Origin: Erythrobacter sp.
Lineage (GTDB): Bacteria > Pseudomonadota > Alphaproteobacteria > Sphingomonadales > Sphingomonadaceae
Assembly (NCBI GenBank): GCA_029937545.1
Contig: JAPYPR010000004.1
Coordinates: forward strand, 124,001-188,000
Length of the DNA: 64,000 nucleotides
Reading direction: 5' to 3'
Shown here: one piece after another, positions 1 through 64,000 of the stretch
How positions within the stretch are numbered: position 1 is the first letter of the stretch
Layout of the letters: each line of letters starts with the position of its first letter
The notes under the pieces: generated by a model
Database searches by the model: none
What the model saw: the letters and a program-made list of their open reading frames with translations, nothing else
Told to the model about the DNA's origin: nothing
Position numbers and translations under genes: made by a program

Positions 1-100
1 TCCACAGGGAGAGCGCAGATACGAACGCCAGCGAAACCCCGATCGCGACGACGCGAAGAATGGTGGTGTAGCCACCAAACTTGATCAGCCATTTAAGCAT
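1..100 (-). CDS. N-terminal fragment of a membrane protein, possibly a polysaccharide flippase
   Basis: The first 33 codons of a minus-strand gene run off the left edge. It starts with ATG at 100, 27 bases after the rmlA stop, so it is the next gene of the polysaccharide operon. The peptide begins MLKWLIKFGGYTTILRVVAI and continues hydrophobic (GVSLAFVSALSLW). This fits the first transmembrane segment of an inner-membrane protein. The pattern resembles the start of Wzx/MATE-type oligosaccharide flippases, and such a gene is expected here, but too little is present to assign it. Confidence 0.6.
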   Translation of the reverse strand, partial: MLKWLIKFGGYTTILRVVAIGVSLAFVSALSLW

Positions 101-126
101 GTCGCGCCGCGATCACCTTTGCCGTG

Positions 127-996
127 TCAGAGCAAGGTCAACAGATATTGCCCGTAGGTCGATTTGCCGAGCTTTTTCGCAAGGTCGCCCAATTGCGTCT
201 CGCTGATCCAGCCCTTGCGGAAAGCGATTTCTTCGGGGCAACCGGTCTGCATGCCTTGCCGAACTGCCAATGTGCGGACCATGTTGGCGGCATCGAGGAG
301 CGATCCGTGAGTCCCGGTGTCGAGCCATGCGAAACCGCGTCCCATCGTCTTGATGTCGAGCGACCCGTCGCGAAGATAGGTTTCCAGGAGCGAGGTGATC
401 TCGAGTTCGCCGCGTGCCGATGGCTCTACGGACTTGGCTCGCTCGGGCGCTTCGTCGTCCAGGAAATACAGGCCCGTCACCGCGTAGTTGGACGGCGGAT
501 CGGCGGGCTTTTCGATGATCTGGTCGACCTTGCCGGTCTCATCGAAGCCAACAACACCGTAATACTGCGGGTCTGCGACATGATAGCCGAAAACGGTTCC
601 ACCCTGCTCTTGCGCCGCAGCGGATTCGAGCAGTTCGGGAAGTCCGTGCCCGAAGAAGATATTATCGCCGAGAACCATCGTCGATGCGGCACCGTCCAGG
701 AACTCTTCGGCCAGCAAGTAGGCCTGGGCCAGGCCGTCGGGTGACGGTTGCACGATATATTCGAACCGCATCGCCCACTGGCTGCCATCGCCCAGCAAGT
801 GCTGGAATTGCGCCTGATCCTCCGGCGTGGTGATGATCGCGACCTCGCGGATGCCGCTGAGCATGAGCACCGAGAGCGGATAATAGATCATCGGCTTGTC
901 GTAGATCGGCATGAGTTGCTTTGAGACCGCCATCGTCAGCGGATACAGCCGCGTACCCGATCCTCCGGCCAGGATAATGCCTTTGCGCTGGGTCAT
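127..996 (-). CDS. rmlA: Glucose-1-phosphate thymidylyltransferase RmlA
   Basis: 289 aa. First step of dTDP-L-rhamnose synthesis: glucose-1-phosphate + dTTP gives dTDP-glucose + PPi, in the cytoplasm. The N-terminal nucleotidyltransferase signature GIILAGGSGTRLYPLT is at residues 5-20, followed by SKQLMPIYDKPMIYYPL and the later VLGDNIFFG and EITSLLETYL blocks typical of the short RmlA form. Length is normal for the family. ATG at 996 is preferred over an in-frame upstream start because it overlaps the rmlD stop as ATGA, matching the other junctions of this operon. It is the last rml gene transcribed. Confidence 0.95.
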   Translation of the reverse strand: MTQRKGIILAGGSGTRLYPLTMAVSKQLMPIYDKPMIYYPLSVLMLSGIREVAIITTPEDQAQFQHLLGDGSQWAMRFEYIVQPSPDGLAQAYLLAEEFLDGAASTMVLGDNIFFGHGLPELLESAAAQEQGGTVFGYHVADPQYYGVVGFDETGKVDQIIEKPADPPSNYAVTGLYFLDDEAPERAKSVEPSARGELEITSLLETYLRDGSLDIKTMGRGFAWLDTGTHGSLLDAANMVRTLAVRQGMQTGCPEEIAFRKGWISETQLGDLAKKLGKSTYGQYLLTLL

Positions 997-1838
997 GATG
1001 CTTTGAAATCCTCGATTATCGGCTTCAGCGCTGGTCGCCACTGCGGTCTGGTTGCACCGATGGTGGACAGGCTGGAGCAGTCCAGGCGGCTGTTCAGCGG
1101 CCGGGCTGCGGGTGTCGGAAAGTCCTTAGTCGGGATGTCCTCGACTGTCACCTTGAGCCCGGCTTCGTCGAAAATCGCGCGGGCGAAATTGGCCCAGTTG
1201 ACGTCGGGAGCCCCTGAAAGGTGATAGACGCCGCTGGCGGCGCGGTCGGCTCTTATAGCGTCCAGCGCAGAAAGACACGTCCTGGCGATAGCTTCGGCCG
1301 GCGTCGGCCCGCCGATCTGGTCGGCGACTATGCGCAGCGTATCACGCTCGGCACCGAGGCGAAGCATGGTCTTCACGAAATTGCTTCCGAACTTAGAGAA
1401 CACCCAGCTGGTGCGGATGATCGCGTAATCGGACCCGCTCTCACGGACCGCTTCCTCGCCCTCGGCCTTGGTCCGTCCATAGACATTCAGCGGCGCGATC
1501 GGATCATCCGGATTTCGGGCACCCTCCCCCGACCCGTCGAATACATAGTCGGTAGAAATGTGGACGAGAGGAATGCCGGCCTCGGCGCAGGCTTTTGCCA
1601 TTGCCGCGGGAGCTTGCGCGTTGACCGTGCGGGCCAACTCCACCTCCTCTTCCGCACGATCGACAGCCGTGTAGGCCGCAGCGTTGATCACGCCGCGGGG
1701 CTCCAGCTTTGCGATCAGCCCCGCGCAGTCCTGAGGGCGGGACAGATCGGCCTCGTCCCGACCGGCGAAATGCGCATCGGGCACCAGCTCGCGCAGCGCC
1801 GAGGCAACCTGGCCGGTCTTTCCGAAGACGAGGGTCAT
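993..1838 (-). CDS. rmlD: dTDP-4-dehydrorhamnose reductase RmlD
   Basis: 281 aa SDR-fold enzyme reducing dTDP-4-keto-L-rhamnose to dTDP-L-rhamnose with NAD(P)H. The start [15 protein letters not shown] carries the compact GxxGxxA nucleotide-binding loop. [14 protein letters not shown] and the later YGRTKAEGE (YxxxK) are family hallmarks, and [20 protein letters not shown] follows. The start at 1838 overlaps the rmlB stop as ATGA. The reading frame stays open upstream, but those residues are an antisense-like extension of the rmlB 3' end. Translational coupling with rmlB and rmlA is likely. Confidence 0.94.
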
Positions 1839-2878
1839 GCCTTGGTGCCGAGCCTGACGCCGACGCCCTTGCGGTCCAGCAGGGCCTGCCACCAATCCTC
1901 GTTGTCGAGATACCAGCGAATGGTCCGCTCCAGCCCCTCTTCCACCGTAACCGACGGACGCCAGCCAAGTTCGTCGCGAATACGGGTCGGATCGATCGCA
2001 TAGCGCTGATCGTGACCCGGGCGATCTTCCACGAAGGTGATCTGGTCCTTGTAGGAACCTTCCGCCTTGGGCCGCACATCGTCTAGGATCGAGAGGATGG
2101 TTTCCACCAGTTCGAGATTCGTCCGCTCGTTCTCGCCGCCGATATTGTAGCTGCGGCCCACTTCACCCTTCGTCAGCGCAAGAAGCAGTGCATCCGCGTG
2201 ATCTTCAACGAACAACCAGTCGCGGACATTGTCGCCCTTGCCGTAGATCGGGATGGGCTTGCCCACGAGCGCGTTGATAATCACCACCGGCACCAGCTTT
2301 TCCGGGAAGTGATACGGACCGTAATTGTTCGAGCAATTGGTCAGCACCACCGGCAACCCGTAGGTCTCATGCCATGCCCGCACAAGGTGATCCGAAGACG
2401 CTTTGCTGGCCGAATAGGGCGAACGCGGATCGTAGGGCGTGTCTTCGGTAAACATGCCCTCCTTGCCGAGCGATCCGAAGACCTCGTCGGTCGAGATATG
2501 ATGGAAACGAAAATCGGCAGGCTTGCCCTTCTCCTGCCAATAGGCCCGGCTCGCCTCCAGCATGTTGAACGTGCCGGTGATATTGGTTTCGATGAAGTCC
2601 GCAGGGCCGTCGATCGACCGGTCGACATGACTTTCCGCCGCAAGATGCATGACTGCATCGGGGTTGTGCCGCTGGAAGACCGCGTCCAGCGCCTGGCGGT
2701 CGCGGATATCGACCTGCTCGAAAGCGTAAAGATTGCTGTCGGCGACAGGCGCCACATTGGCGAGGCACGCGGCATAGGTCAGCGCATCGCAGTTGACGAC
2801 TTCGTGGCCGCGGGAAACCGCAAGGCGGACAACGGCGGAACCGATGAAGCCTGCGCCGCCGGTAATGAGAATCTTCAC
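1835..2878 (-). CDS. rmlB: dTDP-glucose 4,6-dehydratase RmlB
   Basis: 347 aa, GTG start overlapping the rmlC stop as GTGA. NAD+-dependent conversion of dTDP-glucose to dTDP-4-keto-6-deoxyglucose, second step of the rhamnose pathway. Visible: Rossmann glycine motif [11 protein letters not shown] near the N terminus, [24 protein letters not shown] (the catalytic TDE of dehydratases), [12 protein letters not shown] (YxxxK) and [17 protein letters not shown]. All are characteristic of RmlB rather than other extended SDRs. Length is typical. Confidence 0.96.
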
Positions 2879-3438
2879 GATGATGCCTCGTGGTCGAAGG
2901 GGGTGTCGAATTCGGAGAACGGCGTTGCCGCTGCGTCTTTCTCGGACAGAGTCGGGTCAATTTCACCGAACGGCCAGTCGATCCCGACGCTGTTCCACAG
3001 AACCGCGCCGTCGCATTCCGGCGCGTAGAAATCGGTGCATTTATAGATGATTTCGCTGTCGGGTTCGAGCGTGGCGAAGCCGTGTAGAAACCCGGCGGGA
3101 ATCCACAATTGCCGGCCATTCGAAAAGCTCAGTTCTTCGCCGACCCACTTTCCATACGTTGGCGAGCCACGACGGATATCGACGGCGACGTCGAAGATAG
3201 CACCGCGTCCACAGCGCACCAGCTTGCCCTGAGCGTGCGGCGGCGATTGATAATGCAGTCCGCGCACGGTCCCGACCTGGCTAGACATCGAATGGTTGTC
3301 CTGCACGAAGTCTGGCAGATCGAGCCCCGCATCGCGCAGCTTTTTCGAATTCCAGCTTTCACTAAAAAAGCCGCGTTCGTCGCCGAAACGCGGTGGGACG
3401 ATACGGAAAACTCCCGGGAGCGGTGTTTCTTCGATCAT
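2875..3438 (-). CDS. rmlC: dTDP-4-dehydrorhamnose 3,5-epimerase RmlC
   Basis: 187 aa cupin-fold epimerase acting between RmlB and RmlD. Signatures: [36 protein letters not shown] (catalytic-His region RGLHYQ), [32 protein letters not shown] and [15 protein letters not shown]. It is the first of the rml genes in transcription order (rmlC-B-D-A). ATG at 3438 lies 58 bases after the stop of the upstream hypothetical gene, so it is probably part of the same operon. Confidence 0.96.
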
Positions 3439-3496
3439 GCTGTCCTGACTTAGCTTGCTATTCGTCGATAGGGTGAGTGGCCGCTTCCACGCGAAG

Positions 3497-4642
3497 CTAG
3501 ACCGGTCGGATCTTGCTGAGCTTCACATCCGCCTTGCGGCCACGCGACGAAATCAGAGACAGCACTTGCAGATCGCAGTCCGCCGGTACCGTGAACTGGA
3601 ATTCGTCATCCACCATCGCCGAATTTTCAAGGAGGTCGGTGCTTTGGCGACCCCCGCATTTCAATTCCAGGTCAAGCTCGGACTCCCCGGCAGATGCGCT
3701 CGGGCGTTCCGCCTTCCACTGCAACCGGAAGCGGTGAACCCCGGCGGGCAGGCTGGCGAACCGGTAAGCTACGGCTTTACGTACGGGTGAGCGGTTGGCG
3801 ACAGTGAGGGTGTCGGCTTGCGAACCGGGCTTCGTTGCCACCCCGTCGCCCTTCTCGAACTGCCAGCCGAACGGATCTATGTCATTGGCAGCATATTGCA
3901 GGACGAAGCCGGATTGATCGTCCTGTCCGCATGTTTCGTACCAGAGGTCGGACCCCGGTCGGCCTTCGCCCATGGCCAACAGGCGGCGGGCAAGTGAGGC
4001 AGTATCCTCGCACGGGATCGCACCACCGTTGCTGCTCGCCAGCCTGAACATCTCGCCCGTAGGCGGGGCCAGGTTGGCGTAGCGCTGGCTTAGCTCTACA
4101 AGATGCGCGGATAGGCCGGGACTTTCAGCCAGACGTTCCGCAAAAGCTTCTCTGCCTTCCGGTACCATAAGCACTTGTTCCGCCGCAGCGGCCTGCACGT
4201 CCCATTCTTCGACGTGGCGGATGATCGCCTCCAGCCGCTGCGCAGCTGCAACCGCATTTCCGTTGGAGAGCGCCGAACCCAGCACGGTGATCTGCGTATA
4301 CAGGTCCCGCCAGCCGCGCTTCGATGCTTCGGTCAGGGCAACGCCCGCCGGTTCGACGAGATCGCTTTCCACCAGATGAAGAGCGCGCAGGCTGAGATGG
4401 TGGGCCGGGATCGGACGATGCTGCAACACGCTCCGCGTAGCGCTCTCGGCAGACGTCGGCTCCGTCGTGATAAGCATCTGCGCCCGGGTGAGATCGGCTT
4501 CCCCGCCCAGCCCCTGGGGGATGAGCCCGATGAGTTCGGGACGGCTAGCCGTAGCACGATCCAGCTGAAACAGCGAGATCGCGGCGCCAAGCGCAAGAAA
4601 CAGGGCAATTCTTGCCAACCAGCCCAGAATACCGGAACCCAT
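3497..4642 (-). CDS. Exopolysaccharide-locus membrane-anchored hypothetical protein
   Basis: 381 aa, not recognised as a named family. One N-terminal membrane segment (about residues 6-26, ILGWLARIALFLALGAAISL) suggests an inner-membrane anchor with a periplasmic body. Residues 50-220 are Ala/Leu/Glu-rich and helical, resembling degenerate TPR-type repeats. The last 150 residues look beta-rich (for example VHRFRLQWKAERPSASAG and DDEFQFTVPADCDLQVLSL). It sits 12 bases after the Wzc-like kinase gene, so a role in polymer assembly or export is inferred from position only. Confidence 0.8.
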   Translation of the reverse strand: MGSGILGWLARIALFLALGAAISLFQLDRATASRPELIGLIPQGLGGEADLTRAQMLITTEPTSAESATRSVLQHRPIPAHHLSLRALHLVESDLVEPAGVALTEASKRGWRDLYTQITVLGSALSNGNAVAAAQRLEAIIRHVEEWDVQAAAAEQVLMVPEGREAFAERLAESPGLSAHLVELSQRYANLAPPTGEMFRLASSNGGAIPCEDTASLARRLLAMGEGRPGSDLWYETCGQDDQSGFVLQYAANDIDPFGWQFEKGDGVATKPGSQADTLTVANRSPVRKAVAYRFASLPAGVHRFRLQWKAERPSASAGESELDLELKCGGRQSTDLLENSAMVDDEFQFTVPADCDLQVLSLISSRGRKADVKLSKIRPV

Positions 4643-4654
4643 CAGTCACAGACC

Positions 4655-6880
4655 CTAGTCGTCGCCCTTGTAGGCGTAATACTCGGCGGCATAGTACTGA
4701 TATTCGCCGCCCAGCTTGCGGGCATCGAACTTGGTCAGGACGGCACCGAGGATCTTGGCGTTGACCAGAGACAAGCGGCGCAGGGCTGCCTTGATCGCCC
4801 CGCGACTGGCGCTCGAGGAGTCGATCGCGACCAGCAATGCGTCCACATGGGCAGCCAGCGTCGTAGCGTCCGCGAGGCCCAGTACGGGGGGCGCATCGAG
4901 GATGATGCAATCATACTGCGTCCGCATTTCGGCCAGCAGGCTTTCGAGCTTGTCGGACGTCAGCAGGGCCGCCGGATTCGGCGGAATGGGCAGCGCCGTC
5001 ATATAGTCGAGGTTCGGTCGACCGGAGGGGAAGACCACGCTCTCGATATCGTTCTCGCCAGCGAGAACGGTAGTGAAACCTTCCCGCTCGCGATCGTCCG
5101 TACGCTTGTGCAACGTGGGACGGCGAAGGTCGGCGTCGATCAACAGCGTCTTGCGTCCCAGGTCGGCAATGCCGCGGGCAAGCTCTTCACTGGTGGTGGT
5201 CTTGCCCTCACCCGGCTGCGAACTTGTGATGGCGATCGTCTTGGGCACGCCATTGGCACTGCTGTACCGGATGTTGGTCAACAACGAACGATAGGCCTCG
5301 CTCATCGCCGACTTCGGATCGGCCAGCTCTTCCTGCGGGCTGTCTTCGACCGTCTTCGGGATCAGACCCAAGAGCGAGAGGCCGAGCTTGCGTTCGACAT
5401 CGTCCGGCGAGCGGATCACATCGTCGTACTGCTCACGGACAAAGACAAAACCGGAAGCGAAAACGAGGCCGCCCAGCAAGGCCACCAGCATATTCAGGAT
5501 CGGATCCGGGAAGCTAGGTTTGCGAGGCGGTTCGGCAACATCGACCAACGATACGTTGTTCGAGGATGCGCCGGCCGTGGCGCTCAATTCATTGTATCGG
5601 GTAAGCAGGGTATTGTAGAGCGCTCGATCGGTTTCCGCGACGCGCTTCAGCACGTTGTATTGGACACCGCGATCCTGCTCGTTGAGCGCATCGGAGCGAA
5701 GCCCGGTAACCTGGCCGCGGATATTCTCTTCACGCTCGAGCGCCGATTCATACTGCAACCGTACGGATCGCTTGATCGAACTGGCGACCGCTTGGATCTG
5801 CTCGTCGATCTCGTTCACACGCGCCTGAAGCGCCTGCACATTGGGGTGCTCGTCCAGATGTCGCGAACGCTCGGCCGACAGTTCCGCCTCCGCTTCCGCC
5901 TTGTCTGCCAGCAAAGCCTGCACCGCATTGTTTTGAAGCACCTGCGGAATGGACATTGTCGGCTGGTTGGAAATCGATTCCCAATCCTGCTGCGCTGTTA
6001 TCCTGCGGGCGGTCGCTTCGCTGGCGGCGGCGTTGAACTGCTGCAACGCGTCGTTGGTGATCGAAAGTGTCGTTTCCTGGTCGGCGTTCTGGCCCTGGCC
6101 CGAAACACGGATCAGTCCCGCAGCGCGCGAGTACTGGTTGAGGTCGCGCTCGCTCTGTTCGAGCTTTGCGCGCGCATCGGCCAGTTCCTGCGCCAGATAG
6201 TCACGTGCGTAGGCGGAGCTGTCGAACTTGCGGGACAGGTTCGAAGCGATATAGGCCTCAGCCGTCGCGTTGGAGATCGTCGCAGCTAGCTGGGGATCGG
6301 CGCTCTCGAACGAAATCGAGACAATCCGGCTTTCCATGGGCAGCGAGACATTCATGCTGTCCTGCAGCGCATCGATTGCTACTTCTTCCCGGTAGGCGGG
6401 AAGTTCGACGGCAGAATTCACACCGTCGGGCAGCGCTTCCTCGGTCGGCATGTCAATGCCCTGCGCCTCGAAGAAGCGCTCGCTCTCGGCCAGATTTTCC
6501 TGTTCGACGACCCGCTGGGCGAGCGACCGGCTGCGCAGAATGTCGACTTCGGTTTGCAGGAAGCGATCGGCGTCCTGGTAAGCGGCAGCCGGAGCGGTAT
6601 CCGCCCCCTCGATGATCTGGTCGGTTTCCATTTCGACCAGGACCCGCGACGTGGCGACATATTTCGGCACTACGAGGAGGGTCAGGAGTGCGCCGAGGAT
6701 GAGGAAACCCACGATGATGGCCACGACCCAGATGAGGTTGCGACGAAAGGCCGCGACGATCGCCCGGAAGTCAATCTCGACCTGCTCGGTCGATTCCGTG
6801 GGCATTGCCTGGGCCGTCGTCACTGTCGGATCGCCAGCGCCCTCGACGGTGATAGCCGGTGAATTCGAATGAATGTTCAC
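4655..6880 (-). CDS. Polysaccharide co-polymerase / BY-type tyrosine autokinase (Wzc/GumC-like)
   Basis: 741 aa inner-membrane protein controlling polymerisation and export. N-terminal Wzz domain with a first membrane span near residues 45-65 (NLIWVVAIIVGFLILGALL), a long periplasmic coiled-coil region, and a second span near residues 455-475 after PRKPSFPDP. The cytoplasmic kinase domain has Walker A SSQPGEGKTTTSEE (near residue 556), Walker A' TLLIDADLRRPTLHK and CIILDAPPVLGLADA. The C-terminal Tyr cluster EYQYYAAEYYAYKGDD is the autophosphorylation tail. GTG start one base after the wza-like stop. Confidence 0.93.
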   Translation of the reverse strand: MNIHSNSPAITVEGAGDPTVTTAQAMPTESTEQVEIDFRAIVAAFRRNLIWVVAIIVGFLILGALLTLLVVPKYVATSRVLVEMETDQIIEGADTAPAAAYQDADRFLQTEVDILRSRSLAQRVVEQENLAESERFFEAQGIDMPTEEALPDGVNSAVELPAYREEVAIDALQDSMNVSLPMESRIVSISFESADPQLAATISNATAEAYIASNLSRKFDSSAYARDYLAQELADARAKLEQSERDLNQYSRAAGLIRVSGQGQNADQETTLSITNDALQQFNAAASEATARRITAQQDWESISNQPTMSIPQVLQNNAVQALLADKAEAEAELSAERSRHLDEHPNVQALQARVNEIDEQIQAVASSIKRSVRLQYESALEREENIRGQVTGLRSDALNEQDRGVQYNVLKRVAETDRALYNTLLTRYNELSATAGASSNNVSLVDVAEPPRKPSFPDPILNMLVALLGGLVFASGFVFVREQYDDVIRSPDDVERKLGLSLLGLIPKTVEDSPQEELADPKSAMSEAYRSLLTNIRYSSANGVPKTIAITSSQPGEGKTTTSEELARGIADLGRKTLLIDADLRRPTLHKRTDDREREGFTTVLAGENDIESVVFPSGRPNLDYMTALPIPPNPAALLTSDKLESLLAEMRTQYDCIILDAPPVLGLADATTLAAHVDALLVAIDSSSASRGAIKAALRRLSLVNAKILGAVLTKFDARKLGGEYQYYAAEYYAYKGDD

Positions 6881-6881
6881 G

Positions 6882-7574
6882 TCAGAACCTTGTAAATACG
6901 TTCAAGATCGGCGCGGCCCGGAGGAAATCCTGATAGATCCCGCGAACCGCCGAGTACCCGACCACGATCCTGTCGCCGCCGAGAACTTCGGGATCGCTCG
7001 CGCGGCCTTCCCGGATGGCCTTGAGATTGAAGACGGCACCGAAACGCTCGCCGTCGATCTCGCGAAAAATGATAACCTCGTCGTCAACAGCCGTATTCGT
7101 GACACCTTGCGCACGCGCGATCGATTCCACGAGCGAAGTCGTCCCTGCGATCTCGTAGACACCCGGCGAGGTGACCATACCATCGACTGTCACCCTTTGC
7201 GCAGCCGATGCGACCACGCCGACCACGACCTGTGGATCGCGGATATAGCGCGAGCCCAATCCAGCCTCGAGCTCTCGGCTCAGCTCGATCGGAGTCTTTC
7301 CTTCCGCAACAACTTCGCCGACGAAGGGAAAGTTGATCGTGCCAGCCGAATTGACGGAAATCTGTTCGAACGTCAGCTCAGGTTCCTGAAAGACGCGAAC
7401 TGACAGCGTGTCGAGCACGCCTATGCGGTATTCAACCAACCGTTCCGACGCGCCCGCAGACGGCATGATCCTGTAGGCTTCTTCTCCGCGGGCCAGATCT
7501 GCCGATGGAGAAAAACAGCCGCTCGTAAAGCTAGACGCTGCCAACAGAGCGGCCAGACGAAACTTGTTACTCAT
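6882..7574 (-). CDS. Polysaccharide export lipoprotein (Wza/GumB-like)
   Basis: 230 aa outer-membrane export protein. ATG at 7574 was chosen over longer in-frame starts because it gives a clean lipoprotein signal (MSNKFRLAALLAASSFTSGC, lipobox ending in Cys20) and overlaps the ligase stop as ATGA. Mature part: a Poly_export domain (YRIGVLDTLSVRVFQEPEL to ISVNSAGTINFPFVGEVVAEG) followed by a SLBB-like segment (QRVTVDGMVTSPGVYEIAG). It is shorter than E. coli Wza (about 380 aa), closer to the GumB size. It acts with the adjacent Wzc-like kinase. Confidence 0.9.
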   Translation of the reverse strand: MSNKFRLAALLAASSFTSGCFSPSADLARGEEAYRIMPSAGASERLVEYRIGVLDTLSVRVFQEPELTFEQISVNSAGTINFPFVGEVVAEGKTPIELSRELEAGLGSRYIRDPQVVVGVVASAAQRVTVDGMVTSPGVYEIAGTTSLVESIARAQGVTNTAVDDEVIIFREIDGERFGAVFNLKAIREGRASDPEVLGGDRIVVGYSAVRGIYQDFLRAAPILNVFTRF

Positions 7575-8935
7575 AACGATCCCTTGCTGTCCGGCTCCCT
7601 GCCAACCATCGTTGCGATGAGCAAGCCAGCTATACACAATAAAGCCTGATTTCGCAGCGGATAGTCGATCAAACCTTGCAGGGAGATGCACAGAATGGCG
7701 AGCGCGGCGGCCTGAACTGCGGCCGCATTCACCTGATGCCGCGCCATCCAGAAGCGCAGAGCCAACCACACCGCCCAAGCAGTGGCCAGGATCAGACCGA
7801 AAATGCCGGCTTCGATGGCCAATTCGAAATACTCGCTGTGCGCCCTGCCCGGCGTGCCCGCCAAGACATGTTCAAGAGATTCATCGACGGGAAATACGTC
7901 ACGAAACGTCCCCATTCCGCTACCGAAAGGCCAGAAGCGCTCGACCGAGAAGAGGCTGTCTTCCCAAATCTCGGGGCGACGGTCGTCGAGCTCCGCAAAT
8001 CGGGCCCAGGTCGCGGAGAGACGCGTACTTTGCGCCAAAAAAACACCGATTCCGCCAATCAAGGCGAGGGCCCCGGCGGCCACAGCGACGCCTGAGCGGG
8101 CCGACAATTTATTCGGTCTGGACTTGAAGCCCAACCATACCATCTGCGAGATCGGCAAAAGTAGCAGTAAGGTAGACGAGCGCGAGTTTGTCAGGATCGC
8201 GCCGAGGACCATCAGGATGGCGCTCACCGCAAGGAAGCCGCGGGTCAAGGTATTACGGTTCGTCATGCGAAATGCGCCGATCGATGCGCAGAGACAGATA
8301 ACGAAGAACAGTCCACTCGAATTATGGCTCGCAAAAAAGCCGTAAAGCCGCCCTGAGCTCAGCACCGGATAAGGGTTGAGCACATCACCCGGAACCGCCA
8401 GTTGCAGAGCTCCGAAGATAAAATTGGCCACCCCCAGTGCCACAAGTAAAATGAGCGCGCGATAGCCGGCATCGGTGCGACCCCAAGGATATAGCGCCAG
8501 CGCTGCGACTGCCGGGATCAGTGACGCAAGAGCCACTATGGTGCGCCCGCGGTCCACGCTCCAGGGGAACCACCCTCCATCGGTGTCTAGAAGTTCGAGG
8601 CTCGCTTGCACGAGGTCCCGTCCAGGGAGTTGCTGCCAGATCGCAGGCGGAAGAGGGACAATCTGGATCAAAGGCAACGCGAGTGTCAGCCCAACCAGTA
8701 TGTAAAGACTCTTTGGCACTGCAGCGAAGCGGCCGCGAGCGAATCCGATAAAGAGCAAAGCAAGCGCAAGCGCCGCCAATTGCACTAGAAGATTGGCCAG
8801 GGGGTAACGGCTGCCGCCACCGCCGAAGACCAGCGCAACCGTCGCCAGCAATAAAATCGGCCAGCCCATCACCCTGAGCATGTCTGACGGCAGCGACGAC
8901 CCCGAGGCAGCTGCGGAACGATGACGCTTAGGCAT
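7571..8935 (-). CDS. O-antigen ligase / polymerase family membrane protein (Wzy_C)
   Basis: 454 aa, polytopic, about 10-12 hydrophobic segments starting at residue 23 (MGWPILLLATVALVFGG). The conserved periplasmic-loop motif of the O-antigen ligase/Wzy_C superfamily is visible as GRAHSEYFELAIEAGIFGLI, preceded by FGSGMGTFRDVFPV. In this locus it is either the repeat-unit polymerase or a ligase; sequence alone does not decide. ATGA overlap with the export lipoprotein gene shows tight coupling. Confidence 0.87.
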   Translation of the reverse strand: MPKRHRSAAASGSSLPSDMLRVMGWPILLLATVALVFGGGGSRYPLANLLVQLAALALALLFIGFARGRFAAVPKSLYILVGLTLALPLIQIVPLPPAIWQQLPGRDLVQASLELLDTDGGWFPWSVDRGRTIVALASLIPAVAALALYPWGRTDAGYRALILLVALGVANFIFGALQLAVPGDVLNPYPVLSSGRLYGFFASHNSSGLFFVICLCASIGAFRMTNRNTLTRGFLAVSAILMVLGAILTNSRSSTLLLLLPISQMVWLGFKSRPNKLSARSGVAVAAGALALIGGIGVFLAQSTRLSATWARFAELDDRRPEIWEDSLFSVERFWPFGSGMGTFRDVFPVDESLEHVLAGTPGRAHSEYFELAIEAGIFGLILATAWAVWLALRFWMARHQVNAAAVQAAALAILCISLQGLIDYPLRNQALLCIAGLLIATMVGREPDSKGSL

Positions 8936-8993
8936 TCCTACTCACACTAGCTTCGCGTGGAACTGTTTTGGGAAAAGATTGCAGGCATGAAAA

Positions 8994-9024
8994 ATCCCGC
9001 CGACCAGAAGGCCGGCGGGATAAT
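8994..9024 (-). terminator. Rho-independent terminator after the Asp-tailed small gene
   Basis: Inverted repeat TCCCGCCG (8995-9002) / CGGCGGGA (9013-9020), extended by an A-T pair. On the minus strand it is followed by a T run (TTTTT). It separates the small membrane-protein gene from the downstream ligase gene. Transcription is therefore probably partly terminated here, and the downstream operon may be attenuated relative to the small gene. Confidence 0.8.
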
Positions 9025-9043
9025 TTTTCAATCGCCCAGGCGC

Positions 9044-9325
9044 TTAGCCGCCCGGCGAGAAATCGTCATCATCGTCGTCGGCAGCAATGATGATGCCCAC
9101 GATGATTGCAATGCCGGCGATCACAGCGATGATCAGGCCCGGGCCGCCGAGTTCGCTCTGCTTCTTGGCAGCAGCGGTCGAACGGGTGACGTCGCTGGCG
9201 GTCGAGAGCTTCACGGGCTCTGCGACGACCGGAGCGTCTGCTGCACGGGTACCTGCGTGTGCGGTCACGGAGGTAGCTGCGAGAGCTACTGCACCGAGGC
9301 CGGTCAGAAGGCGGCTGGTCTTCAT
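9044..9325 (-). CDS. Small secreted/membrane protein with poly-Asp tail
   Basis: 93 aa, function unknown. A Sec signal peptide MKTSRLLTGLGAVALAATSV ends near THAHAG-like residues 21-25. A polar linker rich in Ala/Ser/Lys follows, then one hydrophobic helix (PGLIIAVIAGIAIIVGIIIA) and a C-terminal run of six Asp before DFSPGG. It lies between the sugar transferase and ligase genes and carries its own terminator, suggesting high, separately controlled expression. Similar short proteins accompany exopolysaccharide clusters of related genera (my recollection). Confidence 0.8.
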   Translation of the reverse strand: MKTSRLLTGLGAVALAATSVTAHAGTRAADAPVVAEPVKLSTASDVTRSTAAAKKQSELGGPGLIIAVIAGIAIIVGIIIAADDDDDDFSPGG

Positions 9326-9492
9326 AGTCAGTCTCCTAGAGATTATTCTTCTTTACGTCCGACCAAGCAGCTAGCAGCGATTCTGGCGCTACGCAACTGC
9401 TTAATCCTCTGATTACGTCGCATATTTACAACAGATAGTGACGCATCAGCCCCTCTATCGTGCGATCATGCCTAAACCGTTAATCCCACAGG

Positions 9493-10860
9493 TCAATACG
9501 CATTTGGGTGAACAAGTACTCGAATCGTCGCAAAAATGATCTTGACGTCACCCCATAAAGACCAGGTGCGAATATATTCCAGGTCGGCACCCAGGCGATC
9601 AATCAAATGCGATTCGGTTTCGGTGGCGCCACGATGTCCCCGCACCTGCGCGAGGCCGGTAAGGCCTGGCTTCAAAGAATGTCGCTGCCAGTAATTGCTA
9701 TCGACTTCCCAGAACAACTTCTGCCCCGCCTGAGAACCCAGCGCATGGGGACGAGGTCCGACAAGGCTCATTTCCGACCGCAACACATTGATCAATTGCG
9801 GCAGTTCATCGATTGACGTCTTGCGAATGAATTTGCCGACCCTCGTCACGCGATCGTCTGCCCGGGAAGTCGAGCGCGCACCATCACGATCGCCCTTGTC
9901 GACCTTCATCGAGCGAAATTTCAACATATTGAAGAGGCAATTGTGCTGCCCCATGCGAGGCTGGACGAAGAAGACCGGACCGCCGTCCTCCAGCTTTATG
10001 AGGGCGGCGACCAGAAACATGAGCGGGCTCAGCACCAACAGCGCCGGGATGGTGAATGCCAGGTCCATGGCGCGCTTGTACAACCGTGCATGAAGGGCAA
10101 GCGGTCCGGTCGACAAAAGGAGAAGCGCTTTCCCATCCTGCACTCGAAGCCCGAGCGCTCCGAGACCCTGCAATCCCTGGCTCAACACTTCACCACGCAC
10201 GCCCGCGCTTCGCATGATACGCGCCCATAGCGCCCGGCGCTCGTCGTCGGAGCTGACTACAACTCGGTCCATCCCCCGCATCAGGCGACCGATCTGGTCC
10301 AGCCGACTCGGATCGCTGTTTGCCCCGGCTATGTCGAAGGAGTCGGCCCTAACGACTTCGGCGCCCGGAATTTCGATTTGCGGACCACCGTCCATAACCA
10401 GCAAGGTCGAACTCATCGTGGGCCCGAACCTTTGGCGGATATAGAAACTCAGCAGTGCGCGGGCTGCAGCCATCGACACAAACGCGAAAACGAGGGCGAG
10501 CGATAGCATCACGCGCGAAAAATCGGTCGCCGCCTTGGCATAGAAAATCATCACCATGCAGATTACGGCGGTAATGAGGAGGGCTACTACCATGCGCCCG
10601 ACGGCATGCCGCCAACTGTCCAGTGCCGGGAGCGAATAGCACCGCTGGTAGGTCGCTATGACGAGAAATATCGGCAATACGGCCCATCCCATCGAAAGGG
10701 CAAAGGGTAATGGCCACTGATTCCGATAGACACCGCCAGCCAGCACGAAGCTCCCCAGTAGCAATGCACTGTCGATGAGCAGCATTAGTAGGTACAGCTG
10801 CACCCGCTTCTGCTGCATCGCCGGACGCGGCGAGACTGATTCGACGTGTTCCAAGTACAT
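9493..10860 (-). CDS. Undecaprenyl-phosphate sugar-1-phosphate transferase (WbaP/PssY-like)
   Basis: 455 aa initiating glycosyltransferase of the surface polysaccharide; it transfers a hexose-1-phosphate to undecaprenyl phosphate. Four to five N-terminal membrane segments (about residues 20-145), a soluble middle, then a re-entrant helix (YKRAMDLAFTIPALLVLSPL) and the bacterial sugar transferase domain: FVQPRMGQHN, LFNMLKFRSMKVD, RKTSIDELPQLINVL, EMSLVGPRPHA, and LKPGLTGLAQVRGHRG. First gene of the minus-strand locus; its promoter must lie within 10861-11106. Confidence 0.93.
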   Translation of the reverse strand: MYLEHVESVSPRPAMQQKRVQLYLLMLLIDSALLLGSFVLAGGVYRNQWPLPFALSMGWAVLPIFLVIATYQRCYSLPALDSWRHAVGRMVVALLITAVICMVMIFYAKAATDFSRVMLSLALVFAFVSMAAARALLSFYIRQRFGPTMSSTLLVMDGGPQIEIPGAEVVRADSFDIAGANSDPSRLDQIGRLMRGMDRVVVSSDDERRALWARIMRSAGVRGEVLSQGLQGLGALGLRVQDGKALLLLSTGPLALHARLYKRAMDLAFTIPALLVLSPLMFLVAALIKLEDGGPVFFVQPRMGQHNCLFNMLKFRSMKVDKGDRDGARSTSRADDRVTRVGKFIRKTSIDELPQLINVLRSEMSLVGPRPHALGSQAGQKLFWEVDSNYWQRHSLKPGLTGLAQVRGHRGATETESHLIDRLGADLEYIRTWSLWGDVKIIFATIRVLVHPNAY

Positions 10861-11106
10861 CCTCGGCGCTCCGCCTGCCGGTTACGCGATTTCGTATGGG
10901 GCGCGATTTATGTGATTGTTTGTTAACGGCAAGCGAACCATCGGCAAGCCAGCCGACGTCCTATTAGCGCAATTCCTGCCGATGTTAATCGTAAAATTTG
11001 CGGCGGTCTCGCGGCTGGCCGCACGCATCGCAACGCCCCGCTCCCTTGCCCTCACGCGCCCCTCTGCTAAAGCGCCCGCAACCCCATTCGAACAGACAGG
11101 AAACTC
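10861..11106. promoter_or_regulatory. Divergent intergenic region between polysaccharide locus and icd
   Basis: This 246-base gap separates two genes read outwards, so it must hold promoters for both. It is AT-richer than the flanks near 10905-10930 and 10980-11000. The icd ribosome-binding site (ACAGGAAACTC) is immediately before 11107. I could not assign -35/-10 boxes with confidence. Confidence 0.5.
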
Positions 11107-12327
11107 ATGGCCAAGATCAAGGTAGCCAACCCGGTCGTCGAACTCGACGGCGACGAAATGACGAAAATCATCTGGCAGTGGATCCGCGAGCGGCTGATCC
11201 TGCCCTACCTCGACATCGACCTGAAATATTACGACCTCTCGATCGAGAAGCGCGACGAGACCGACGACCAGATCACGATCGATGCAGCCAATGCCATCAA
11301 GGAGCATGGGGTCGGCGTGAAATGCGCAACCATTACGCCCGACGAAGCGCGCGTCGAGGAGTTCGACCTCAAGAAGATGTGGGTTTCGCCCAATGGCACA
11401 ATCCGCAACATCCTGGGCGGCGTCGTCTTCCGCGAGCCGATCGTCATCGACAATGTGCCGCGCCTCGTGCCCGGATGGACCGACCCCATCGTCGTTGGCC
11501 GCCACGCCTTCGGCGACCAGTATCGCGCCAAGGACACGTTGATCCCCGGCAAGGGAAAGCTGCGCATGGTCTTCGAAGGCGAGAACGGCGAGAACATCGA
11601 CATCGACGTCTTCGAATTCCCGAGCCCGGGCGTCGCGATGACGATGTACAATCTCGACGATTCGATCCGCGACTTCGCCCGCGCCAGCTTCGCCTACGGC
11701 CTCGACCGCAAATGGCCGGTCTATCTCTCGACCAAGAACACCATCCTCAAGAAGTACGATGGTCGCTTCAAGGACCTGTTCGAAGAAGTCTTCGAAGCCG
11801 AATACAAGGCCGAGTTCGACAAGCACGGCCTGACCTACGAACACCGCCTGATCGACGATATGGTCGCCTCAGCGCTCAAGTGGAACGGCAAGTTCGTCTG
11901 GGCCTGCAAGAACTACGACGGCGACGTACAGTCCGACATCGTGGCGCAGGGCTTCGGCTCGCTCGGCCTGATGACCAGCGTGCTGATGACACCCGACGGC
12001 AAGACCGTGGAAGCGGAAGCGGCGCACGGCACCGTTACCCGCCACTATCGCCAGCACCAGGAAGGCAAGGCGACCAGCACCAATCCCATCGCCAGCATCT
12101 TCGCCTGGACGCGCGGCCTGATGTATCGCGGCAAGTTCGACGAGACGCCCGATGTGGTGAAATTCGCCGAGACGCTGGAGAAGGTCTGCATCAAGACCGT
12201 CGAAAGCGGCAAGATGACCAAGGATCTCGCTCTTCTGATCGGCCCGCAACAGAGCTGGATGACGACCGAGCAGTTCTTCGAGGCGATCGTCGAGGGTCTT
12301 GAAGCCGAAATGGCCAACTGGGGCTGA
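11107..12327 (+). CDS. icd: NADP-dependent isocitrate dehydrogenase
   Basis: 406 aa TCA-cycle enzyme, isocitrate + NADP+ to 2-oxoglutarate + CO2 + NADPH. It belongs to the eukaryote-like homodimeric type II group: [20 protein letters not shown] at the N terminus, [51 protein letters not shown] and the adenine-binding segment [16 protein letters not shown] good ribosome-binding site precedes ATG. It appears monocistronic, with a strong terminator 45 bases downstream. Confidence 0.96.
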
Positions 12328-12371
12328 AACCCATCGCCGCCTGCGTCATTACGTAGGCATGGCTAGACCAT

Positions 12372-12405
12372 ACGGGGTCGGCGCGCGCCGGCCCCGTTTC
12401 TGTTT
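12372..12405 (+). terminator. Rho-independent terminator of icd
   Basis: A 12-bp stem, ACGGGGTCGGCG (12372-12383) with CGCCGGCCCCGT (12386-12397), has one G-T pair and a minimal loop. It is followed by TTTC TGTTT. It lies between icd and the GNAT-nitrilase gene. Confidence 0.8.
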
Positions 12406-12432
12406 GCGGATCGCAGAACTACGGGGACGAAA

Positions 12433-14088
<1,656 letters not shown>

Positions 14089-14137
14089 CACCGTCAACGC
14101 GGGTGACAGCCTGCCGCCTTCGCACTAGACGAAAGCC

Positions 14138-15898
14138 ATGGCCTCCGCCGAACTCGCCTCCCCCGCCCTGTCCGACGCGCTGGTCATCCTCGGCGCGGCG
14201 GGGCTGGTCATTCCGGTCTTCACCCGCTTCCGCATTACGCCGGTCATCGGCTTCATCCTGATCGGGATACTCGTCGGCCCCTATGGCCTCGGGAGGATGG
14301 TGTTCGAGCATCCATGGCTCAACCACATCACCATATCCGACCCGGACTCCCTGGATTTATTCGCCGAGTTCGGGATCATCCTGCTGCTGTTCGCGATCGG
14401 CCTCGAGCTCAGCTTCAACCGCCTGTGGCAGATGCGTCGGCTGGTCTTCGGGCTCGGCGCGCTGGAACTACTTGTCATCGGAACGATCGCCGCGATCTTC
14501 CTCGCGATGATGGGCCAGTACTGGACCGGGGCGTTGGCGCTTGGCTTTGCTCTGGCCTTCTCTTCGACCGCTATCGTTCTGCCGATCGCGGGCACGCATA
14601 CGCCGGTGGGGCGCGCGGCACTTTCGATGCTGCTGTTCGAGGATATCATGATCGTGCCGATCATCTTCATCCTCGGTGCGATGGCCCCCAATGCCGAAGC
14701 CGAAGGGTGGGAAGGCATGCTGACGACCCTGTGGCAGGGCGGCGCGGTGATCCTTGCCATGATGGTGCTCGGCCGCTTCGCTCTCCCCCGATTATTCGGC
14801 CAGGCAGCGCGCACCAAGAGCCCCGAGCTGTTCCTCGCCGCATCGCTGCTGGTGGTGATCGGCGCGAGCCTCGCTACAGCAGCCGTCGGTCTTTCGCCGA
14901 TCGTCGGCGCGCTGATCGCCGGCCTACTGATCGCGGAGACCGAGTATCACGGAGAAGTCGAGAGCATCATGGAGCCCTTCAAGGGCCTCGCCCTCGGCAT
15001 CTTCCTCATCACCGTGGGCATGAGCATCGACCTTGCAACGATCTGGGACAATCTCGGCCTTATCGCGACTGCCGTTGTGCTCATCCTGGTGTTCAAAGCC
15101 TCGGTCACCGGCATCCTTCTCCGGCTGATGGGCGCGCGGCGCAGCACGGCGGCAGAAACCGGCATCCTGATGGCCAGTCCGTCGGAAACGACGCTGATCG
15201 TGCTTGCCGCAGCCAGTTCGGCGCTGCTTATCCAGCCCGGGACGGCCCAGTTCTGGCAGATCGTCACTGCGATCGGCCTGACAGTTACGCCGCTGCTTGC
15301 CATGCTGGGGCGCGCCATCGCGCGGCGGGTGGAACCCATTCCCGAGCTGCCCGAAGAGGACGAGGCGGAAGGCCGCGTAGTGGTCATAGGAGCCGGTCGC
15401 GTCGGCCTTCTGGTCGCCCAGATGCTGCAGGCGCATGACAAGCCTTATGTAGCGATCGATTCCAATCCGGACCTGATCGAAGCGGCCAAACGCAAGGGCT
15501 ATCGCGCGACCTTCGGCGATGCCGCGCGCGGTGATGCCCTGAGCCGATTGGGCGTGGATGACGCCCTCGCCGTCGTGCTGACCATGGACGAGCCCGTACT
15601 GACGCAGCGGCTCGTGTCCAAGCTACGCAAGGATTACCCCGATCTGCTGATCGTCTGCCGTGCGCGCGACGTGCGGCACGCGGCCGAACTCTATCGCGCC
15701 GGCGCCAGCCATGCCGTTCCCGAAACGCTCGAAAGTTCGCTCCAGCTATCCGAAGCCGTGCTGGTCGATATCGGCGTCGCCATGGGGCCGGTAATCGCCT
15801 CCATCCACGAAAAGCGCGACGAATTCCGCGCCCAGATCGAGGAAGAAGGCGCGCTCGATTACAAGCCCAAGCTGCGATCGAGTACGGCGGACGCCTGA
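14138..15898 (+). CDS. CPA2-family monovalent cation/proton antiporter (KefB/KefC-like)
   Basis: 586 aa inner-membrane transporter. About 12-13 transmembrane segments (residues 10-390) with LLLFAIGLELSFNRLWQMRR, FSSTAIVLPIAG and SMLLFEDIMIVPIIFILGAM typical of CPA2. Then a cytosolic RCK/TrkA-N domain (GRVVVIGAGRVGLLVAQMLQ, with AIDSNPDLIEAAK) that binds a nucleotide ligand. Likely potassium efflux coupled to proton uptake. No KefF/KefG partner is adjacent. Starts 49 bases after the fusion gene, so possibly co-transcribed. Confidence 0.92.
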   Translation: MASAELASPALSDALVILGAAGLVIPVFTRFRITPVIGFILIGILVGPYGLGRMVFEHPWLNHITISDPDSLDLFAEFGIILLLFAIGLELSFNRLWQMRRLVFGLGALELLVIGTIAAIFLAMMGQYWTGALALGFALAFSSTAIVLPIAGTHTPVGRAALSMLLFEDIMIVPIIFILGAMAPNAEAEGWEGMLTTLWQGGAVILAMMVLGRFALPRLFGQAARTKSPELFLAASLLVVIGASLATAAVGLSPIVGALIAGLLIAETEYHGEVESIMEPFKGLALGIFLITVGMSIDLATIWDNLGLIATAVVLILVFKASVTGILLRLMGARRSTAAETGILMASPSETTLIVLAAASSALLIQPGTAQFWQIVTAIGLTVTPLLAMLGRAIARRVEPIPELPEEDEAEGRVVVIGAGRVGLLVAQMLQAHDKPYVAIDSNPDLIEAAKRKGYRATFGDAARGDALSRLGVDDALAVVLTMDEPVLTQRLVSKLRKDYPDLLIVCRARDVRHAAELYRAGASHAVPETLESSLQLSEAVLVDIGVAMGPVIASIHEKRDEFRAQIEEEGALDYKPKLRSSTADA

Positions 15899-15961
15899 GA
15901 CTTTCGGAAATTATCTGAACCTTTGGCTTTTCAATGCGTTGAAAGGGCAAAGGAGATAGAC

Positions 15962-16147
15962 ATGAGCAACCCCGAAAACGATCCGACGAAGCCGACCCCC
16001 AACAGCGTGAAGTTCAAGCCGCAGAACGTGCAGGACCCGCTGAAGGACCGCGCCCCGACCGAAAAGCGCGGCGCGCCGGGCGATACCGAAGGCTACGATG
16101 TCGCGCACGGCTCCCAGCCCACGACGAAGAGCACGCCCAGCGCCTGA
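15962..16147 (+). CDS. Small hydrophilic hypothetical protein
   Basis: 61 aa, no recognised family. Starts MSNPENDPTKPTPNSVKFKP, Pro/Lys/Asp-rich, no hydrophobic segment, probably disordered. ATG at 15962 is preceded by a strong ribosome-binding site (AAGGAGATAGAC). Its own terminator hairpin follows, so it is likely an independently expressed small gene. Confidence 0.75.
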   Translation: MSNPENDPTKPTPNSVKFKPQNVQDPLKDRAPTEKRGAPGDTEGYDVAHGSQPTTKSTPSA

Positions 16148-16180
16148 GTGGCGGCGACAGATTTCTCCGGAGAGGAGAGG

Positions 16181-16214
16181 AACGCCTGGCAGCTTAACCG
16201 CTGTCAGGCGTTTT
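16181..16214 (+). terminator. Terminator hairpin between the small gene and alaS
   Basis: A 12-bp stem AACGCCTGGCAG (16181-16192) / CTGTCAGGCGTT (16201-16212), with one G-T pair and an 8-base loop, is followed by TT on the plus strand. It overlaps the last codons of the convergent alaS gene, so the hairpin sequence also codes for the AlaRS C terminus. Confidence 0.7.
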
Positions 16215-18867
16215 CGCGTGCCAAGGTCTCGCGCACGGCGGCCAGAGCCTCCTGCGCTTTCGATCCGTCCGGCCCGCCGCCCTGTGCCATGTCCGCACGG
16301 CCGCCGCCGCCCTTACCGCCGAGCGCTTCCACCCCTGCGCGCACCAGCTCGACGGCGCTGAAACGATCGGTGAGGTCATCGGTGACGGCGCAGGCAAAGG
16401 CAGCCTTGCCGTCGTTCACCGCACATATCGCTGCAACGCCGGACCCCATGCGTTTCTTGGCCTCGTCCAGCAGAGGACGCAGCTCCTTGGGGTTGAGGCC
16501 GTCGATCACCTGACCGGAGAACGTGACCCCACCGATGTCTTCGTCGGCGGAAACAGCATCGCCTGATCCGCCGCCCCCAAGCGCCAACGCGCGCTTCGCC
16601 TCGGCCAACTCCTTCTCGAGGCGCTTGCGCTCGTCGACCAGCGCAGCGACGCGTTGCGGCGCTTCATCGGGCGAGGTCTTGAGCGCACTGGCGATGGCCC
16701 GAACTGCCTCGTCGCGGGCGACTAGCCAAGCGCGCGCTGCTTCCCCGGTCAACGCTTCGATGCGGCGCACGCCGGAACTGACCGCGCTTTCAGACACGAT
16801 CTTGAACAGGCCGATGTCTCCGGTCGCCTTCACATGCGTGCCGCCGCACAATTCGACCGAATAATTGCGTCCGCCCTCGCCCTTGCTGCCCATGGACAGC
16901 ACCCGAACCTCGTCGCCGTATTTCTCGCCGAACAGCGCGAGCGCGCCGGCAGCTACGGCATCGTCCGGCGTCATCAAGCGGGTGGAGACCTGCTCGTTGG
17001 CGCGGATTTCCGCATTCACCTCGGCCTCGACCGCGGCAATGTCCTCTTCGCTCATCGGCTTGGGATGCGAGAAGTCGAAACGGAAGCGGTCGTCGGAGAC
17101 CAGCGAGCCTTTCTGCGTGACGTGATCGCCAAGCCGATCGCGCAGCGCGGCATGGACGAGATGGGTCGCCGAGTGGTTCGCGCGAATGCGATCGCGGCGC
17201 CCGGCATCGATTTCGAGATGCACCGCATCGCCCACTGCGACCGAGCCCTTGCGCACCTTGCCGACATGCGTGTGCAAGCGGCCGAGCGGCTTGTTCGTCG
17301 TCTCGACCGCGAACTCCAGCCCCTCGGGCGTCCAAATGCGTCCGGCATCGCCCGTCTGCCCGCCGCTCTCTCCGTAAAACGGCGTCTGGTTGGTGAGGAT
17401 GATGACGTCCTCGCCCTCAGCGGCGCTCGTAACTTCTGCGCCGTCCTTGACGATCGCGACCACTTCGGCCTCGCCTGTAGTGGAAGCGTAGCCGGTGAAC
17501 TCGGTCGAACCTTCGCGTTCGGCGATGTCGAACCAGACTTCTTCGCTCGCAGCCTCGCCCGAGCCCTTCCACGCTTCGCGCGCCTTGGCCTTCTGCTCGG
17601 CCATGGCGGCGTCGAATCCGTCCTTGTCGACCGCAATTCCGCGGCTGCGCAGCGCATCCTCGGTCAGGTCGTAGGGGAAGCCGTAAGTGTCGTAGAGCTT
17701 GAATGCGGTCTCGCCTGGCAGCGTGCCGCCCTCGCCCATATCGGCAGTCGCATCGTCGAGCAGGCGTAGCCCCTTGTCGAGCGTGCGGCGGAACTGGACT
17801 TCCTCGCGCTCCAGCACTTCCTGGATCAGCGGCTGGCCGCGTACGAGCTCCGGATAGGCCGCGCCCATCTCGCTGACGAGTTCGGGCACAAGCCGATGCA
17901 TCAGCGGATCTTTCGCACCCAGCAGGTGAGCATGCCGCATGGCGCGGCGCATGATGCGGCGCAGGACATAGCCGCGGCCCTCGTTGCTCGGCAGGACACC
18001 GTCGGCCAGCAGGAAGCTGGTGGAACGCAAGTGATCGGCGATCACGCGGTGGCTGGCGGTATTGTCGGCCTCGGCCTTCACACCGGTCAGGCTCTCGCTC
18101 GCGCTGATCAGCGCCTTGAACGTGTCGGTATCGTAATTGTCGTGGACGCCCTGCATGACCGCGGCGACGCGCTCGATCCCCATGCCGGTGTCGATGCTGG
18201 GCTTCGGCAGGTCGCCGACGATTTCGTCGTTTTCCTGCGTGAACTGCATGAAGACGAGGTTCCAGATCTCGACGAAACGGTCGCCGTCCTCCTCCGGCGA
18301 TCCCGGAGGGCCGCCCCGGATATGGTCGCCGTGATCGTAGAAGATTTCCGAGCACGGCCCGCACGGACCGTCCGAACCCATGGCCCAGAAATTGTCCTTG
18401 GTCGGGATGCGAATGATCTTCTCGTCCGCGAACCCGGTGCGCTTCTTCCAGAGGTCGAAGGCCTCGTCATCCGTGTGGTAGACAGTAACCAGCAGGCGTT
18501 CGGGATCGAGGCACCATTCCTTGGTCAGCAAGGTCCAGGCGTGGTCGATCGCCTGTTCCTTGAAATAGTCGCCGAAGCTGAAATTGCCGAGCATCTCGAA
18601 GAATGTGTGGTGCCGCGCGGTATAGCCGACATTGTCGAGATCGTTGTGCTTGCCACCGGCGCGCACGCATTTTTGCGAACTCGTCGCGCGCGGCGCTGGC
18701 GGAGTTTCGAGGCCGGTAAACGCATTCTTGAACGGCACCATGCCCGCGTTGACGAACATCAGCGTGGGATCGCTGAACGGCACCAGCGGCGCACTCGCCA
18801 CCTCGGCGTGATCGCTGGAGGCGAAATAGTCGAGGAAGCTGCGGCGGATGTCGTTGGTCGAAGTCAT
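16204..18867 (-). CDS. alaS: Alanyl-tRNA synthetase
   Basis: 887 aa cytoplasmic class II synthetase charging tRNA-Ala. Seen in order: [33 protein letters not shown] (class II motif region), [27 protein letters not shown], editing-domain Zn motifs [13 protein letters not shown] and [14 protein letters not shown], then a C-terminal Ala-rich C-Ala domain ending [23 protein letters not shown] at 18867 gives the family-standard start [15 protein letters not shown]; the 12-codon extension upstream is not homologous-looking. Confidence 0.97.
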
Positions 18868-18987
18868 GCCAGCGCAGTTAGGCAATCGGCGCGCCAGCGA
18901 CAAGCGGGAATGCCCGGTCAGACTGTGCAGCGACTGCGATCAGCTGGTGCCGCCATATGCGGACAGCTGCCGGGGCCGTTGCTCGCA

Positions 18988-20010
18988 TCAGACCTCGTAA
19001 TAGTCCCGATACCAGTCCACGAAGCTGCGGACACCGTCCCGGATATCCGTTCGGGGGACGTATCCCGTGAGCGACTCAAGCAACTTCGTATCGGCCCACG
19101 TCGCCGGAACGTCGCCCGCCTGCATCTCCATAAAGTTCTTCTCGGCTGTCCTGCCCACGGCGGCCTCGACCGCTTCGATCATGTCCATCAGTTCGACCGG
19201 CGCCGAATTACCGATGTTGACGATCCGCCAAGGCGCCACCGGTGACAGACTGTCGTGCGGCGCGATCTTGTCCCCGTCGCCAGGACGAACGGGGGGCACA
19301 TCGATCAGGCGACGGATCGCCTCGACCAGATCCTCGACATAGGTGAAGTCCCGCATCATCCGGCCGTGATTGTATACGTCGATGGCCTCACCCTGCAGCA
19401 TAGCCCGGACGAATTTGAACAGGGCCATGTCGGGCCGCCCCCACGGGCCATACACGGTGAAAAAGCGAAACATCGTCACCGGCAGATCGAAGAGATGGGC
19501 GTAGGAATGCGCCATCGCCTCGCTGGCCTTCTTGGTGGCGGCGTAGAAGGACATCTGGTGGTCGGCCTTCATCGTCTCGCGATAGGGCATGTCGGTGTTC
19601 GCGCCGTAAGCGGACGAGGTCGAGGCGAGGAGCATGTGCTGCGGAGGATGCGCGCGCGCTGCTTCGAGCAGCTCGAACGTCCCGAGCAGATTGCTTTCGA
19701 CATAGGTGCGCGGGTTCTCGATCGAGTATCGCACCCCGGCCTGCGCTGCGAGGTGGATGACGATTTCCGGCTCGCAATCGCCCATAAGATCCGCAAGCAA
19801 ACGGGGTGTTTCAATCGGCTCGTTCACCGCTTGGAAACGCCTGTCCTCCAGCAGCCTCCCCTGCCGACGGCGTTTCAGTTCCGGATCGTAATAGTCCGAC
19901 ATATTATCGACACCGACGACCGCAAACCCGTCGTCGAGCAGCCGCTTGCAAACGAAGGACCCGATAAAGCCGGCCGAGCCGGTGACCAGCGCCGTGCGGT
20001 TCTCGGCCAT
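18988..20010 (-). CDS. UDP-glucuronate 4-epimerase-like NAD-dependent epimerase
   Basis: 340 aa extended SDR, converting UDP-glucuronate to UDP-galacturonate by inference. TGSAGFIGSFVCKRLL (glycine motif), VVGVDNMSDYYDPELKRRR, HLAAQAGVRYSIENPRTYV, ASTSSAYGANTDMPY and FYAATKKASEAMAHSY (YxxxK) match the Cap1J/LpsL type acting on UDP-GlcA. The ATG at 20010 overlaps the ugd stop (TGATG); this start gives MAENRTAL. Together with ugd it makes uronic-acid donors, probably for the surface polysaccharide at 1-10860. Confidence 0.9.
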   Translation of the reverse strand: MAENRTALVTGSAGFIGSFVCKRLLDDGFAVVGVDNMSDYYDPELKRRRQGRLLEDRRFQAVNEPIETPRLLADLMGDCEPEIVIHLAAQAGVRYSIENPRTYVESNLLGTFELLEAARAHPPQHMLLASTSSAYGANTDMPYRETMKADHQMSFYAATKKASEAMAHSYAHLFDLPVTMFRFFTVYGPWGRPDMALFKFVRAMLQGEAIDVYNHGRMMRDFTYVEDLVEAIRRLIDVPPVRPGDGDKIAPHDSLSPVAPWRIVNIGNSAPVELMDMIEAVEAAVGRTAEKNFMEMQAGDVPATWADTKLLESLTGYVPRTDIRDGVRSFVDWYRDYYEV

Positions 20011-21176
20011 CAATCGGCGCCGAACAGATCGCGCGTGAAGACCTTGTCGCGCGCGTCCTCCAATTCGGGATCGAGCCGGTTGGCGACAATGATATCCGCT
20101 TCGCGCTTGAATTCTTCGAGGTCGCGGATCACACGCGAACCGAAGAAGGAATCGTCGTCCAAAACCGGCTCGTAAACGACGACTTCGATGCCCTTCGCCT
20201 TGATGCGCTTCATAATCCCCTGGATCGAAGACTGGCGGAAATTGTCAGATCCGGCCTTCATCACCAAGCGGAACACGCCGACGGTCTCCGGCTGCCGGGC
20301 GATTATCCGGTCGGCGAGGAAATCCTTCCGGGTCCGGTTAGCATCCACGACCGCGCGGATCAGGTTTTGCGGCACCTCGGAATAGTTGGCGAGAAGCTGC
20401 TTCGTATCTTTCGGCAGGCAATATCCGCCGTAACCGAAGGACGGGTTGTTATAGTGCATACCGATGCGCGGATCGAGGCCGATACCCTCGATGATCTGGC
20501 GCGTATCCATCCCGCGCGAAAGGGCATAACTGTCGAGTTCGTTGAAGAACGCGACGCGCATGGCGAGATAGGTGTTGGCGAACAGCTTGATGGCCTCGGC
20601 TTCTTCCGCCTCCGTGAGCAGAACAGGCACGTCGGAAATCAGCGCCGGCTCGACCAGCAGATCGGCGAATTGTTGCGCTCGCTCCGACCGCTCCCCGACG
20701 ATTACGCGGGAGGGATGCAGATTGTCGTAAAGGGCCTTTCCTTCGCGCAGGAACTCGGGGCTGAAGATGATATTGTTCGATTCGAACCTTGCCCGCGCGT
20801 CGGAAGTATAGCCGACAGGGATGGTCGATTTAATGACGATCACCGTGTCGGGGCTCGCTGCGACGATCTTTTGCATGACGTTATCGACAGCCGATGTGTC
20901 GAAGAAGTTCGTTTCGGGATCGTAATTGGTAGGCACGGCCACCACGGCGAAATCCGCCCCATCGATCGCCTCAACTGCATCGGTCGTAAAAGTCAGATCC
21001 AAATCGTCATGGGTGAGATATTCCTCGACCAGGTCGTCCTCGATCGGCGAACGGCGAGCGTTCAGCATCTCCACGCGGTCGGACACGATATCGCAGCCCA
21101 CCACCGCATTGCGCTTGGCCAGCATGATGGCATTGGAAAGGCCGACATATCCCAGGCCGAACACTGCAATCTTCAT
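20010..21176 (-). CDS. ugd: UDP-glucose 6-dehydrogenase
   Basis: 388 aa, oxidises UDP-glucose to UDP-glucuronate with 2 NAD+. [20 protein letters not shown] is the dinucleotide-binding start; [43 protein letters not shown], and the catalytic-Cys segment [20 protein letters not shown] are all present. Length matches the short enterobacterial Ugd form. First gene of the two-gene uronate operon. Confidence 0.96.
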
Positions 21177-21267
21177 TGTTGTTTTCCGTACCTGCGATGG
21201 GAAATCCTTAGATGTAACCCGCTTTGAAGGCTGGACGACGCAAACTCAAGAGACCCGAAAGAGGGAC

Positions 21268-21894
21268 CTACCAGACGAAATAGGTACCGCCCCGCTCGCG
21301 CGCGCGCTCCCAAGCGGGGCGTGCGTGCACGGCCTCGACGAACTTCACTGTCCTCGGTGCTCTCTCGCCATAACCCTGCATGACGGCGATCTCGGCGGGG
21401 AAGCTCATCATGACATCGGCGGCAGTCCAGTCGTCGCCGACGAAATGACCGGATTCGTTGATGCCGTTTTCCATGAAGGCGACATGCGCGGCGAATTGCT
21501 CTTCTATGCGGGGCATGATCGGTGCGGCGCCTTCGCCGAGACGGCCAGCCATGAGCTTGAGCATGACAGGCACGGAGAAGCTGCTTTCGCCGAACTGCAT
21601 CCATTCCAAATGACGGACATAGTCTTCGCCGGACGCATCGGGCAGCCAGCTCTCGCCGCCGTGGCGCTCGCAAAGATACTGGATGATCGCGCCGCTTTCG
21701 GCGACGCGGAAACCATCGTCCTCGATCAGAGGCGACTTGCCGAGCGGATGCGGTTGCTTGAGTTCGGGCGGTGCCAGATTGGTCTCCGCGTCACGCTGGT
21801 AGTGCTCGATCTCGTAATCGGCGCCTAGTTCCTCGAGCAGCCAGAGGATGCGCTGCGAACGGCTGTTGTTGAGGTGGTGGACGGTGATGGTCAT
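21268..21894 (-). CDS. Glutathione S-transferase family protein
   Basis: 208 aa. Thioredoxin-like N-terminal domain (SRSQRILWLLEELGADYEI; the RSQRI(L/A)WLLEEL pattern of bacterial GSTs, Ser11 region at the glutathione site), cis-Pro segment HPLGKSPLIEDDG and ESGAIIQYLCERHG, then the all-helical C-terminal domain with GDDWTAADVMMSFP (N-capping box). Substrate unknown. Located between ugd and recA, with separate spacing on both sides. Confidence 0.9.
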   Translation of the reverse strand: MTITVHHLNNSRSQRILWLLEELGADYEIEHYQRDAETNLAPPELKQPHPLGKSPLIEDDGFRVAESGAIIQYLCERHGGESWLPDASGEDYVRHLEWMQFGESSFSVPVMLKLMAGRLGEGAAPIMPRIEEQFAAHVAFMENGINESGHFVGDDWTAADVMMSFPAEIAVMQGYGERAPRTVKFVEAVHARPAWERARERGGTYFVW

Positions 21895-22012
21895 CGGCTC
21901 TCTCCTGCGCGTCGCCGTTGCGAAGTCCGCCGGCGGGTCGATTCGCCCGTGCCCCTAGGCGAGGCGCAAGGCGCTCGCCAGCCAAACAACAAGGCGTGAG
22001 CGGTCAAACGGA

Positions 22013-22049
22013 AAAGCCGGTGCGGCCAAGGGAGGCGCGCACCGGCTTT
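22013..22049 (-). terminator. Rho-independent terminator of recA
   Basis: A perfect 12-bp inverted repeat, AAAGCCGGTGCG (22013-22024) / CGCACCGGCTTT (22038-22049), with a 13-base loop. On the minus strand the stem ends in TTTT. It lies about 85 bases beyond the recA stop, in the recA-GST gap. Confidence 0.85.
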
Positions 22050-22133
22050 CCGTTCATTCGGGAGCGCCGGGGGACAGTCCGGCTATCACGCGGGCCCGGG
22101 GGATGGGCAGGCGCGCTCCCGCTTGAAGAGATA

Positions 22134-23198
<1,065 letters not shown>

Positions 23199-23276
23199 GA
23201 CATCACCTCTTGCGCTTGCAAAGAGCCGCCCTTCGACTCTTCAACCGGAACGTGATGTATCGGCTTTGTTCTCGAA

Positions 23277-23291
23277 GAACAAGTGGGGAAC
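23277..23291. promoter_or_regulatory. LexA (SOS) box of recA
   Basis: GAAC-AAGTGGG-GAAC exactly fits the alphaproteobacterial LexA operator GAACN7GAAC (GTTCN7GTTC on the other strand). It lies upstream of recA on the minus strand, 79-93 bases before the start codon. A short palindrome (GTTCTCGAAGAAC, 23268-23280) overlaps it. Confidence 0.85.
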
Positions 23292-23337
23292 GAAAATTTT
23301 TTTCCCGGTTTGTTCCAAGCGAGCATTAGTAACGACC

Positions 23338-25815
23338 CTAGCCCCCGCCCTGAGCGGCGAGAACGTCGGCGACCTTGGCATTAATCTGCTGCACGCTGAA
23401 GGGCTTGGCGATGAAGAACATGTTGTCGATGTCGATATCGTTGCGCAGCTGTTCCTCGGCATAACCGGACATGAACAGGATCGGAATTTTCGGTTTAACC
23501 CTACGGATAGCGCGGGCCATCGCCGGGCCGTCCATTGCGGGCATGACCACGTCGGAAACGATGAGATCGAAATTGTCCGACCCGTTGGCGATGGCGGCCA
23601 GTCCCTCTTCTCCGTCAGAAGCTGTGGTGACTGTGTAGCCCGCGCGGGCGAGCGCACGCTCGGCGACGGCGCGGACCATGTCCTCGTCCTCGACAAGTAG
23701 CAGCTTGCCCCCGCCCGACCATTCGCTGGCCTTGGGTTCTGCCTCTTCTTCGCGCCGCATCACGGCGGGCAGTTCGCCGCTGTGGACGGGCAGGTAGATC
23801 GTGAAACGCGCACCGGTGGTGTTGCCGTCCGGCCCGCGCGCATTGTCGGCAAAAATGAAACCGTTCGACTGCTTGACGATACCGTAGACCGTCGAGAGGC
23901 CGAGGCCTGTGCCCTTCCCCTGCTCCTTGGTGGTAAAGAACGGTTCGAAAATCTTGCTGATGAGGTCTTGCGGGATGCCGCCGCCCGTGTCCTGCACGAT
24001 GAGGACCGTGTAGTCGTCCGCGGGCATGATGTCGCTGCCCATCTTGCGCACGTCGCGCGCGGACACGCGGCGTGTGGCGAGCGTGAGGCGACCTTTCCAG
24101 TCCTGCTTCCCGCTTTTCGCGGCATGCGCTTGCATCGCATCGCGGGCATTCACGGCGAGGTTGATAATTACCTGTTCGAGCTGCTGCGGGTCGGCACGCA
24201 CCGGGCCGAGCTCGCGGTCGTGGCGGACGACGAATTCGATCTTGTCGCCCATCAGGCGCTTCAGGAGTTGGCTGACTTCGCTGACCACGTCGGGAAGTTG
24301 GAGCACGACCGGCAGCAGCGTCTGTTGGCGGCTGAAGGCGAGCAGCTGGCGCGTCAGGCTGGCTGCACGGTTCGAGTTCGCCTTGATCTGCTGGATGTCG
24401 TCGTAATCGCTGTCGCCGGGCGTGTGGCGCAGCAGCATGAGATCGCAATAGCCGATGATCGCGGTGAGCACGTTGTTGAAATCATGCGCAACGCCGCCTG
24501 CCAGCTGGCCGACCGCCTGCATCTTGGTGGCCTGCGCGACCTGGCGGCGCAGGCGCTTCTCCTCGGTGGAATCGGTGATCGACAGCAGCACCGCCGCGTC
24601 GCCCAGCCCGCGGATCCCGGCCAGACCAATGGAGACCGGCTCTTCCTTATTGCCCGCGAGGTGCACCGCCATGTCCCCGCTTGAGCTTGCGCCCTTGGCG
24701 AAGCGGCGCACGGTGTCGGCGATGGCGGCCTTATCTTCGCGCACGACGAGATCGGAGGGGAACTGGGGCAGCCCCTGCTCCTCGCGCTCGACTGCGCGCA
24801 AAAAGGCTGCGTTGGCGAACAGGAAGCGCCCGTCGCGGTCGGTCAGCGCGAGGCCCAGCGGAAGCGCCGCGAGCAACGCCTCGAGCTGCGGGATCGCCGC
24901 CTTGCCATTGCCTTCGAAGCCGCCGCCGATCCCGACGGTCCGGTCGATCAGCAGCATCAGCGATGGGGCCTGGTCGGCGTCCTTGGCGCGATTGCCGCGC
25001 TGCAATTCCAGCGGGACATGGATCAGCGTCTGCGGCGAGCCCTGCTGGCCCTCACGCGCGAAGAAGATGCGGTCGCGGTCGTCGGAGCGCAGCAACTGCA
25101 CGAATTCCATGCCGACCAGGGAGGTAGCGGCATCGCCCGTGGCGCGCTCGGCCAGGCCGGAGGTGGCTGCCTGCACGATGCCGTCCGGTGCCACCATCGC
25201 GAGCTCGAGACCGGCCAGCGACATGACCTCGCCGAAAGGCCCTTCGACCCGCTCTGCCAGCCCGTCATAGCTGCGCTCCGGCACGATCTCGGCGAAGCGC
25301 CAAACGAGATAGTCCTCGCCCCGCCCTGCGCGGTCGACATCGAGCCGGAAGCGCTTCTCGACACCCTCGATAGTCAGGAGATCGACGCGCGCACGCCCGT
25401 CGCGCCAGGCTTCGCGCGCGGCGATCAGCAGGCGTTCGGAGGATTTCGGCGCGAAGCCGACTTCAAGCGGCGGCACGGCCTCCCCGAACCAGTCCTCGTA
25501 AGAAGAATTGGCGCAGATCAGCCGGTTGGCCCGGTCGGTGATGGCGACCGCCCGCTTGCTGTCTTCGACTGCAGCCGCCGTCACCGACCAGTCGGGAACG
25601 CCAGCCTCATGCTCGACCGGCCCCGTCCGCAGTCGCGCAACCAGCAGGAGCATGAGCAGGAAAGCGACCAGCGCGCCGCCATAGGCCATCGCGACGACGG
25701 CCTCCCCGCCGACCAGCGCCACCAATGCGATGGAGAGTACGCAGGCGCCCAGCACGCCGAAAATCAGCGGCAACGGCGGGAGGCGTGCGATGGTGTTATC
25801 GTCGGCAGGGGTCAC
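23338..25815 (-). CDS. cckA: Hybrid sensor histidine kinase CckA (cell-cycle kinase)
   Basis: 825 aa. In alphaproteobacteria CckA feeds phosphate through ChpT to CtrA. Two N-terminal membrane spans (about residues 13-65), PAS-like segments ([37 protein letters not shown]), HisKA with [20 protein letters not shown] (His444), an ATPase domain ([36 protein letters not shown]) and a receiver domain with Asp755 ([11 protein letters not shown]). GTG at 25815 was chosen because it overlaps the preceding stop as GTGA; the much longer open frame upstream is antisense-like and overlaps the DUF2062 gene. Its HDFNN motif and REC tail fit CckA. Confidence 0.92.
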
Positions 25816-26417
25816 TCGCTTGTCTCCGCCAGCCGCTCGTCCATCCTGCGCTCTGCCGCGCGGAGCCGCCGGCGGCGCTTTCCGGCGACGATAAAGCGCC
25901 AGACAAAGCTTGTCAGGACATAACCGAGCGCCGCTCCGACCACCGCAAGTACGACGAAGCCGAAGATCGTCACCAATACGGTCACCCCCACGCCCTCGAA
26001 CATCTCGACCAGCCAAGCCCAGCGGCCGCTCGCTATCTCCTCCTGCGCGGCGCCGCCGGTCATGTCGAGATCGACCCTGAGGATGAACGCGCCGACGCGG
26101 TTGGCGAAAACGGCCCAGATAGGGAAGGTGAACGGATTGGTGATAAAAGTCACCAGTGCCGACAACGGCACGTTCGCGCGCGCCGGCAACGCCATGAAGG
26201 CGGCGAGAAAAATTTGCCCGACCGGAATAATGAAGCCAGCAAAAATCCCCAGCGCCACCCCGCGCGGTACGCTGCGCCGCGTAAAGCGCCACAATTCCGG
26301 CGTCAGGAAGCGGTGAGCGATCGGCTTGAGATACTTGTTCTCGGCAAGCTGCTCGCGCGTGGGCATGTATTTGCGGATCAGATCCGACAGGAAGGTTTTG
26401 GACTTCGGATTGCTCAT
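25812..26417 (-). CDS. DUF2062 membrane protein
   Basis: 201 aa from ATG 26417 (a GTG at 26423 is an alternative). Cytoplasmic basic N terminus, then three to four hydrophobic segments with the family signature PRGVALGIFAGFIIPVGQIF and ITNPFTFPIWAVFANRVGAF, and a Arg-rich C terminus. Function unknown; DUF2062 proteins recur next to envelope or cell-cycle genes. Its stop overlaps the cckA start (GTGA), so cckA translation is probably coupled to it. Confidence 0.88.
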   Translation of the reverse strand: MSNPKSKTFLSDLIRKYMPTREQLAENKYLKPIAHRFLTPELWRFTRRSVPRGVALGIFAGFIIPVGQIFLAAFMALPARANVPLSALVTFITNPFTFPIWAVFANRVGAFILRVDLDMTGGAAQEEIASGRWAWLVEMFEGVGVTVLVTIFGFVVLAVVGAALGYVLTSFVWRFIVAGKRRRRLRAAERRMDERLAETSE

Positions 26418-26550
26418 GACCACATTTCACAGATGCGCTTGCGCTGCGGCGAGTGCAAGGCCAGCTCTCTAGCGCATGACAATGCCCGCGCTCTAGCGCA
26501 CGACGATGACTGCGCAATGGCTATCGACGGTTTTACGAAGGACGAGCCGC

Positions 26551-27033
26551 TCAGCCCTTCTCGCGCATCAGGCGCGCCTTGTCGCGCTTCCAGTCGCGCT
26601 CTTTGATCGTCTGCCGCTTGTCATGCGCCTGCTTGCCCTTGGCGAGCGCCAGTTCGACCTTCGCTCGCCCGGCCGAATTGAAATAGACCGACAGCGGGAC
26701 CAGCGTCATGCCCTTACGCTCGACCGCGCCGAACAACTTCTCGATCTCGCGTGCATGGAGCAGCAGTTTGCGCGGCCGTCGCGGCTCGTGATTGAGCCGG
26801 TTGCCGTGCGAATATTCGGGGATGTTGGCATTGATCAGCCACACCTGCCCGTCACGCACCTCGGCATAGCTTTCCTTGATGCTCGCCTCGCCTGCCCGCA
26901 GCGCCTTGACCTCGGTCCCCTGCAGGGCGAGCCCGGCCTCGAACGTCTCCTCGACATGGTAATCGAACCGCACGCGCCGGTTGTCGGCGACGGTTTTCTG
27001 CTTGTCGAACGTGGCGGGTTTGGGACGGGCCAT
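26551..27033 (-). CDS. smpB: SsrA-binding protein SmpB
   Basis: 160 aa tmRNA-binding protein for trans-translation. [61 protein letters not shown] and the basic tail [20 protein letters not shown] are the standard SmpB blocks. No tmRNA gene is visible nearby. Located 45 bases after the dapA stop, so dapA-smpB is probably one transcript, as in many alphaproteobacteria. Confidence 0.97.
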
Positions 27034-27078
27034 AGGGTGGGCGCATCTAAGGTCGCAGTGCGCAAAAGGAAAGGGCGG

Positions 27079-27960
27079 TCAGATCAGCCCGGCAATTTCC
27101 AGCGCCTCGTCCACGGCCCTACGGCTTTCATCGCTGGCGTTGCACAGCGGCAGGCGCACGTCTTCGGAAAACCAGTCGTGGACGCGGCTCAGAGCGTATT
27201 TGACCGGCGCCGGGCTTGCGTCGGAGAACATGGCGTAGTGCAGCGGGAACAGGCGGTCGTTTATCTCGCGAGCCTTGATGAGGTCCGCCGCTGCAATCGC
27301 CTCATGAAATTCCGCGCATAGCGCCGGGGCGACGTTGGCCGTCACCGAGATGCACCCTGCCCCGCCTGCCGCCGAATGCGGGAGCCACAATTCGTCATTG
27401 CCGGACAGCTGGCAGAAATCGTGGTCCAGCCCCATCCGGTGATCGGCCACCCGCGACAGGTCGCCGCTGGCGTCCTTGATAGCGACGATCTGCTTGGGGA
27501 ACTTGCGGACCAGCTCGACCACGGTTTCGTCCTCGATATCGGTGACGGTGCGGCCGGGGACGTTGTAGAGCACAATCGGCAGGTCGCTGTTTTCGGCGAG
27601 GAAGCTGAAATGCGCGATCAGCCCCGCCTGGCTCGGGCGGTTGTAATAGGGCGCGACGCACAGGCCCGCAGCGGCACCGGCCTTCTTGGCGAAGTTCATG
27701 TGCAGCAGCGCATTGCGCGTATCGTTGCTGCCGCAGCCGGCGATCACCGGCACGCGACCCGCGGCCTGCTCGATGCAGACCTCCACCACCCGGTGATGCT
27801 CCGCATTGGAGATCGTGGAGGCCTCGCCCGTGGTCCCGCACGGCACCAGCGCCTTGCTGCCATTGTCGATCTGCCAGTCGACCAGGCGGCGGAAAGCCTT
27901 CTCGTCGAACGCTCCGTCGCGGAAAGGAGTCGCCAGAGCCGGAATCGAGCCAGTGAACAT
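27079..27960 (-). CDS. dapA: 4-hydroxy-tetrahydrodipicolinate synthase
   Basis: 293 aa TIM-barrel aldolase condensing pyruvate with aspartate semialdehyde in lysine/diaminopimelate synthesis. LVPCGTTGEASTIS (substrate loop), GCGSNDTRNAL, VAPYYNRPSQAGLIAHF (catalytic Tyr), YNVPGRTVTDI, and the Schiff-base Lys in IVAIKDASGDLSRV are all present. Length normal. Upstream 94 bases separate it from the divergent transglycosylase gene. Confidence 0.97.
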   Translation of the reverse strand: MFTGSIPALATPFRDGAFDEKAFRRLVDWQIDNGSKALVPCGTTGEASTISNAEHHRVVEVCIEQAAGRVPVIAGCGSNDTRNALLHMNFAKKAGAAAGLCVAPYYNRPSQAGLIAHFSFLAENSDLPIVLYNVPGRTVTDIEDETVVELVRKFPKQIVAIKDASGDLSRVADHRMGLDHDFCQLSGNDELWLPHSAAGGAGCISVTANVAPALCAEFHEAIAAADLIKAREINDRLFPLHYAMFSDASPAPVKYALSRVHDWFSEDVRLPLCNASDESRRAVDEALEIAGLI

Positions 27961-28053
27961 TTACGGAAGTCCTGCGTTAGATACATGACATCTCGCGAGA
28001 AATCGCGAGACGGGATTTTTCATTCAGCGCCTGATAAGGAGCCGGGAGCCATT

Positions 28054-29991
28054 ATGTCCAGCATGGGCAAGACAACAGCAATCACTTCGATCCTCCTCGC
28101 AACCGCCGCTTTCGTGTTGCCGGCCACCGCGTCGGCACAGAGCGACGGGCGTAGCACCATGGTGGCGCAGCAGCCCGCGCGGATCGATGCGGCGATTGCA
28201 CAGTGGGAATATCTCACCAAGCGCGACGATCTATCGTTCGGCTCCTACGCCAATTTTATCACCACCTATCCGGACTTCCCCAAAAAAGATCTGCTGCAGC
28301 GCCGCGCGGAAAACGCGCTCGATAGCGAAGCTGCCTCGCCGGAGGCTTTGGTGGACTTTTTCGACAAGCATCCACCGCTGACCAATAGCGGCCGCGCGCG
28401 GTATGCGCTGGCGCTGGCTTCGATGGACCGGCCCGAGGCACTGGAAATGGCGCGCGAGGCGTGGCGCAATGGCACCATGAGCGGCCCGGCAGAGCTTTAT
28501 CTCGTGGGCCTCTTCGGCAGCCGCTTTGCGCCCGAAGATCACGATGCCCGGATGGATGCGCTGCTGTGGCAGGGCAATCTCGAAGCCGCTTCACGCCATA
28601 TCGCGCGCGTTTCGCCAGCCTATCGCCAGATGGCGCAGGCGCGCATGTCGCTGCTCGGCGGCTCGATGGGCTCGGCGCCGCAGGACGCGATGAGCGATGC
28701 GGGCTATGTCTACAATCTGACCAAGTACTACCGCAGCTCGGGCCAGCCGCTCCAGGCGGTGAACCTGCTGGGCAATCGCGCGAATTTCAATGCACCTGCA
28801 TTCGACGGCGACGCCTTTATCAGCGAGGCACTGGCTGTCGCGAAGAGCGCGGGCGCTCCGAGCCAGGCGGTCGCCATCGCCTCCAAGGTGGACGATTTCT
28901 TCGCGCCGGGGACCGACATTTCCGAAGGGTCCTTCACCCTGCGCGACAAATATACCGACCTCATGTGGCTCGGTGGCACGAAGGCGCTCTGGTCCATGGG
29001 TGACGGCAATCGAGCCGCGCCGCTGTTCTATCGCTACGGCACCGCCGCCCAGACGCCGCTGACCCGCTCGAAGGGCTTCTTCTGGGCGGGACGTGCTGCG
29101 GCCCGTGCGGGCGACCGGGCCGGGGCGCAGCGCTATTGGGAGATGGCGGCCGAATATCCGGAATGGTATTATGGCCAGCTCGCACTTAGCGAACTGGGCC
29201 GTCCGATGCCGACCTTCGCCGCCCTGCCCCAGCCGCAGTCGTCGCCCGAGCAGCGCGCCGCTTTCGACAGCGATCCGCTGACGCAGGCCATCCGCGCGCT
29301 TTCGCGCAACCGGCAGGACTGGCGCACGGAGCGTGCGTTCTTCGAAGCGGTCGCCGAGAAGGCAGACACGCCTCCAGAAATGGCGCTGGTCGGCGAACTC
29401 GCGCGGCAGACCGGCCTCGAGGAATTGGCCGTCGTTGCAGGTCTTATCGCGGGCGAGCACGGCCTCAAGGGCTACGAGCGGATCGGCTTCCCGACGGTGC
29501 AAACGCATAGCGGCGCGAACTGGACCATGGTCCACGCCATCGCGCGGCAAGAGAGCGAATTCGACCGCACCCGCGTCAGCCACGCCGGTGCGCGCGGAAT
29601 GATGCAGCTGATGCCCGGCACGGCGCGCGAGGAAGCTGGCAAGATCGGCGTCGCTTATATGTCGGCCGATCTGACCGCGAATCCCAGCTACAACATCCGC
29701 CTCGGCGATGCGCACTTTGCGCGGCTGATGGACCGCTACAACGGAGCTTACCCGCTCGCCATCGCGGCCTATAATGCCGGCCCCGGCCGGGTGAACGAGT
29801 GGCTGCGCCTCAATGGCGATCCGCGCACCGGCACAGTCGACTGGGTGACCTGGATCGAGCAGATCCCGTCGAATTTCGAGACCCGCTACTACGTCATGCG
29901 CGTGATCGGAAATGCGGTCGCCTATGCCAATATGTATCCTGACAAATCCACCGCCCGCCAGCGCGATATCGCGAGTTACCTGCCGCGATAG
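28054..29991 (+). CDS. Soluble lytic murein transglycosylase (Slt family)
   Basis: 645 aa periplasmic peptidoglycan lyase producing 1,6-anhydro-muropeptides. Signal peptide (TSILLATAAFVLPATASAQS), a long alpha-superhelical region (residues about 45-470) and a C-terminal SLT domain: ARQESEFDRTRVSHAGARGM with catalytic Glu500, MQLMPGTAREEAGK, NIRLGDAHFARLMDRYNG, AIAAYNAGPGRVNEWL and FETRYYVMRVIGN. ATG 28054 has a purine-rich ribosome-binding site; ATG 28063 is an alternative. Divergent from dapA. Confidence 0.93.
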   Translation: MSSMGKTTAITSILLATAAFVLPATASAQSDGRSTMVAQQPARIDAAIAQWEYLTKRDDLSFGSYANFITTYPDFPKKDLLQRRAENALDSEAASPEALVDFFDKHPPLTNSGRARYALALASMDRPEALEMAREAWRNGTMSGPAELYLVGLFGSRFAPEDHDARMDALLWQGNLEAASRHIARVSPAYRQMAQARMSLLGGSMGSAPQDAMSDAGYVYNLTKYYRSSGQPLQAVNLLGNRANFNAPAFDGDAFISEALAVAKSAGAPSQAVAIASKVDDFFAPGTDISEGSFTLRDKYTDLMWLGGTKALWSMGDGNRAAPLFYRYGTAAQTPLTRSKGFFWAGRAAARAGDRAGAQRYWEMAAEYPEWYYGQLALSELGRPMPTFAALPQPQSSPEQRAAFDSDPLTQAIRALSRNRQDWRTERAFFEAVAEKADTPPEMALVGELARQTGLEELAVVAGLIAGEHGLKGYERIGFPTVQTHSGANWTMVHAIARQESEFDRTRVSHAGARGMMQLMPGTAREEAGKIGVAYMSADLTANPSYNIRLGDAHFARLMDRYNGAYPLAIAAYNAGPGRVNEWLRLNGDPRTGTVDWVTWIEQIPSNFETRYYVMRVIGNAVAYANMYPDKSTARQRDIASYLPR

Positions 29992-30011
29992 AATGCGCTA
30001 GGGGCGAGCCG

Positions 30012-30503
30012 ATGGGCGCGCAGAAATCCGTTCCGGGCAATCCGATCACGCCGGCAGGCTACGCTGCGCTGCGTGCGCGGTACGATTACCTACTCGGTAC
30101 CGAGCGACCGGAGATCGTCGAGATCGTGAGCTGGGCCGCCGGGAACGGTGACCGCAGCGAGAACGGCGACTATCTTTATGGCTGCAAGCGGATGCGGGAG
30201 ATCGACCGCGAACTCGGCTACCTCTCGCGCCGGATGAAGGCCGCGCGGGTAATCGACCCTGCCGAGCAACCCGACAAGTCCCGCGCTTTCTTCGGCGCGA
30301 CCATCACACTCGCGGACGAGGACGATGTCGAAAAGACCATCACATTGGTCGGTGACGACGAGCAGGATGCCAGTGCCGGGAGGATTGGCTGGTCCTCCCC
30401 CCTCGCCCGGGCGCTGAAAGGCGCATCGGTCGGGGATTTGCGTCTCGTGAGCCTTCCCGGCGGCAACCGCGAGTGGGAAGTGGTCGCTATCGACTATGCG
30501 TAG
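30012..30503 (+). CDS. greB: Transcription elongation factor GreB
   Basis: 163 aa RNA polymerase secondary-channel factor that stimulates transcript cleavage. N-terminal coiled-coil domain (NPITPAGYAALRARYDYLLG; EIVSWAAGNGDRSENGDYLY with the acidic tip D-SEN-D) and a C-terminal FKBP-like domain ending in NREWEVVAIDY. The YLLGTERPEIVEIVSWAAGN pattern is the GreB rather than GreA version. It starts 20 bases after the transglycosylase and overlaps the next gene by 8 bases. Confidence 0.93.
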   Translation: MGAQKSVPGNPITPAGYAALRARYDYLLGTERPEIVEIVSWAAGNGDRSENGDYLYGCKRMREIDRELGYLSRRMKAARVIDPAEQPDKSRAFFGATITLADEDDVEKTITLVGDDEQDASAGRIGWSSPLARALKGASVGDLRLVSLPGGNREWEVVAIDYA

Positions 30504-30978
30504 AGCGCTGGCCCTCGCCCTGCTCGGCCTTGCAAGCCCGCTGGCAGCGAAGGACAGCCTCGGCGTTTTCTCCGACTGGGCCGCCTTCCGCGATCCCTCG
30601 GTGCCGCGCTGCTACGCCATCGCCAAGCCGACGCCGAGCCGCCTCTCGCGGGATAACGCACCCTTCGCCACGATCGGTACCTGGCCGCGCCGCCAGATCC
30701 GCGGGCAGGTGCATTTCCGCCTGTCGCGCATGCTGGCGAAGAACCCGTCGATACAGCTGCGCATCGGTTCGCAGCGCTTTGAACTGACCGGCGGTGGCGG
30801 CGATGCCTGGGCGAAGGAACGGAGGATGGACGCGGCGATCGTCGCCGCTATGCGCTCGGCGCAAAGCATGACGATCCGCGCGACCGACAGTCGCGGACGC
30901 CGCTTTTCGAACACCTACTCGCTGTCCGGCGCGGCCACTGCGATGGATGCAGCCACACTCGCCTGCTCCCGGCGCTGA
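30496..30978 (+). CDS. Secreted hypothetical protein (IalB-like pattern)
   Basis: 160 aa with a signal peptide (MRRALALALLGLASPLAAKD, predicted cleavage after AAK or AA). The mature part has FSDWAAFRDPSVPRCYAIAK, which loosely recalls the invasion-associated locus B family (WxvxC pattern), and two Cys near residues 39 and 157. Weak family match, periplasmic location inferred. Overlaps greB by 8 bases, so it is co-translated with it. Confidence 0.8.
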   Translation: MRRALALALLGLASPLAAKDSLGVFSDWAAFRDPSVPRCYAIAKPTPSRLSRDNAPFATIGTWPRRQIRGQVHFRLSRMLAKNPSIQLRIGSQRFELTGGGGDAWAKERRMDAAIVAAMRSAQSMTIRATDSRGRRFSNTYSLSGAATAMDAATLACSRR

Positions 30979-30983
30979 TGCGA

Positions 30984-31021
30984 AAAGGGGCCGGCAACGC
31001 CCTGCGCTGCCGACCCCGTTC
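30984..31021. terminator. Bidirectional terminator between convergent genes
   Basis: Stem GGGGCCGGCA (30987-30996) / TGCCGACCCC (31008-31017) with one mismatch. On the minus strand it is followed by TTTT, and on the plus strand by GTTCTT. It sits between the greB-linked gene and the outer-membrane protein gene, which converge. Confidence 0.75.
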
Positions 31022-31038
31022 TTCGGTACGACTTCAGC

Positions 31039-31707
31039 TTAGAAGCGGTAGCCGAAGCCGAGCATCACCTGGTGACGGTCGAGGTCGGTCTCGCCCAAGT
31101 CGACATCCGGCGAGTCGCCTTCGAAATCGAGCTCCGCTTCGCTGTAATTCGAATAGCGGTATTCGAGCTTCGCGAAAGTGTTCTCGTTGAGCGCGTATTC
31201 CGCACCCGCACCCACGCGGAATCCGTCGGTATCGATCTTGGCGCGGAATTCGTCACCATCGAACGAGCTGTTCACGTTGTAGCGGGCGTTCGTGTAACCG
31301 CCCTTCACGTAAAGCAGCATGTCCGGATTCGCGAGAATACCGGCGCGCGCGCCGACATAGATGTCGCGGCCCGCATTCACATCCCCTAGGCCGAAGAATT
31401 CGCCATCGGCGCCGTCAAACTCGACGTCGGCGCTGGAATCGGTCAGTTCGCCTTCGAGGCCGAGGACGACGCCGCCTGCATTGAAGTCGTAACCGATGCC
31501 AACGCCATAGGTAACGCCATCGATCGACTGGTCGTTATCTTCGTTGACATCGTCGTCGATGTCGCTGCCGGCCTTGCTGACGTCATAGCCGACGAGCGCT
31601 TCGACGCGCGGTCCGGTGAAGGTGCCGTCCGTCGCGTCCTGAGCGGCGGCGGGCGATGCGATGGCCGCCACCGAAGCGGCTGCGAAAAGTGCGACTGTCT
31701 TTTTCAT
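31039..31707 (-). CDS. Outer-membrane beta-barrel protein (Opa/OmpA-like porin family)
   Basis: 222 aa. Signal peptide MKKTVALFAAASVAAIASPA ending AAA-Q. Mature part alternates short amphipathic strands (RVEALVGYDVSKAG, VGIGYDFNAGGVVLGLEGEL, YVGARAGILANPDMLLYVKG, RVGAGAEYALNENTFAKLEY) and ends HQVMLGFGYRF with the terminal Phe required for BAM insertion. An eight-stranded barrel is likely. Asp-rich loops suggest Ca2+ or surface exposure. ATG 31707 has a ribosome-binding site (ACGGAG); the longer open frame upstream is not coding-like. Confidence 0.9.
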   Translation of the reverse strand: MKKTVALFAAASVAAIASPAAAQDATDGTFTGPRVEALVGYDVSKAGSDIDDDVNEDNDQSIDGVTYGVGIGYDFNAGGVVLGLEGELTDSSADVEFDGADGEFFGLGDVNAGRDIYVGARAGILANPDMLLYVKGGYTNARYNVNSSFDGDEFRAKIDTDGFRVGAGAEYALNENTFAKLEYRYSNYSEAELDFEGDSPDVDLGETDLDRHQVMLGFGYRF

Positions 31708-31986
31708 TCTTAGTACTCCGTTCTTATCGACGCCGCTCCATGAGCAGCGTGGACTTCGAAAACGGCGCAAGACCGCACGCAGTTCCATTAACCTTGCACA
31801 ACAAGAAAGTGTTGCATCCGCGACACAATCTTGCGCCAAGGTGTGCCGCTTCATCGACCGAATGCAGGCGCAAACAAATAGCGCCCAATTCACGACGAAC
31901 GGTTGGAACCCAAGGGCACCAAAGCGATTTGGCGCGTCCGTTCCATCTGGCCAAAAAGCGCTGACACGCCTATATGCGCCGTTCCC

Positions 31987-33228
31987 ATGGCCGATACGAC
32001 ACTCATGAGCATCCCCGGGCAGGTGGACCCGGTTCCCGTCGCCCGCGACATAACGCCGCGCGCCGATGGCCGCACCGATCTGATCGGGCTCCCGAAAGAC
32101 CGCATCCGCCAGCTGTTCGCCGAGGCGGGCCTCGATCCCAAGCAGGCGAAACTGCGTGCCAAGCAGGTGTTCCACTGGCTATACCATCGCGGCGTGACCG
32201 ATTTCGAGGCGATGACCGACATCGCCAAGACCATGCGCCCGTGGCTGGCCCAGCGTTTCGTGATCGGTCGCCCCGAAGTGGTCGAGGCCCAGCATTCGAC
32301 CGACGGCACGCGCAAATGGCTGCTCAAGACCGCCGACGGGCACGAGTTCGAGATGGTCTTCATCCCCGATGCGGATCGCGGAACGCTGTGCGTGTCGAGC
32401 CAGGTCGGCTGCACGCTCAATTGCCGGTTCTGCCACACCGGCACGATGAAGCTGGTGCGCAACCTGACACCGGGAGAAATCGTCGGACAGGTCATGCTGG
32501 CGCGCGATGCGCTGGGCGAATGGCCCAAGGGCTCGATGGCGGGCTTGGACGAGGCCGAGGACGAGGGCCACTACACTTCCGATGGTCGCCTGCTGACGAA
32601 CATCGTGATGATGGGCATGGGCGAACCCCTCTATAATTTCGACAACGTGAAAGGTGCGCTCAAGTTGGTGATGGACGGCGACGGCCTCGCCCTGTCCAAG
32701 CGGCGCATCACGCTGTCGACCAGCGGCGTCGTGCCGATGATGGACCGCTGTGGCGAGGAAATCGGCGTCAATCTGGCCGTCTCGCTCCACGCGGTGACCA
32801 AGGAAATCCGCGACGAGATCGTGCCGCTCAACAAGAAGTACGGCATCGAGGAATTGCTGCAGGCCTGCGCCGATTATCCCGGCGCCAGCAATGCCCGCCG
32901 CATCACTTTCGAATATGTGATGCTGAAGGACAAGAACGATACCGACGAACATGCGCGCGAACTCGTTCGCCTGCTCAAGCAGTACAAGCTGCCCGCCAAG
33001 GTGAACCTGATCCCGTTCAACCCCTGGCCCGGCGCTGCCTACGACACCTCGACGCCCCAGCGGGTGAAGCGCTTCTCCGACATCGTGTTCGAGGGTGGTA
33101 TCTCTGCCCCCGTCCGCACGCCCCGCGGCCGCGACATCGATGCGGCCTGCGGCCAGCTGAAGACGGCGGCCGAAAAGAAGAGCCGTGCCCAGCGCGACCG
33201 CGAGGCGGCCGAGGCAATCGAAGCGTAG
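31987..33228 (+). CDS. rlmN: 23S rRNA / tRNA adenine-C2 methyltransferase RlmN
   Basis: 413 aa radical-SAM enzyme methylating C2 of A2503 in 23S rRNA and A37 in tRNA. Fe-S motif [19 protein letters not shown] (CxxxCxxC), [36 protein letters not shown], and [16 protein letters not shown]. The N terminus is taken as [12 protein letters not shown] (ATG 31987); a more internal ATG at 32005 is possible, and the open frame further upstream lies in the intergenic region. Confidence 0.95.
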
Positions 33229-33232
33229 GTCC

Positions 33233-34240
33233 GTGGCAGGGGTGACGATCTGGCGCTATCGGCGCCGCTTTCGGATCGGTTCCACCAACGGGCTGGTAAC
33301 GCTTCGCTCACGCAGCGATGGCCTGTTCTCGGAACTGAGCCTCGATGGTAGGGTCGTCTCAATGGATGTGACCCCGGCTATCGGCCCCGACGCCGTGCGC
33401 AATCATCGCTTGTCCGCGCCGCTTCCCGACGGTTCGCTGATAGAGGTCGAAGCCGGTTACATCAGTTCGATGAACCTTGGCATCGCGGTCCGGCGCGACG
33501 GCGAGGTCATCCACGAAAGCCACCTTGGCAAGACCATCGCATATCCCGAAAAATATCGTGAGATGGTGGAGAGCCATGCCAACGGTACGGTCGGCGACGC
33601 GCTGTCGCAGGGCTTCAAGGACGGCGCGGGCGAACACAACTCCCACCTCGATTTCGGTGCCTTCAAGCGCAATCGCATTCCGCTGGCGGTCGACATTTTG
33701 CTCGGCCTGCTCTTTTTCGTCGTCGCCAAGGTTACCGATCTCACCACCGCTGCACTGGTCGGAGCCGCAGTCGGCGTTGCCTTATTGGTGGCACAGCGAT
33801 TGACCAAGGTCGACCTGCTCGGGGGTCTGGCGCTATTCGGAATAGCCCTGTTGTTGCTTTCCGCAGGCCTCGCGTTGGTTTTTCAATCCGACGATGCGGT
33901 GAAATATCGCTCATCGGTCGTTGGCCTCGTCAGCGCCTCGCTGTTCTTTTTCGATGGTGTGGCCGGCGGAAACCGGCTTGCCGTCCGGCTGAAGCGATAT
34001 TTGCCCTATCGCGACATCGATGCCGCGCGGCTCGGCATCGGCATGGGCGTGCTGGGCGCGGTGATGGCCGGTCTAAACCTGGTTGTCGCATTCTACGGCT
34101 CGACCGATTTCTGGCTCTTCTATAGCACCTTCGCCGACTTCTTCGTGACGATGGTTCTGATCCTGATGGTGTTCCGGTACGCACAGGGCAAGATGCTGCG
34201 CGATCTTGCCCCGGTCTATCGAGAGCCGGCGTCCGAATGA
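33233..34240 (+). CDS. Septation protein A (IspZ/YciB)-family membrane protein with N-terminal extension
   Basis: 335 aa from GTG 33233, four bases after the rlmN stop. The N-terminal 145 residues are soluble and beta-rich, not recognised. From residue about 155 there are five to six membrane segments (PLAVDILLGLLFFVVAKVTD onwards), with FYGSTDFWLFYSTFADFF resembling the IspZ family. The fused soluble part makes it longer than typical IspZ (about 180-200 aa). The family call is tentative. Overlaps the methyltransferase start (ATGA). Confidence 0.7.
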   Translation: MAGVTIWRYRRRFRIGSTNGLVTLRSRSDGLFSELSLDGRVVSMDVTPAIGPDAVRNHRLSAPLPDGSLIEVEAGYISSMNLGIAVRRDGEVIHESHLGKTIAYPEKYREMVESHANGTVGDALSQGFKDGAGEHNSHLDFGAFKRNRIPLAVDILLGLLFFVVAKVTDLTTAALVGAAVGVALLVAQRLTKVDLLGGLALFGIALLLLSAGLALVFQSDDAVKYRSSVVGLVSASLFFFDGVAGGNRLAVRLKRYLPYRDIDAARLGIGMGVLGAVMAGLNLVVAFYGSTDFWLFYSTFADFFVTMVLILMVFRYAQGKMLRDLAPVYREPASE

Positions 34241-34833
34241 GCGACCCGGCGACGATAGCGTTCTACGAAAAGAACGCGCCTCGTTACACGCTCGGCTTCG
34301 GTCAAGCGCCGAGCCGCCACCTTGACGCTTTTCTCGACCGGCTTGATAAAGGTGCCCACGTTCTCGAGCTCGGCTGTGGCAGCGGACAGGACTCGGCTCG
34401 CATTGTCGAGCGCGGCTTCGGCCTCGACGCAACCGACGGCACGCCCGCAATGGTCCGCAAGGCGAACGAGCGTTTCGATGTCGGCGCGCGCTTGCTTCGC
34501 TTCGACGAGCTCGACTCCGTATCCGAATACGATGCCGTCTGGGCCCATGCCTGCCTGCTGCATGTCGCGCGCGCCGACCTCTCATCGGTGCTCGCGTCCA
34601 TACACCGCGCCCTACGCCCCGGCGGTTGGCATTTTGCCAATTACAAGCTGGGCGACAGCGAAGGTCGGGACCTGCTTGGGCGGCTGCACAATTTCCCCGA
34701 CGCCGGATGGCTCGAAGAGGTCTATCGCGCAGCCGGTTTCGCGATTGTCGTTTCGGAAATCTATCCCGGCAAGGCGGCCGACGGAACGCAGCGCGACTGG
34801 ATGGCGATGATGCTGCAGCGCACTTGCCCGTGA
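34237..34833 (+). CDS. Class I SAM-dependent methyltransferase
   Basis: 198 aa. Motif I VLELGCGSGQDSARIVERGF (residues about 42-61) with the acidic motif II region LDATDGTPAMVRKA, then AVWAHACLLHVAR and IHRALRPGGWHFANYK (post-motif pattern of type 11 methyltransferases). Substrate unknown; small molecule likely. ATGA overlap with the membrane-protein gene implies coupled translation. Confidence 0.88.
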   Translation: MSDPATIAFYEKNAPRYTLGFGQAPSRHLDAFLDRLDKGAHVLELGCGSGQDSARIVERGFGLDATDGTPAMVRKANERFDVGARLLRFDELDSVSEYDAVWAHACLLHVARADLSSVLASIHRALRPGGWHFANYKLGDSEGRDLLGRLHNFPDAGWLEEVYRAAGFAIVVSEIYPGKAADGTQRDWMAMMLQRTCP

Positions 34834-35011
34834 ACTAGCTCCCCAAGCGACTTTCCTACAGCGACGGGCTATGCTCAAAGACCGGCATGATCGGCCTGAA
34901 CCTCGTTGAAACCGTGATTTGCCGCCGGTCCGCAGGTGGTCGGTTTTTTCCGGCCAGGACAGCGGTCCATGCAGTCCATGTCTCCGCTTCTGTAGGGAGG
35001 GGACCGGAGCG

Positions 35012-35659
35012 ATGAGCGCGGTCGTCACGGCAATCTGCACCGGCCTGCCCCGCCCCTTCAATGGTGCGGAACTCAGCGCCATCGACAAGCGCCCGGTCGA
35101 GGGTGCGGTTACCATCCGCAGCTTCGGGATCGAAGGCGATATGGTCGCCGATACGAAGCATCATGGCGGGCCGGACATGGCCGTGCATCACTATGCGAGT
35201 GACCATTATGCCGCGTGGGATGACTGGCTCGGCGGACATGCCCTGCTTCAGGGGCCCGCCGCTTTCGGCGAGAACCTGATGAGCATGGGGTTGGTAGAGA
35301 GCGATGTCTGCATCGGCGATCGGTTTCGCTTCGGCAGCGCTCTGTTGGAAGTCAGCCAGCCGCGCCAGCCCTGCTGGAAGATCGAGCATCGCTTCAAGCA
35401 TAAGGGCATCGTGAAGCGTATCCTCGCCGGGCACATGTGCGGCTGGTACTACCGCGTCGTCGAAGAAGGCGAAGCCGAAGCAGGCGACGTGCTGGAGTTG
35501 GTCGAACGGATGCATGAAAGTTCAAGCGTCGCGCGAGTCTTTGCCGCGCTTTACGACCCGAAAAGCGAAGCGACGGGAGAGGAGCTTGGCGAGATCGCTG
35601 CGCTGGACCGGCTCACCGATCAATGGCGCGACAAGGCGGAAAAGTGGCGCAATGGCTAG
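35012..35659 (+). CDS. MOSC domain protein (YiiM-like)
   Basis: 215 aa. MOSC domain with the N-terminal beta segment (AICTGLPRPFNGAELSAIDK), KHHGGPDMAVHHYASDHYAA, FGENLMSMGL and the Cys of SQPRQPCWKIEHRF, matching the YiiM/molybdenum cofactor sulfurase C-terminal type. Likely handles molybdenum-cofactor or N-hydroxylated substrates; function inferred from family. ATG 35012 with GGGAGG upstream was preferred over longer in-frame starts. Confidence 0.9.
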   Translation: MSAVVTAICTGLPRPFNGAELSAIDKRPVEGAVTIRSFGIEGDMVADTKHHGGPDMAVHHYASDHYAAWDDWLGGHALLQGPAAFGENLMSMGLVESDVCIGDRFRFGSALLEVSQPRQPCWKIEHRFKHKGIVKRILAGHMCGWYYRVVEEGEAEAGDVLELVERMHESSSVARVFAALYDPKSEATGEELGEIAALDRLTDQWRDKAEKWRNG

Positions 35660-35789
35660 CAACTCATCGTGCGCAGAGGGTCGACTTATCGCTAATCCGG
35701 CCTCTGTGTCGCTCGTTCATCCGAGGTTGTGGACCCGCTCACCACTGTCTCGGTTGAAGAGCCAGACCACGGGAAAAAAGGCACAACCG

Positions 35790-36176
35790 ATGAAGAAACT
35801 CGCTCTTGCATTCGCAGCAAGCACGATGGCCGTGACCGGTCTCGGTACCGCAGCTCCGGCTGCTGCCGACCCGCCGCCTTGGGCACCGGCGCATGGCAAA
35901 CGTGCCCAGGATCGCGCGATCTACGACAGCCGCGGCTACTATATGGAACCGCGCCGGATCACGCGCAGCAGCCGCATGTGGCGTGGCCGCGACGGCCGCT
36001 ACTACTGCCGCCGCGACAATGGCACCACTGGTCTAGTGATCGGCGCCGGTGTCGGCGCACTCGCGGGTCACGAACTCGCGGGTCGCGGCGACCGCACGCT
36101 CGGTGCCATTCTGGGCGGCGCAGTGGGCGCGATCGTCGGCCGCGAGATCGACCGCGGGAGCCTTCGCTGCCGCTGA
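35790..36176 (+). CDS. Glycine-zipper 2TM domain protein
   Basis: 128 aa, exported (MKKLALAFAASTMAVTGLGT with cleavage near APAAA-D). Mature N terminus is Arg/Tyr-rich (SRMWRGRDGRYYCRRDNGTT), then a glycine-zipper pair (GLVIGAGVGALAGHELAG; LGAILGGAVGAIVGREI), as in Rickettsia 17 kDa surface-antigen relatives. No lipobox Cys at the signal end, so it is probably periplasmic or membrane-inserted rather than a lipoprotein. Independent gene with its own gap on both sides. Confidence 0.88.
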   Translation: MKKLALAFAASTMAVTGLGTAAPAAADPPPWAPAHGKRAQDRAIYDSRGYYMEPRRITRSSRMWRGRDGRYYCRRDNGTTGLVIGAGVGALAGHELAGRGDRTLGAILGGAVGAIVGREIDRGSLRCR

Positions 36177-36296
36177 GGATACTGGGATAGTTCGAGGGGT
36201 TCAGCCCTTCGGTTCGCAGGAGGCGCGTCATGCGAGGTTTCGGCCCCGCATGGCGCGCCTTTCCATTGGACCGCGTTCGGCTAAGGTAGGAGAGCC

Positions 36297-37070
36297 ATGC
36301 CGAATACCAACAGACCAGCCATGCTCGTCACAGGAAGCGCCAAGCGCTTGGGCGCAGCGATTGCGAGGGCCTTCGGCGCGGCGGGCTGGCATGTCGTCAT
36401 TCACTATCGCCGCTCCGCCGATGCTGCCGAGCGTCTGGCAGGGCAACTGCCGAGTGCCGAGACGATCCGCTGCGACCTCGCCGACGGGGAAAGCGCCGTC
36501 GCCATGATCGAAGGCCTCGCGGAGAAGCTCCCCGACTGGGGCGCGCTGGTCAACTGCGCCTCGCTGTTCGAAGAGGACAGTGTAACCGGACTGGATCCGG
36601 CAACGAACCGAAGAGCGATGCAAGTCAACGCAACCTCTCCCGCCCGCATGGCGCAAGCCTACCTCGCCACCGCGCGAAGCGAGGCCGGGCGCTGCGTGAT
36701 CCATGTAACCGATCAGAAGCTCGCCAACCCGAATCCCGACTTCTTCAGCTACACAATGAGCAAGCATGCGCTGGACTCGACAATTGCCATGTTGTCGATG
36801 GGTGCGGCCGACGAGGCGGACCGCGTCTACGGCCTCGCCCCCGGTGCCATCCTGCCCAGCCACGACCAAGGCGAGGCAGAAACCGAGGTGTCGCACCGCC
36901 TGAACCTGCTCCGCCGCAAGACCGACGCCAGCGAGGTGGCGAGCGCAGCGCTGTTCCTCGCGGGCGGGCACCTGGCCAGCGGGCAGACGCTCTACATCGA
37001 CAGCGGGCAGCACCTGCTGGCCCAATCGCGCGATGTGATCTACCTTGCGCGGGAGGGGGAAGCGGGATGA
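36297..37070 (+). CDS. SDR oxidoreductase, pteridine reductase/FolM-like
   Basis: 257 aa classical SDR. TGSAKRLGAAIARAF (TGxxxxxG variant with Arg, typical of FolM/PTR1), IHYRRSADAAERL (NADPH-preferring Arg), NCASLFEEDSV (in place of NNAG), and YTMSKHALDSTI (YxxxK). The pattern matches the FolM dihydromonapterin/pteridine reductase group better than FabG. Overlaps the cytochrome b gene by 4 bases (ATGA); a link to pterin or molybdopterin metabolism is plausible from context. Confidence 0.85.
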   Translation: MPNTNRPAMLVTGSAKRLGAAIARAFGAAGWHVVIHYRRSADAAERLAGQLPSAETIRCDLADGESAVAMIEGLAEKLPDWGALVNCASLFEEDSVTGLDPATNRRAMQVNATSPARMAQAYLATARSEAGRCVIHVTDQKLANPNPDFFSYTMSKHALDSTIAMLSMGAADEADRVYGLAPGAILPSHDQGEAETEVSHRLNLLRRKTDASEVASAALFLAGGHLASGQTLYIDSGQHLLAQSRDVIYLAREGEAG

Positions 37071-37738
37071 CAAAGCACGTCCTTTCCACGCGGATCTGGC
37101 ACTGGCTCAACCTGCTTTGCGTGGTAGTCCTCTTCATGTCCGGCCTCACCATCAGCAACGCGCATCGTCTGCTCTATTGGGGCGATTGGGGCTTCGATCG
37201 CAGCCAGGCCTGGCTCGAGGTGCCGCGCTTTCCCGACTGGATGACGATCCCGGGCTATTACAGCCTCGCCGTGGCGCGCGACTGGCATATCCTTATGGCC
37301 TGGCCCTTCGCCGTCGGGCTGCTGTTCATGTGGATCGCCATGCTCGTCAACCGGCATTTCAAGCGCGACCTGACCACAAGCCGTAGGGAGTGGCGACCGA
37401 AGGCGATCTGGCGCGACATCGTGGAGCATGCGAAGCTCAATTTCGACCATGGCGAGGGGAAGTACAACTTCCTCCAGAAGCTGGCATACGGCTTGGTGCT
37501 GGGACTCTTCCTGCCGATGATGGTCTTCACCGGCATTGCCATCAGCCCCGGCATGGAGCCGACCTTCGGCTGGTTCGTCGACCTGCTCGGCGGACGGCAG
37601 TCTGCGCGCAGCCTGCACTTCATCTTCGCCTTCGCAATCCTGGGCTTCTTCATCGTGCATGTCGCCCTCGTCCTGCTGTCCGGTCCGATCGGGCAGATGC
37701 GTGCCATGTTAACCGGGGGATCGACCCATGAAGCGTAG
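37067..37738 (+). CDS. Cytochrome b/b6-type membrane subunit
   Basis: 223 aa, four to five membrane spans (residues about 12-30, 72-95, 140-160, 185-210). His candidates for heme b are in STRIWHWLNLL, DWHILMAWPF, SLHFIFAF and FFIVHVALVL, the arrangement of nickel-hydrogenase-b / YedZ-like cytochromes. It likely carries electrons between the quinone pool and the next gene's molybdoenzyme. Its stop overlaps the molybdoenzyme start by 11 bases. Confidence 0.88.
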   Translation: MTKHVLSTRIWHWLNLLCVVVLFMSGLTISNAHRLLYWGDWGFDRSQAWLEVPRFPDWMTIPGYYSLAVARDWHILMAWPFAVGLLFMWIAMLVNRHFKRDLTTSRREWRPKAIWRDIVEHAKLNFDHGEGKYNFLQKLAYGLVLGLFLPMMVFTGIAISPGMEPTFGWFVDLLGGRQSARSLHFIFAFAILGFFIVHVALVLLSGPIGQMRAMLTGGSTHEA

Positions 37739-38468
37739 AGGGTTCCTGGCCGCTGCCGGTGCCGCCTTCGTCGCCGGCTGCAACAAGGTCGCCGATAGCG
37801 ATGCGGGCGCACGGCTGCTGTCTGCGGCGGAGAAGTGGCACATGGGGGCGCACCGCTTGCTCACCAATCGCGAGGCGCTCGCCCCCGAGTACCCGCGCAG
37901 CGCCGTCTCCCCCTTCTTCCGCGGCAATGGCTCGGCCGATCCGCAGAACGGCGACTATCCCCGCCACGTCGAGGAGGGCTTCGCCAACTGGCAGCTCACC
38001 GTCGCCGGACTGGTCCGGAATCCGCTCGCCCTCACGCTCGACAACATCCGCCGGCTGCCCCAGCGCACGCAGGTCACCCGCCACGACTGCGTCGAGGGCT
38101 GGAGCGCGATCGGCGAGTGGACCGGACCACAGCTCTCCCTTTTGCTGGACGAGGCCCAACTTCGCCCCGAAGCGCAGTTCATCGTCTTCCGCTGCGCCGA
38201 CAACCTCAACGGCCAGGACTATTACGAGAGCGTCGATCTGATTGATGCCTACCACCCCCAGACCATTGTCGCCCACAGCCTCAACGGCGAGCCCCTCCCC
38301 GTCCGCAACGGCGCGCCCCTGCGCATGCGGATCGAGCGCCAGCTGGGCTACAAGCACGCCAAGTACCTCACCGCCATCGAAGCCGTCGCCAGCCTCGACG
38401 ACATCGGCGAGGGACAGGGCGGCTATTGGGAGGACCGCGCCGGCTACCAGTGGTATGCCGGTATCTGA
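37728..38468 (+). CDS. YedY/MsrP-like molybdopterin-dependent oxidoreductase, Tat lipoprotein
   Basis: 246 aa. N terminus MKRRGFLAAAGAAFVAGCNK has a Tat motif (RRGFL) and directly a lipobox (VAGC), so it is a folded, lipid-anchored periplasmic enzyme. SUOX-fold Moco domain with the metal-ligating Cys121 in TRHDCVEGWSAIGEW and DLIDAYHPQTIVAHSLNGEP plus LPVRNGAPLRMRIERQLGYK. Shorter than E. coli MsrP (about 330 aa) at the N terminus. It partners the cytochrome b gene; methionine-sulfoxide reductase or another oxidoreductase is not decidable. Confidence 0.87.
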   Translation: MKRRGFLAAAGAAFVAGCNKVADSDAGARLLSAAEKWHMGAHRLLTNREALAPEYPRSAVSPFFRGNGSADPQNGDYPRHVEEGFANWQLTVAGLVRNPLALTLDNIRRLPQRTQVTRHDCVEGWSAIGEWTGPQLSLLLDEAQLRPEAQFIVFRCADNLNGQDYYESVDLIDAYHPQTIVAHSLNGEPLPVRNGAPLRMRIERQLGYKHAKYLTAIEAVASLDDIGEGQGGYWEDRAGYQWYAGI

Positions 38469-38507
38469 CGGGCTGGACACGGCCCCGTGCTTTGGCAAGA
38501 TAGCACC

Positions 38508-39758
38508 ATGAGCAAACGCCTCCTGTCCCGCTTCCTCGGCTCCGTCATCGAGAAGGGCGTGCTCGAAGCGCGCTTCGCCGACGGGACCACCGCCCGCTTC
38601 GGCCAACCTGCCGAGGGGTATCCCGAACTCGCCGTCATCTTCCGCGACGGTAAGGTCCCGCGCGACATACTGCTCGATCCCCGCCTCGGCGCGGCGGAAG
38701 CCTACATGGACCAGCGCCTCGACCTCGAGGGCGGCGGCATCATGGAGCTTGTCCAGCTGCTCCGCTCCAATTCCGCTTGGGAGCGGGGCGGCAGGCTCCG
38801 CCCACCCTCGCTCGGCCGCCGCCTCCGCAACCGCGCGAGCTTCGCCATCGGCTCGATCAACGGCCGCATCGGCGCGCGCAGGAACGTCGCCCATCACTAC
38901 GACATCGGCAACGATCTGTACCGCCTGATGCTCGACCCCGAGCACATGCAGTACAGCTGCGCCTACTGGCCCGAGGGTGTCGAGACACTCGCCGAAGCAC
39001 AACATGCCAAGCTCGCCCATATCGCCGCCAAGCTGGCACTGGCCGACGGGCAACGCGTGCTCGACATCGGCTGCGGCTGGGGCGGCATGGCGATCTTCCT
39101 CGCCCAACATTTCGACGTGCGGGTCCACGGCATCACCCTGTCCGAGGAACAGCTCGCCCTCGCCCGCAGCCGCGCCCGCGAGGCCGGGGTCGACGACCGG
39201 GTGATCTTCGAGCTGGTCGATTACCGCGATCTCGCCAGGCGCGGCGAGCGGTTCGACCGCATCGTCTCGGTCGGCATGTTCGAACATGTCGGCCGTCCGC
39301 AGTTCGAGACCTTCTTCCGCGCCTGCGCCAACCTGCTGGCCGACGACGGCGTGATGCTGGTCCACACCATCGGCCGCTTCGGCGGGCCGGGCACGACCGA
39401 CGCCTTCACCTCCAAGTACATCTTCCCCGGCGGCTACATCCCCGCCCTGTCCGAAACGCTGGCGGCGAGCGAGACAAGCCGCCTGATCCATTCCGACATC
39501 GAGACGCTGCGGCTGCACTACGCCAGGACCCTGCGCGAATGGTACGCCCGCTGCGAAGCCAACCGCGCGTCCATCGTCGACCTCTACGACGAGCGCTTCT
39601 ACCGCATGTGGACCTTCTACCTCGCCGGTGCGACCGCCGCCTTCGAATGGGGCGGCATGGGCAATTACCAGATCCAGTACGTCCGCAACCGCCGCGCCCT
39701 GCCGACCACCCGCGACTACATGGCGGCGGCGGAGAAGCGGCCGCTGGGCGGGGATTGA
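38508..39758 (+). CDS. cfa: Cyclopropane-fatty-acyl-phospholipid synthase
   Basis: 416 aa, adds a methylene to unsaturated phospholipid acyl chains using SAM. AHHYDIGNDLYRLMLDPEHM, QYSCAYWPEG, VLDIGCGWGGMAIFLAQH (SAM motif), GITLSEEQLALAR, VSVGMFEHVGRPQFETFF and FTSKYIFPGGYIPAL are the family signatures. ATG 38508 gives MSKRLLSRF. It follows the molybdoenzyme by 39 bases and is the last gene of this plus-strand run. Confidence 0.94.
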   Translation: MSKRLLSRFLGSVIEKGVLEARFADGTTARFGQPAEGYPELAVIFRDGKVPRDILLDPRLGAAEAYMDQRLDLEGGGIMELVQLLRSNSAWERGGRLRPPSLGRRLRNRASFAIGSINGRIGARRNVAHHYDIGNDLYRLMLDPEHMQYSCAYWPEGVETLAEAQHAKLAHIAAKLALADGQRVLDIGCGWGGMAIFLAQHFDVRVHGITLSEEQLALARSRAREAGVDDRVIFELVDYRDLARRGERFDRIVSVGMFEHVGRPQFETFFRACANLLADDGVMLVHTIGRFGGPGTTDAFTSKYIFPGGYIPALSETLAASETSRLIHSDIETLRLHYARTLREWYARCEANRASIVDLYDERFYRMWTFYLAGATAAFEWGGMGNYQIQYVRNRRALPTTRDYMAAAEKRPLGGD

Positions 39759-40204
39759 AGGCGCGGTTCTGCGCCCGACAGCCGTGTAGGACGACACGAG
39801 GGTCCGGCCCCGCACAGTCCTACGACATGGACCGCATGTTACGCGGTCCAATGCGAAAAAAGCTGCCGGGTGATGCGGGGGCTGTTTGGTGCTGGAGAAA
39901 CGCAGGTTGGGCGCAGCGAAAGCCATGCGGTCTGGTACCACCCCGTTGGGAGGGTAGGAAAGCTAGGACACGTCGACCATAGGCCGCCACCGGATCGTCG
40001 CCTGTAGAGCAGCCATGGATACAGCCTGCGAGCTGAGTGCCATCGGACGCAAATTTACCTATCAGTGCATCGCCATCGTAGAAGCTGAGACGGTCGACTG
40101 CACCGCTGCAATCCTTGATGCGATGCAAGTGTCCAAGTTAATTGGGTAGCGATAACTAAGTAACTGGCCCCAAAATTTGCCGCCAATTCCTCAAGGGCAT
40201 TTAG
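39759..40204. other. Intergenic stretch with no convincing gene
   Basis: This 446-base region contains the 27-base dispersed palindrome (39824-39850) and becomes AT-richer after 40120. A minus-strand reading frame exists at 39820-40128 but is Arg/Ser-biased, starts inside the palindrome, and has no ribosome-binding site I would trust. Confidence 0.5.
39824..39850. repeat. Dispersed palindromic repeat, copy 1
   Basis: The 27-base element contains perfect 8-bp arms TGGACCGC / GCGGTCCA around the spacer ATGTTAC. It matches 44176-44202 in 26 of 27 bases. Here it is intergenic; the second copy is inside a gene. Confidence 0.85.
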
Positions 40205-40582
40205 CTAGCTATCACTCACTCCAGAGGAGCATTGAACTCTGATTAGGTCGTACGCGAATCCATTTTGATCATGAATCCGGACCCACGTGTCGGTCGATCT
40301 GTTGAGAATTCGGTAGAAATGTCCTTCAGCGCCAGAAGCCTTCAGCAGAGACCCTTCGCTTTTAAAAATAGCAGGCACTACGAAAATCTTGCCAACCTTT
40401 CGATCCTCGACGGTATATTCGAAATCACTTCCGTTGATTTGAAACGAGCCCGAAGAGACGACCAGTTTATTCACTCCATCGCCATAACATCCGAAGTATG
40501 GGCGAGGGTCTAACGCTGGCCTGTTGTCCGTAGAAAAGCATGAGCTGGTCTGCAGAAGTAGAGCTATTACAACAGGTCTCAT
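40205..40582 (-). CDS. Hypothetical secreted protein
   Basis: 125 aa, no family recognised. N terminus MRPVVIALLLQTSSCFSTDN looks like a short signal peptide, with a Cys at residue 15 that could be an atypical lipobox. The body is beta-rich (LVVSSGSFQINGSDFEYTVE; FYRILNRSTDTWVRIHDQNG), with two further Cys. It is AT-richer than its neighbours, suggesting recent acquisition. Its start has AAGAGA upstream. Moderately confident that it is real. Confidence 0.55.
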   Translation of the reverse strand: MRPVVIALLLQTSSCFSTDNRPALDPRPYFGCYGDGVNKLVVSSGSFQINGSDFEYTVEDRKVGKIFVVPAIFKSEGSLLKASGAEGHFYRILNRSTDTWVRIHDQNGFAYDLIRVQCSSGVSDS

Positions 40583-40909
40583 GAGAATCTCTTACATTTT
40601 TTAGACAGATATCCGATGGTACAGGCGGACAAGAGGTGCGCCACATTTGGAATGATGATGCCGGTGAGGCAAGCCGTGGCGTAGCACAAAGACGGCGTGG
40701 CATTGCGTTCGCTGAGATTGCGGAGGCAGGCATCTATTCGCGGCCGCCACGTTCATCTCGTGCCTTTTTCCTCGTATGTCCGAATTGCCATCTGGAAACA
40801 TCCGCTCGCCCACGCCTTAGTTTATATCCAGCCTACCCACCCACTTTCCCATTTGCCTACAGCGTCACGCTCCTGCTAGCGGCGCGGCCAAGCTAGCGAA
40901 GGTGTATTC
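40583..40909. other. Intergenic region upstream of argG
   Basis: 327 bases. It must contain the argG promoter; the last 60 bases before ATG have no strong Shine-Dalgarno beyond GCGAAGGTG. Short open frames here lack coding character, and I see no repeat or RNA gene. Confidence 0.45.
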
Positions 40910-42124
40910 ATGTCCGAGATCAAACGTGTCGTCCTCGCCTATTCGGGCGGCCTCGATACTTCCGTCATCGCCAAGTGGCTCGAGGTGGAGCGCGGGCTGG
41001 AGGTGGTCACCTTCACCGCCGACCTCGGCCAGGGCGAGGAGATCGAGCCGGCGCGCGAGAAGGCCCGCGCCATGGGCATTCCCGACAAGCACATCTTCAT
41101 CGAGGATCTGCGCGAGGAATTCGTGCGCGATTTCGTCTTCCCGATGATGCGCGCCAATGCCCGCTATGAAGGCGACTACCTGCTCGGCACCAGCATCGCG
41201 CGCCCGCTGATTTCCAAGCGCCTCGTCGAGATCGCGCATGAGACCGGCGCCGATGCCGTCGCGCACGGCGCGACCGGCAAGGGCAACGATCAGGTGCGCT
41301 TCGAGCTGTCGGCCTATGCGCTCGACCCGGATATCCGCGTGATCGCTCCGTGGCGCGAGTGGGACCTCACCAGCCGCACCGCGCTGATCGCCTGGGCCGA
41401 GGCGCACCAGATCGCCGTGCCCAAGGACAAGCGCGGGGAGAGCCCCTTCTCGACCGATGCGAACCTGCTCCACACTTCGAGCGAGGGCAAGGTGCTGGAG
41501 GACCCGTGGGAGGAGACGCCGGACTACGTCTATTCGCGCACCGACCATCCCGAGGATGCGCCCGACGCGCCGGAGTACATCACTATCGATTTCGAGAGGG
41601 GCGACGGCATGGCATTGAATGGCGAGGCGATGAGCCCCGCGACGCTGCTCGCCGCGCTGAACGATCTCGGCCGCAAGCACGGCATCGGGCGGCTCGATCT
41701 GGTCGAGAACCGCTTCGTCGGCATGAAGAGCCGCGGGATGTACGAGACCCCGGGCGGCGAGATCTACGCCCGCGCCCATCGCGGCATCGAGCAGATCACG
41801 CTCGATCGCGGCGCGGCGCATCTCAAGGACGAACTGATGCCTCGCTATGCCGAGCTGGTGTACAACGGCCTCTGGTTCAGCCCCGAGCGCGAGATGCTGC
41901 AGGCGGCGGTGGATTTGAGCCAGGAGAAGGTGAGCGGGACCGTCCGCCTGAAGCTCTACAAGGGGAATGCGATGGTGGTGGGGCGCAAGTCCGCAAATTC
42001 GCTCTACTCCGAGGCGCATGTGACCTTCGAGGACGATGCAGGCGCCTACGATCAGAAGGACGCGGAAGGCTTCATCAAGCTCAACGCCCTGCGACTGCGG
42101 TTGCTTGCCAAACGCGATCGTTAG
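40910..42124 (+). CDS. argG: Argininosuccinate synthase
   Basis: 404 aa, citrulline + aspartate + ATP to argininosuccinate. [20 protein letters not shown] (PP-loop SGGLDTS), [67 protein letters not shown] and [18 protein letters not shown] are all standard. Length is normal. No other arg gene is nearby. The following 900 bases hold no gene but a candidate structured RNA. Confidence 0.98.
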
Positions 42125-42414
42125 TTGCGCTGCAACACGATTGTGCATTGCGATATTGCGCGCGCGAGGGCGTGAGCGAAAGGAATTTGCGACAGGCGGT
42201 TGAGTTATCCACCCTCGTCCACAGCGAAAACTGGCGAAAGTGGAAAAGTCGGATCGCGGGCGGTTGCAGAATCGCCCCTGCAGGAGCAGCTTCAACTCAT
42301 CGGAACGGCGCGGAAACAAGCTGAACTGGACGGCCGAAAGGCTTGATAGATCAGAGTTTTTCCAAACCGGGATGACGTGGCGGAACCTGTCCGCGCGGTT
42401 CAGGAGACCCTCGT
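42125..42414. other. Post-argG non-coding stretch
   Basis: Without a gene. A GNRA hairpin GCC-GAAA-GGC at 42333-42342 followed by TTTTT at 42357-42361 may mark the end of the argG transcript. A DnaA-box-like pair (TTATCCACC near 42203 and GTCCACAG) is present but isolated. Confidence 0.45.
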
Positions 42415-42840
42415 GCTGAAGACTTCGGTCGGATGCAAGGCGGGTCGATGACGGAACCGCGAAGGTGTTCCGACACGAGCTTGGCCAACCCGGCCGGAAG
42501 CCGAAGGTGGCGTCGAGGAAAGGTCTTCGGACCGGACAGAGATGCAACCGTTTGAGGCGGACGGCCACTAGCGGAACGCCAAGCTGCGGAACCGCCTGAT
42601 GAAGGCCGGTCTGCGACGGAAGCGAGGGTCCTTGCGACCTGGCGCACCTGAGCGGGTCGACTGGAGGGTGGATCCGGATGCCGGTGCGAGCGCCGGTGAC
42701 AGAACCGGAAGGGAAGTCTTCGGACGGAACGGAAGGGAAAACATCGGATGCCAAGTTACGCGTCCCTTGATCTTCGGATGAAGGAACACGGCCACGCATC
42801 GGTGAGAGTGGGGTCGGCAGCGATGCCGGCCCCATTTGCT
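42415..42840 (+). ncRNA. Candidate structured, GGA-rich non-coding RNA
   Basis: No credible reading frame. Four hairpins capped by the ultrastable loop C(UUCG)G occur on the plus strand, with different but self-complementary stems: GAC/GTC at 42421-42430, GGTC/GACC at 42522-42533, GTC/GAC at 42716-42725 and ATC/GAT at 42770-42779. The surrounding sequence carries many GGA motifs (CGGAAC, CGGATG, GAAGGGAA). A GCGA-loop hairpin with 11-bp arms ends the element (42809-42834). The compensatory stems argue for RNA. Exact ends and function are unknown. Confidence 0.55.
42809..42838 (+). terminator. Terminator-like hairpin ending the RNA candidate
   Basis: Arms TGGGGTCGGCA (42809-42819) and TGCCGGCCCCA (42824-42834) with one G-T pair and a GCGA loop. 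Only three T follow, so it is a strong hairpin but a weak classical terminator. Confidence 0.6.
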
Positions 42841-43047
42841 ATCCGACATCGTAACGAGCGGGCGAATCCTGGCGCCCACAACCGCTAGTGGCTCACGCCA
42901 CCGTCACCCCCGAAACCCGGTACGAACGCGCATCCCGATCCCGCAAGCGCGACGAACTGTGGCGGGAATGGGGTCACCGCCCGCCGGATTAACGACTCAC
43001 GTCGGGCGCTCCGGTATAGCGGCGCGAACCGAACGGGAGGTCCGGAT

Positions 43048-43560
43048 ATGACCAATCGCACGATCCGCGCGCTGCTTTTTGCTGCCGCCGTTACCCTTCC
43101 CGCCAGCGCGGGCCATTCGCAGAGCGCCGGGCCGATGCCCGCCACCGAAGCCGGCTTCGTCGAGCATTTCGCGCCCTACTCCAGCCTCCCGGCCGAGCCG
43201 GAGGCGGCGGGCAAGGCCGTCGACCTCGGCACCTTCGACCCGCCGGTGGAGCCGGAACCCGTGCTCACCGTCCTCCAGAGCGGCGGCGCGTCCTATTACG
43301 GCCGCAAGTTCCACGGCCGCCGCACCGCCAGCGGCGAGCGGTTCGACATGCACGCCATGACCGCCGCGCACCGCACCCTGCCCTTCGGCACGCTGGTGCA
43401 GGTCACCAACCCCCGCAACGGCAAGAGCGTGACCGTGCGCATCAACGACCGCGGACCCTTCCACGGCAACCGTGTGATCGACCTCTCCCGCGCCGCCGCC
43501 ACCGAGCTCGGCCTGATCCAGCGCGGGCATGGCCGGGTCGAGCTGGCGTTACTGGACTGA
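43048..43560 (+). CDS. RlpA-family septal ring lytic transglycosylase / DPBB protein
   Basis: 170 aa, exported (TIRALLFAAAVTLPASAGHS signal). The C-terminal double-psi beta-barrel has SGGASYYGRKFHGRRTASGE (ASYYG and ASGE hallmarks), MTAAHRTLPFGTLVQVTNP and VTVRINDRGPFHGNRVIDLS with the RINDRGPF motif. It lacks a C-terminal SPOR domain, and no lipobox is visible, unlike E. coli RlpA. Probable role in peptidoglycan processing at division sites. Confidence 0.9.
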   Translation: MTNRTIRALLFAAAVTLPASAGHSQSAGPMPATEAGFVEHFAPYSSLPAEPEAAGKAVDLGTFDPPVEPEPVLTVLQSGGASYYGRKFHGRRTASGERFDMHAMTAAHRTLPFGTLVQVTNPRNGKSVTVRINDRGPFHGNRVIDLSRAAATELGLIQRGHGRVELALLD

Positions 43561-43726
43561 GTCCTTGTGTTTCGCAGCCGCATCCGCGGCTGGGTGGCCG
43601 ATGGCCGTCTGCGACTCCCTCGCTAGGCGCGCAGCAAGCTGCGCCCGCTGCGGGCGCGCGGTCGCGCTTGCCGGGCCTCCGCCGGCCCGGTGCTCCAGGA
43701 GAGGCGGGCGTTGCGCCACGGTGCCG

Positions 43727-44704
43727 TCAGCCTAGGCTCTCAACCCCCTCCCGCTCGACCACCCACACCCCCGCCGCATGGCGCGCGTGCAGCGCCCAGT
43801 CCGCGCCGTAGCGCCACCAGTCCTCGTCGCCCGCTTCGAAGGCGGCCATCTGGCATTCTTCCACCTCGAACTCGTTGCCCGACAGCTCTTCCATGGCTGG
43901 CGCATCGGCTGGCCGCGCTTCGTCCATTTCCTCGATCAGGCGCGAGACGGCGGGGTAGTGCGGACATTCGCGGCATTCCGGCCAGCTCGGCGCGGCGCAG
44001 CATAGCGCGTATTCCCCGTCATGCGTCTCGCCCACATTGCACACCGGCTCCCACCCCTCGGGCCCAACGCGGTAGTGCGGCTGCCCGCGATCGGTGCCGA
44101 GCCGCGCGCCGATGCAGTCGCAGGGCGGCTCAACCGGCGCATCGGGAGCCTCCGCAAGCCCCTCGCCACCGCTAGACATGGACCGCATGTTACACGGTCC
44201 AGGGGACAAAATGTCGGCGGTATCTGCGGGCGCTTCCACCTCGATCGCCTGCCCGCGGCGCATGCGGGTGAGCATGGCGTCGAAATTCTCCGCCAGCTCC
44301 TCGATCCGCGTGTCGGTGCGCAGGCGGTCGAGCCGGCCGAGATGCGCGAGCAGAAGGCGGTCGGAGAGCCGGCGGCGCGTGCAGACGAGCTCGCCGTGAT
44401 ACCACACCTCCTCCTCTACGCCGTTCATGGCGCAATCCGCCAGCTTGGCCTCCGCCGCCGCGCGCGCGACCACCAGCGCGGCATCCCACGCCCGCCCGAA
44501 GGCGGCGGAATTGCGCCGCGCGCGATAGCAGGTCTGGTGCGAGACCTTCACCCGCCGCGCCGCGGCCCGCACCGATCCGGTAACCGCCAGCGCCTCGAGA
44601 AACGCCACCTGTCGCTCCGCCACGAACTGCGTCTGCGGTGCATGCTCGTGCTCGGCGTAAAGATCGCCGTGGAGGATGATGGGGTGATTGGCCATATCGC
44701 TCAT
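43727..44704 (-). CDS. Hypothetical protein with N-terminal helix-turn-helix
   Basis: 325 aa. Residues about 20-100 contain QVAFLEALAVTGSVRAAARR and VKVSHQTCYRARRNSAAFGR, a terminase-small-subunit-like or phage-type HTH. The C-terminal half is Cys-rich (PCDCIGARLG, CCAAPSWPECRECPHYP), suggesting metal binding. I recall this architecture as a repeated hypothetical family in Erythrobacter genomes, without known function. Its coding sequence contains copy 2 of the dispersed palindrome (reads as GPCNMRSMS). Transcription probably starts from promoter A. Confidence 0.75.
   Translation of the reverse strand: MSDMANHPIILHGDLYAEHEHAPQTQFVAERQVAFLEALAVTGSVRAAARRVKVSHQTCYRARRNSAAFGRAWDAALVVARAAAEAKLADCAMNGVEEEVWYHGELVCTRRRLSDRLLLAHLGRLDRLRTDTRIEELAENFDAMLTRMRRGQAIEVEAPADTADILSPGPCNMRSMSSGGEGLAEAPDAPVEPPCDCIGARLGTDRGQPHYRVGPEGWEPVCNVGETHDGEYALCCAAPSWPECRECPHYPAVSRLIEEMDEARPADAPAMEELSGNEFEVEECQMAAFEAGDEDWWRYGADWALHARHAAGVWVVEREGVESLG
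44176..44202. repeat. Dispersed palindromic repeat, copy 2 (inside a gene)
   Basis: Identical to 39824-39850 except G to A at one position, which breaks one pair of the arms (TGGACCGC / ACGGTCCA). It lies in frame within the HTH gene, adding residues to a probable linker between the HTH and Cys-rich parts. Confidence 0.85.
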
Positions 44705-44925
44705 GCCGCAACTCCTGCCATCGAGGTTGGCACGAGTTTCCAAGCCGAAGGCGAGGCAAGCGCGGAAGCGAAGTCGAAGACGCAGCTGGCCAAAGGCCAC
44801 CTGCACGCGCGCCCGAGCTTATGCGAGGGATTCGAAGTCGAAGGCGTAGAAGGCGCGAAGCGCCAACCCAAGGGGCGCGGATGCGCCCCGCCCGGCGCTT
44901 GAGGGGCTAGATCAAAAAACTTCAT
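44701..44925 (-). CDS. Possible small leader gene built from repeat sequence
   Basis: 74 codons, MKFFDLAPQAPGGAHPRPLG onward, preceded by AGGTGAACCG and overlapping the HTH gene start as ATGA. However, most of it is translated repeat (Pro/Ser/Arg-rich), so coding capacity is doubtful. It may be translated without a conserved product, feeding ribosomes to the HTH gene. Confidence 0.3.
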   Translation of the reverse strand: MKFFDLAPQAPGGAHPRPLGWRFAPSTPSTSNPSHKLGRACRWPLASCVFDFASALASPSAWKLVPTSMAGVAA

Positions 44926-44991
44926 CGGTTCACCTGTGAGTTGTGAGCAGGGGAACCGGGTCAGTTATACAGCGGGGGGCGTGTAGGACAG
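44743..44991. repeat. Duplicated cassette flank, copy A
   Basis: Shares four blocks in the same order with 45331-45575: an 18-base block (44743-44760 = 45331-45348, AGCCGAAGGCGAGGCAAG), a 21-base block (44810-44830 = 45359-45379, core GAGCTTATGCGAGG), the block GAACCGGGT(C/T)AGTTATAC (44953-44970, 45538-45555) and GTAGGACAG (44983-44991, 45567-45575). Spacing between the blocks differs. The two copies flank the small gene at 45092-45298. This non-coding 387-base gap holds nothing else I can call. Confidence 0.8.
44964..44991 (-). promoter_or_regulatory. Minus-strand promoter A (duplicated)
   Basis: Reading the minus strand: -35-like CTGTCC (44991-44986), 16-base spacer, -10 TATAAC (44969-44964). 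The same boxes with the same spacing but a mostly different spacer occur at 45548-45575. This conservation of boxes only is good evidence for function. It would drive the HTH gene. Confidence 0.6.
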
Positions 44992-45091
44992 AGCGCACAT
45001 GCTGACGGCATGCGGGTGCCGAAAATCGCGATGGCGCGTTTGGATATGCACGGCAGGGAAATGTCCCCTCGCCCCGCAGGATCGCACGCCC

Positions 45092-45298
45092 ATGTTCACA
45101 CAGCTCAATCCGCCGCTGCCCGTAACCGTCATCGACCGAGGAAAGGGGCTGGCGCTGGCGGTGATCGACTACGGACCGGAGCACAATCTCATCTGGGTCA
45201 CCGCGCTCGACGAAAGCGGCGAGATCTGGTGCGCCCCAAACCCCAAGGTGCGGATGCAGGAAAATTGGACGATGGGGAGAGGGAAGGCGGGGGTTTAG
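45092..45298 (+). CDS. Small conserved hypothetical protein (MFTQLNPPLP family)
   Basis: 68 aa beginning MFTQLNPPLPVTVIDRGKGL, with AVIDYGPEHNLIWVTALDES and GEIWCAPNPKVRMQENWTMG. I recall many near-identical proteins in Sphingomonadales, often near HTH proteins like the one at 43727. No domain or function is known; short beta-strand pattern, possibly an SH3-like fold. ATG 45092 gives the family-standard start. Flanked on both sides by the repeated cassette blocks. Confidence 0.75.
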   Translation: MFTQLNPPLPVTVIDRGKGLALAVIDYGPEHNLIWVTALDESGEIWCAPNPKVRMQENWTMGRGKAGV

Positions 45299-45367
45299 AG
45301 CGCGTCGCTGCTAACTGGCGAAAGCATCCGAGCCGAAGGCGAGGCAAGGCCGACCGGCCGCCCGAGC

Positions 45368-45514
45368 TTATGCGAGGGAGCCAAGCGACGCGGACGCGTC
45401 GCGCCCGGCGTTAGAGGGCGCTAACAAACAAGTCCGCAGGGGCGAGAACACGGTGTGCCCCTCCCCGTGAGGACCGGCGGTGGGGGCGGCTTCGATGGTG
45501 ACGAGAGCGTTCAT
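45368..45514 (-). CDS. Possible 48-aa peptide downstream of promoter B
   Basis: ATG at 45514, preceded by AGGTGAACC, gives MNALVTIEAAPTAGPHGEGH and ends SLA at a stop inside the 21-base repeat block. It is the counterpart of the leader ORF in copy A but with a different sequence. No family recognised; may be a genuine small peptide or a by-product. Confidence 0.3.
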   Translation of the reverse strand: MNALVTIEAAPTAGPHGEGHTVFSPLRTCLLAPSNAGRDASASLGSLA

Positions 45515-45547
45515 GGTTCACCTCATGGGTTTGAGTGAACCGGGTTA

Positions 45548-45575
45548 GTTATACTCGGATTGGGGAGTAGGACAG
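45548..45575 (-). promoter_or_regulatory. Minus-strand promoter B (duplicated)
   Basis: CTGTCC (45575-45570), 16-base spacer, TATAAC (45553-45548) on the minus strand, matching promoter A. The inverted repeat GGTTCAC/GTGAACC just downstream overlaps the expected transcription start and could be an operator. Confidence 0.6.
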
Positions 45576-45663
45576 CATGCTTCAATGGTCCACAGTCCGA
45601 AAAGATAGGCTTGATTATCGCTCTTCTTTCTGGAACACACAAAGAACAGTTAGCGAGGGAAAA

Positions 45664-46329
45664 ATGTCGATCTATTCCATAAACCTCCGCAAACTCATCC
45701 GAATTTTCTTCGCCCCTCAGAATCTTCAAATTTCCATCCTGCGTGGTGACATTCGCAGTGAAATTGCGAAAGCCGAGGGTTTTGAATCCGGCGGTGGGGA
45801 TTTTTATGTGCCGTTCTGGCGTGATGCTAAAGACCATACCATAGGAGCGGTAGATCTTCACGCCGCCACTGAAGCTCGAATTTCGATGAATGAAAGAAGG
45901 CTCAACCTATATCCCCAACTCAGAGATGGCTTCTTGTTGTGGTGGAACGAGCGTCGCCGATGGACGAACGAGCCTTTTCAGGAAATCAGGTCGCCAAAAG
46001 GGTCGCTCCGCCTTGTACGACTGAATGCTACGGTGAAGATTGAAAATTTTCTATCTTTGCAAGGGCGCGAAGACGATCTGCACTTCGTCTATCCCTATTT
46101 TTCGCCGAGGCCAGAACTTTCAGAGCAGTCGGCGAGATTGATGCTTTGGGCAATCGCCACTGCAAACTTGGGTGTACCCGATGATGCTTTGCGAGTTTTG
46201 GACGTGATCCGTGGAAACAGCTTTTCAATCGACAACGTGGGTTTTGATGGGGGCGAAGAAGAAGAGTTCTCTCGCCGCTACCGCTCCACTATAAATTTAT
46301 GGGAAAGTCTCTGGTCAGAATATGAGTGA
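45664..46329 (+). CDS. Unknown protein, first gene of the AvcD-type defence operon
   Basis: 221 aa from ATG 45664, chosen because GAGGGA precedes it by 6 bases; an in-frame ATG at 45577 lies in the repeat edge and has no ribosome-binding site. No domain recognised. Trp/Arg/Glu-rich (GFLLWWNERRRWTNEPFQEI; RPELSEQSARLMLWAIATAN), mixed alpha/beta, soluble. Codon use is AT-richer than the surroundings, like the next two genes. It overlaps the deaminase gene by 8 bases, so the two are translated together; an accessory, inhibitor or sensor role is inferred. Confidence 0.75.
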   Translation: MSIYSINLRKLIRIFFAPQNLQISILRGDIRSEIAKAEGFESGGGDFYVPFWRDAKDHTIGAVDLHAATEARISMNERRLNLYPQLRDGFLLWWNERRRWTNEPFQEIRSPKGSLRLVRLNATVKIENFLSLQGREDDLHFVYPYFSPRPELSEQSARLMLWAIATANLGVPDDALRVLDVIRGNSFSIDNVGFDGGEEEEFSRRYRSTINLWESLWSEYE

Positions 46330-47878
46330 CTTAAAACCTCCTAGGCCGGATATTTATATCGGTCTCGTCGGTGCTGCTGGCACAGACCTAAAAGCTGTCG
46401 TGCGTGAACTACAATCACAGCTGCTGGTCGTAGGCTATTCAGTAGAGCACATTAAGCTTAGCGAGTTGATAGCTGCCGCAGTGGATATACCAAAGCTGCC
46501 CGATGAACATGACCGTATAAAGCATCACATGAAGGGTGGCGATGCGATTAGAACGAACTCTGAGGATGGTGGAGGTGTAGCGGCGTTGGCTATGCAGGCC
46601 ATAATCAGCAAGCGCGGTTCTACGAAAACCGGCCAAGCGCGCGCATTCGTTATCGACTCTTGTAAACACCCAGACGAGATTGACCTTTTTGATAAGGTTT
46701 ACGTACGAAACTACTATACGGTCTCAGTTCACCTGCCTCGCGCCAAACGGCAAACCAACCTTGAGATCAAAATCGCAAAGGATCGGCACGAACCGCCAGA
46801 CGCAAAAATCTCCGTTAAGGCATCCGAGATAATTCGAGCTGACGAGAAGAGCCAAGGCGACAAAGCGCAAAATGTTCGTGATGCGTTCCCAAAAGCGGAT
46901 TTTTTCATAAACGGCAAACGCGATTTGACCGGTCAGATAAAGCGATTTGTAGAAATCGTATTCGCTGAGCCATTTGTTACGCCGACTTTGGATGAGTTTG
47001 GCATGTTTATGGCAAAAGGCGCCGCATACAGATCGGCAGATTTGTCGCGCCAAGTAGGGGCTACGATACTAGACCGGCGGGGGTCGATTGTGAGCACTGG
47101 ATGTAACGAGGCCCCTTATCCTGGTGGCGGATTTTTTGTTGAGGACCACTCCGACGGAATCGATGATAATCGCGACTATGTAAAACAGATCGATCCAAAC
47201 GCCGCTGAAATCCAAAGCACATTTATCGAGATCGTGAGCATTCTGCGTGAAGCTGGACATATTGGTGACTTACCAATTGATCCGAAATCCGATGTTCAAC
47301 TTGTCGACGATCTTTTGCAGGGTGACCTCAAGCATTTGGCCCGGGATGCCCGTATCAGAAGTCTGATCGAATTTGGTCGAGTGGTTCATGCAGAGATGCA
47401 CGCAATTTGCGATGCAGCTGCCGGTGGCAAAGCGATAAAAGGTGCGTCTCTGTACTGCACAACCTTCCCGTGCCATCTATGTGCAAAACACATTATTGCG
47501 TCGGGTCTTGATGAAGTCATCTATGTCGAACCATACCCAAAAAGCCTGACCGCAAAGCTGTATGGTGACGAGATTGAGTTTGCGGATGAGAAAGACGCTG
47601 GAGGCTCGAAAATCGGATCCGACAGAGTTGTCTTCCGTCCGTTCCATGGGGTGAGTCCTACGCTTTACCAAAGAGCATTTCGATACAAAAAACGGAAGGA
47701 CAACAGAGGCATACTTACAGTCTGGGACCCTCTAAAGGCATGGCCTACAGACGCCTCATTAACTGTGGAAAGGCCTCGCATCGAAACTTCTGCTGTCAAA
47801 TCTCTTGCCGCTACACTCACAAAAGCCAAGATCGATTACGATTCGTGGGTTGAGGAGGGTTACGATGAAGAAGGATGA
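46322..47878 (+). CDS. avcD: Anti-phage dCTP/dCMP deaminase, AvcD-like
   Basis: 518 aa. N-terminal P-loop-like nucleotide-binding domain (IGLVGAAGTDLKAVV, residues 13-27), then a C-terminal zinc-dependent deoxycytidylate deaminase domain with HAE at 356-358 (VVHAEMHAICDAAAGG) and the PCxxC motif with Cys384 and Cys387 (TTFPCHLCAKHIIASG). This two-domain architecture is that of AvcD/anti-phage dCTP deaminases, which deplete dCTP during infection. All zinc ligands are intact, so it should be active. Middle gene of a three-gene operon; in Vibrio the partner is an RNA (AvcI), here protein genes flank it. Confidence 0.85.
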   Translation: MSDLKPPRPDIYIGLVGAAGTDLKAVVRELQSQLLVVGYSVEHIKLSELIAAAVDIPKLPDEHDRIKHHMKGGDAIRTNSEDGGGVAALAMQAIISKRGSTKTGQARAFVIDSCKHPDEIDLFDKVYVRNYYTVSVHLPRAKRQTNLEIKIAKDRHEPPDAKISVKASEIIRADEKSQGDKAQNVRDAFPKADFFINGKRDLTGQIKRFVEIVFAEPFVTPTLDEFGMFMAKGAAYRSADLSRQVGATILDRRGSIVSTGCNEAPYPGGGFFVEDHSDGIDDNRDYVKQIDPNAAEIQSTFIEIVSILREAGHIGDLPIDPKSDVQLVDDLLQGDLKHLARDARIRSLIEFGRVVHAEMHAICDAAAGGKAIKGASLYCTTFPCHLCAKHIIASGLDEVIYVEPYPKSLTAKLYGDEIEFADEKDAGGSKIGSDRVVFRPFHGVSPTLYQRAFRYKKRKDNRGILTVWDPLKAWPTDASLTVERPRIETSAVKSLAATLTKAKIDYDSWVEEGYDEEG

Positions 47879-48029
47879 GCTTTTTCGAGAGATCGAAAAG
47901 ACCGTTCGGCGGCATAATCGGATCGAGAAGGAAGAAGCCGCAGCATACGAAATTGAGCTCTCACTCAGGTCCGGAGATAATCCGGGTTACATTTTTGAGA
48001 CCCGCCCAAAACTGGTCGTTGGTGGCTGA
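47865..48029 (+). CDS. Small charged protein downstream of the deaminase
   Basis: 54 aa, MKKDELFREIEKTVRRHNRI then EKEEAAAYEIELSLRSGDNP, ending RPKLVVGG. A single charged amphipathic helix followed by a short tail; no family recognised. It overlaps the deaminase gene by 14 bases and shares its AT-richer composition. Size and placement are compatible with a regulator or antidote of the deaminase, which is only inference. Confidence 0.6.
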   Translation: MKKDELFREIEKTVRRHNRIEKEEAAAYEIELSLRSGDNPGYIFETRPKLVVGG

Positions 48030-48056
48030 AAGACGACGACACAGCGCCGCCTCTCA

Positions 48057-48113
48057 TTACTGCTCCAACATTGACTTGGGGTACTGCCCCGTATAACTCT
48101 GCGCCACCTCAGC
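48057..48113 (-). pseudogene. Diverged duplicate of the 3' end of uvrA
   Basis: On the minus strand this reads AEVAQSYTGQYPKSMLEQ-stop. The real UvrA C-terminal end is [18 protein letters not shown] and six more residues. About two thirds of the bases match across the segment, mostly third-position differences, so it is an old or foreign copy. It has no start region and sits between the defence operon and uvrA. It looks like the boundary scar of an insertion next to uvrA. Confidence 0.75.
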
Positions 48114-48115
48114 CA

Positions 48116-48133
48116 TCCCCGCTTGCGCGGGGA
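48116..48133. repeat. REP-like GC palindrome between avc operon and uvrA
   Basis: TCCCCGC-TTGC-GCGGGGA, a perfect 7-bp hairpin lying 14 bases beyond the uvrA stop and 87 bases after the last defence gene. Similar short GC palindromes are common intergenic repeats in proteobacteria; it can serve as a hairpin for either convergent transcript but no T run follows. Confidence 0.6.
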
Positions 48134-48146
48134 CAGGCTTCCGTTG

Positions 48147-51098
48147 CTACTCGGCGGCTTCCTTCTGCCGCGCCAGCATCGGCTTGAGATACTGCCCCGT
48201 ATAGCTCCCCGCCACCTCGGCCACCTCCTCCGGCGTGCCCTGCGCGACGATCTCGCCGCCCCGCACGCCGCCGCCGGGGCCGAGGTCGAGGATGTGGTCG
48301 GCGGTCTTGATGACGTCGAGATTGTGCTCGATCACTACCACCGAATTGCCCTGCTCCACCAGCCGGTGCAGCACTTCGAGGAGCTTGCGGACATCCTCGA
48401 AATGGAGGCCCGTGGTGGGCTCGTCGAGGATGTAGAGCGTCTGGCCGGTGCTGCGCTTGGACAGTTCCTTGGCTAGTTTCACCCGCTGCGCCTCGCCGCC
48501 TGACAGCGTGGTCGCCTGCTGGCCGACCTTGACGTAGCCCAGCCCCACCTCGTTCAGCATGTGCATCTTGTCGCGGATCGGGGGGACGGCCTTGAAGAAG
48601 GTTTCCGCATCTTCGATCGTCATGTCGAGCACGTCGGCGATGGAGAGGCCCTTGAACTTCACCTCCAGCGTTTCGCGATTGTAGCGCTTGCCGCCGCATT
48701 CCTCGCAGGTGACGTAGACGTCGGGCAGGAAGTGCATCTCGATCTTGATCAGCCCGTCGCCCTGGCACGCCTCGCAGCGGCCGCCCTTGACGTTGAAGCT
48801 GAAGCGGCCGGGCTTGTAGCCGCGCGCCTTGGCTTCGGGGAGCCCGGCGAACCAGTCGCGGATCTGGGTGAAGGCGCCGGTATAGGTGGCGGGGTTAGAG
48901 CGCGGGGTGCGGCCGATGGGCGACTGGTCGATCTCGATCACCTTGTCGCAATATTCGAGGCCGGTGACCTTGTCGTGCGCGCCTGCGACCACGCGTGCGC
49001 CGTTGAGCTGGCGCGCGGCGGAGGCGTAGAGCGTGTCGATGGTGAAGGATGACTTGCCCGAACCCGAGACGCCGGTGATGCAGGTGAAGGTGCCGAGCGG
49101 GATGGAGGCGGTGACGTCGTTGAGGTTGTTCGCCCGCGCGCCGTGGACGGTGAGCTTGCGCCCATTGCCCTTGCGCCGCGTGGCCGGGACGCTGATTTCG
49201 CGCCGCCCGGTGAGGTAATCGGCGGTGAGCGATTTCTTGGACTTCAGCACCTGTTTCAGCGTGCCCTGCGCCACAACCTCGCCCCCGCGCACACCGGCGC
49301 CGGGGCCAAGGTCGACCACATGGTCCGCCTGGCGAATGGCATCCTCGTCATGCTCGACCACGATCACCGTATTGCCGAGATCGCGCAGGCGCTTGAGGGT
49401 TTCCAGCAGCCGGTCGTTGTCCCGCTGGTGAAGGCCGATGCTGGGTTCGTCGAGCACGTAAAGGACGCCCGACAGGCCACTGCCGATCTGCGAGGCGAGA
49501 CGGATGCGCTGGCTCTCCCCGCCGCTCAATGTGCCGCTGGTGCGATCGAGGTTGAGGTAGTCGAGCCCGACATTGTCGAGAAAGCCCAGCCGCTCGTTGA
49601 TCTCCTTCAGGATGGCCTTGGCGATCTGCTGCTGCGTATCGTTCAGCGCATCGGGGAGCTTGAGGAAATAGTCCTTCGCATCGGCCACGCTCATCTTGGT
49701 AGGCGTGGCGATGTCGGTCCCGGCAATCTTCACTGCCAGCGCCTTTTCGTTGAGGCGCTTTCCGTCGCAGGTTTCGCATGGCTGCGCGGTCTGGAACTTG
49801 GCCAGCTCCTCGCGCATCCAGGCGCTTTCGGTCTGCAGCATGCGGCGGTTCAAGTTGCCGATCACGCCCTCGAACGGCTTCTTCACCGTGTACTGCTTGC
49901 GCCCGTCCTTGAAGGTGAGCGGGATGGCGCGGCCCTTGGTGCCATAGAGGATGATGTCGCGGATTCCCTTGTCGAACTTCTCCCACGGCGTGGTGAGGTC
50001 GAACTCGTATTCCTTCGCAAGGCTGGCGAGCACCTGCATGTAATAGGGACTCGGCGGGTTGGACTTGGCCCAGGGCACCACCGCGCCCTTCTTGAGGCTG
50101 AGCGCCTCGTTCGGCACGACCAGCTGTGGGTCGAAAAGCTGTTTCTCGCCGATCCCGTCGCATGTCGGGCAGGCCCCCTGCGGCGCGTTGAACGAGAACA
50201 GCCGCGGCTCGACTTCCTCGATGGTGAAGCCGGAGACGGGGCAGGAGAAACGTTCGGAGAAGACGATGCGATTGTCGGGCAGGCCCGCACCCTTCATCGC
50301 GCCGCCCTTCCCCGCATCCGGACCGATGGTTGCAGGCCGCACGTCCTGCCGTTCCGCCAGAGCCTCGGCCACGGTCGTGTCGGCAAGATCGACATAGGCC
50401 AGCCCGTCCGCCAGCTTGAGCGCGGTCTCGAAACTGTCCGCAAGCCGCGTCTCGAGTCCTGCCTTAACTGCCAGCCGGTCGACCACCACTTCGATATCGT
50501 GCTTGAACTTCTTGTCGAGCGCGGGCGCATCCTCGATCGGGTGCATCTCGCCATCGATGCGCACGCGGGTGAAGCCCGCCTTTTGCCATTCAGCCAGCTC
50601 CTTGCGGTATTCCCCTTTGCGCCCGCGCACCACCGGCGCGAGCAAATAGAGCCGCGTGCCTTCGGGCAGCGCCATCACCCGGTCGACCATGTTGGACACG
50701 GTCTGCGCCTCGATCGGCAGGCCGGTCGTGGGCGAGTACGGCACCCCCACCCTCGCCCACAACAGGCGCATGTAGTCGTAGATTTCGGTGACGGTCGCCA
50801 CGGTACTGCGCGGATTGCGGCTGGTGGTCTTCTGCTCGATGGAAATTGCGGGAGAGAGCCCGTCGATATGCTCGACATCGGGCTTCTGCATCATTTCGAG
50901 GAACTGGCGCGCATAGGCACTGAGACTCTCGACATAGCGCCGCTGACCCTCGGCATAGATCGTGTCGAACGCCAGGCTCGACTTGCCCGAGCCCGAAAGG
51001 CCGGTGATCACGATGAGGCTATCGCGCGGCAGGTCGATATCCACGCCTTTGAGATTATGCTCCCGCGCGCCGCGGACGGAAATTTTGGTGAGTGCCAT
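48147..51098 (-). CDS. uvrA: Excinuclease ABC subunit A
   Basis: 983 aa damage-recognition ATPase of nucleotide excision repair. Two ABC modules: Walker [21 protein letters not shown] and [20 protein letters not shown], signatures [15 protein letters not shown] and [15 protein letters not shown], Zn fingers CPTCDG, CETCDG, CEACQG/CEECGG. ATG 51098 gives [20 protein letters not shown], the normal start. Slightly longer than usual (940-970 aa). The 3' end is duplicated at 48057-48113. Confidence 0.97.
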
Positions 51099-51416
51099 GG
51101 GCAGGCAGATGGGCCTTCGACTTGGACAATTCCAGCCCCTTGCCTCTTTGGGCATTGGCCTGATCGAATGCGTTTGCGAACCTGTCGCAAATCAAACATC
51201 GACGCTTGGAAAATGCTACGTCAACAGCTAACTCGGAAAAAGCTATCGCGCACAAACGCTTGTAAACTAACGGAAGGAAGCCTGTGTGAAGCAGACACCT
51301 AAAATAGGCAAGAATCAAATTACTTATTCTGGAAAGTAATTCTCCGAATTCGCAGCGGATTGCATACCCTAAAAATACGTGATTTCGATCTAGCGCCCTG
51401 AGATTCGTGGTATTTT
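51099..51416. other. Divergent region uvrA / FixJ-like gene
   Basis: 318 bases, AT-rich from about 51200 to 51410. It must contain promoters for both divergent genes. I see no GAACN7GAAC LexA box, unlike recA. No small gene or repeat is convincing. Confidence 0.45.
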
Positions 51417-52010
51417 ATGTACATCTATATTGTCGAACAAGATGAGCGAGAAAAAGAACATATTTGTGAGGTGCTCGCTCACATGCATCCGAAGGTGCAG
51501 TGGTACGATAGAGGCAAACCGTTCTTGGAAGCGTGCGAAAACCTTCCGCGCGGCCTCGTAATTCTGGATACCTGCTTGCCCGATCTCGACGGCATGGCGC
51601 TGCTGCACAAGCTGAAGGGCGACTGCGACAACGGCCATGAAATTATCCTGTTGAGCGGACCTTGCAGTGTAAGCGACGCGGTTCACGCCATGAAGGAAGG
51701 GGCGATAAACTTCTTCGAGAAGCCGTTTCGGCAGGCAGAGATGGTCGATGCCGTCAAGGAAGCGCGTGACAAGCTGACGCAGGCTCCATCGACCCAACTC
51801 GACGACCAGGATCTCATGGCTTTGGCCCAACTGACTCCGCGTGAGTTGAGCGTATTGAAGGCGTCGAGCAACGGTCGAAGCGCGAAATCGGTTGCACACT
51901 CGCTCGGCTTGAGCGTCAGGACGATCGAGATGCATCGATCGAACATCATCAAGAAGCTGGATGCGCAGAATTTCGCAGGCGCACTAGTACTTGCCGCCAA
52001 GGCTCTTTGA
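51417..52010 (+). CDS. FixJ-family two-component response regulator
   Basis: 197 aa. Receiver domain with phospho-acceptor Asp51 (GLVILDTCLPDLDGMALLHK) and conserved Lys102 (NFFEKPF), then a LuxR-type HTH (LTPRELSVLKASSNGRSAKS; VAHSLGLSVRTIEMHRSNII). No partner kinase is adjacent. Its position 178 bases before the first RTX gene suggests it controls that gene, possibly with the LuxR-like gene at 54209. Confidence 0.9.
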   Translation: MYIYIVEQDEREKEHICEVLAHMHPKVQWYDRGKPFLEACENLPRGLVILDTCLPDLDGMALLHKLKGDCDNGHEIILLSGPCSVSDAVHAMKEGAINFFEKPFRQAEMVDAVKEARDKLTQAPSTQLDDQDLMALAQLTPRELSVLKASSNGRSAKSVAHSLGLSVRTIEMHRSNIIKKLDAQNFAGALVLAAKAL

Positions 52011-52187
52011 GCACGGTTAAATATTCGTTAACAAACTACCGTACTTATACGATCAACGTCTCCAATTCAGAATTATTACCGTGTTGCTTTGTTCGAAGCT
52101 ATAACCAATTCTCCTGTGAATAAATTGGCGTTTCAAGCCGTTACACCATCCGGTCGTTCCTTGGACGGGAAAAGCTGGAGAGTTGCA

Positions 52188-54119
52188 ATGAGCCTAATAG
52201 ACATAGAAGCCGATCTCGGAATCATCGATCTGGACCTCGAAATAGGATTGATAAACATCGATCTCGCTATCGGGTTGCCGATAAGTACGGGAACGGCAGG
52301 AAACGATCATACTGCCGGGTCGCAAGGCCTCGATATAATTTCGACATTTTCGGGCGATGACGTGATCATCGGCTCGGATGGTATCGACATTGTCGATGGC
52401 GGCACCGGTACCGATTATCTGATGTTCGACTTCACCAGTGCGGTTCGGCACGCGGACGAAGGGGCGCCGCGCGATGTCACGATCACGGATTCCTCCGTCC
52501 GCACCGGTGAAGGCGGCCTGCTGGGACCGGATGTGCAGACCTCGATGTCGAATATCGAAGGTATCGTGCTGCAGTTCGGCGCCAATGTCGGAGGGATGAT
52601 CGTCGACACCAATGACGACAGCGCCGACGCAAGTGCCTTTTCAGGTAGCGAAGGTGTCCAGTTCATTAGCGGCGGCGGAACCGACACTTTCGTCGGCAGC
52701 AGCAGCGACGATGTGTTTTCCTTCCTCTTGGGAGCGGGAACCAACACCCAAGCAACAGCCGACGGCGGTGCAGGCGATGACGCAGCTCTCATCAGGATCG
52801 ACCTGAACGGCAGCAATTCGTTTACTTATACCGATAGCGGAATCTTCAACACCGCGGGCGAGTTCGTTTCTCTGACCGGTGTCGAGAACGTTGCGGTCGT
52901 TGCCGGTAACCTGGTCGCAGGTGGCAGCGGTGGTGCGACGGAGCTCGATGCATCGGCAGCAACCGGGCCTCTCCGGGTCGATTTCACCAATGGCGGCTCG
53001 GTGACCGACTTCGATGCGGATATCACCGTACGCGGCACCGCCATGAACGACATCATCGTCACGAATGCCGGTAACGACACCGTCTACGGCGGCGACGGCA
53101 ACGATCAGGTCGACGGCGGCTGGGGCAATGATGCCCTTTACGGTAATGCCGGCGACGATTTGCTGATCGGCGGTCATGGTGACGATCTGCTGGTCGGGAA
53201 CTTCGGTAACGATACCCTCCAGGGCGATTCCGGCGAAGACCGCCTGTTCGGCGGCTTCGGCGACGATTTGCTGGCCGGTGGAGACGGACGTGACACGATC
53301 CGCGGCGGTTCCGGCCAGGATAGCCTTTACGGCGGCCAGGGCGTCGACGTGCTGTATGGCGGGCAGGACGACGATCTGCTGCACGGCGGCCTCGGCGCAG
53401 ACTATCTTTACGGCCGCGCCGACAACGATACGATCTTCGGCGATGAGGGCGACGATTTCCTCTATGGCGAGGACGGCAACGACGTACTGATCGGCGGCGA
53501 TGGCAACGACAATGCCTTCGGCGGATCGGGCGACGACCGGCTCGAGGGCGGCAATGGAGACGACTTCATGCGCGGCGGCCTCGGCAGCGACCTGCTGACC
53601 GGCGGGTTCGGTGCCGACAACCTCGGGGGCGGAGAAGGTAATGACCGTATCTTCGCCGGTTCGGGCGACGACTTTGTCGAAGGCAGCGACGGTGACGACA
53701 CCCTTCGCGGCGGCGACGGAGACGACGTCATTCGCGGCGGAATGGGATCCGACAACATTGCCGGCGGTCTGGGCAGCGATGTCATGTCGGGAGGATCCGG
53801 CGCGGACGTGTTCTTCTTCGATGATCCTGCCGATCTGGCAAGCAGCGTGGACCTGGCCGATCTCATCACCGATTTCACCCAGGCGGATGGCGACACTATC
53901 AGCTTCAACGAATTCGATGCGGACACGACCACGGACGGCGAACAGGCATTCGCCTTCATCGGCGATGCCGCGTTCAGCGGTACCGCGGGCGAACTGCGCT
54001 ACGTCCAGGACAATGGTCAGACAGTGATCGAAATGGACCGCGACGGCGATGGCATGGCGGATCTCTTCCTGGCGCTCGAGGGCACGATTGACCTGACGAT
54101 CAACGATTTCGCTTTCTGA
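52188..54119 (+). CDS. RTX (hemolysin-type Ca2+-binding) secreted protein 1
   Basis: 643 aa. The N terminus has an alternating Ile/Asp stretch (LIDIEADLGIIDLDLEIGLI), then a non-repeat region, then about 25 GGxGxDxUx nonapeptide repeats from residue 300 (for example DTVYGGDGNDQVDGGWGNDA) forming Ca2+-stabilised beta-rolls. The C-terminal end (GELRYVQDNGQTVIEMDRDG and FLALEGTIDLTINDF) is a type I secretion signal module, closely similar to the end of RTX 2. ATG 52188 has GGAGAG upstream. No ABC/HlyD genes are nearby. Adhesin or surface-layer role is inferred. Confidence 0.9.
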   Translation: MSLIDIEADLGIIDLDLEIGLINIDLAIGLPISTGTAGNDHTAGSQGLDIISTFSGDDVIIGSDGIDIVDGGTGTDYLMFDFTSAVRHADEGAPRDVTITDSSVRTGEGGLLGPDVQTSMSNIEGIVLQFGANVGGMIVDTNDDSADASAFSGSEGVQFISGGGTDTFVGSSSDDVFSFLLGAGTNTQATADGGAGDDAALIRIDLNGSNSFTYTDSGIFNTAGEFVSLTGVENVAVVAGNLVAGGSGGATELDASAATGPLRVDFTNGGSVTDFDADITVRGTAMNDIIVTNAGNDTVYGGDGNDQVDGGWGNDALYGNAGDDLLIGGHGDDLLVGNFGNDTLQGDSGEDRLFGGFGDDLLAGGDGRDTIRGGSGQDSLYGGQGVDVLYGGQDDDLLHGGLGADYLYGRADNDTIFGDEGDDFLYGEDGNDVLIGGDGNDNAFGGSGDDRLEGGNGDDFMRGGLGSDLLTGGFGADNLGGGEGNDRIFAGSGDDFVEGSDGDDTLRGGDGDDVIRGGMGSDNIAGGLGSDVMSGGSGADVFFFDDPADLASSVDLADLITDFTQADGDTISFNEFDADTTTDGEQAFAFIGDAAFSGTAGELRYVQDNGQTVIEMDRDGDGMADLFLALEGTIDLTINDFAF

Positions 54120-54133
54120 TTTTCGCAACTCTT

Positions 54134-54167
54134 GGGAGAGCGGCCATCGGCCCGCTCTTCCTTTTTT
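54134..54167 (+). terminator. Rho-independent terminator of RTX 1
   Basis: 10-bp stem GGGAGAGCGG (54134-54143) / CCGCTCTTCC (54152-54161) with one G-T pair, loop of 8, followed by TTTTTT. Confidence 0.9.
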
Positions 54168-54208
54168 CGCCTGACGGCCAGACTATTCCGAAACGCGTCG
54201 CGACCATC

Positions 54209-55333
54209 ATGGCTATGCCGATCGAAGGTCCGGCTATTGAAATCGGATACCATCGATGGTCTTGTGCCCTGATGGGGGCGACTTTCGAATTGCTGGCACA
54301 GCGATGCCGCGCAGCTGGCGTTGGCGAATACGAATGGTCGCGCCTGTGGCAGGACATCGGAGAATGGGTGGGTGGATCCAAATCCATGCTGCTCGGCGTG
54401 TCCTCACTCGGGCCGTATCGCCATTCGCTGGACTGGAACCACAATCCCGAAGCAGTGGAGCGGTACAATAGCCGCTACAATTTGCTGGACCCGCGTGCTC
54501 CCTTTTCAAAGGTCACACCTCTTCACGTGTGTCAGCTGGGCCAACAATATGTCCGTAACGAAGATATCGAGGCGACCGAGTATTTCGATGCCATAAGCCT
54601 GTTTGCCGACGTGAAAGACAGCGTGCACGGAATTATCGCCGGCAATGCGGAGACGGGTCGGCAGACGATCAGCATCCAGCGCGGTTTCGCCGACGATTTC
54701 TTTTCCGATACCGAAGCCGAGCGACTGCAGGCTTTGCTGCCGGTCCTGGAAGAGGCGATCAGGGACTCCCTGCGTATCGCGAGGATCCTCGGCTCTCAGG
54801 CGAGCGATAAAGGCTATGCGTATCTGCTGATCGATCCCGGTCTGAATATCCATTTCTTTGATTGCACCGACGACCTGCCGATCTTTGCCGATGGTGGACC
54901 TCTGGGCATAGCCGCAGGGAAGCTGATGACCCCGTCAGCGCAAGTCGACCTGGCCTGTGCTTCCGCCGTCAGGAGGGCTGTGTCGGGGACGCGGCTCGAT
55001 TTGCGATTGGCTGGATTTGAGCTGCAATTTTCGCCGGTGCCCGAAGTTCTGCGCTGGTGTGCAAGTCACGACAGTGCATTCCTGACCATCGCACGGCGGA
55101 AGGGCCAAGCATCGACACGTGCCGGATTGTACGCTCTTGCGCATGATTTTTCCGACAGCGAGAGCGAACTTCTGGCGCAGCTTGTCGAAAATCCTGACCT
55201 GCGCGAAGCATCCCTGGTCCTCGGGAGAAGTTACGAGACGGCTCGCTGGCATGTGAAGAATATGCTGGACAAGAGCGCGACGACCCGCCGCGATGCCATG
55301 CTCGATGCGGCACGGCGCGGTAAACTAGACTGA
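54209..55333 (+). CDS. LuxR-like transcription regulator with large sensor region
   Basis: 374 aa. The N-terminal 290 residues are not recognised; they contain Trp- and Cys-rich stretches such as EYEWSRLWQDIGEWVGGSKS and might bind a ligand. The C-terminal HTH is LuxR-like but degenerate: FSDSESELLAQLVENPDLRE, ASLVLGRSYETARWHVKNML (canonical would be SxxTVxxHxxxI). Not a standard LuxR autoinducer protein. It lies between the two RTX genes, suggesting control of RTX 2. Confidence 0.82.
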   Translation: MAMPIEGPAIEIGYHRWSCALMGATFELLAQRCRAAGVGEYEWSRLWQDIGEWVGGSKSMLLGVSSLGPYRHSLDWNHNPEAVERYNSRYNLLDPRAPFSKVTPLHVCQLGQQYVRNEDIEATEYFDAISLFADVKDSVHGIIAGNAETGRQTISIQRGFADDFFSDTEAERLQALLPVLEEAIRDSLRIARILGSQASDKGYAYLLIDPGLNIHFFDCTDDLPIFADGGPLGIAAGKLMTPSAQVDLACASAVRRAVSGTRLDLRLAGFELQFSPVPEVLRWCASHDSAFLTIARRKGQASTRAGLYALAHDFSDSESELLAQLVENPDLREASLVLGRSYETARWHVKNMLDKSATTRRDAMLDAARRGKLD

Positions 55334-55483
55334 GTTCGGCAAAAGGTGTAGTCAGCGCCCGACTCATACGTATTCCGATAGGAAAACTTCCAAGAACGCT
55401 GCGATCAAGCGGCGCAGGTACAGTCAGGTCGTCACGATAAAAACCGCGTTATAAGCGGAAATTCGGTCAGGTCGCATCCGCAC

Positions 55484-55502
55484 CGAACGGTCATGCCGTT
55501 CG
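55484..55502. promoter_or_regulatory. Candidate operator upstream of RTX 2
   Basis: Inverted repeat CGAACGG-TCATG-CCGTTCG, a perfect 7-bp dyad of 19 bases, 166 bases before the RTX 2 start and 151 bases after the LuxR-like gene. Placement suits a regulator binding site. The rest of the 334-base gap (55334-55667) shows no gene. Confidence 0.55.
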
Positions 55503-55634
55503 TCATAGAGGAACGAGCGACCCCGATCGGCATCTACCTTTGCGACGTTTTCAAGCCGTGCTCGAGCGTGGCGCAGTTGCGACCTTCAAGGATCGACCGA
55601 GACGCACAAGAAAAGGGGATCGTTCAAGACTTGC

Positions 55635-55653
55635 AGCGTGCCGCAGGCACGCT
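55635..55653 (+). promoter_or_regulatory. Hairpin next to the RTX 2 ribosome-binding site
   Basis: AGCGTGCC-GCA-GGCACGCT, a perfect 8-bp stem with a 3-base loop, ends two bases before the Shine-Dalgarno GAGGAG (55655-55660). It could modulate RTX 2 translation or mRNA stability. Confidence 0.5.
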
Positions 55654-55667
55654 TGAGGAGAACGAAA

Positions 55668-58286
55668 ATGCCAACACCTACCCAGTGGCTTAACAATTTC
55701 CAGGTCAACACCGGTCCGGCAGCCACAGGCTTCCAATCGGCCCCGCAGATCATCGGGCTCAGCAACGGCAACTTCCTGGTTGTCTGGTCGGAAAGCTCGG
55801 ACGGAACGATCGCGACGGCCAACGGGCTCGACATCGTCGGCAAAATCTACGATGCGGATGGCAACGTCGTGCGAGACAGCTTCCAGCTCAACAGCAATCA
55901 GATCGACGATGAGTACGATTTCGACATTGTCGCAACGAATGATGGCGGCTTCGCGATGGTCTATCTGGACGACGTCGCCGACTCGCAAAATATCCTATAC
56001 CAGCGATACGATGAGACTGGCTCTTCCACGGTTTTCCGTCTGGTGGCATCCGAAGGCGCCGCCGATCGGTCCCATTCCAATCCGGAAGTGGTATTCAATC
56101 ATGTGACCGGAGAAGCAGTCGTCACATTCACCGACGTCGAAGCCGGCGACACTGACATCCGCGCTGTCACGATCGACAGTTCCAACGTCGTGAGCGCCGA
56201 ATATGATGCGGCTCAGAACAGCACCGATCGCGATGCGGAAGGTTCTCTCGCGGTTCTGGCCAATGGCAACTACGTGAGTGTGTACAGGGAGACGGATGGC
56301 ACCAGCATCGGCATCGAGGCTGACATCTTTGATTCCACCGGGGCCGGGATCGGCAATATCCAGTTGACGTCGACCGGGACGAACCCGCGCGTCGCCACGC
56401 TGGCGAACGGGAACTTCGTCGTAACCTGGGAAGACGGAGGTGTAATCAACTACGCCATCCGAACTTCAACTGGCGGAGGGGTAACGACGGGTACGGTGGC
56501 GACCGGTGGCGATAGCGTGAACGAGTCGAGGATTACCGCGCTGCCGGACGGCGGTTTCGTCATTACCTGGGACAACGATACGGACGCTACGCTTGAGGCG
56601 CAGGCATTCTTCAGCAACGGGGTTGCGGATGGCAGCGCGTTCGTCGTTGCCGGTAATAATCCCACCGAGCCCGACATTAGCGTGACCGGAGACGGACGTA
56701 TCCTGTTCACTTGGGTCGAACTTGCCAGTGGCGGTGAGATCCATGCGTCTGTGTGGGACCCGCGCGATGGAACTATCGATGCATCCGACTACGATCAGGG
56801 GCTGGCTAACTTTGTCGATACCGAAGTGATCTATGGCTACTCGACCACCGGATCGACCATCAATGGCGATGGCGACGACAATTCGATTTTCGGCTTCGAT
56901 GGCAACGATGTTATCGATGGTGTCGGAGGCTCGAACATCGTTCGTGCGCGTGCCGGTAACGACACGATATACTCCAGCGGCGACGGCGAATATTATGGCG
57001 GCACGGGCGACGATCTGATCTATGCCGGCCTCACGTCCATAAGCGAAGTGCTCGACGGTGGCGATGGCATCGATACTGTCGACACCACCACTTGGGGCGG
57101 AAATTACGTCTTCGATATGGGGACCGGCGACACCAATTACGGTGAGAGCTTCGTCAATTTCGAGAACGCGGTGATAGGGAACGGCAATGATGAAGTTACC
57201 GGGACCTTCGTCGACAACTCGATAGTCGGCAATGCTGGCGATGACACGCTCGACGGGCGCGCGGGGAACGACTTCCTCGATGGCGGTGCCGGAAACGACA
57301 CGCTGATCGGAGGTAACGGGACCGACACGCTGCTCGGCGGAGGCGATAACGACCTGCTGATCGGCAACTTCGACAGCGACACGCTGAACGGAGGCATTGG
57401 CGACGATCGTATCTTCGCCGGCTTCGGCGACGACGTTCTGATCGGAGGCGATGGCCGCGACATCCTTCGCGGAGGCAGCGGCACCGATACGTTGCTTGGC
57501 GGTCAGGGGACCGACGAAATGCGCGGCGGCCTTGGCAATGACACGCTGTCCGGCGGTCTCGGCATCGACTTCCTCTATGGCGGAGGCGACAACGACACGC
57601 TCTTCGGCGAAGAAAGCGACGACACTCTCTATGGCGATGCCGGAGCGGACTCGCTGGATGGCGGCGATGGCGACGACGGACTGTTCGGCGGAACCGGTAA
57701 CGACTTCCTCGATGGTGGGGCCGGCAGCGATCTGATGCGCGGCGGGGACGGTGCCGATACGCTGACCGGTGGCTTCGGCGCCGACAACCTCGGCGGCGGT
57801 ATCGGCGACGATTCGATCTTTGGGGGCGACGGAAACGACCTGATCCTCGGCGACAACGGTGCCGACCTCATGCGCGGCGGCGCCGGTGCCGACAGGCTGC
57901 GTGGTGGCTTCGGAGCGGACAATATCGGTGGCGGAACCGGCACCGATACGCTGATCGGTGGTGGGGGAGCCGACGTATTCTTCTTCGGCGACGACACGCA
58001 CCTCAACAGCACCTTCGCCCTCACCGATACAATTACGGACTTCAGCCAGTCCGACGGTGACACAATCAGCCTGACCGGGATCGACGCCAATACGACGGCC
58101 GGTGGCAATCAGGCCTTCTCCTTTGTCGGGGACAGCGCGTTCAGCGGTACAGCCGGCGAACTCCGCTATGCCCAGGCAGGCGGACAGACGGTAGTGGAGA
58201 TGGACCGCGACGGCGATGGAGTGGCCGACCTCTACCTGACCCTCGATGGCCTGGTCGATCTCACTGCGGCCGATTTCGTTCTGTAA
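55668..58286 (+). CDS. RTX secreted protein 2 with N-terminal propeller-like repeats
   Basis: 872 aa from ATG 55668 with GAGGAG upstream. Residues 1-370 contain recurring blades (LSNGNFLVVWSESSDG; LANGNYVSVYRETDG; LANGNFVVTWEDGG; LPDGGFVITWDND), consistent with a beta-propeller. Residues about 400-780 are GGxGxDxUx RTX repeats. The end (GELRYAQAGGQTVVEMDRDG; LTLDGLVDLTAADFVL) parallels RTX 1, so they share a type I secretion module. No signal peptide. Probably secreted adhesin or biofilm matrix protein (inference). Confidence 0.9.
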   Translation: MPTPTQWLNNFQVNTGPAATGFQSAPQIIGLSNGNFLVVWSESSDGTIATANGLDIVGKIYDADGNVVRDSFQLNSNQIDDEYDFDIVATNDGGFAMVYLDDVADSQNILYQRYDETGSSTVFRLVASEGAADRSHSNPEVVFNHVTGEAVVTFTDVEAGDTDIRAVTIDSSNVVSAEYDAAQNSTDRDAEGSLAVLANGNYVSVYRETDGTSIGIEADIFDSTGAGIGNIQLTSTGTNPRVATLANGNFVVTWEDGGVINYAIRTSTGGGVTTGTVATGGDSVNESRITALPDGGFVITWDNDTDATLEAQAFFSNGVADGSAFVVAGNNPTEPDISVTGDGRILFTWVELASGGEIHASVWDPRDGTIDASDYDQGLANFVDTEVIYGYSTTGSTINGDGDDNSIFGFDGNDVIDGVGGSNIVRARAGNDTIYSSGDGEYYGGTGDDLIYAGLTSISEVLDGGDGIDTVDTTTWGGNYVFDMGTGDTNYGESFVNFENAVIGNGNDEVTGTFVDNSIVGNAGDDTLDGRAGNDFLDGGAGNDTLIGGNGTDTLLGGGDNDLLIGNFDSDTLNGGIGDDRIFAGFGDDVLIGGDGRDILRGGSGTDTLLGGQGTDEMRGGLGNDTLSGGLGIDFLYGGGDNDTLFGEESDDTLYGDAGADSLDGGDGDDGLFGGTGNDFLDGGAGSDLMRGGDGADTLTGGFGADNLGGGIGDDSIFGGDGNDLILGDNGADLMRGGAGADRLRGGFGADNIGGGTGTDTLIGGGGADVFFFGDDTHLNSTFALTDTITDFSQSDGDTISLTGIDANTTAGGNQAFSFVGDSAFSGTAGELRYAQAGGQTVVEMDRDGDGVADLYLTLDGLVDLTAADFVL

Positions 58287-58304
58287 ACCGAACAAAGTAA
58301 AATG

Positions 58305-58337
58305 CGGGCGGGAGAGCGATCTTCCGCCCGTTTTTTT
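58305..58337 (+). terminator. Rho-independent terminator of RTX 2
   Basis: 10-bp stem CGGGCGGGAG (58305-58314) / CTTCCGCCCG (58321-58330) with a G-T pair, 6-base loop, followed by seven T. Confidence 0.9.
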
Positions 58338-58593
58338 ATCCGGTGACCCGAAACCGAGCATGACTCAACGAGATACCTGTAAACACCTGTTTTTCAGATA
58401 CTTTTCTTTACTTTGCCAGCAAATACAGCGCTAAGGCGGCGAATCCCTCCCAAGCGTTGCCAATGCGCGGTGAGTGGCGGACCAAGCTCTTGCCATGCGC
58501 GTTTTATAAACAAACGTCCGCGCAGGAAATCTTCGAGCATTTATAATTTCCGACCACCGCGCGGCTAAGCAATTAGAAAGCACTTGCCTCGCC
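58338..58593. other. Intergenic region before the lysozyme gene
   Basis: About 255 bases beyond the RTX 2 terminator contain the lysozyme promoter by necessity. AT-rich around 58390-58420 and 58505-58550. No gene or repeat is convincing. Confidence 0.4.
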
Positions 58594-59490
58594 ATGACAG
58601 GGACCAACAATCGAAATCAGGAGATCGGGAAGCGATCGCCAAGACTTGAACAACTTCTCCAAGAACTAAACAGCCCGCTCGACCAGAGCGACTGGGAGAA
58701 GCGGTCTACCACGCGAAATTCCGGTGCGCCGGACAGATCCAGCAATCCGGTCAAGCGATTGCTATCGAAACGTCGGCACCGTAGCGACCTGAAGCGTGCC
58801 AGACGCGCAGCGCAAAAGGCGTTCGGCGTCAAACCACGCCATTCCGCGCGGCGACGGGCAACACTGATGCTGACAGCAGGAGCGGTCGGTCTCACGGCGT
58901 TCACTGGACCACAGTCGGGTACAAAGCAAAAGACGCCTGTCGTCGCAACCTCTTTCGACGCCGACGGCGTCGAGGTGCGGAAGCCTGCAGCGCTTCTCAA
59001 GGCGAGTGGGGACTTCAAACAAGCCCTCATCCAAGAGGAGGGCGTGCGGTATACCGTGTATCGCGATGTTGCCGGATATCCCACTGTAGGGGTCGGTCAC
59101 CTGGTTGAACCCGAGGACAATCTGAGGGTCGGAGACACTATCAGCGAAGAGCGCGCGATGGCTTTTCTGACAGCGGATCTTGAGGAAGCTGAGCGCGGTG
59201 TACGCCAGCTTGCCGGTGCCCTTCTCCTTTATCAGCATGAATTCGATGCGCTTGTGGACCTCGTCTACAACGTCGGCATCGGCAATGTCTCGCCGGAACG
59301 CAGCCCGAGGTTGAACGCGGCGATCGATTCCGGAGATTACGACGCAGTGGCCTCGCAGCTTGACTATACCCATGCCGGGGGCGCCGTCGCGAGAGGGTTG
59401 CAAATTAGGTCCGAACGACGCGCCGCGATATTTGCGGAGGCCGACTATGAAGATCCGCGCGAGATTGGTAACGCCAGCGCCAACGCCTGA
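58594..59490 (+). CDS. GH24 lysozyme (phage T4-type endolysin-like) with membrane anchor
   Basis: 298 aa. Residues 1-85 are hydrophilic and basic (RSDLKRARRAAQKAFGVKPR), followed by one hydrophobic segment (TLMLTAGAVGLTAFTG, about 90-105). From 135 on is GH24: ALIQEEGVRYTVYRDVAGYP with catalytic Glu149 and Asp158, TVGVGHLV, DALVDLVYNVGIGNVS. The long N-terminal extension is unusual for endolysins; it suggests an inner-membrane anchored peptidoglycan hydrolase. No other phage gene is adjacent. Confidence 0.85.
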   Translation: MTGTNNRNQEIGKRSPRLEQLLQELNSPLDQSDWEKRSTTRNSGAPDRSSNPVKRLLSKRRHRSDLKRARRAAQKAFGVKPRHSARRRATLMLTAGAVGLTAFTGPQSGTKQKTPVVATSFDADGVEVRKPAALLKASGDFKQALIQEEGVRYTVYRDVAGYPTVGVGHLVEPEDNLRVGDTISEERAMAFLTADLEEAERGVRQLAGALLLYQHEFDALVDLVYNVGIGNVSPERSPRLNAAIDSGDYDAVASQLDYTHAGGAVARGLQIRSERRAAIFAEADYEDPREIGNASANA

Positions 59491-59592
59491 TCACATGCTG
59501 CCGCTTCGCCGATCCATCGAGTTGGCATTACCGAATTGCACAACTCCGCGGAAGAATCAGGGCAAATCCCGGTCGATCATTTACGCAGCCGC

Positions 59593-60138
59593 ATGACCCA
59601 CCGCCTGTTCATTGCGCTGCGTCCGCCGCCCCATATCCGTGACAGGCTGATCGACTGCATGGACGCCGTGACAGGCGCACGTTGGCAGGATGACGACCAG
59701 TTGCACCTGACGCTGCGGTATGTCGGGGAAGTCGACAGGCATCGCGCGAACGATCTGGCCGAAGCACTGGGCGCCTTGCGCATGCCGTCTTGCGAGATCG
59801 AGCTGACTGGTACGGGCGTTTTCGAACGCAAGGGCAGGCCGCACCTGCTCTGGGCAGGCGTCGCGCCGAACGAGACTCTCGTGCGTCTGCAGAAGAAGAT
59901 CGAACGGATTTGCCAGAGCATGGGCATCGAGGCCTTACACCGCAAGTTCATGCCCCATGTCACCTTGGCTCGGCTCAATTCGTCCAGCGGTCCGGTCGGC
60001 GCGTTCCTGGCCACCACTGCATCGGCCCGCTTCGGAAGCTGGAAGGCGACTTCTTTCGGTCTGTTCGAGAGCCATTTGCGTGAGCAAGGATCGCTCTACG
60101 TCGAGATCGTCGAATATCCGCTCGCTACGGCAGCATGA
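59593..60138 (+). CDS. thpR: RNA 2',3'-cyclic phosphodiesterase ThpR
   Basis: 181 aa two-H phosphoesterase. MTHRLFIALRPPPHIRDRLI at the start, HLTLRYVGEVDRHRAND and FMPHVTLARLNSSSG give the two HxTx motifs (HLTL, HVTL). Size is typical. Formerly called 2'-5' RNA ligase. ATG 59593 gives the family start; the frame upstream lacks homology. Confidence 0.93.
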   Translation: MTHRLFIALRPPPHIRDRLIDCMDAVTGARWQDDDQLHLTLRYVGEVDRHRANDLAEALGALRMPSCEIELTGTGVFERKGRPHLLWAGVAPNETLVRLQKKIERICQSMGIEALHRKFMPHVTLARLNSSSGPVGAFLATTASARFGSWKATSFGLFESHLREQGSLYVEIVEYPLATAA

Positions 60139-60303
60139 GCCATTCGGGAACACGCAAGGCCCGATGCCGTTCGATAAAGCGTGCACAAGCGCCGACCGGC
60201 GACGTGAGTTCGCTTGCTCCAAGCTACGCAATCCGGTCCAAGCGCATATCGCAATTCTATCTATCCGGTCAGGTACCGCCCTGTCCGGTCCAAGGGAGAT
60301 CAT

Positions 60304-62559
60304 ATGAAGGCCCAGATCCTGGCCACCGCCGCCCTCGCCGCACTCGCCGCAGGCTGCACCACCACCCCCGGAGGAGAGATCGAGACAATGGCCGAAGCCA
60401 ATGAAGTCCCGCAGGCCACCGGCTATTTCGCCAGCGAAAGCACGCTACCGTTCAAGGCACCCGATTTCACGAAGATTTCGGAAGACGATTATATGCCGGC
60501 CTTCGAGCAGGGCATGGCAATCCACAAGGCCGAAATCCAGGCGATCATCGACAATCCCGCTCCGCCGACCTTCGAGAATACGATCGTCGCGCTCGAAAAA
60601 TCCGGCCGAATGCTCAGCCGCGTTGCGACCGTATTCTTCGCGCTGACCGGATCGAACACGACCGACCGGCTGGATGAGATCAACACCGAAGTCAGCCCCA
60701 TGCTGACTGCCCATTCCGACAGCATCACGCTCAATCCCGAGCTCTTCGCCCGCGTGAAGGCGGTGTACGACAATCGCGCCGCGATGACGATGACGCCGGA
60801 AGACGCCAAGCTGCTCGAGGACACGTACGAAGGTATGGTCCATGCCGGCGCCATGCTGACCGACGCTCAGCGTGAGCGGGTGAAGCAGATCAACACGCAG
60901 CTGTCCGAAATCACGACCGAGTTCGGCCAGACCGTTCGCTCTGCCATGAGCGACCAGCCGCTGATCGTCGACACGCGCGACGAACTCGCTGGCCTGTCGG
61001 ATGCAGATATCAAGGCTGCTGCCGAGCTTGCGGCCGAGAAGGGCCAGCCGGGCAAGTACGCTCTCGCCTTGCAGAACACCACGCAACAGCCGCTCCTGCC
61101 GACGCTCGAGAATCGGGCGACGCGCGAGAAGCTGTTCAAGCTGTCCTACCACCGCGCCGACGGTCAGCGCGGGTTCGACACGCGCGACCAGGTCCGCCAG
61201 ATCGCGGCCCTGCGTGCCGAAAAAGCCGCGCTGTTCGGCGAGCCCGACTGGGCGACCTACGCGATGTGGGATCGCATGGCCGAGAAGCCGGAAACCGCGC
61301 TCAATTTCATGGAGCAGATGGTCCCCGCCCTGGCCGCTACCCAGCGGCGCGAAGCTGCCCTGCTGAACACCGCGATCGCAGCCGACGGCGGCAGTTATGA
61401 AGTGCAGCCGTGGGACTGGTATCGCTACGCCAACAAGGTGAAGGCCGAGAACTTCCAGCTCGATGAAGATGCGGTCATGGAATATTTCCAGCTCGACAAG
61501 GTGCTGGAAGACGGCGTGTTCTATGCCGCCAATCAGCTATATGGCCTCAGCTTCGAGAAGCGGACCGACATCCCGGTCTATCACCCGGACGTCACCACAT
61601 ACACGGTGTTCGACCGTGACGGATCGGAGCTCGGTCTGTTCTATTTCGATCCGTTCCAGCGCCCCTCCAAGCGCGGCGGCGCGTGGATGAGCAATTTCGT
61701 CGACCAGAGCGACCTCTGGGGTAACAAGCCCGTCATCTACAATGTGCTGAACATCCCGAAGGCCCCTGCTGGCGAAGTCCAGCTGGTCAGCTTCGATAAC
61801 GTCAACACGCTGTTCCATGAATTCGGCCATGCTCTGCACGGCTTCTTCGCGGACCAGATGTACGAGAGCCTGTCCGGCACCGCGACGGCACGCGACTTCG
61901 TCGAATATCCGAGCCAGGTAAATGAGATGTGGGCGACCTACCCCTCGGTTCTCTCGAACTATGCCAAGCATTACGAGACGGGCGAAACCATCCCCACCGA
62001 AATGATCGACCGGATCGAAGCCGCGTCCAAATTCAACCAGGGCTACGACTTCGGCGAGGTCGTCGCAGCCGCCCTTCTGGACATGAAGTGGAGCGGGCTG
62101 TCGCCGGCAGAAGCCGCCGCCATCGACACGCCGGCCAAGGTCGACGCGTTCGAGCGGCAGGCGCTGGAAGAACTCGGTCTCGAGATCGACCTCGTGCCGC
62201 CGCGCTATCGCAGCAGCTATTTCAACCACATCTTCAGCGGGCCGACCGGTTATTCGGCAGGCTATTACAGCTATCTGTGGACCGAGATGCTCGACCGCGA
62301 CAGCCGCAGGTGGTTCCTCGACAATGGTGGCCTCACCCGCGAGAACGGCGATCACTATCGCGCCACAGTGCTGAGCCGTGGCGGGACGATGGACTATTAC
62401 CAGATGTTCCAGAACTTCATGGGTCGCGCGCCCGAAGTCGGCCCGATGCTCGAAGCGCGCGGGCTGATGCCGGGCGACGAAGCGGCCGATAGCGAGGTAG
62501 CGGACGATGGTGCCGCGACGATCGGCGACAGCGGAGCGACTTTGCCGATCTCCAACTGA
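60304..62559 (+). CDS. M3-family zinc metallopeptidase (peptidyl-dipeptidase Dcp-like), lipoprotein
   Basis: 751 aa. ATG 60304 gives MKAQILATAALAALAAGCTT, a lipoprotein signal with Cys18 (LAAGC), so it is exported and lipid-anchored, unlike cytosolic E. coli Dcp. Zn site HEFGHALHGFF with His505, Glu506 and His509. YFDPFQRPSKRGGAWMSNFV and the C-terminal SAGYYSYLWTEMLDRDSRRW match M3. Likely degrades periplasmic oligopeptides. Confidence 0.93.
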   Translation: MKAQILATAALAALAAGCTTTPGGEIETMAEANEVPQATGYFASESTLPFKAPDFTKISEDDYMPAFEQGMAIHKAEIQAIIDNPAPPTFENTIVALEKSGRMLSRVATVFFALTGSNTTDRLDEINTEVSPMLTAHSDSITLNPELFARVKAVYDNRAAMTMTPEDAKLLEDTYEGMVHAGAMLTDAQRERVKQINTQLSEITTEFGQTVRSAMSDQPLIVDTRDELAGLSDADIKAAAELAAEKGQPGKYALALQNTTQQPLLPTLENRATREKLFKLSYHRADGQRGFDTRDQVRQIAALRAEKAALFGEPDWATYAMWDRMAEKPETALNFMEQMVPALAATQRREAALLNTAIAADGGSYEVQPWDWYRYANKVKAENFQLDEDAVMEYFQLDKVLEDGVFYAANQLYGLSFEKRTDIPVYHPDVTTYTVFDRDGSELGLFYFDPFQRPSKRGGAWMSNFVDQSDLWGNKPVIYNVLNIPKAPAGEVQLVSFDNVNTLFHEFGHALHGFFADQMYESLSGTATARDFVEYPSQVNEMWATYPSVLSNYAKHYETGETIPTEMIDRIEAASKFNQGYDFGEVVAAALLDMKWSGLSPAEAAAIDTPAKVDAFERQALEELGLEIDLVPPRYRSSYFNHIFSGPTGYSAGYYSYLWTEMLDRDSRRWFLDNGGLTRENGDHYRATVLSRGGTMDYYQMFQNFMGRAPEVGPMLEARGLMPGDEAADSEVADDGAATIGDSGATLPISN

Positions 62560-62580
62560 TCGATCTGGCTAGCTAACTAT

Positions 62581-62614
62581 AGAGGCCGGAGCCCCGTGGC
62601 ACCGGCCTCTTTTT
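62581..62614 (+). terminator. Rho-independent terminator of the M3 peptidase
   Basis: 9-bp stem AGAGGCCGG (62581-62589) / CCGGCCTCT (62602-62610), 12-base loop, followed by four more T. Confidence 0.9.
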
Positions 62615-62675
62615 CGTCGCGAGGTTAACCCGTTCGCAACCGTGCGAGCCTATTCGTACCGAAGGGACGGTTAGC

Positions 62676-63875
62676 GTGACGGTGAACACACTCAAGGATC
62701 AGCACGGGCTAGGCGTGTGTGTTACGCGCGATGCCGCCTGGGCAGCGGAAGTCCGCCGCAAAATCATATCCGGACTAGCGGATCGCGAGGCGCATTCACT
62801 ACCGGCGAACCTCGTCGGCTGGTCTCTCTGCCTGGTTATTGCCACGATTATCGGTCCCGATATCATGCTGATCATCGCTCTGCTCTTCAGGCCGGTTTCG
62901 ATCGGCTTGGTCCGCAGGGCCCACGCCCGCCTTCGCCGAACGCTTGAAGCAGGTGAACCTTTCGAGGCGGCTTTCCGGCTGGCCGGGTTCACCCTTTCCC
63001 TTTCGGGCCTGTCATGGGGACTGCTGACCTTTCCTGTATTCGCTGCACCGACTGTCGAGCCTGCCGGACTGGCGCTGCTGGTGCTGGTTATCACCGGCGT
63101 GTGCATGATCTGCTCGATGGTCGGCCTTGTGCCATGGGTTCTGGTAGGTTTCGCCTGTGCTTTCGCACTCTCGGTTCTCGCTGGCAGCTTCATTGCCAGC
63201 GGTGGATCGCAGCCGGCGCTCACTGCGGCGGTTCTGCTTCCGCTGATCGGCGCGGTTCCGTTCGGGATCGGGCAACGACGGCAGGCTATACGGGCCGCCG
63301 AAGACGCGGTCGACAAGCTGCACCTCCACGAAGAAGTGGCGAGCGCGCTGCACCATGCCGAATATCTCTCGCGCCACGATGCCTTGACCGGCCTCGGCAA
63401 TCGCCGCGCTTTGTTCGAGGACTATGGAGGCCTCACCCAGCCGGACGGCCTGAGAACGATCCTGTCGATCGACCTCGACAATTTCAAATGTGTCAACGAC
63501 ACCTTCGGCCACCAAGCGGGCGACGAAGTGCTCATCGCGGTCGCAGACAGCATCCGGAATGCGATGCGAGGGGCGCGGCAGAAGCGCTACAGCAGCTACC
63601 GGCTAGGCGGAGAGGAATTCGCCATCGTCCTCGAACAGTCGGACGAAAGTGCGGGCCGCGCCTTTGCCGAACAGCTTCGCCAGACGATCGAGAAACTCGT
63701 TCCGGTTCGCGACGTGCCGCATCTGCGCATCTCGGCCTCCTTCGGCGTCATGGGATGGTCGGGCGGACTACCGCTGACCACTGCGTTGGGGCAGGTAGAC
63801 AAACTGCTCTACCTCGCCAAGGAGCAGGGCCGCAATTGCGTGGTTGCCCGCTTCGACAAGCGTGCCGCAGCTTAG
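62676..63875 (+). CDS. Diguanylate cyclase (GGDEF) with membrane sensor
   Basis: 399 aa, GTG start (62676; GTG 62682 possible). About six membrane segments (residues 45-205) then a GGDEF domain: SRHDALTGLGNRRALFEDYG, SIDLDNFKCVNDTFGHQAGD, and GGEEF at residues 311-315 in SYRLGGEEFAIVLE. The A-site is intact (GGEEF), so it should make cyclic di-GMP, which commonly controls exopolysaccharide and adhesin output. No EAL domain. Confidence 0.93.
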   Translation: MTVNTLKDQHGLGVCVTRDAAWAAEVRRKIISGLADREAHSLPANLVGWSLCLVIATIIGPDIMLIIALLFRPVSIGLVRRAHARLRRTLEAGEPFEAAFRLAGFTLSLSGLSWGLLTFPVFAAPTVEPAGLALLVLVITGVCMICSMVGLVPWVLVGFACAFALSVLAGSFIASGGSQPALTAAVLLPLIGAVPFGIGQRRQAIRAAEDAVDKLHLHEEVASALHHAEYLSRHDALTGLGNRRALFEDYGGLTQPDGLRTILSIDLDNFKCVNDTFGHQAGDEVLIAVADSIRNAMRGARQKRYSSYRLGGEEFAIVLEQSDESAGRAFAEQLRQTIEKLVPVRDVPHLRISASFGVMGWSGGLPLTTALGQVDKLLYLAKEQGRNCVVARFDKRAAA

Positions 63876-64000
63876 GCAGCCTTCGCTACACCGCGCCACG
63901 CCAGCGAGTTGTGATTAAGCTCGGCCAGATCCTTGGTGCTCGCAATCGCCGAGCGACCCAGCGCTATAGCTTTCTCCAGCACTGCATCCTCGGCGTTGCG
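63872..64000 (-). CDS. C-terminal fragment of an unknown minus-strand protein
   Basis: The last 42 codons, RNAEDAVLEKAIALGRSAIA then STKDLAELNHNSLAWRGVAK and AA, ending at TAA 63872-63874. It overlaps the diguanylate cyclase stop. The composition is coding-like (helical, no low complexity), but too short to assign a family. Confidence 0.6.
   Translation of the reverse strand, partial: RNAEDAVLEKAIALGRSAIASTKDLAELNHNSLAWRGVAKAA

Follow-up and report, generated by a model that had tools for sequence, protein, structure and literature searches.

In the AvcD systems characterised so far, the deaminase is kept in check by AvcI, a noncoding RNA whose gene lies next to avcD (PMC10511110, available part), for which a minimal length of ca. 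171 bases and a transcript slightly shorter than 300 bases have been given (available parts of PMC10511110 and PMC12409362). In Clover, the dGTPase CloA is accompanied by CloB, a nucleotidyltransferase of the Pol-beta type that makes p3diT (PMC12265719, accessible part). The restraint and the triggering of nucleotide-depleting defences are known for few systems, AvcD responding to an RNA and Clover to a nucleotide signal. The locus described here, in a 64,000-nt stretch of DNA from an Erythrobacter sp. that was analysed as a whole (the window), is like AvcID in deaminase family, zinc motifs, two-domain architecture and presumed chemistry. However, while the partner in AvcID is the RNA AvcI according to the accessible text, the avcD gene of the window shares its two ends with protein frames, and the searches made of the sequence gave no RNA candidate. 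We propose that the block could be a three-gene anti-phage operon, namely a nucleotide-depletion defence under protein control, in which the third gene (ORF3) would be a dedicated partner of the deaminase and the first (ORF1) an exchangeable sensor or regulator. To this reading, including the putative roles of both partners, we assign a probability of about 0.47.

The three frames lie on the forward strand between positions 45664 and 48029: ORF1 (45664-46329, 221 aa), the deaminase gene, which would encode the effector (46322-47878, 518 aa), and ORF3 (47865-48029, 54 aa). ORF1 and the deaminase gene overlap by 8 bases, and the deaminase gene and ORF3 by 14 bases, so that the three genes are probably translationally coupled. 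This arrangement, as given in the initial annotation, was confirmed on the open frames, and the remark that the block is richer in AT than its surroundings also held: the two kilobases at positions 46001-48000 have the lowest GC content of the 64 in the window, 0.49 versus 0.52-0.72 in the remaining ones.

The gene in the middle codes for a deaminase of the AvcD family whose zinc site is intact. Its product matches the NCBIfam model NF041025, "anti-phage dCTP deaminase", with 401.8 bits, a narrow margin over the cut-off of 400, and the PADLOC dCTPase model with an E value of 1.1e-143. The residues His356, Glu358, Cys384 and Cys387, which belong to the HAE and PCxxC zinc motifs, are invariant in 29 of 29 aligned rows, the window among them, in agreement with the assignment made in the initial annotation. 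A Walker A motif normally includes a lysine. Of the P-loop-like N-terminal domain that had also been proposed, the fold stood, since the AlphaFold2 model (pLDDT 87.2) has dCMP deaminases and adenylate-kinase-like proteins as its structural matches in Foldseek and the N-terminal domain is nucleotide-kinase-like by its matches to adenylate-kinase-related proteins, but the motif itself, GLVGAAGTD, is devoid of that lysine. The enzyme, which would act on dCTP/dCMP, probably stops viruses by removing a building block of DNA. No relative was found in a scan of viral contigs with the deaminase as query.

The same three genes are found beside uvrA in a member of another genus, judged to be Pontixanthobacter sp. 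CEM42 (genome G120, loci L035/L052). In both organisms the ORF3 start lies within the deaminase gene, 14 bases from its end, and a GGAGG ribosome-binding site 5' of its ATG is located inside the deaminase gene end. Amino-acid identity between the two operons is 68% for ORF1, 78% for the deaminase and 58% for ORF3, and the in-frame pN/pS ratios are 0.26, 0.17 and 0.44, respectively, versus 0.99-1.98 in the shifted frames of the three genes (0.99-1.53 for ORF1 and ORF3). Judged by these ratios, all three frames are under coding constraint. When 298 genomes of the family were searched, 11 gave a match to ORF1 and 13 to the deaminase (E <= 1e-20), and both are present in two, the window's own and that of Pontixanthobacter sp. 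CEM42.

In a tree of 45 AvcD rows, the deaminase of the window falls inside a clade of 13 alphaproteobacterial members with support of 92/96, just under the mark that the tree tool sets for firm branches. An ATG frame of 50-75 aa with a ribosome-binding site, starting between -20 and +50 of the deaminase stop, is present in 12 of these 13 members, in 5 of 32 other AvcDs and in 6 of 307 control genes, the controls being long, well-scoring genes taken from the loci under study; rows that are related do not count as independent. In the thirteenth member (L044), a 57-aa frame begins inside the deaminase gene, 80 bases from its end. By gene position, the ORF3-like frame at the deaminase gene end can thus be said to hold clade-wide (13/13), and it is in this sense, within this clade, that the conserved linkage of ORF3 to AvcD homologues put forward earlier passes.

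Kinship at the level of the protein is clear for six of the 13 frames and plausible for the remaining ones. A profile made of five of them (window, L035, L045, L046 and L148) and run on 5667 background frames had the L044 frame as its top match outside the training set, with an E value of 0.048, but scored other clade members poorly (0.85 for L130, 26 for L150, 28 for L149 and 47 for L132) and gave no listed match among the 5667 frames for L131, L133 and L153. A second profile, made of the frames of L130, L131, L132, L133 and L150, had as its top match (E 0.058) the frame located 3' of the AvcD gene of Vibrio nigripulchritudo (L155), which is outside the clade, and reached ORF3 of the window with an E value of 15, at rank 35 of 5667. 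Searches of Pfam, NCBIfam and PADLOC (E <= 1) and of PHROGs gave no match for ORF3. Since this AvcD clade regularly carries a small ORF3-like frame and both flanking frames of the operon are constrained, a protein regulator acting instead of, or alongside, AvcI is plausible. Upon infection, the deaminase would convert dCTP/dCMP to dUTP/dUMP and phage replication would be starved, and ORF3, the translation of which would start inside the deaminase gene, would bind the enzyme and tune it. We infer the direction of control, the ligand and the trigger; inhibition, rather than help, would be the most likely action of ORF3, which would make it a protein counterpart of AvcI.

Other readings of the operon have to be weighed against this one. 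A known anti-phage dCTP deaminase of Escherichia coli reportedly works as a single protein gene, and by analogy the deaminase could be the only functional product here, with the flanking frames irrelevant; the constraint on ORF1 and ORF3 in their own frames and the presence of the small frame throughout the 13-member clade make this very improbable. Small, charged and fast-evolving proteins are more typical of antitoxins or inhibitors, and ORF3 is such a protein, with profiles that barely connect the members of its clade. This makes it rather unlikely that ORF3 is instead an activator, a chaperone or a structural subunit of the deaminase lineage, although its constant, overlapping place at the deaminase gene end would fit a subunit and an antitoxin equally. 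The locus could also be an ordinary AvcID system, in which an AvcI-type RNA, transcribed either from the leader or inside ORF1, would restrain the deaminase and ORF1 would be an unrelated gene, co-transcribed by chance. Such a view would be in line with the RNA-mediated restraint of the characterised systems (PMC10511110, available part) and with the fact that ORF1 mostly occurs without a recognised partner. On the other hand, there is no intergenic space before avcD, given its 8-base overlap with ORF1, and the leader is not structured beyond shuffled sequences (z-scores of 1.04 for the 87 nt of 45577-45663, forward strand, and of -0.74 for 144 nt from 45520). An Rfam search of positions 43000-51500 up to E 5, in a database that may or may not include an AvcI model, gave no match in the leader, so that neither Rfam nor leader folding found an AvcI-like RNA at the locus. 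Considering also that two genera have preserved the operon and that ORF1 and ORF3 are under constraint in it, we regard an ordinary AvcID system as unlikely. Three sub-threshold Rfam matches were recorded elsewhere in 43000-51500.

With a limit of E 1, ORF1 matches nothing in Pfam, NCBIfam or PADLOC. It has a single, chance-level match in PHROGs (E 0.27), and its profile gave none against solved structures up to E 10. Its structure was predicted with a pLDDT of 93.5 and a pTM of 0.89, and the best Foldseek match was Dna2 (E 1.6e-3, probability 1.00, TM 0.50), none reaching E 0.001. Further weak matches were Argonaute-associated Cas4 proteins and AdnAB, as well as PD-(D/E)XK proteins in a viral library, and flagellar MS-ring chains also appeared; among the top 20 rows, about 15 are proteins that we take to have the PD-(D/E)XK fold. 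The best, yet weak, matches are therefore to nucleases of the Cas4/RecB/Dna2 type, which carry (D/E)xK, whereas the ORF1 strand expected to bear it reads Y-P-Y-F, and the likeness has no counterpart in the sequence profiles: an hhalign comparison of ORF1 with 17 AddB-type nuclease domains gave a probability of 4.5%, which leaves sequence homology to AddB-type PD-(D/E)XK domains unsupported. In 58 aligned rows of the family both the catalytic D and the (D/E)xK are missing from the corresponding sites, as placed by the inferred topology of the predicted model. Tyr143 is found in 58/58 rows; position 145 holds Tyr in 55 rows and Phe in the other 3, and position 125 holds K or R in 56 rows and K, R or T in all 58; D46, D54, Y83, N102 and D180 are invariant. 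These data weakly point to a PD-(D/E)XK-like fold without the nuclease residues, and from the predicted fold, with Tyr and K/R residues at the would-be metal-binding positions, we infer that ORF1 may be a protein that binds nucleic acid or a nucleotide ligand without cutting. A relationship of ORF1 to the deaminase was also considered and rejected (0.4% in a profile comparison).

A scan of a genome collection for ORF1, seeded by one motif and hence incomplete, rendered 77 loci, mostly in Alphaproteobacteria, and the gene was found in 13 plasmid records and at one viral-contig locus. Neighbours were counted in a set of 90 ORF1 loci (window included, some duplicates) and in one of 49 AvcD loci, the latter with flanks of varied length, often 1.5 kb. 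They were identified by direct frame searches; a simple gene finder missed AT-rich genes, the deaminase included. AvcD adjoins ORF1 in 2 of the 90 loci and ORF1 adjoins AvcD in 2 of the 49, the two genes being joined in one lineage only. Measured by the linkage to other AvcD homologues asked for earlier, ORF1 falls short, and a role as general AvcD partner was rejected on these loci. Other effectors adjoin ORF1 as well: a dGTPase in 3/90 loci, a SIR2 protein in 1/90, a ThsB-like TIR protein located upstream in 4/90, another TIR protein downstream in 1/90, and an 8xMP-like membrane protein with a DUF4406-like gene after it in 1/90, which together with AvcD amounts to 12/90. DUF6338 is adjacent in 2/90 and DUF4238 in 6/90, and 70/90 are without any queried protein adjacent, although in one of these 70 (L100) a related domain is encoded by a gene located 288 nt upstream of ORF1. 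The queries were chosen from neighbours already observed, and these figures are therefore counts and do not constitute an enrichment test. Family matches were obtained for the dGTPases (454-461 bits, PADLOC), SIR2_2, TIR_2/ThsB, DUF6338 and DUF4238, and the 8xMP and DUF4406 matches are just below their cut-offs. The dGTPase model also matches 14/14 control genomes and is thus not specific to defence; in the one genome checked (G014), the linked dGTPase (464 bits) is a second copy, the separate one scoring 335 bits. As far as gene order goes, ORF1 is shown to be a mobile partner that stands beside other effectors in some related bacteria.

The clearest evidence for such modularity is provided by a site beside lepA in Qipengyuania flava (L065) and Q. 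citrea (L070), at which the upstream region, ORF1 (85% DNA identity) and an HNH gene (84%) align between the two species. The intervals between ORF1 and the HNH gene gave no BLASTN match to each other, one species carrying the 8xMP-like and DUF4406-like proteins and the other a dGTPase. Both ORF1s are sister branches (99/91) in a clade that otherwise has dGTPase partners, and the effector appears to have been swapped with ORF1 retained. This swap bears on the possibility that ORF1 acts on its own, as a gene of defence or of a mobile element, and is found with effectors only because both use common islands and hotspots, as would be suggested by the 70 loci without a queried neighbour, by the viral-contig copy (L129), which lies between terminase and portal genes, by two copies located near Gabija genes on the opposite strand (L098 and L103), and by the recurrence of both ORF1 and AvcD beside uvrA. 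In addition to the swap, the tight spacing speaks against independence: the effector overlaps ORF1 (window and L052) or follows it on the same strand within 105 nt (L055, L065, L069, L070 and L084), and it is located directly 3', on the same strand, in six of the seven Erythrobacteraceae loci of the ORF1 tree, the window being taken as one and L108 being the exception. An autonomous ORF1 is a serious alternative but, in our opinion, not a probable one.

In known systems, proteins such as the ThsB-like TIR, SIR2_2 and dGTPase neighbours act by depleting NAD+ or nucleotides, which makes them like the deaminase, but they are of distinct families, and beside ORF1 they replace one another across loci. 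The presence of ORF1 next to other immune enzymes in relatives suggests an undescribed common immune switch. Under our preferred reading, protein control of a nucleotide-depleting operon, ORF1, as the first product of the shared message, would be the exchangeable sensor or regulator, and its family would also serve the dGTPase, the membrane protein with its DUF4406-like neighbour, the SIR2 protein and the TIR proteins. Clover resembles the window in combining a dNTP-depleting effector with a controlling protein, and the ORF1 family is also found beside dGTPases. However, as Clover is described in the accessible text, its effector is a dNTPase with an HD motif, whereas that of the window is a zinc deaminase; and CloB is a Pol-beta nucleotidyltransferase, whereas neither ORF1 nor ORF3 matches a nucleotidyltransferase family and none of the best 50 of 141 fold rows of ORF1 is a nucleotidyltransferase, for which reason this identity was rejected for ORF1. 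A broader proposal, which we consider speculative and doubtful as a whole, would be that ORF1 represents a new immune-switch family of pseudo-nucleases that sense infection and license swappable nucleotide- or NAD-depleting effectors (dCTP deaminase, dGTPase, the DUF4406-like/8xMP-like pair, SIR2 and TIR), and that ORF3-like proteins are fast-evolving antitoxins that have replaced AvcI in an alphaproteobacterial AvcD lineage. In any case, ORF3 and ORF1 are two concrete and testable regulator candidates, and ORF1 could be used as a bait for further immune effectors in Alphaproteobacteria, with the uvrA flank as a place to search. Among the entries listed in searches of open-access literature, a scope that takes in few subscription papers, there was no mention of protein partners for AvcD, of ORF1 or of a defence hotspot at uvrA, which amounts to weak evidence for absence.

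The operon sits in a defence hotspot beside uvrA, between this gene (48147-51098, reverse strand, a 983-aa frame), which would be the chromosomal anchor, and an RlpA-like gene (Pfam DPBB_1). In a presumed congener (L198), uvrA is followed after ca. 40 bases by a gene resembling the RlpA-like gene of the window. A repeat search against 48170-48235, at the 3' end of uvrA, detected an imperfect 66-nt copy (77%) at 48062-48127 on the forward strand, which is a probable scar of insertion beside uvrA. Many of the 29 congeneric uvrA flanks inspected (1.3-1.5 kb each) carry different cargo and several carry copies of the uvrA tail. Ten cargo proteins were chosen, and they include a TIR protein, an AbiU/AIPR protein, an OLD-like ATPase, a PDC-M38A match and a HEPN-like protein below the cut-off, the rest being without a defence label save for a marginal match in L197. 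Moreover, when 111 loci with ORF1 or AvcD were searched, a set with some duplicates, uvrA was found with >75% identity in 12 distinct ones (L035/L052, L039/L073, L041, L044, L045, L046, L047, L051, L069, L082, L087 and L151). A further locus, L123, has only short uvrA matches of 66-74%.

The region on the 3' side of uvrA (43561-48146 in the window) is a hotspot for defence genes in this genus. Its cargo varies among congeners, with TIR, AbiU, OLD-like and PDC-M38A proteins found among the ten proteins scanned, copies of the uvrA tail recur at the same flank in the genus, and one congener (locus L198) has a nearly empty site. Within this region, the gene at 43727-44704 gave an HTH-like match below the cut-off. 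Two stretches of the window, 44868-44991 and 45510-45575, align to one and the same piece of the Pontixanthobacter sp. CEM42 locus (L035) with ca. 77% identity, and the second of them lies ahead of a short remnant frame on the reverse strand (45368-45514). This arrangement suggests that the beginning of the 43727-44704 gene was duplicated and that the copy is truncated.

Homologues of ORF1, the 221-aa protein encoded upstream of the AvcD-type deaminase, were found in several other settings. One (L129, 6001-6663) lies on a viral contig, flanked by genes for the large terminase and the portal protein. Another is near a Gabija pair (L098, 6765-10333; GajA 1139 bits, GajB 1076 bits), and a third is near a Gabija-like pair (L103, 1913-5487) that resembles that of L098, the bit scores being those of L098 alone. 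In L100, a large protein (3641-5677) is encoded 288 nt upstream of ORF1; it contains a domain resembling the DUF4406-like protein of Q. flava (E 2.2e-22), and its match to DUF4406 itself was below the cut-off.

Small frames with another make-up are located downstream of AvcD in four members of a second AvcD clade (L135, L138, L139 and L158), and could possibly represent another partner family. The window's own genome contains, in addition to a 334-bit dGTPase copy, a more distant second gene that is dGTPase-like, at 227 bits (L205, G000:C94:139314-140681).
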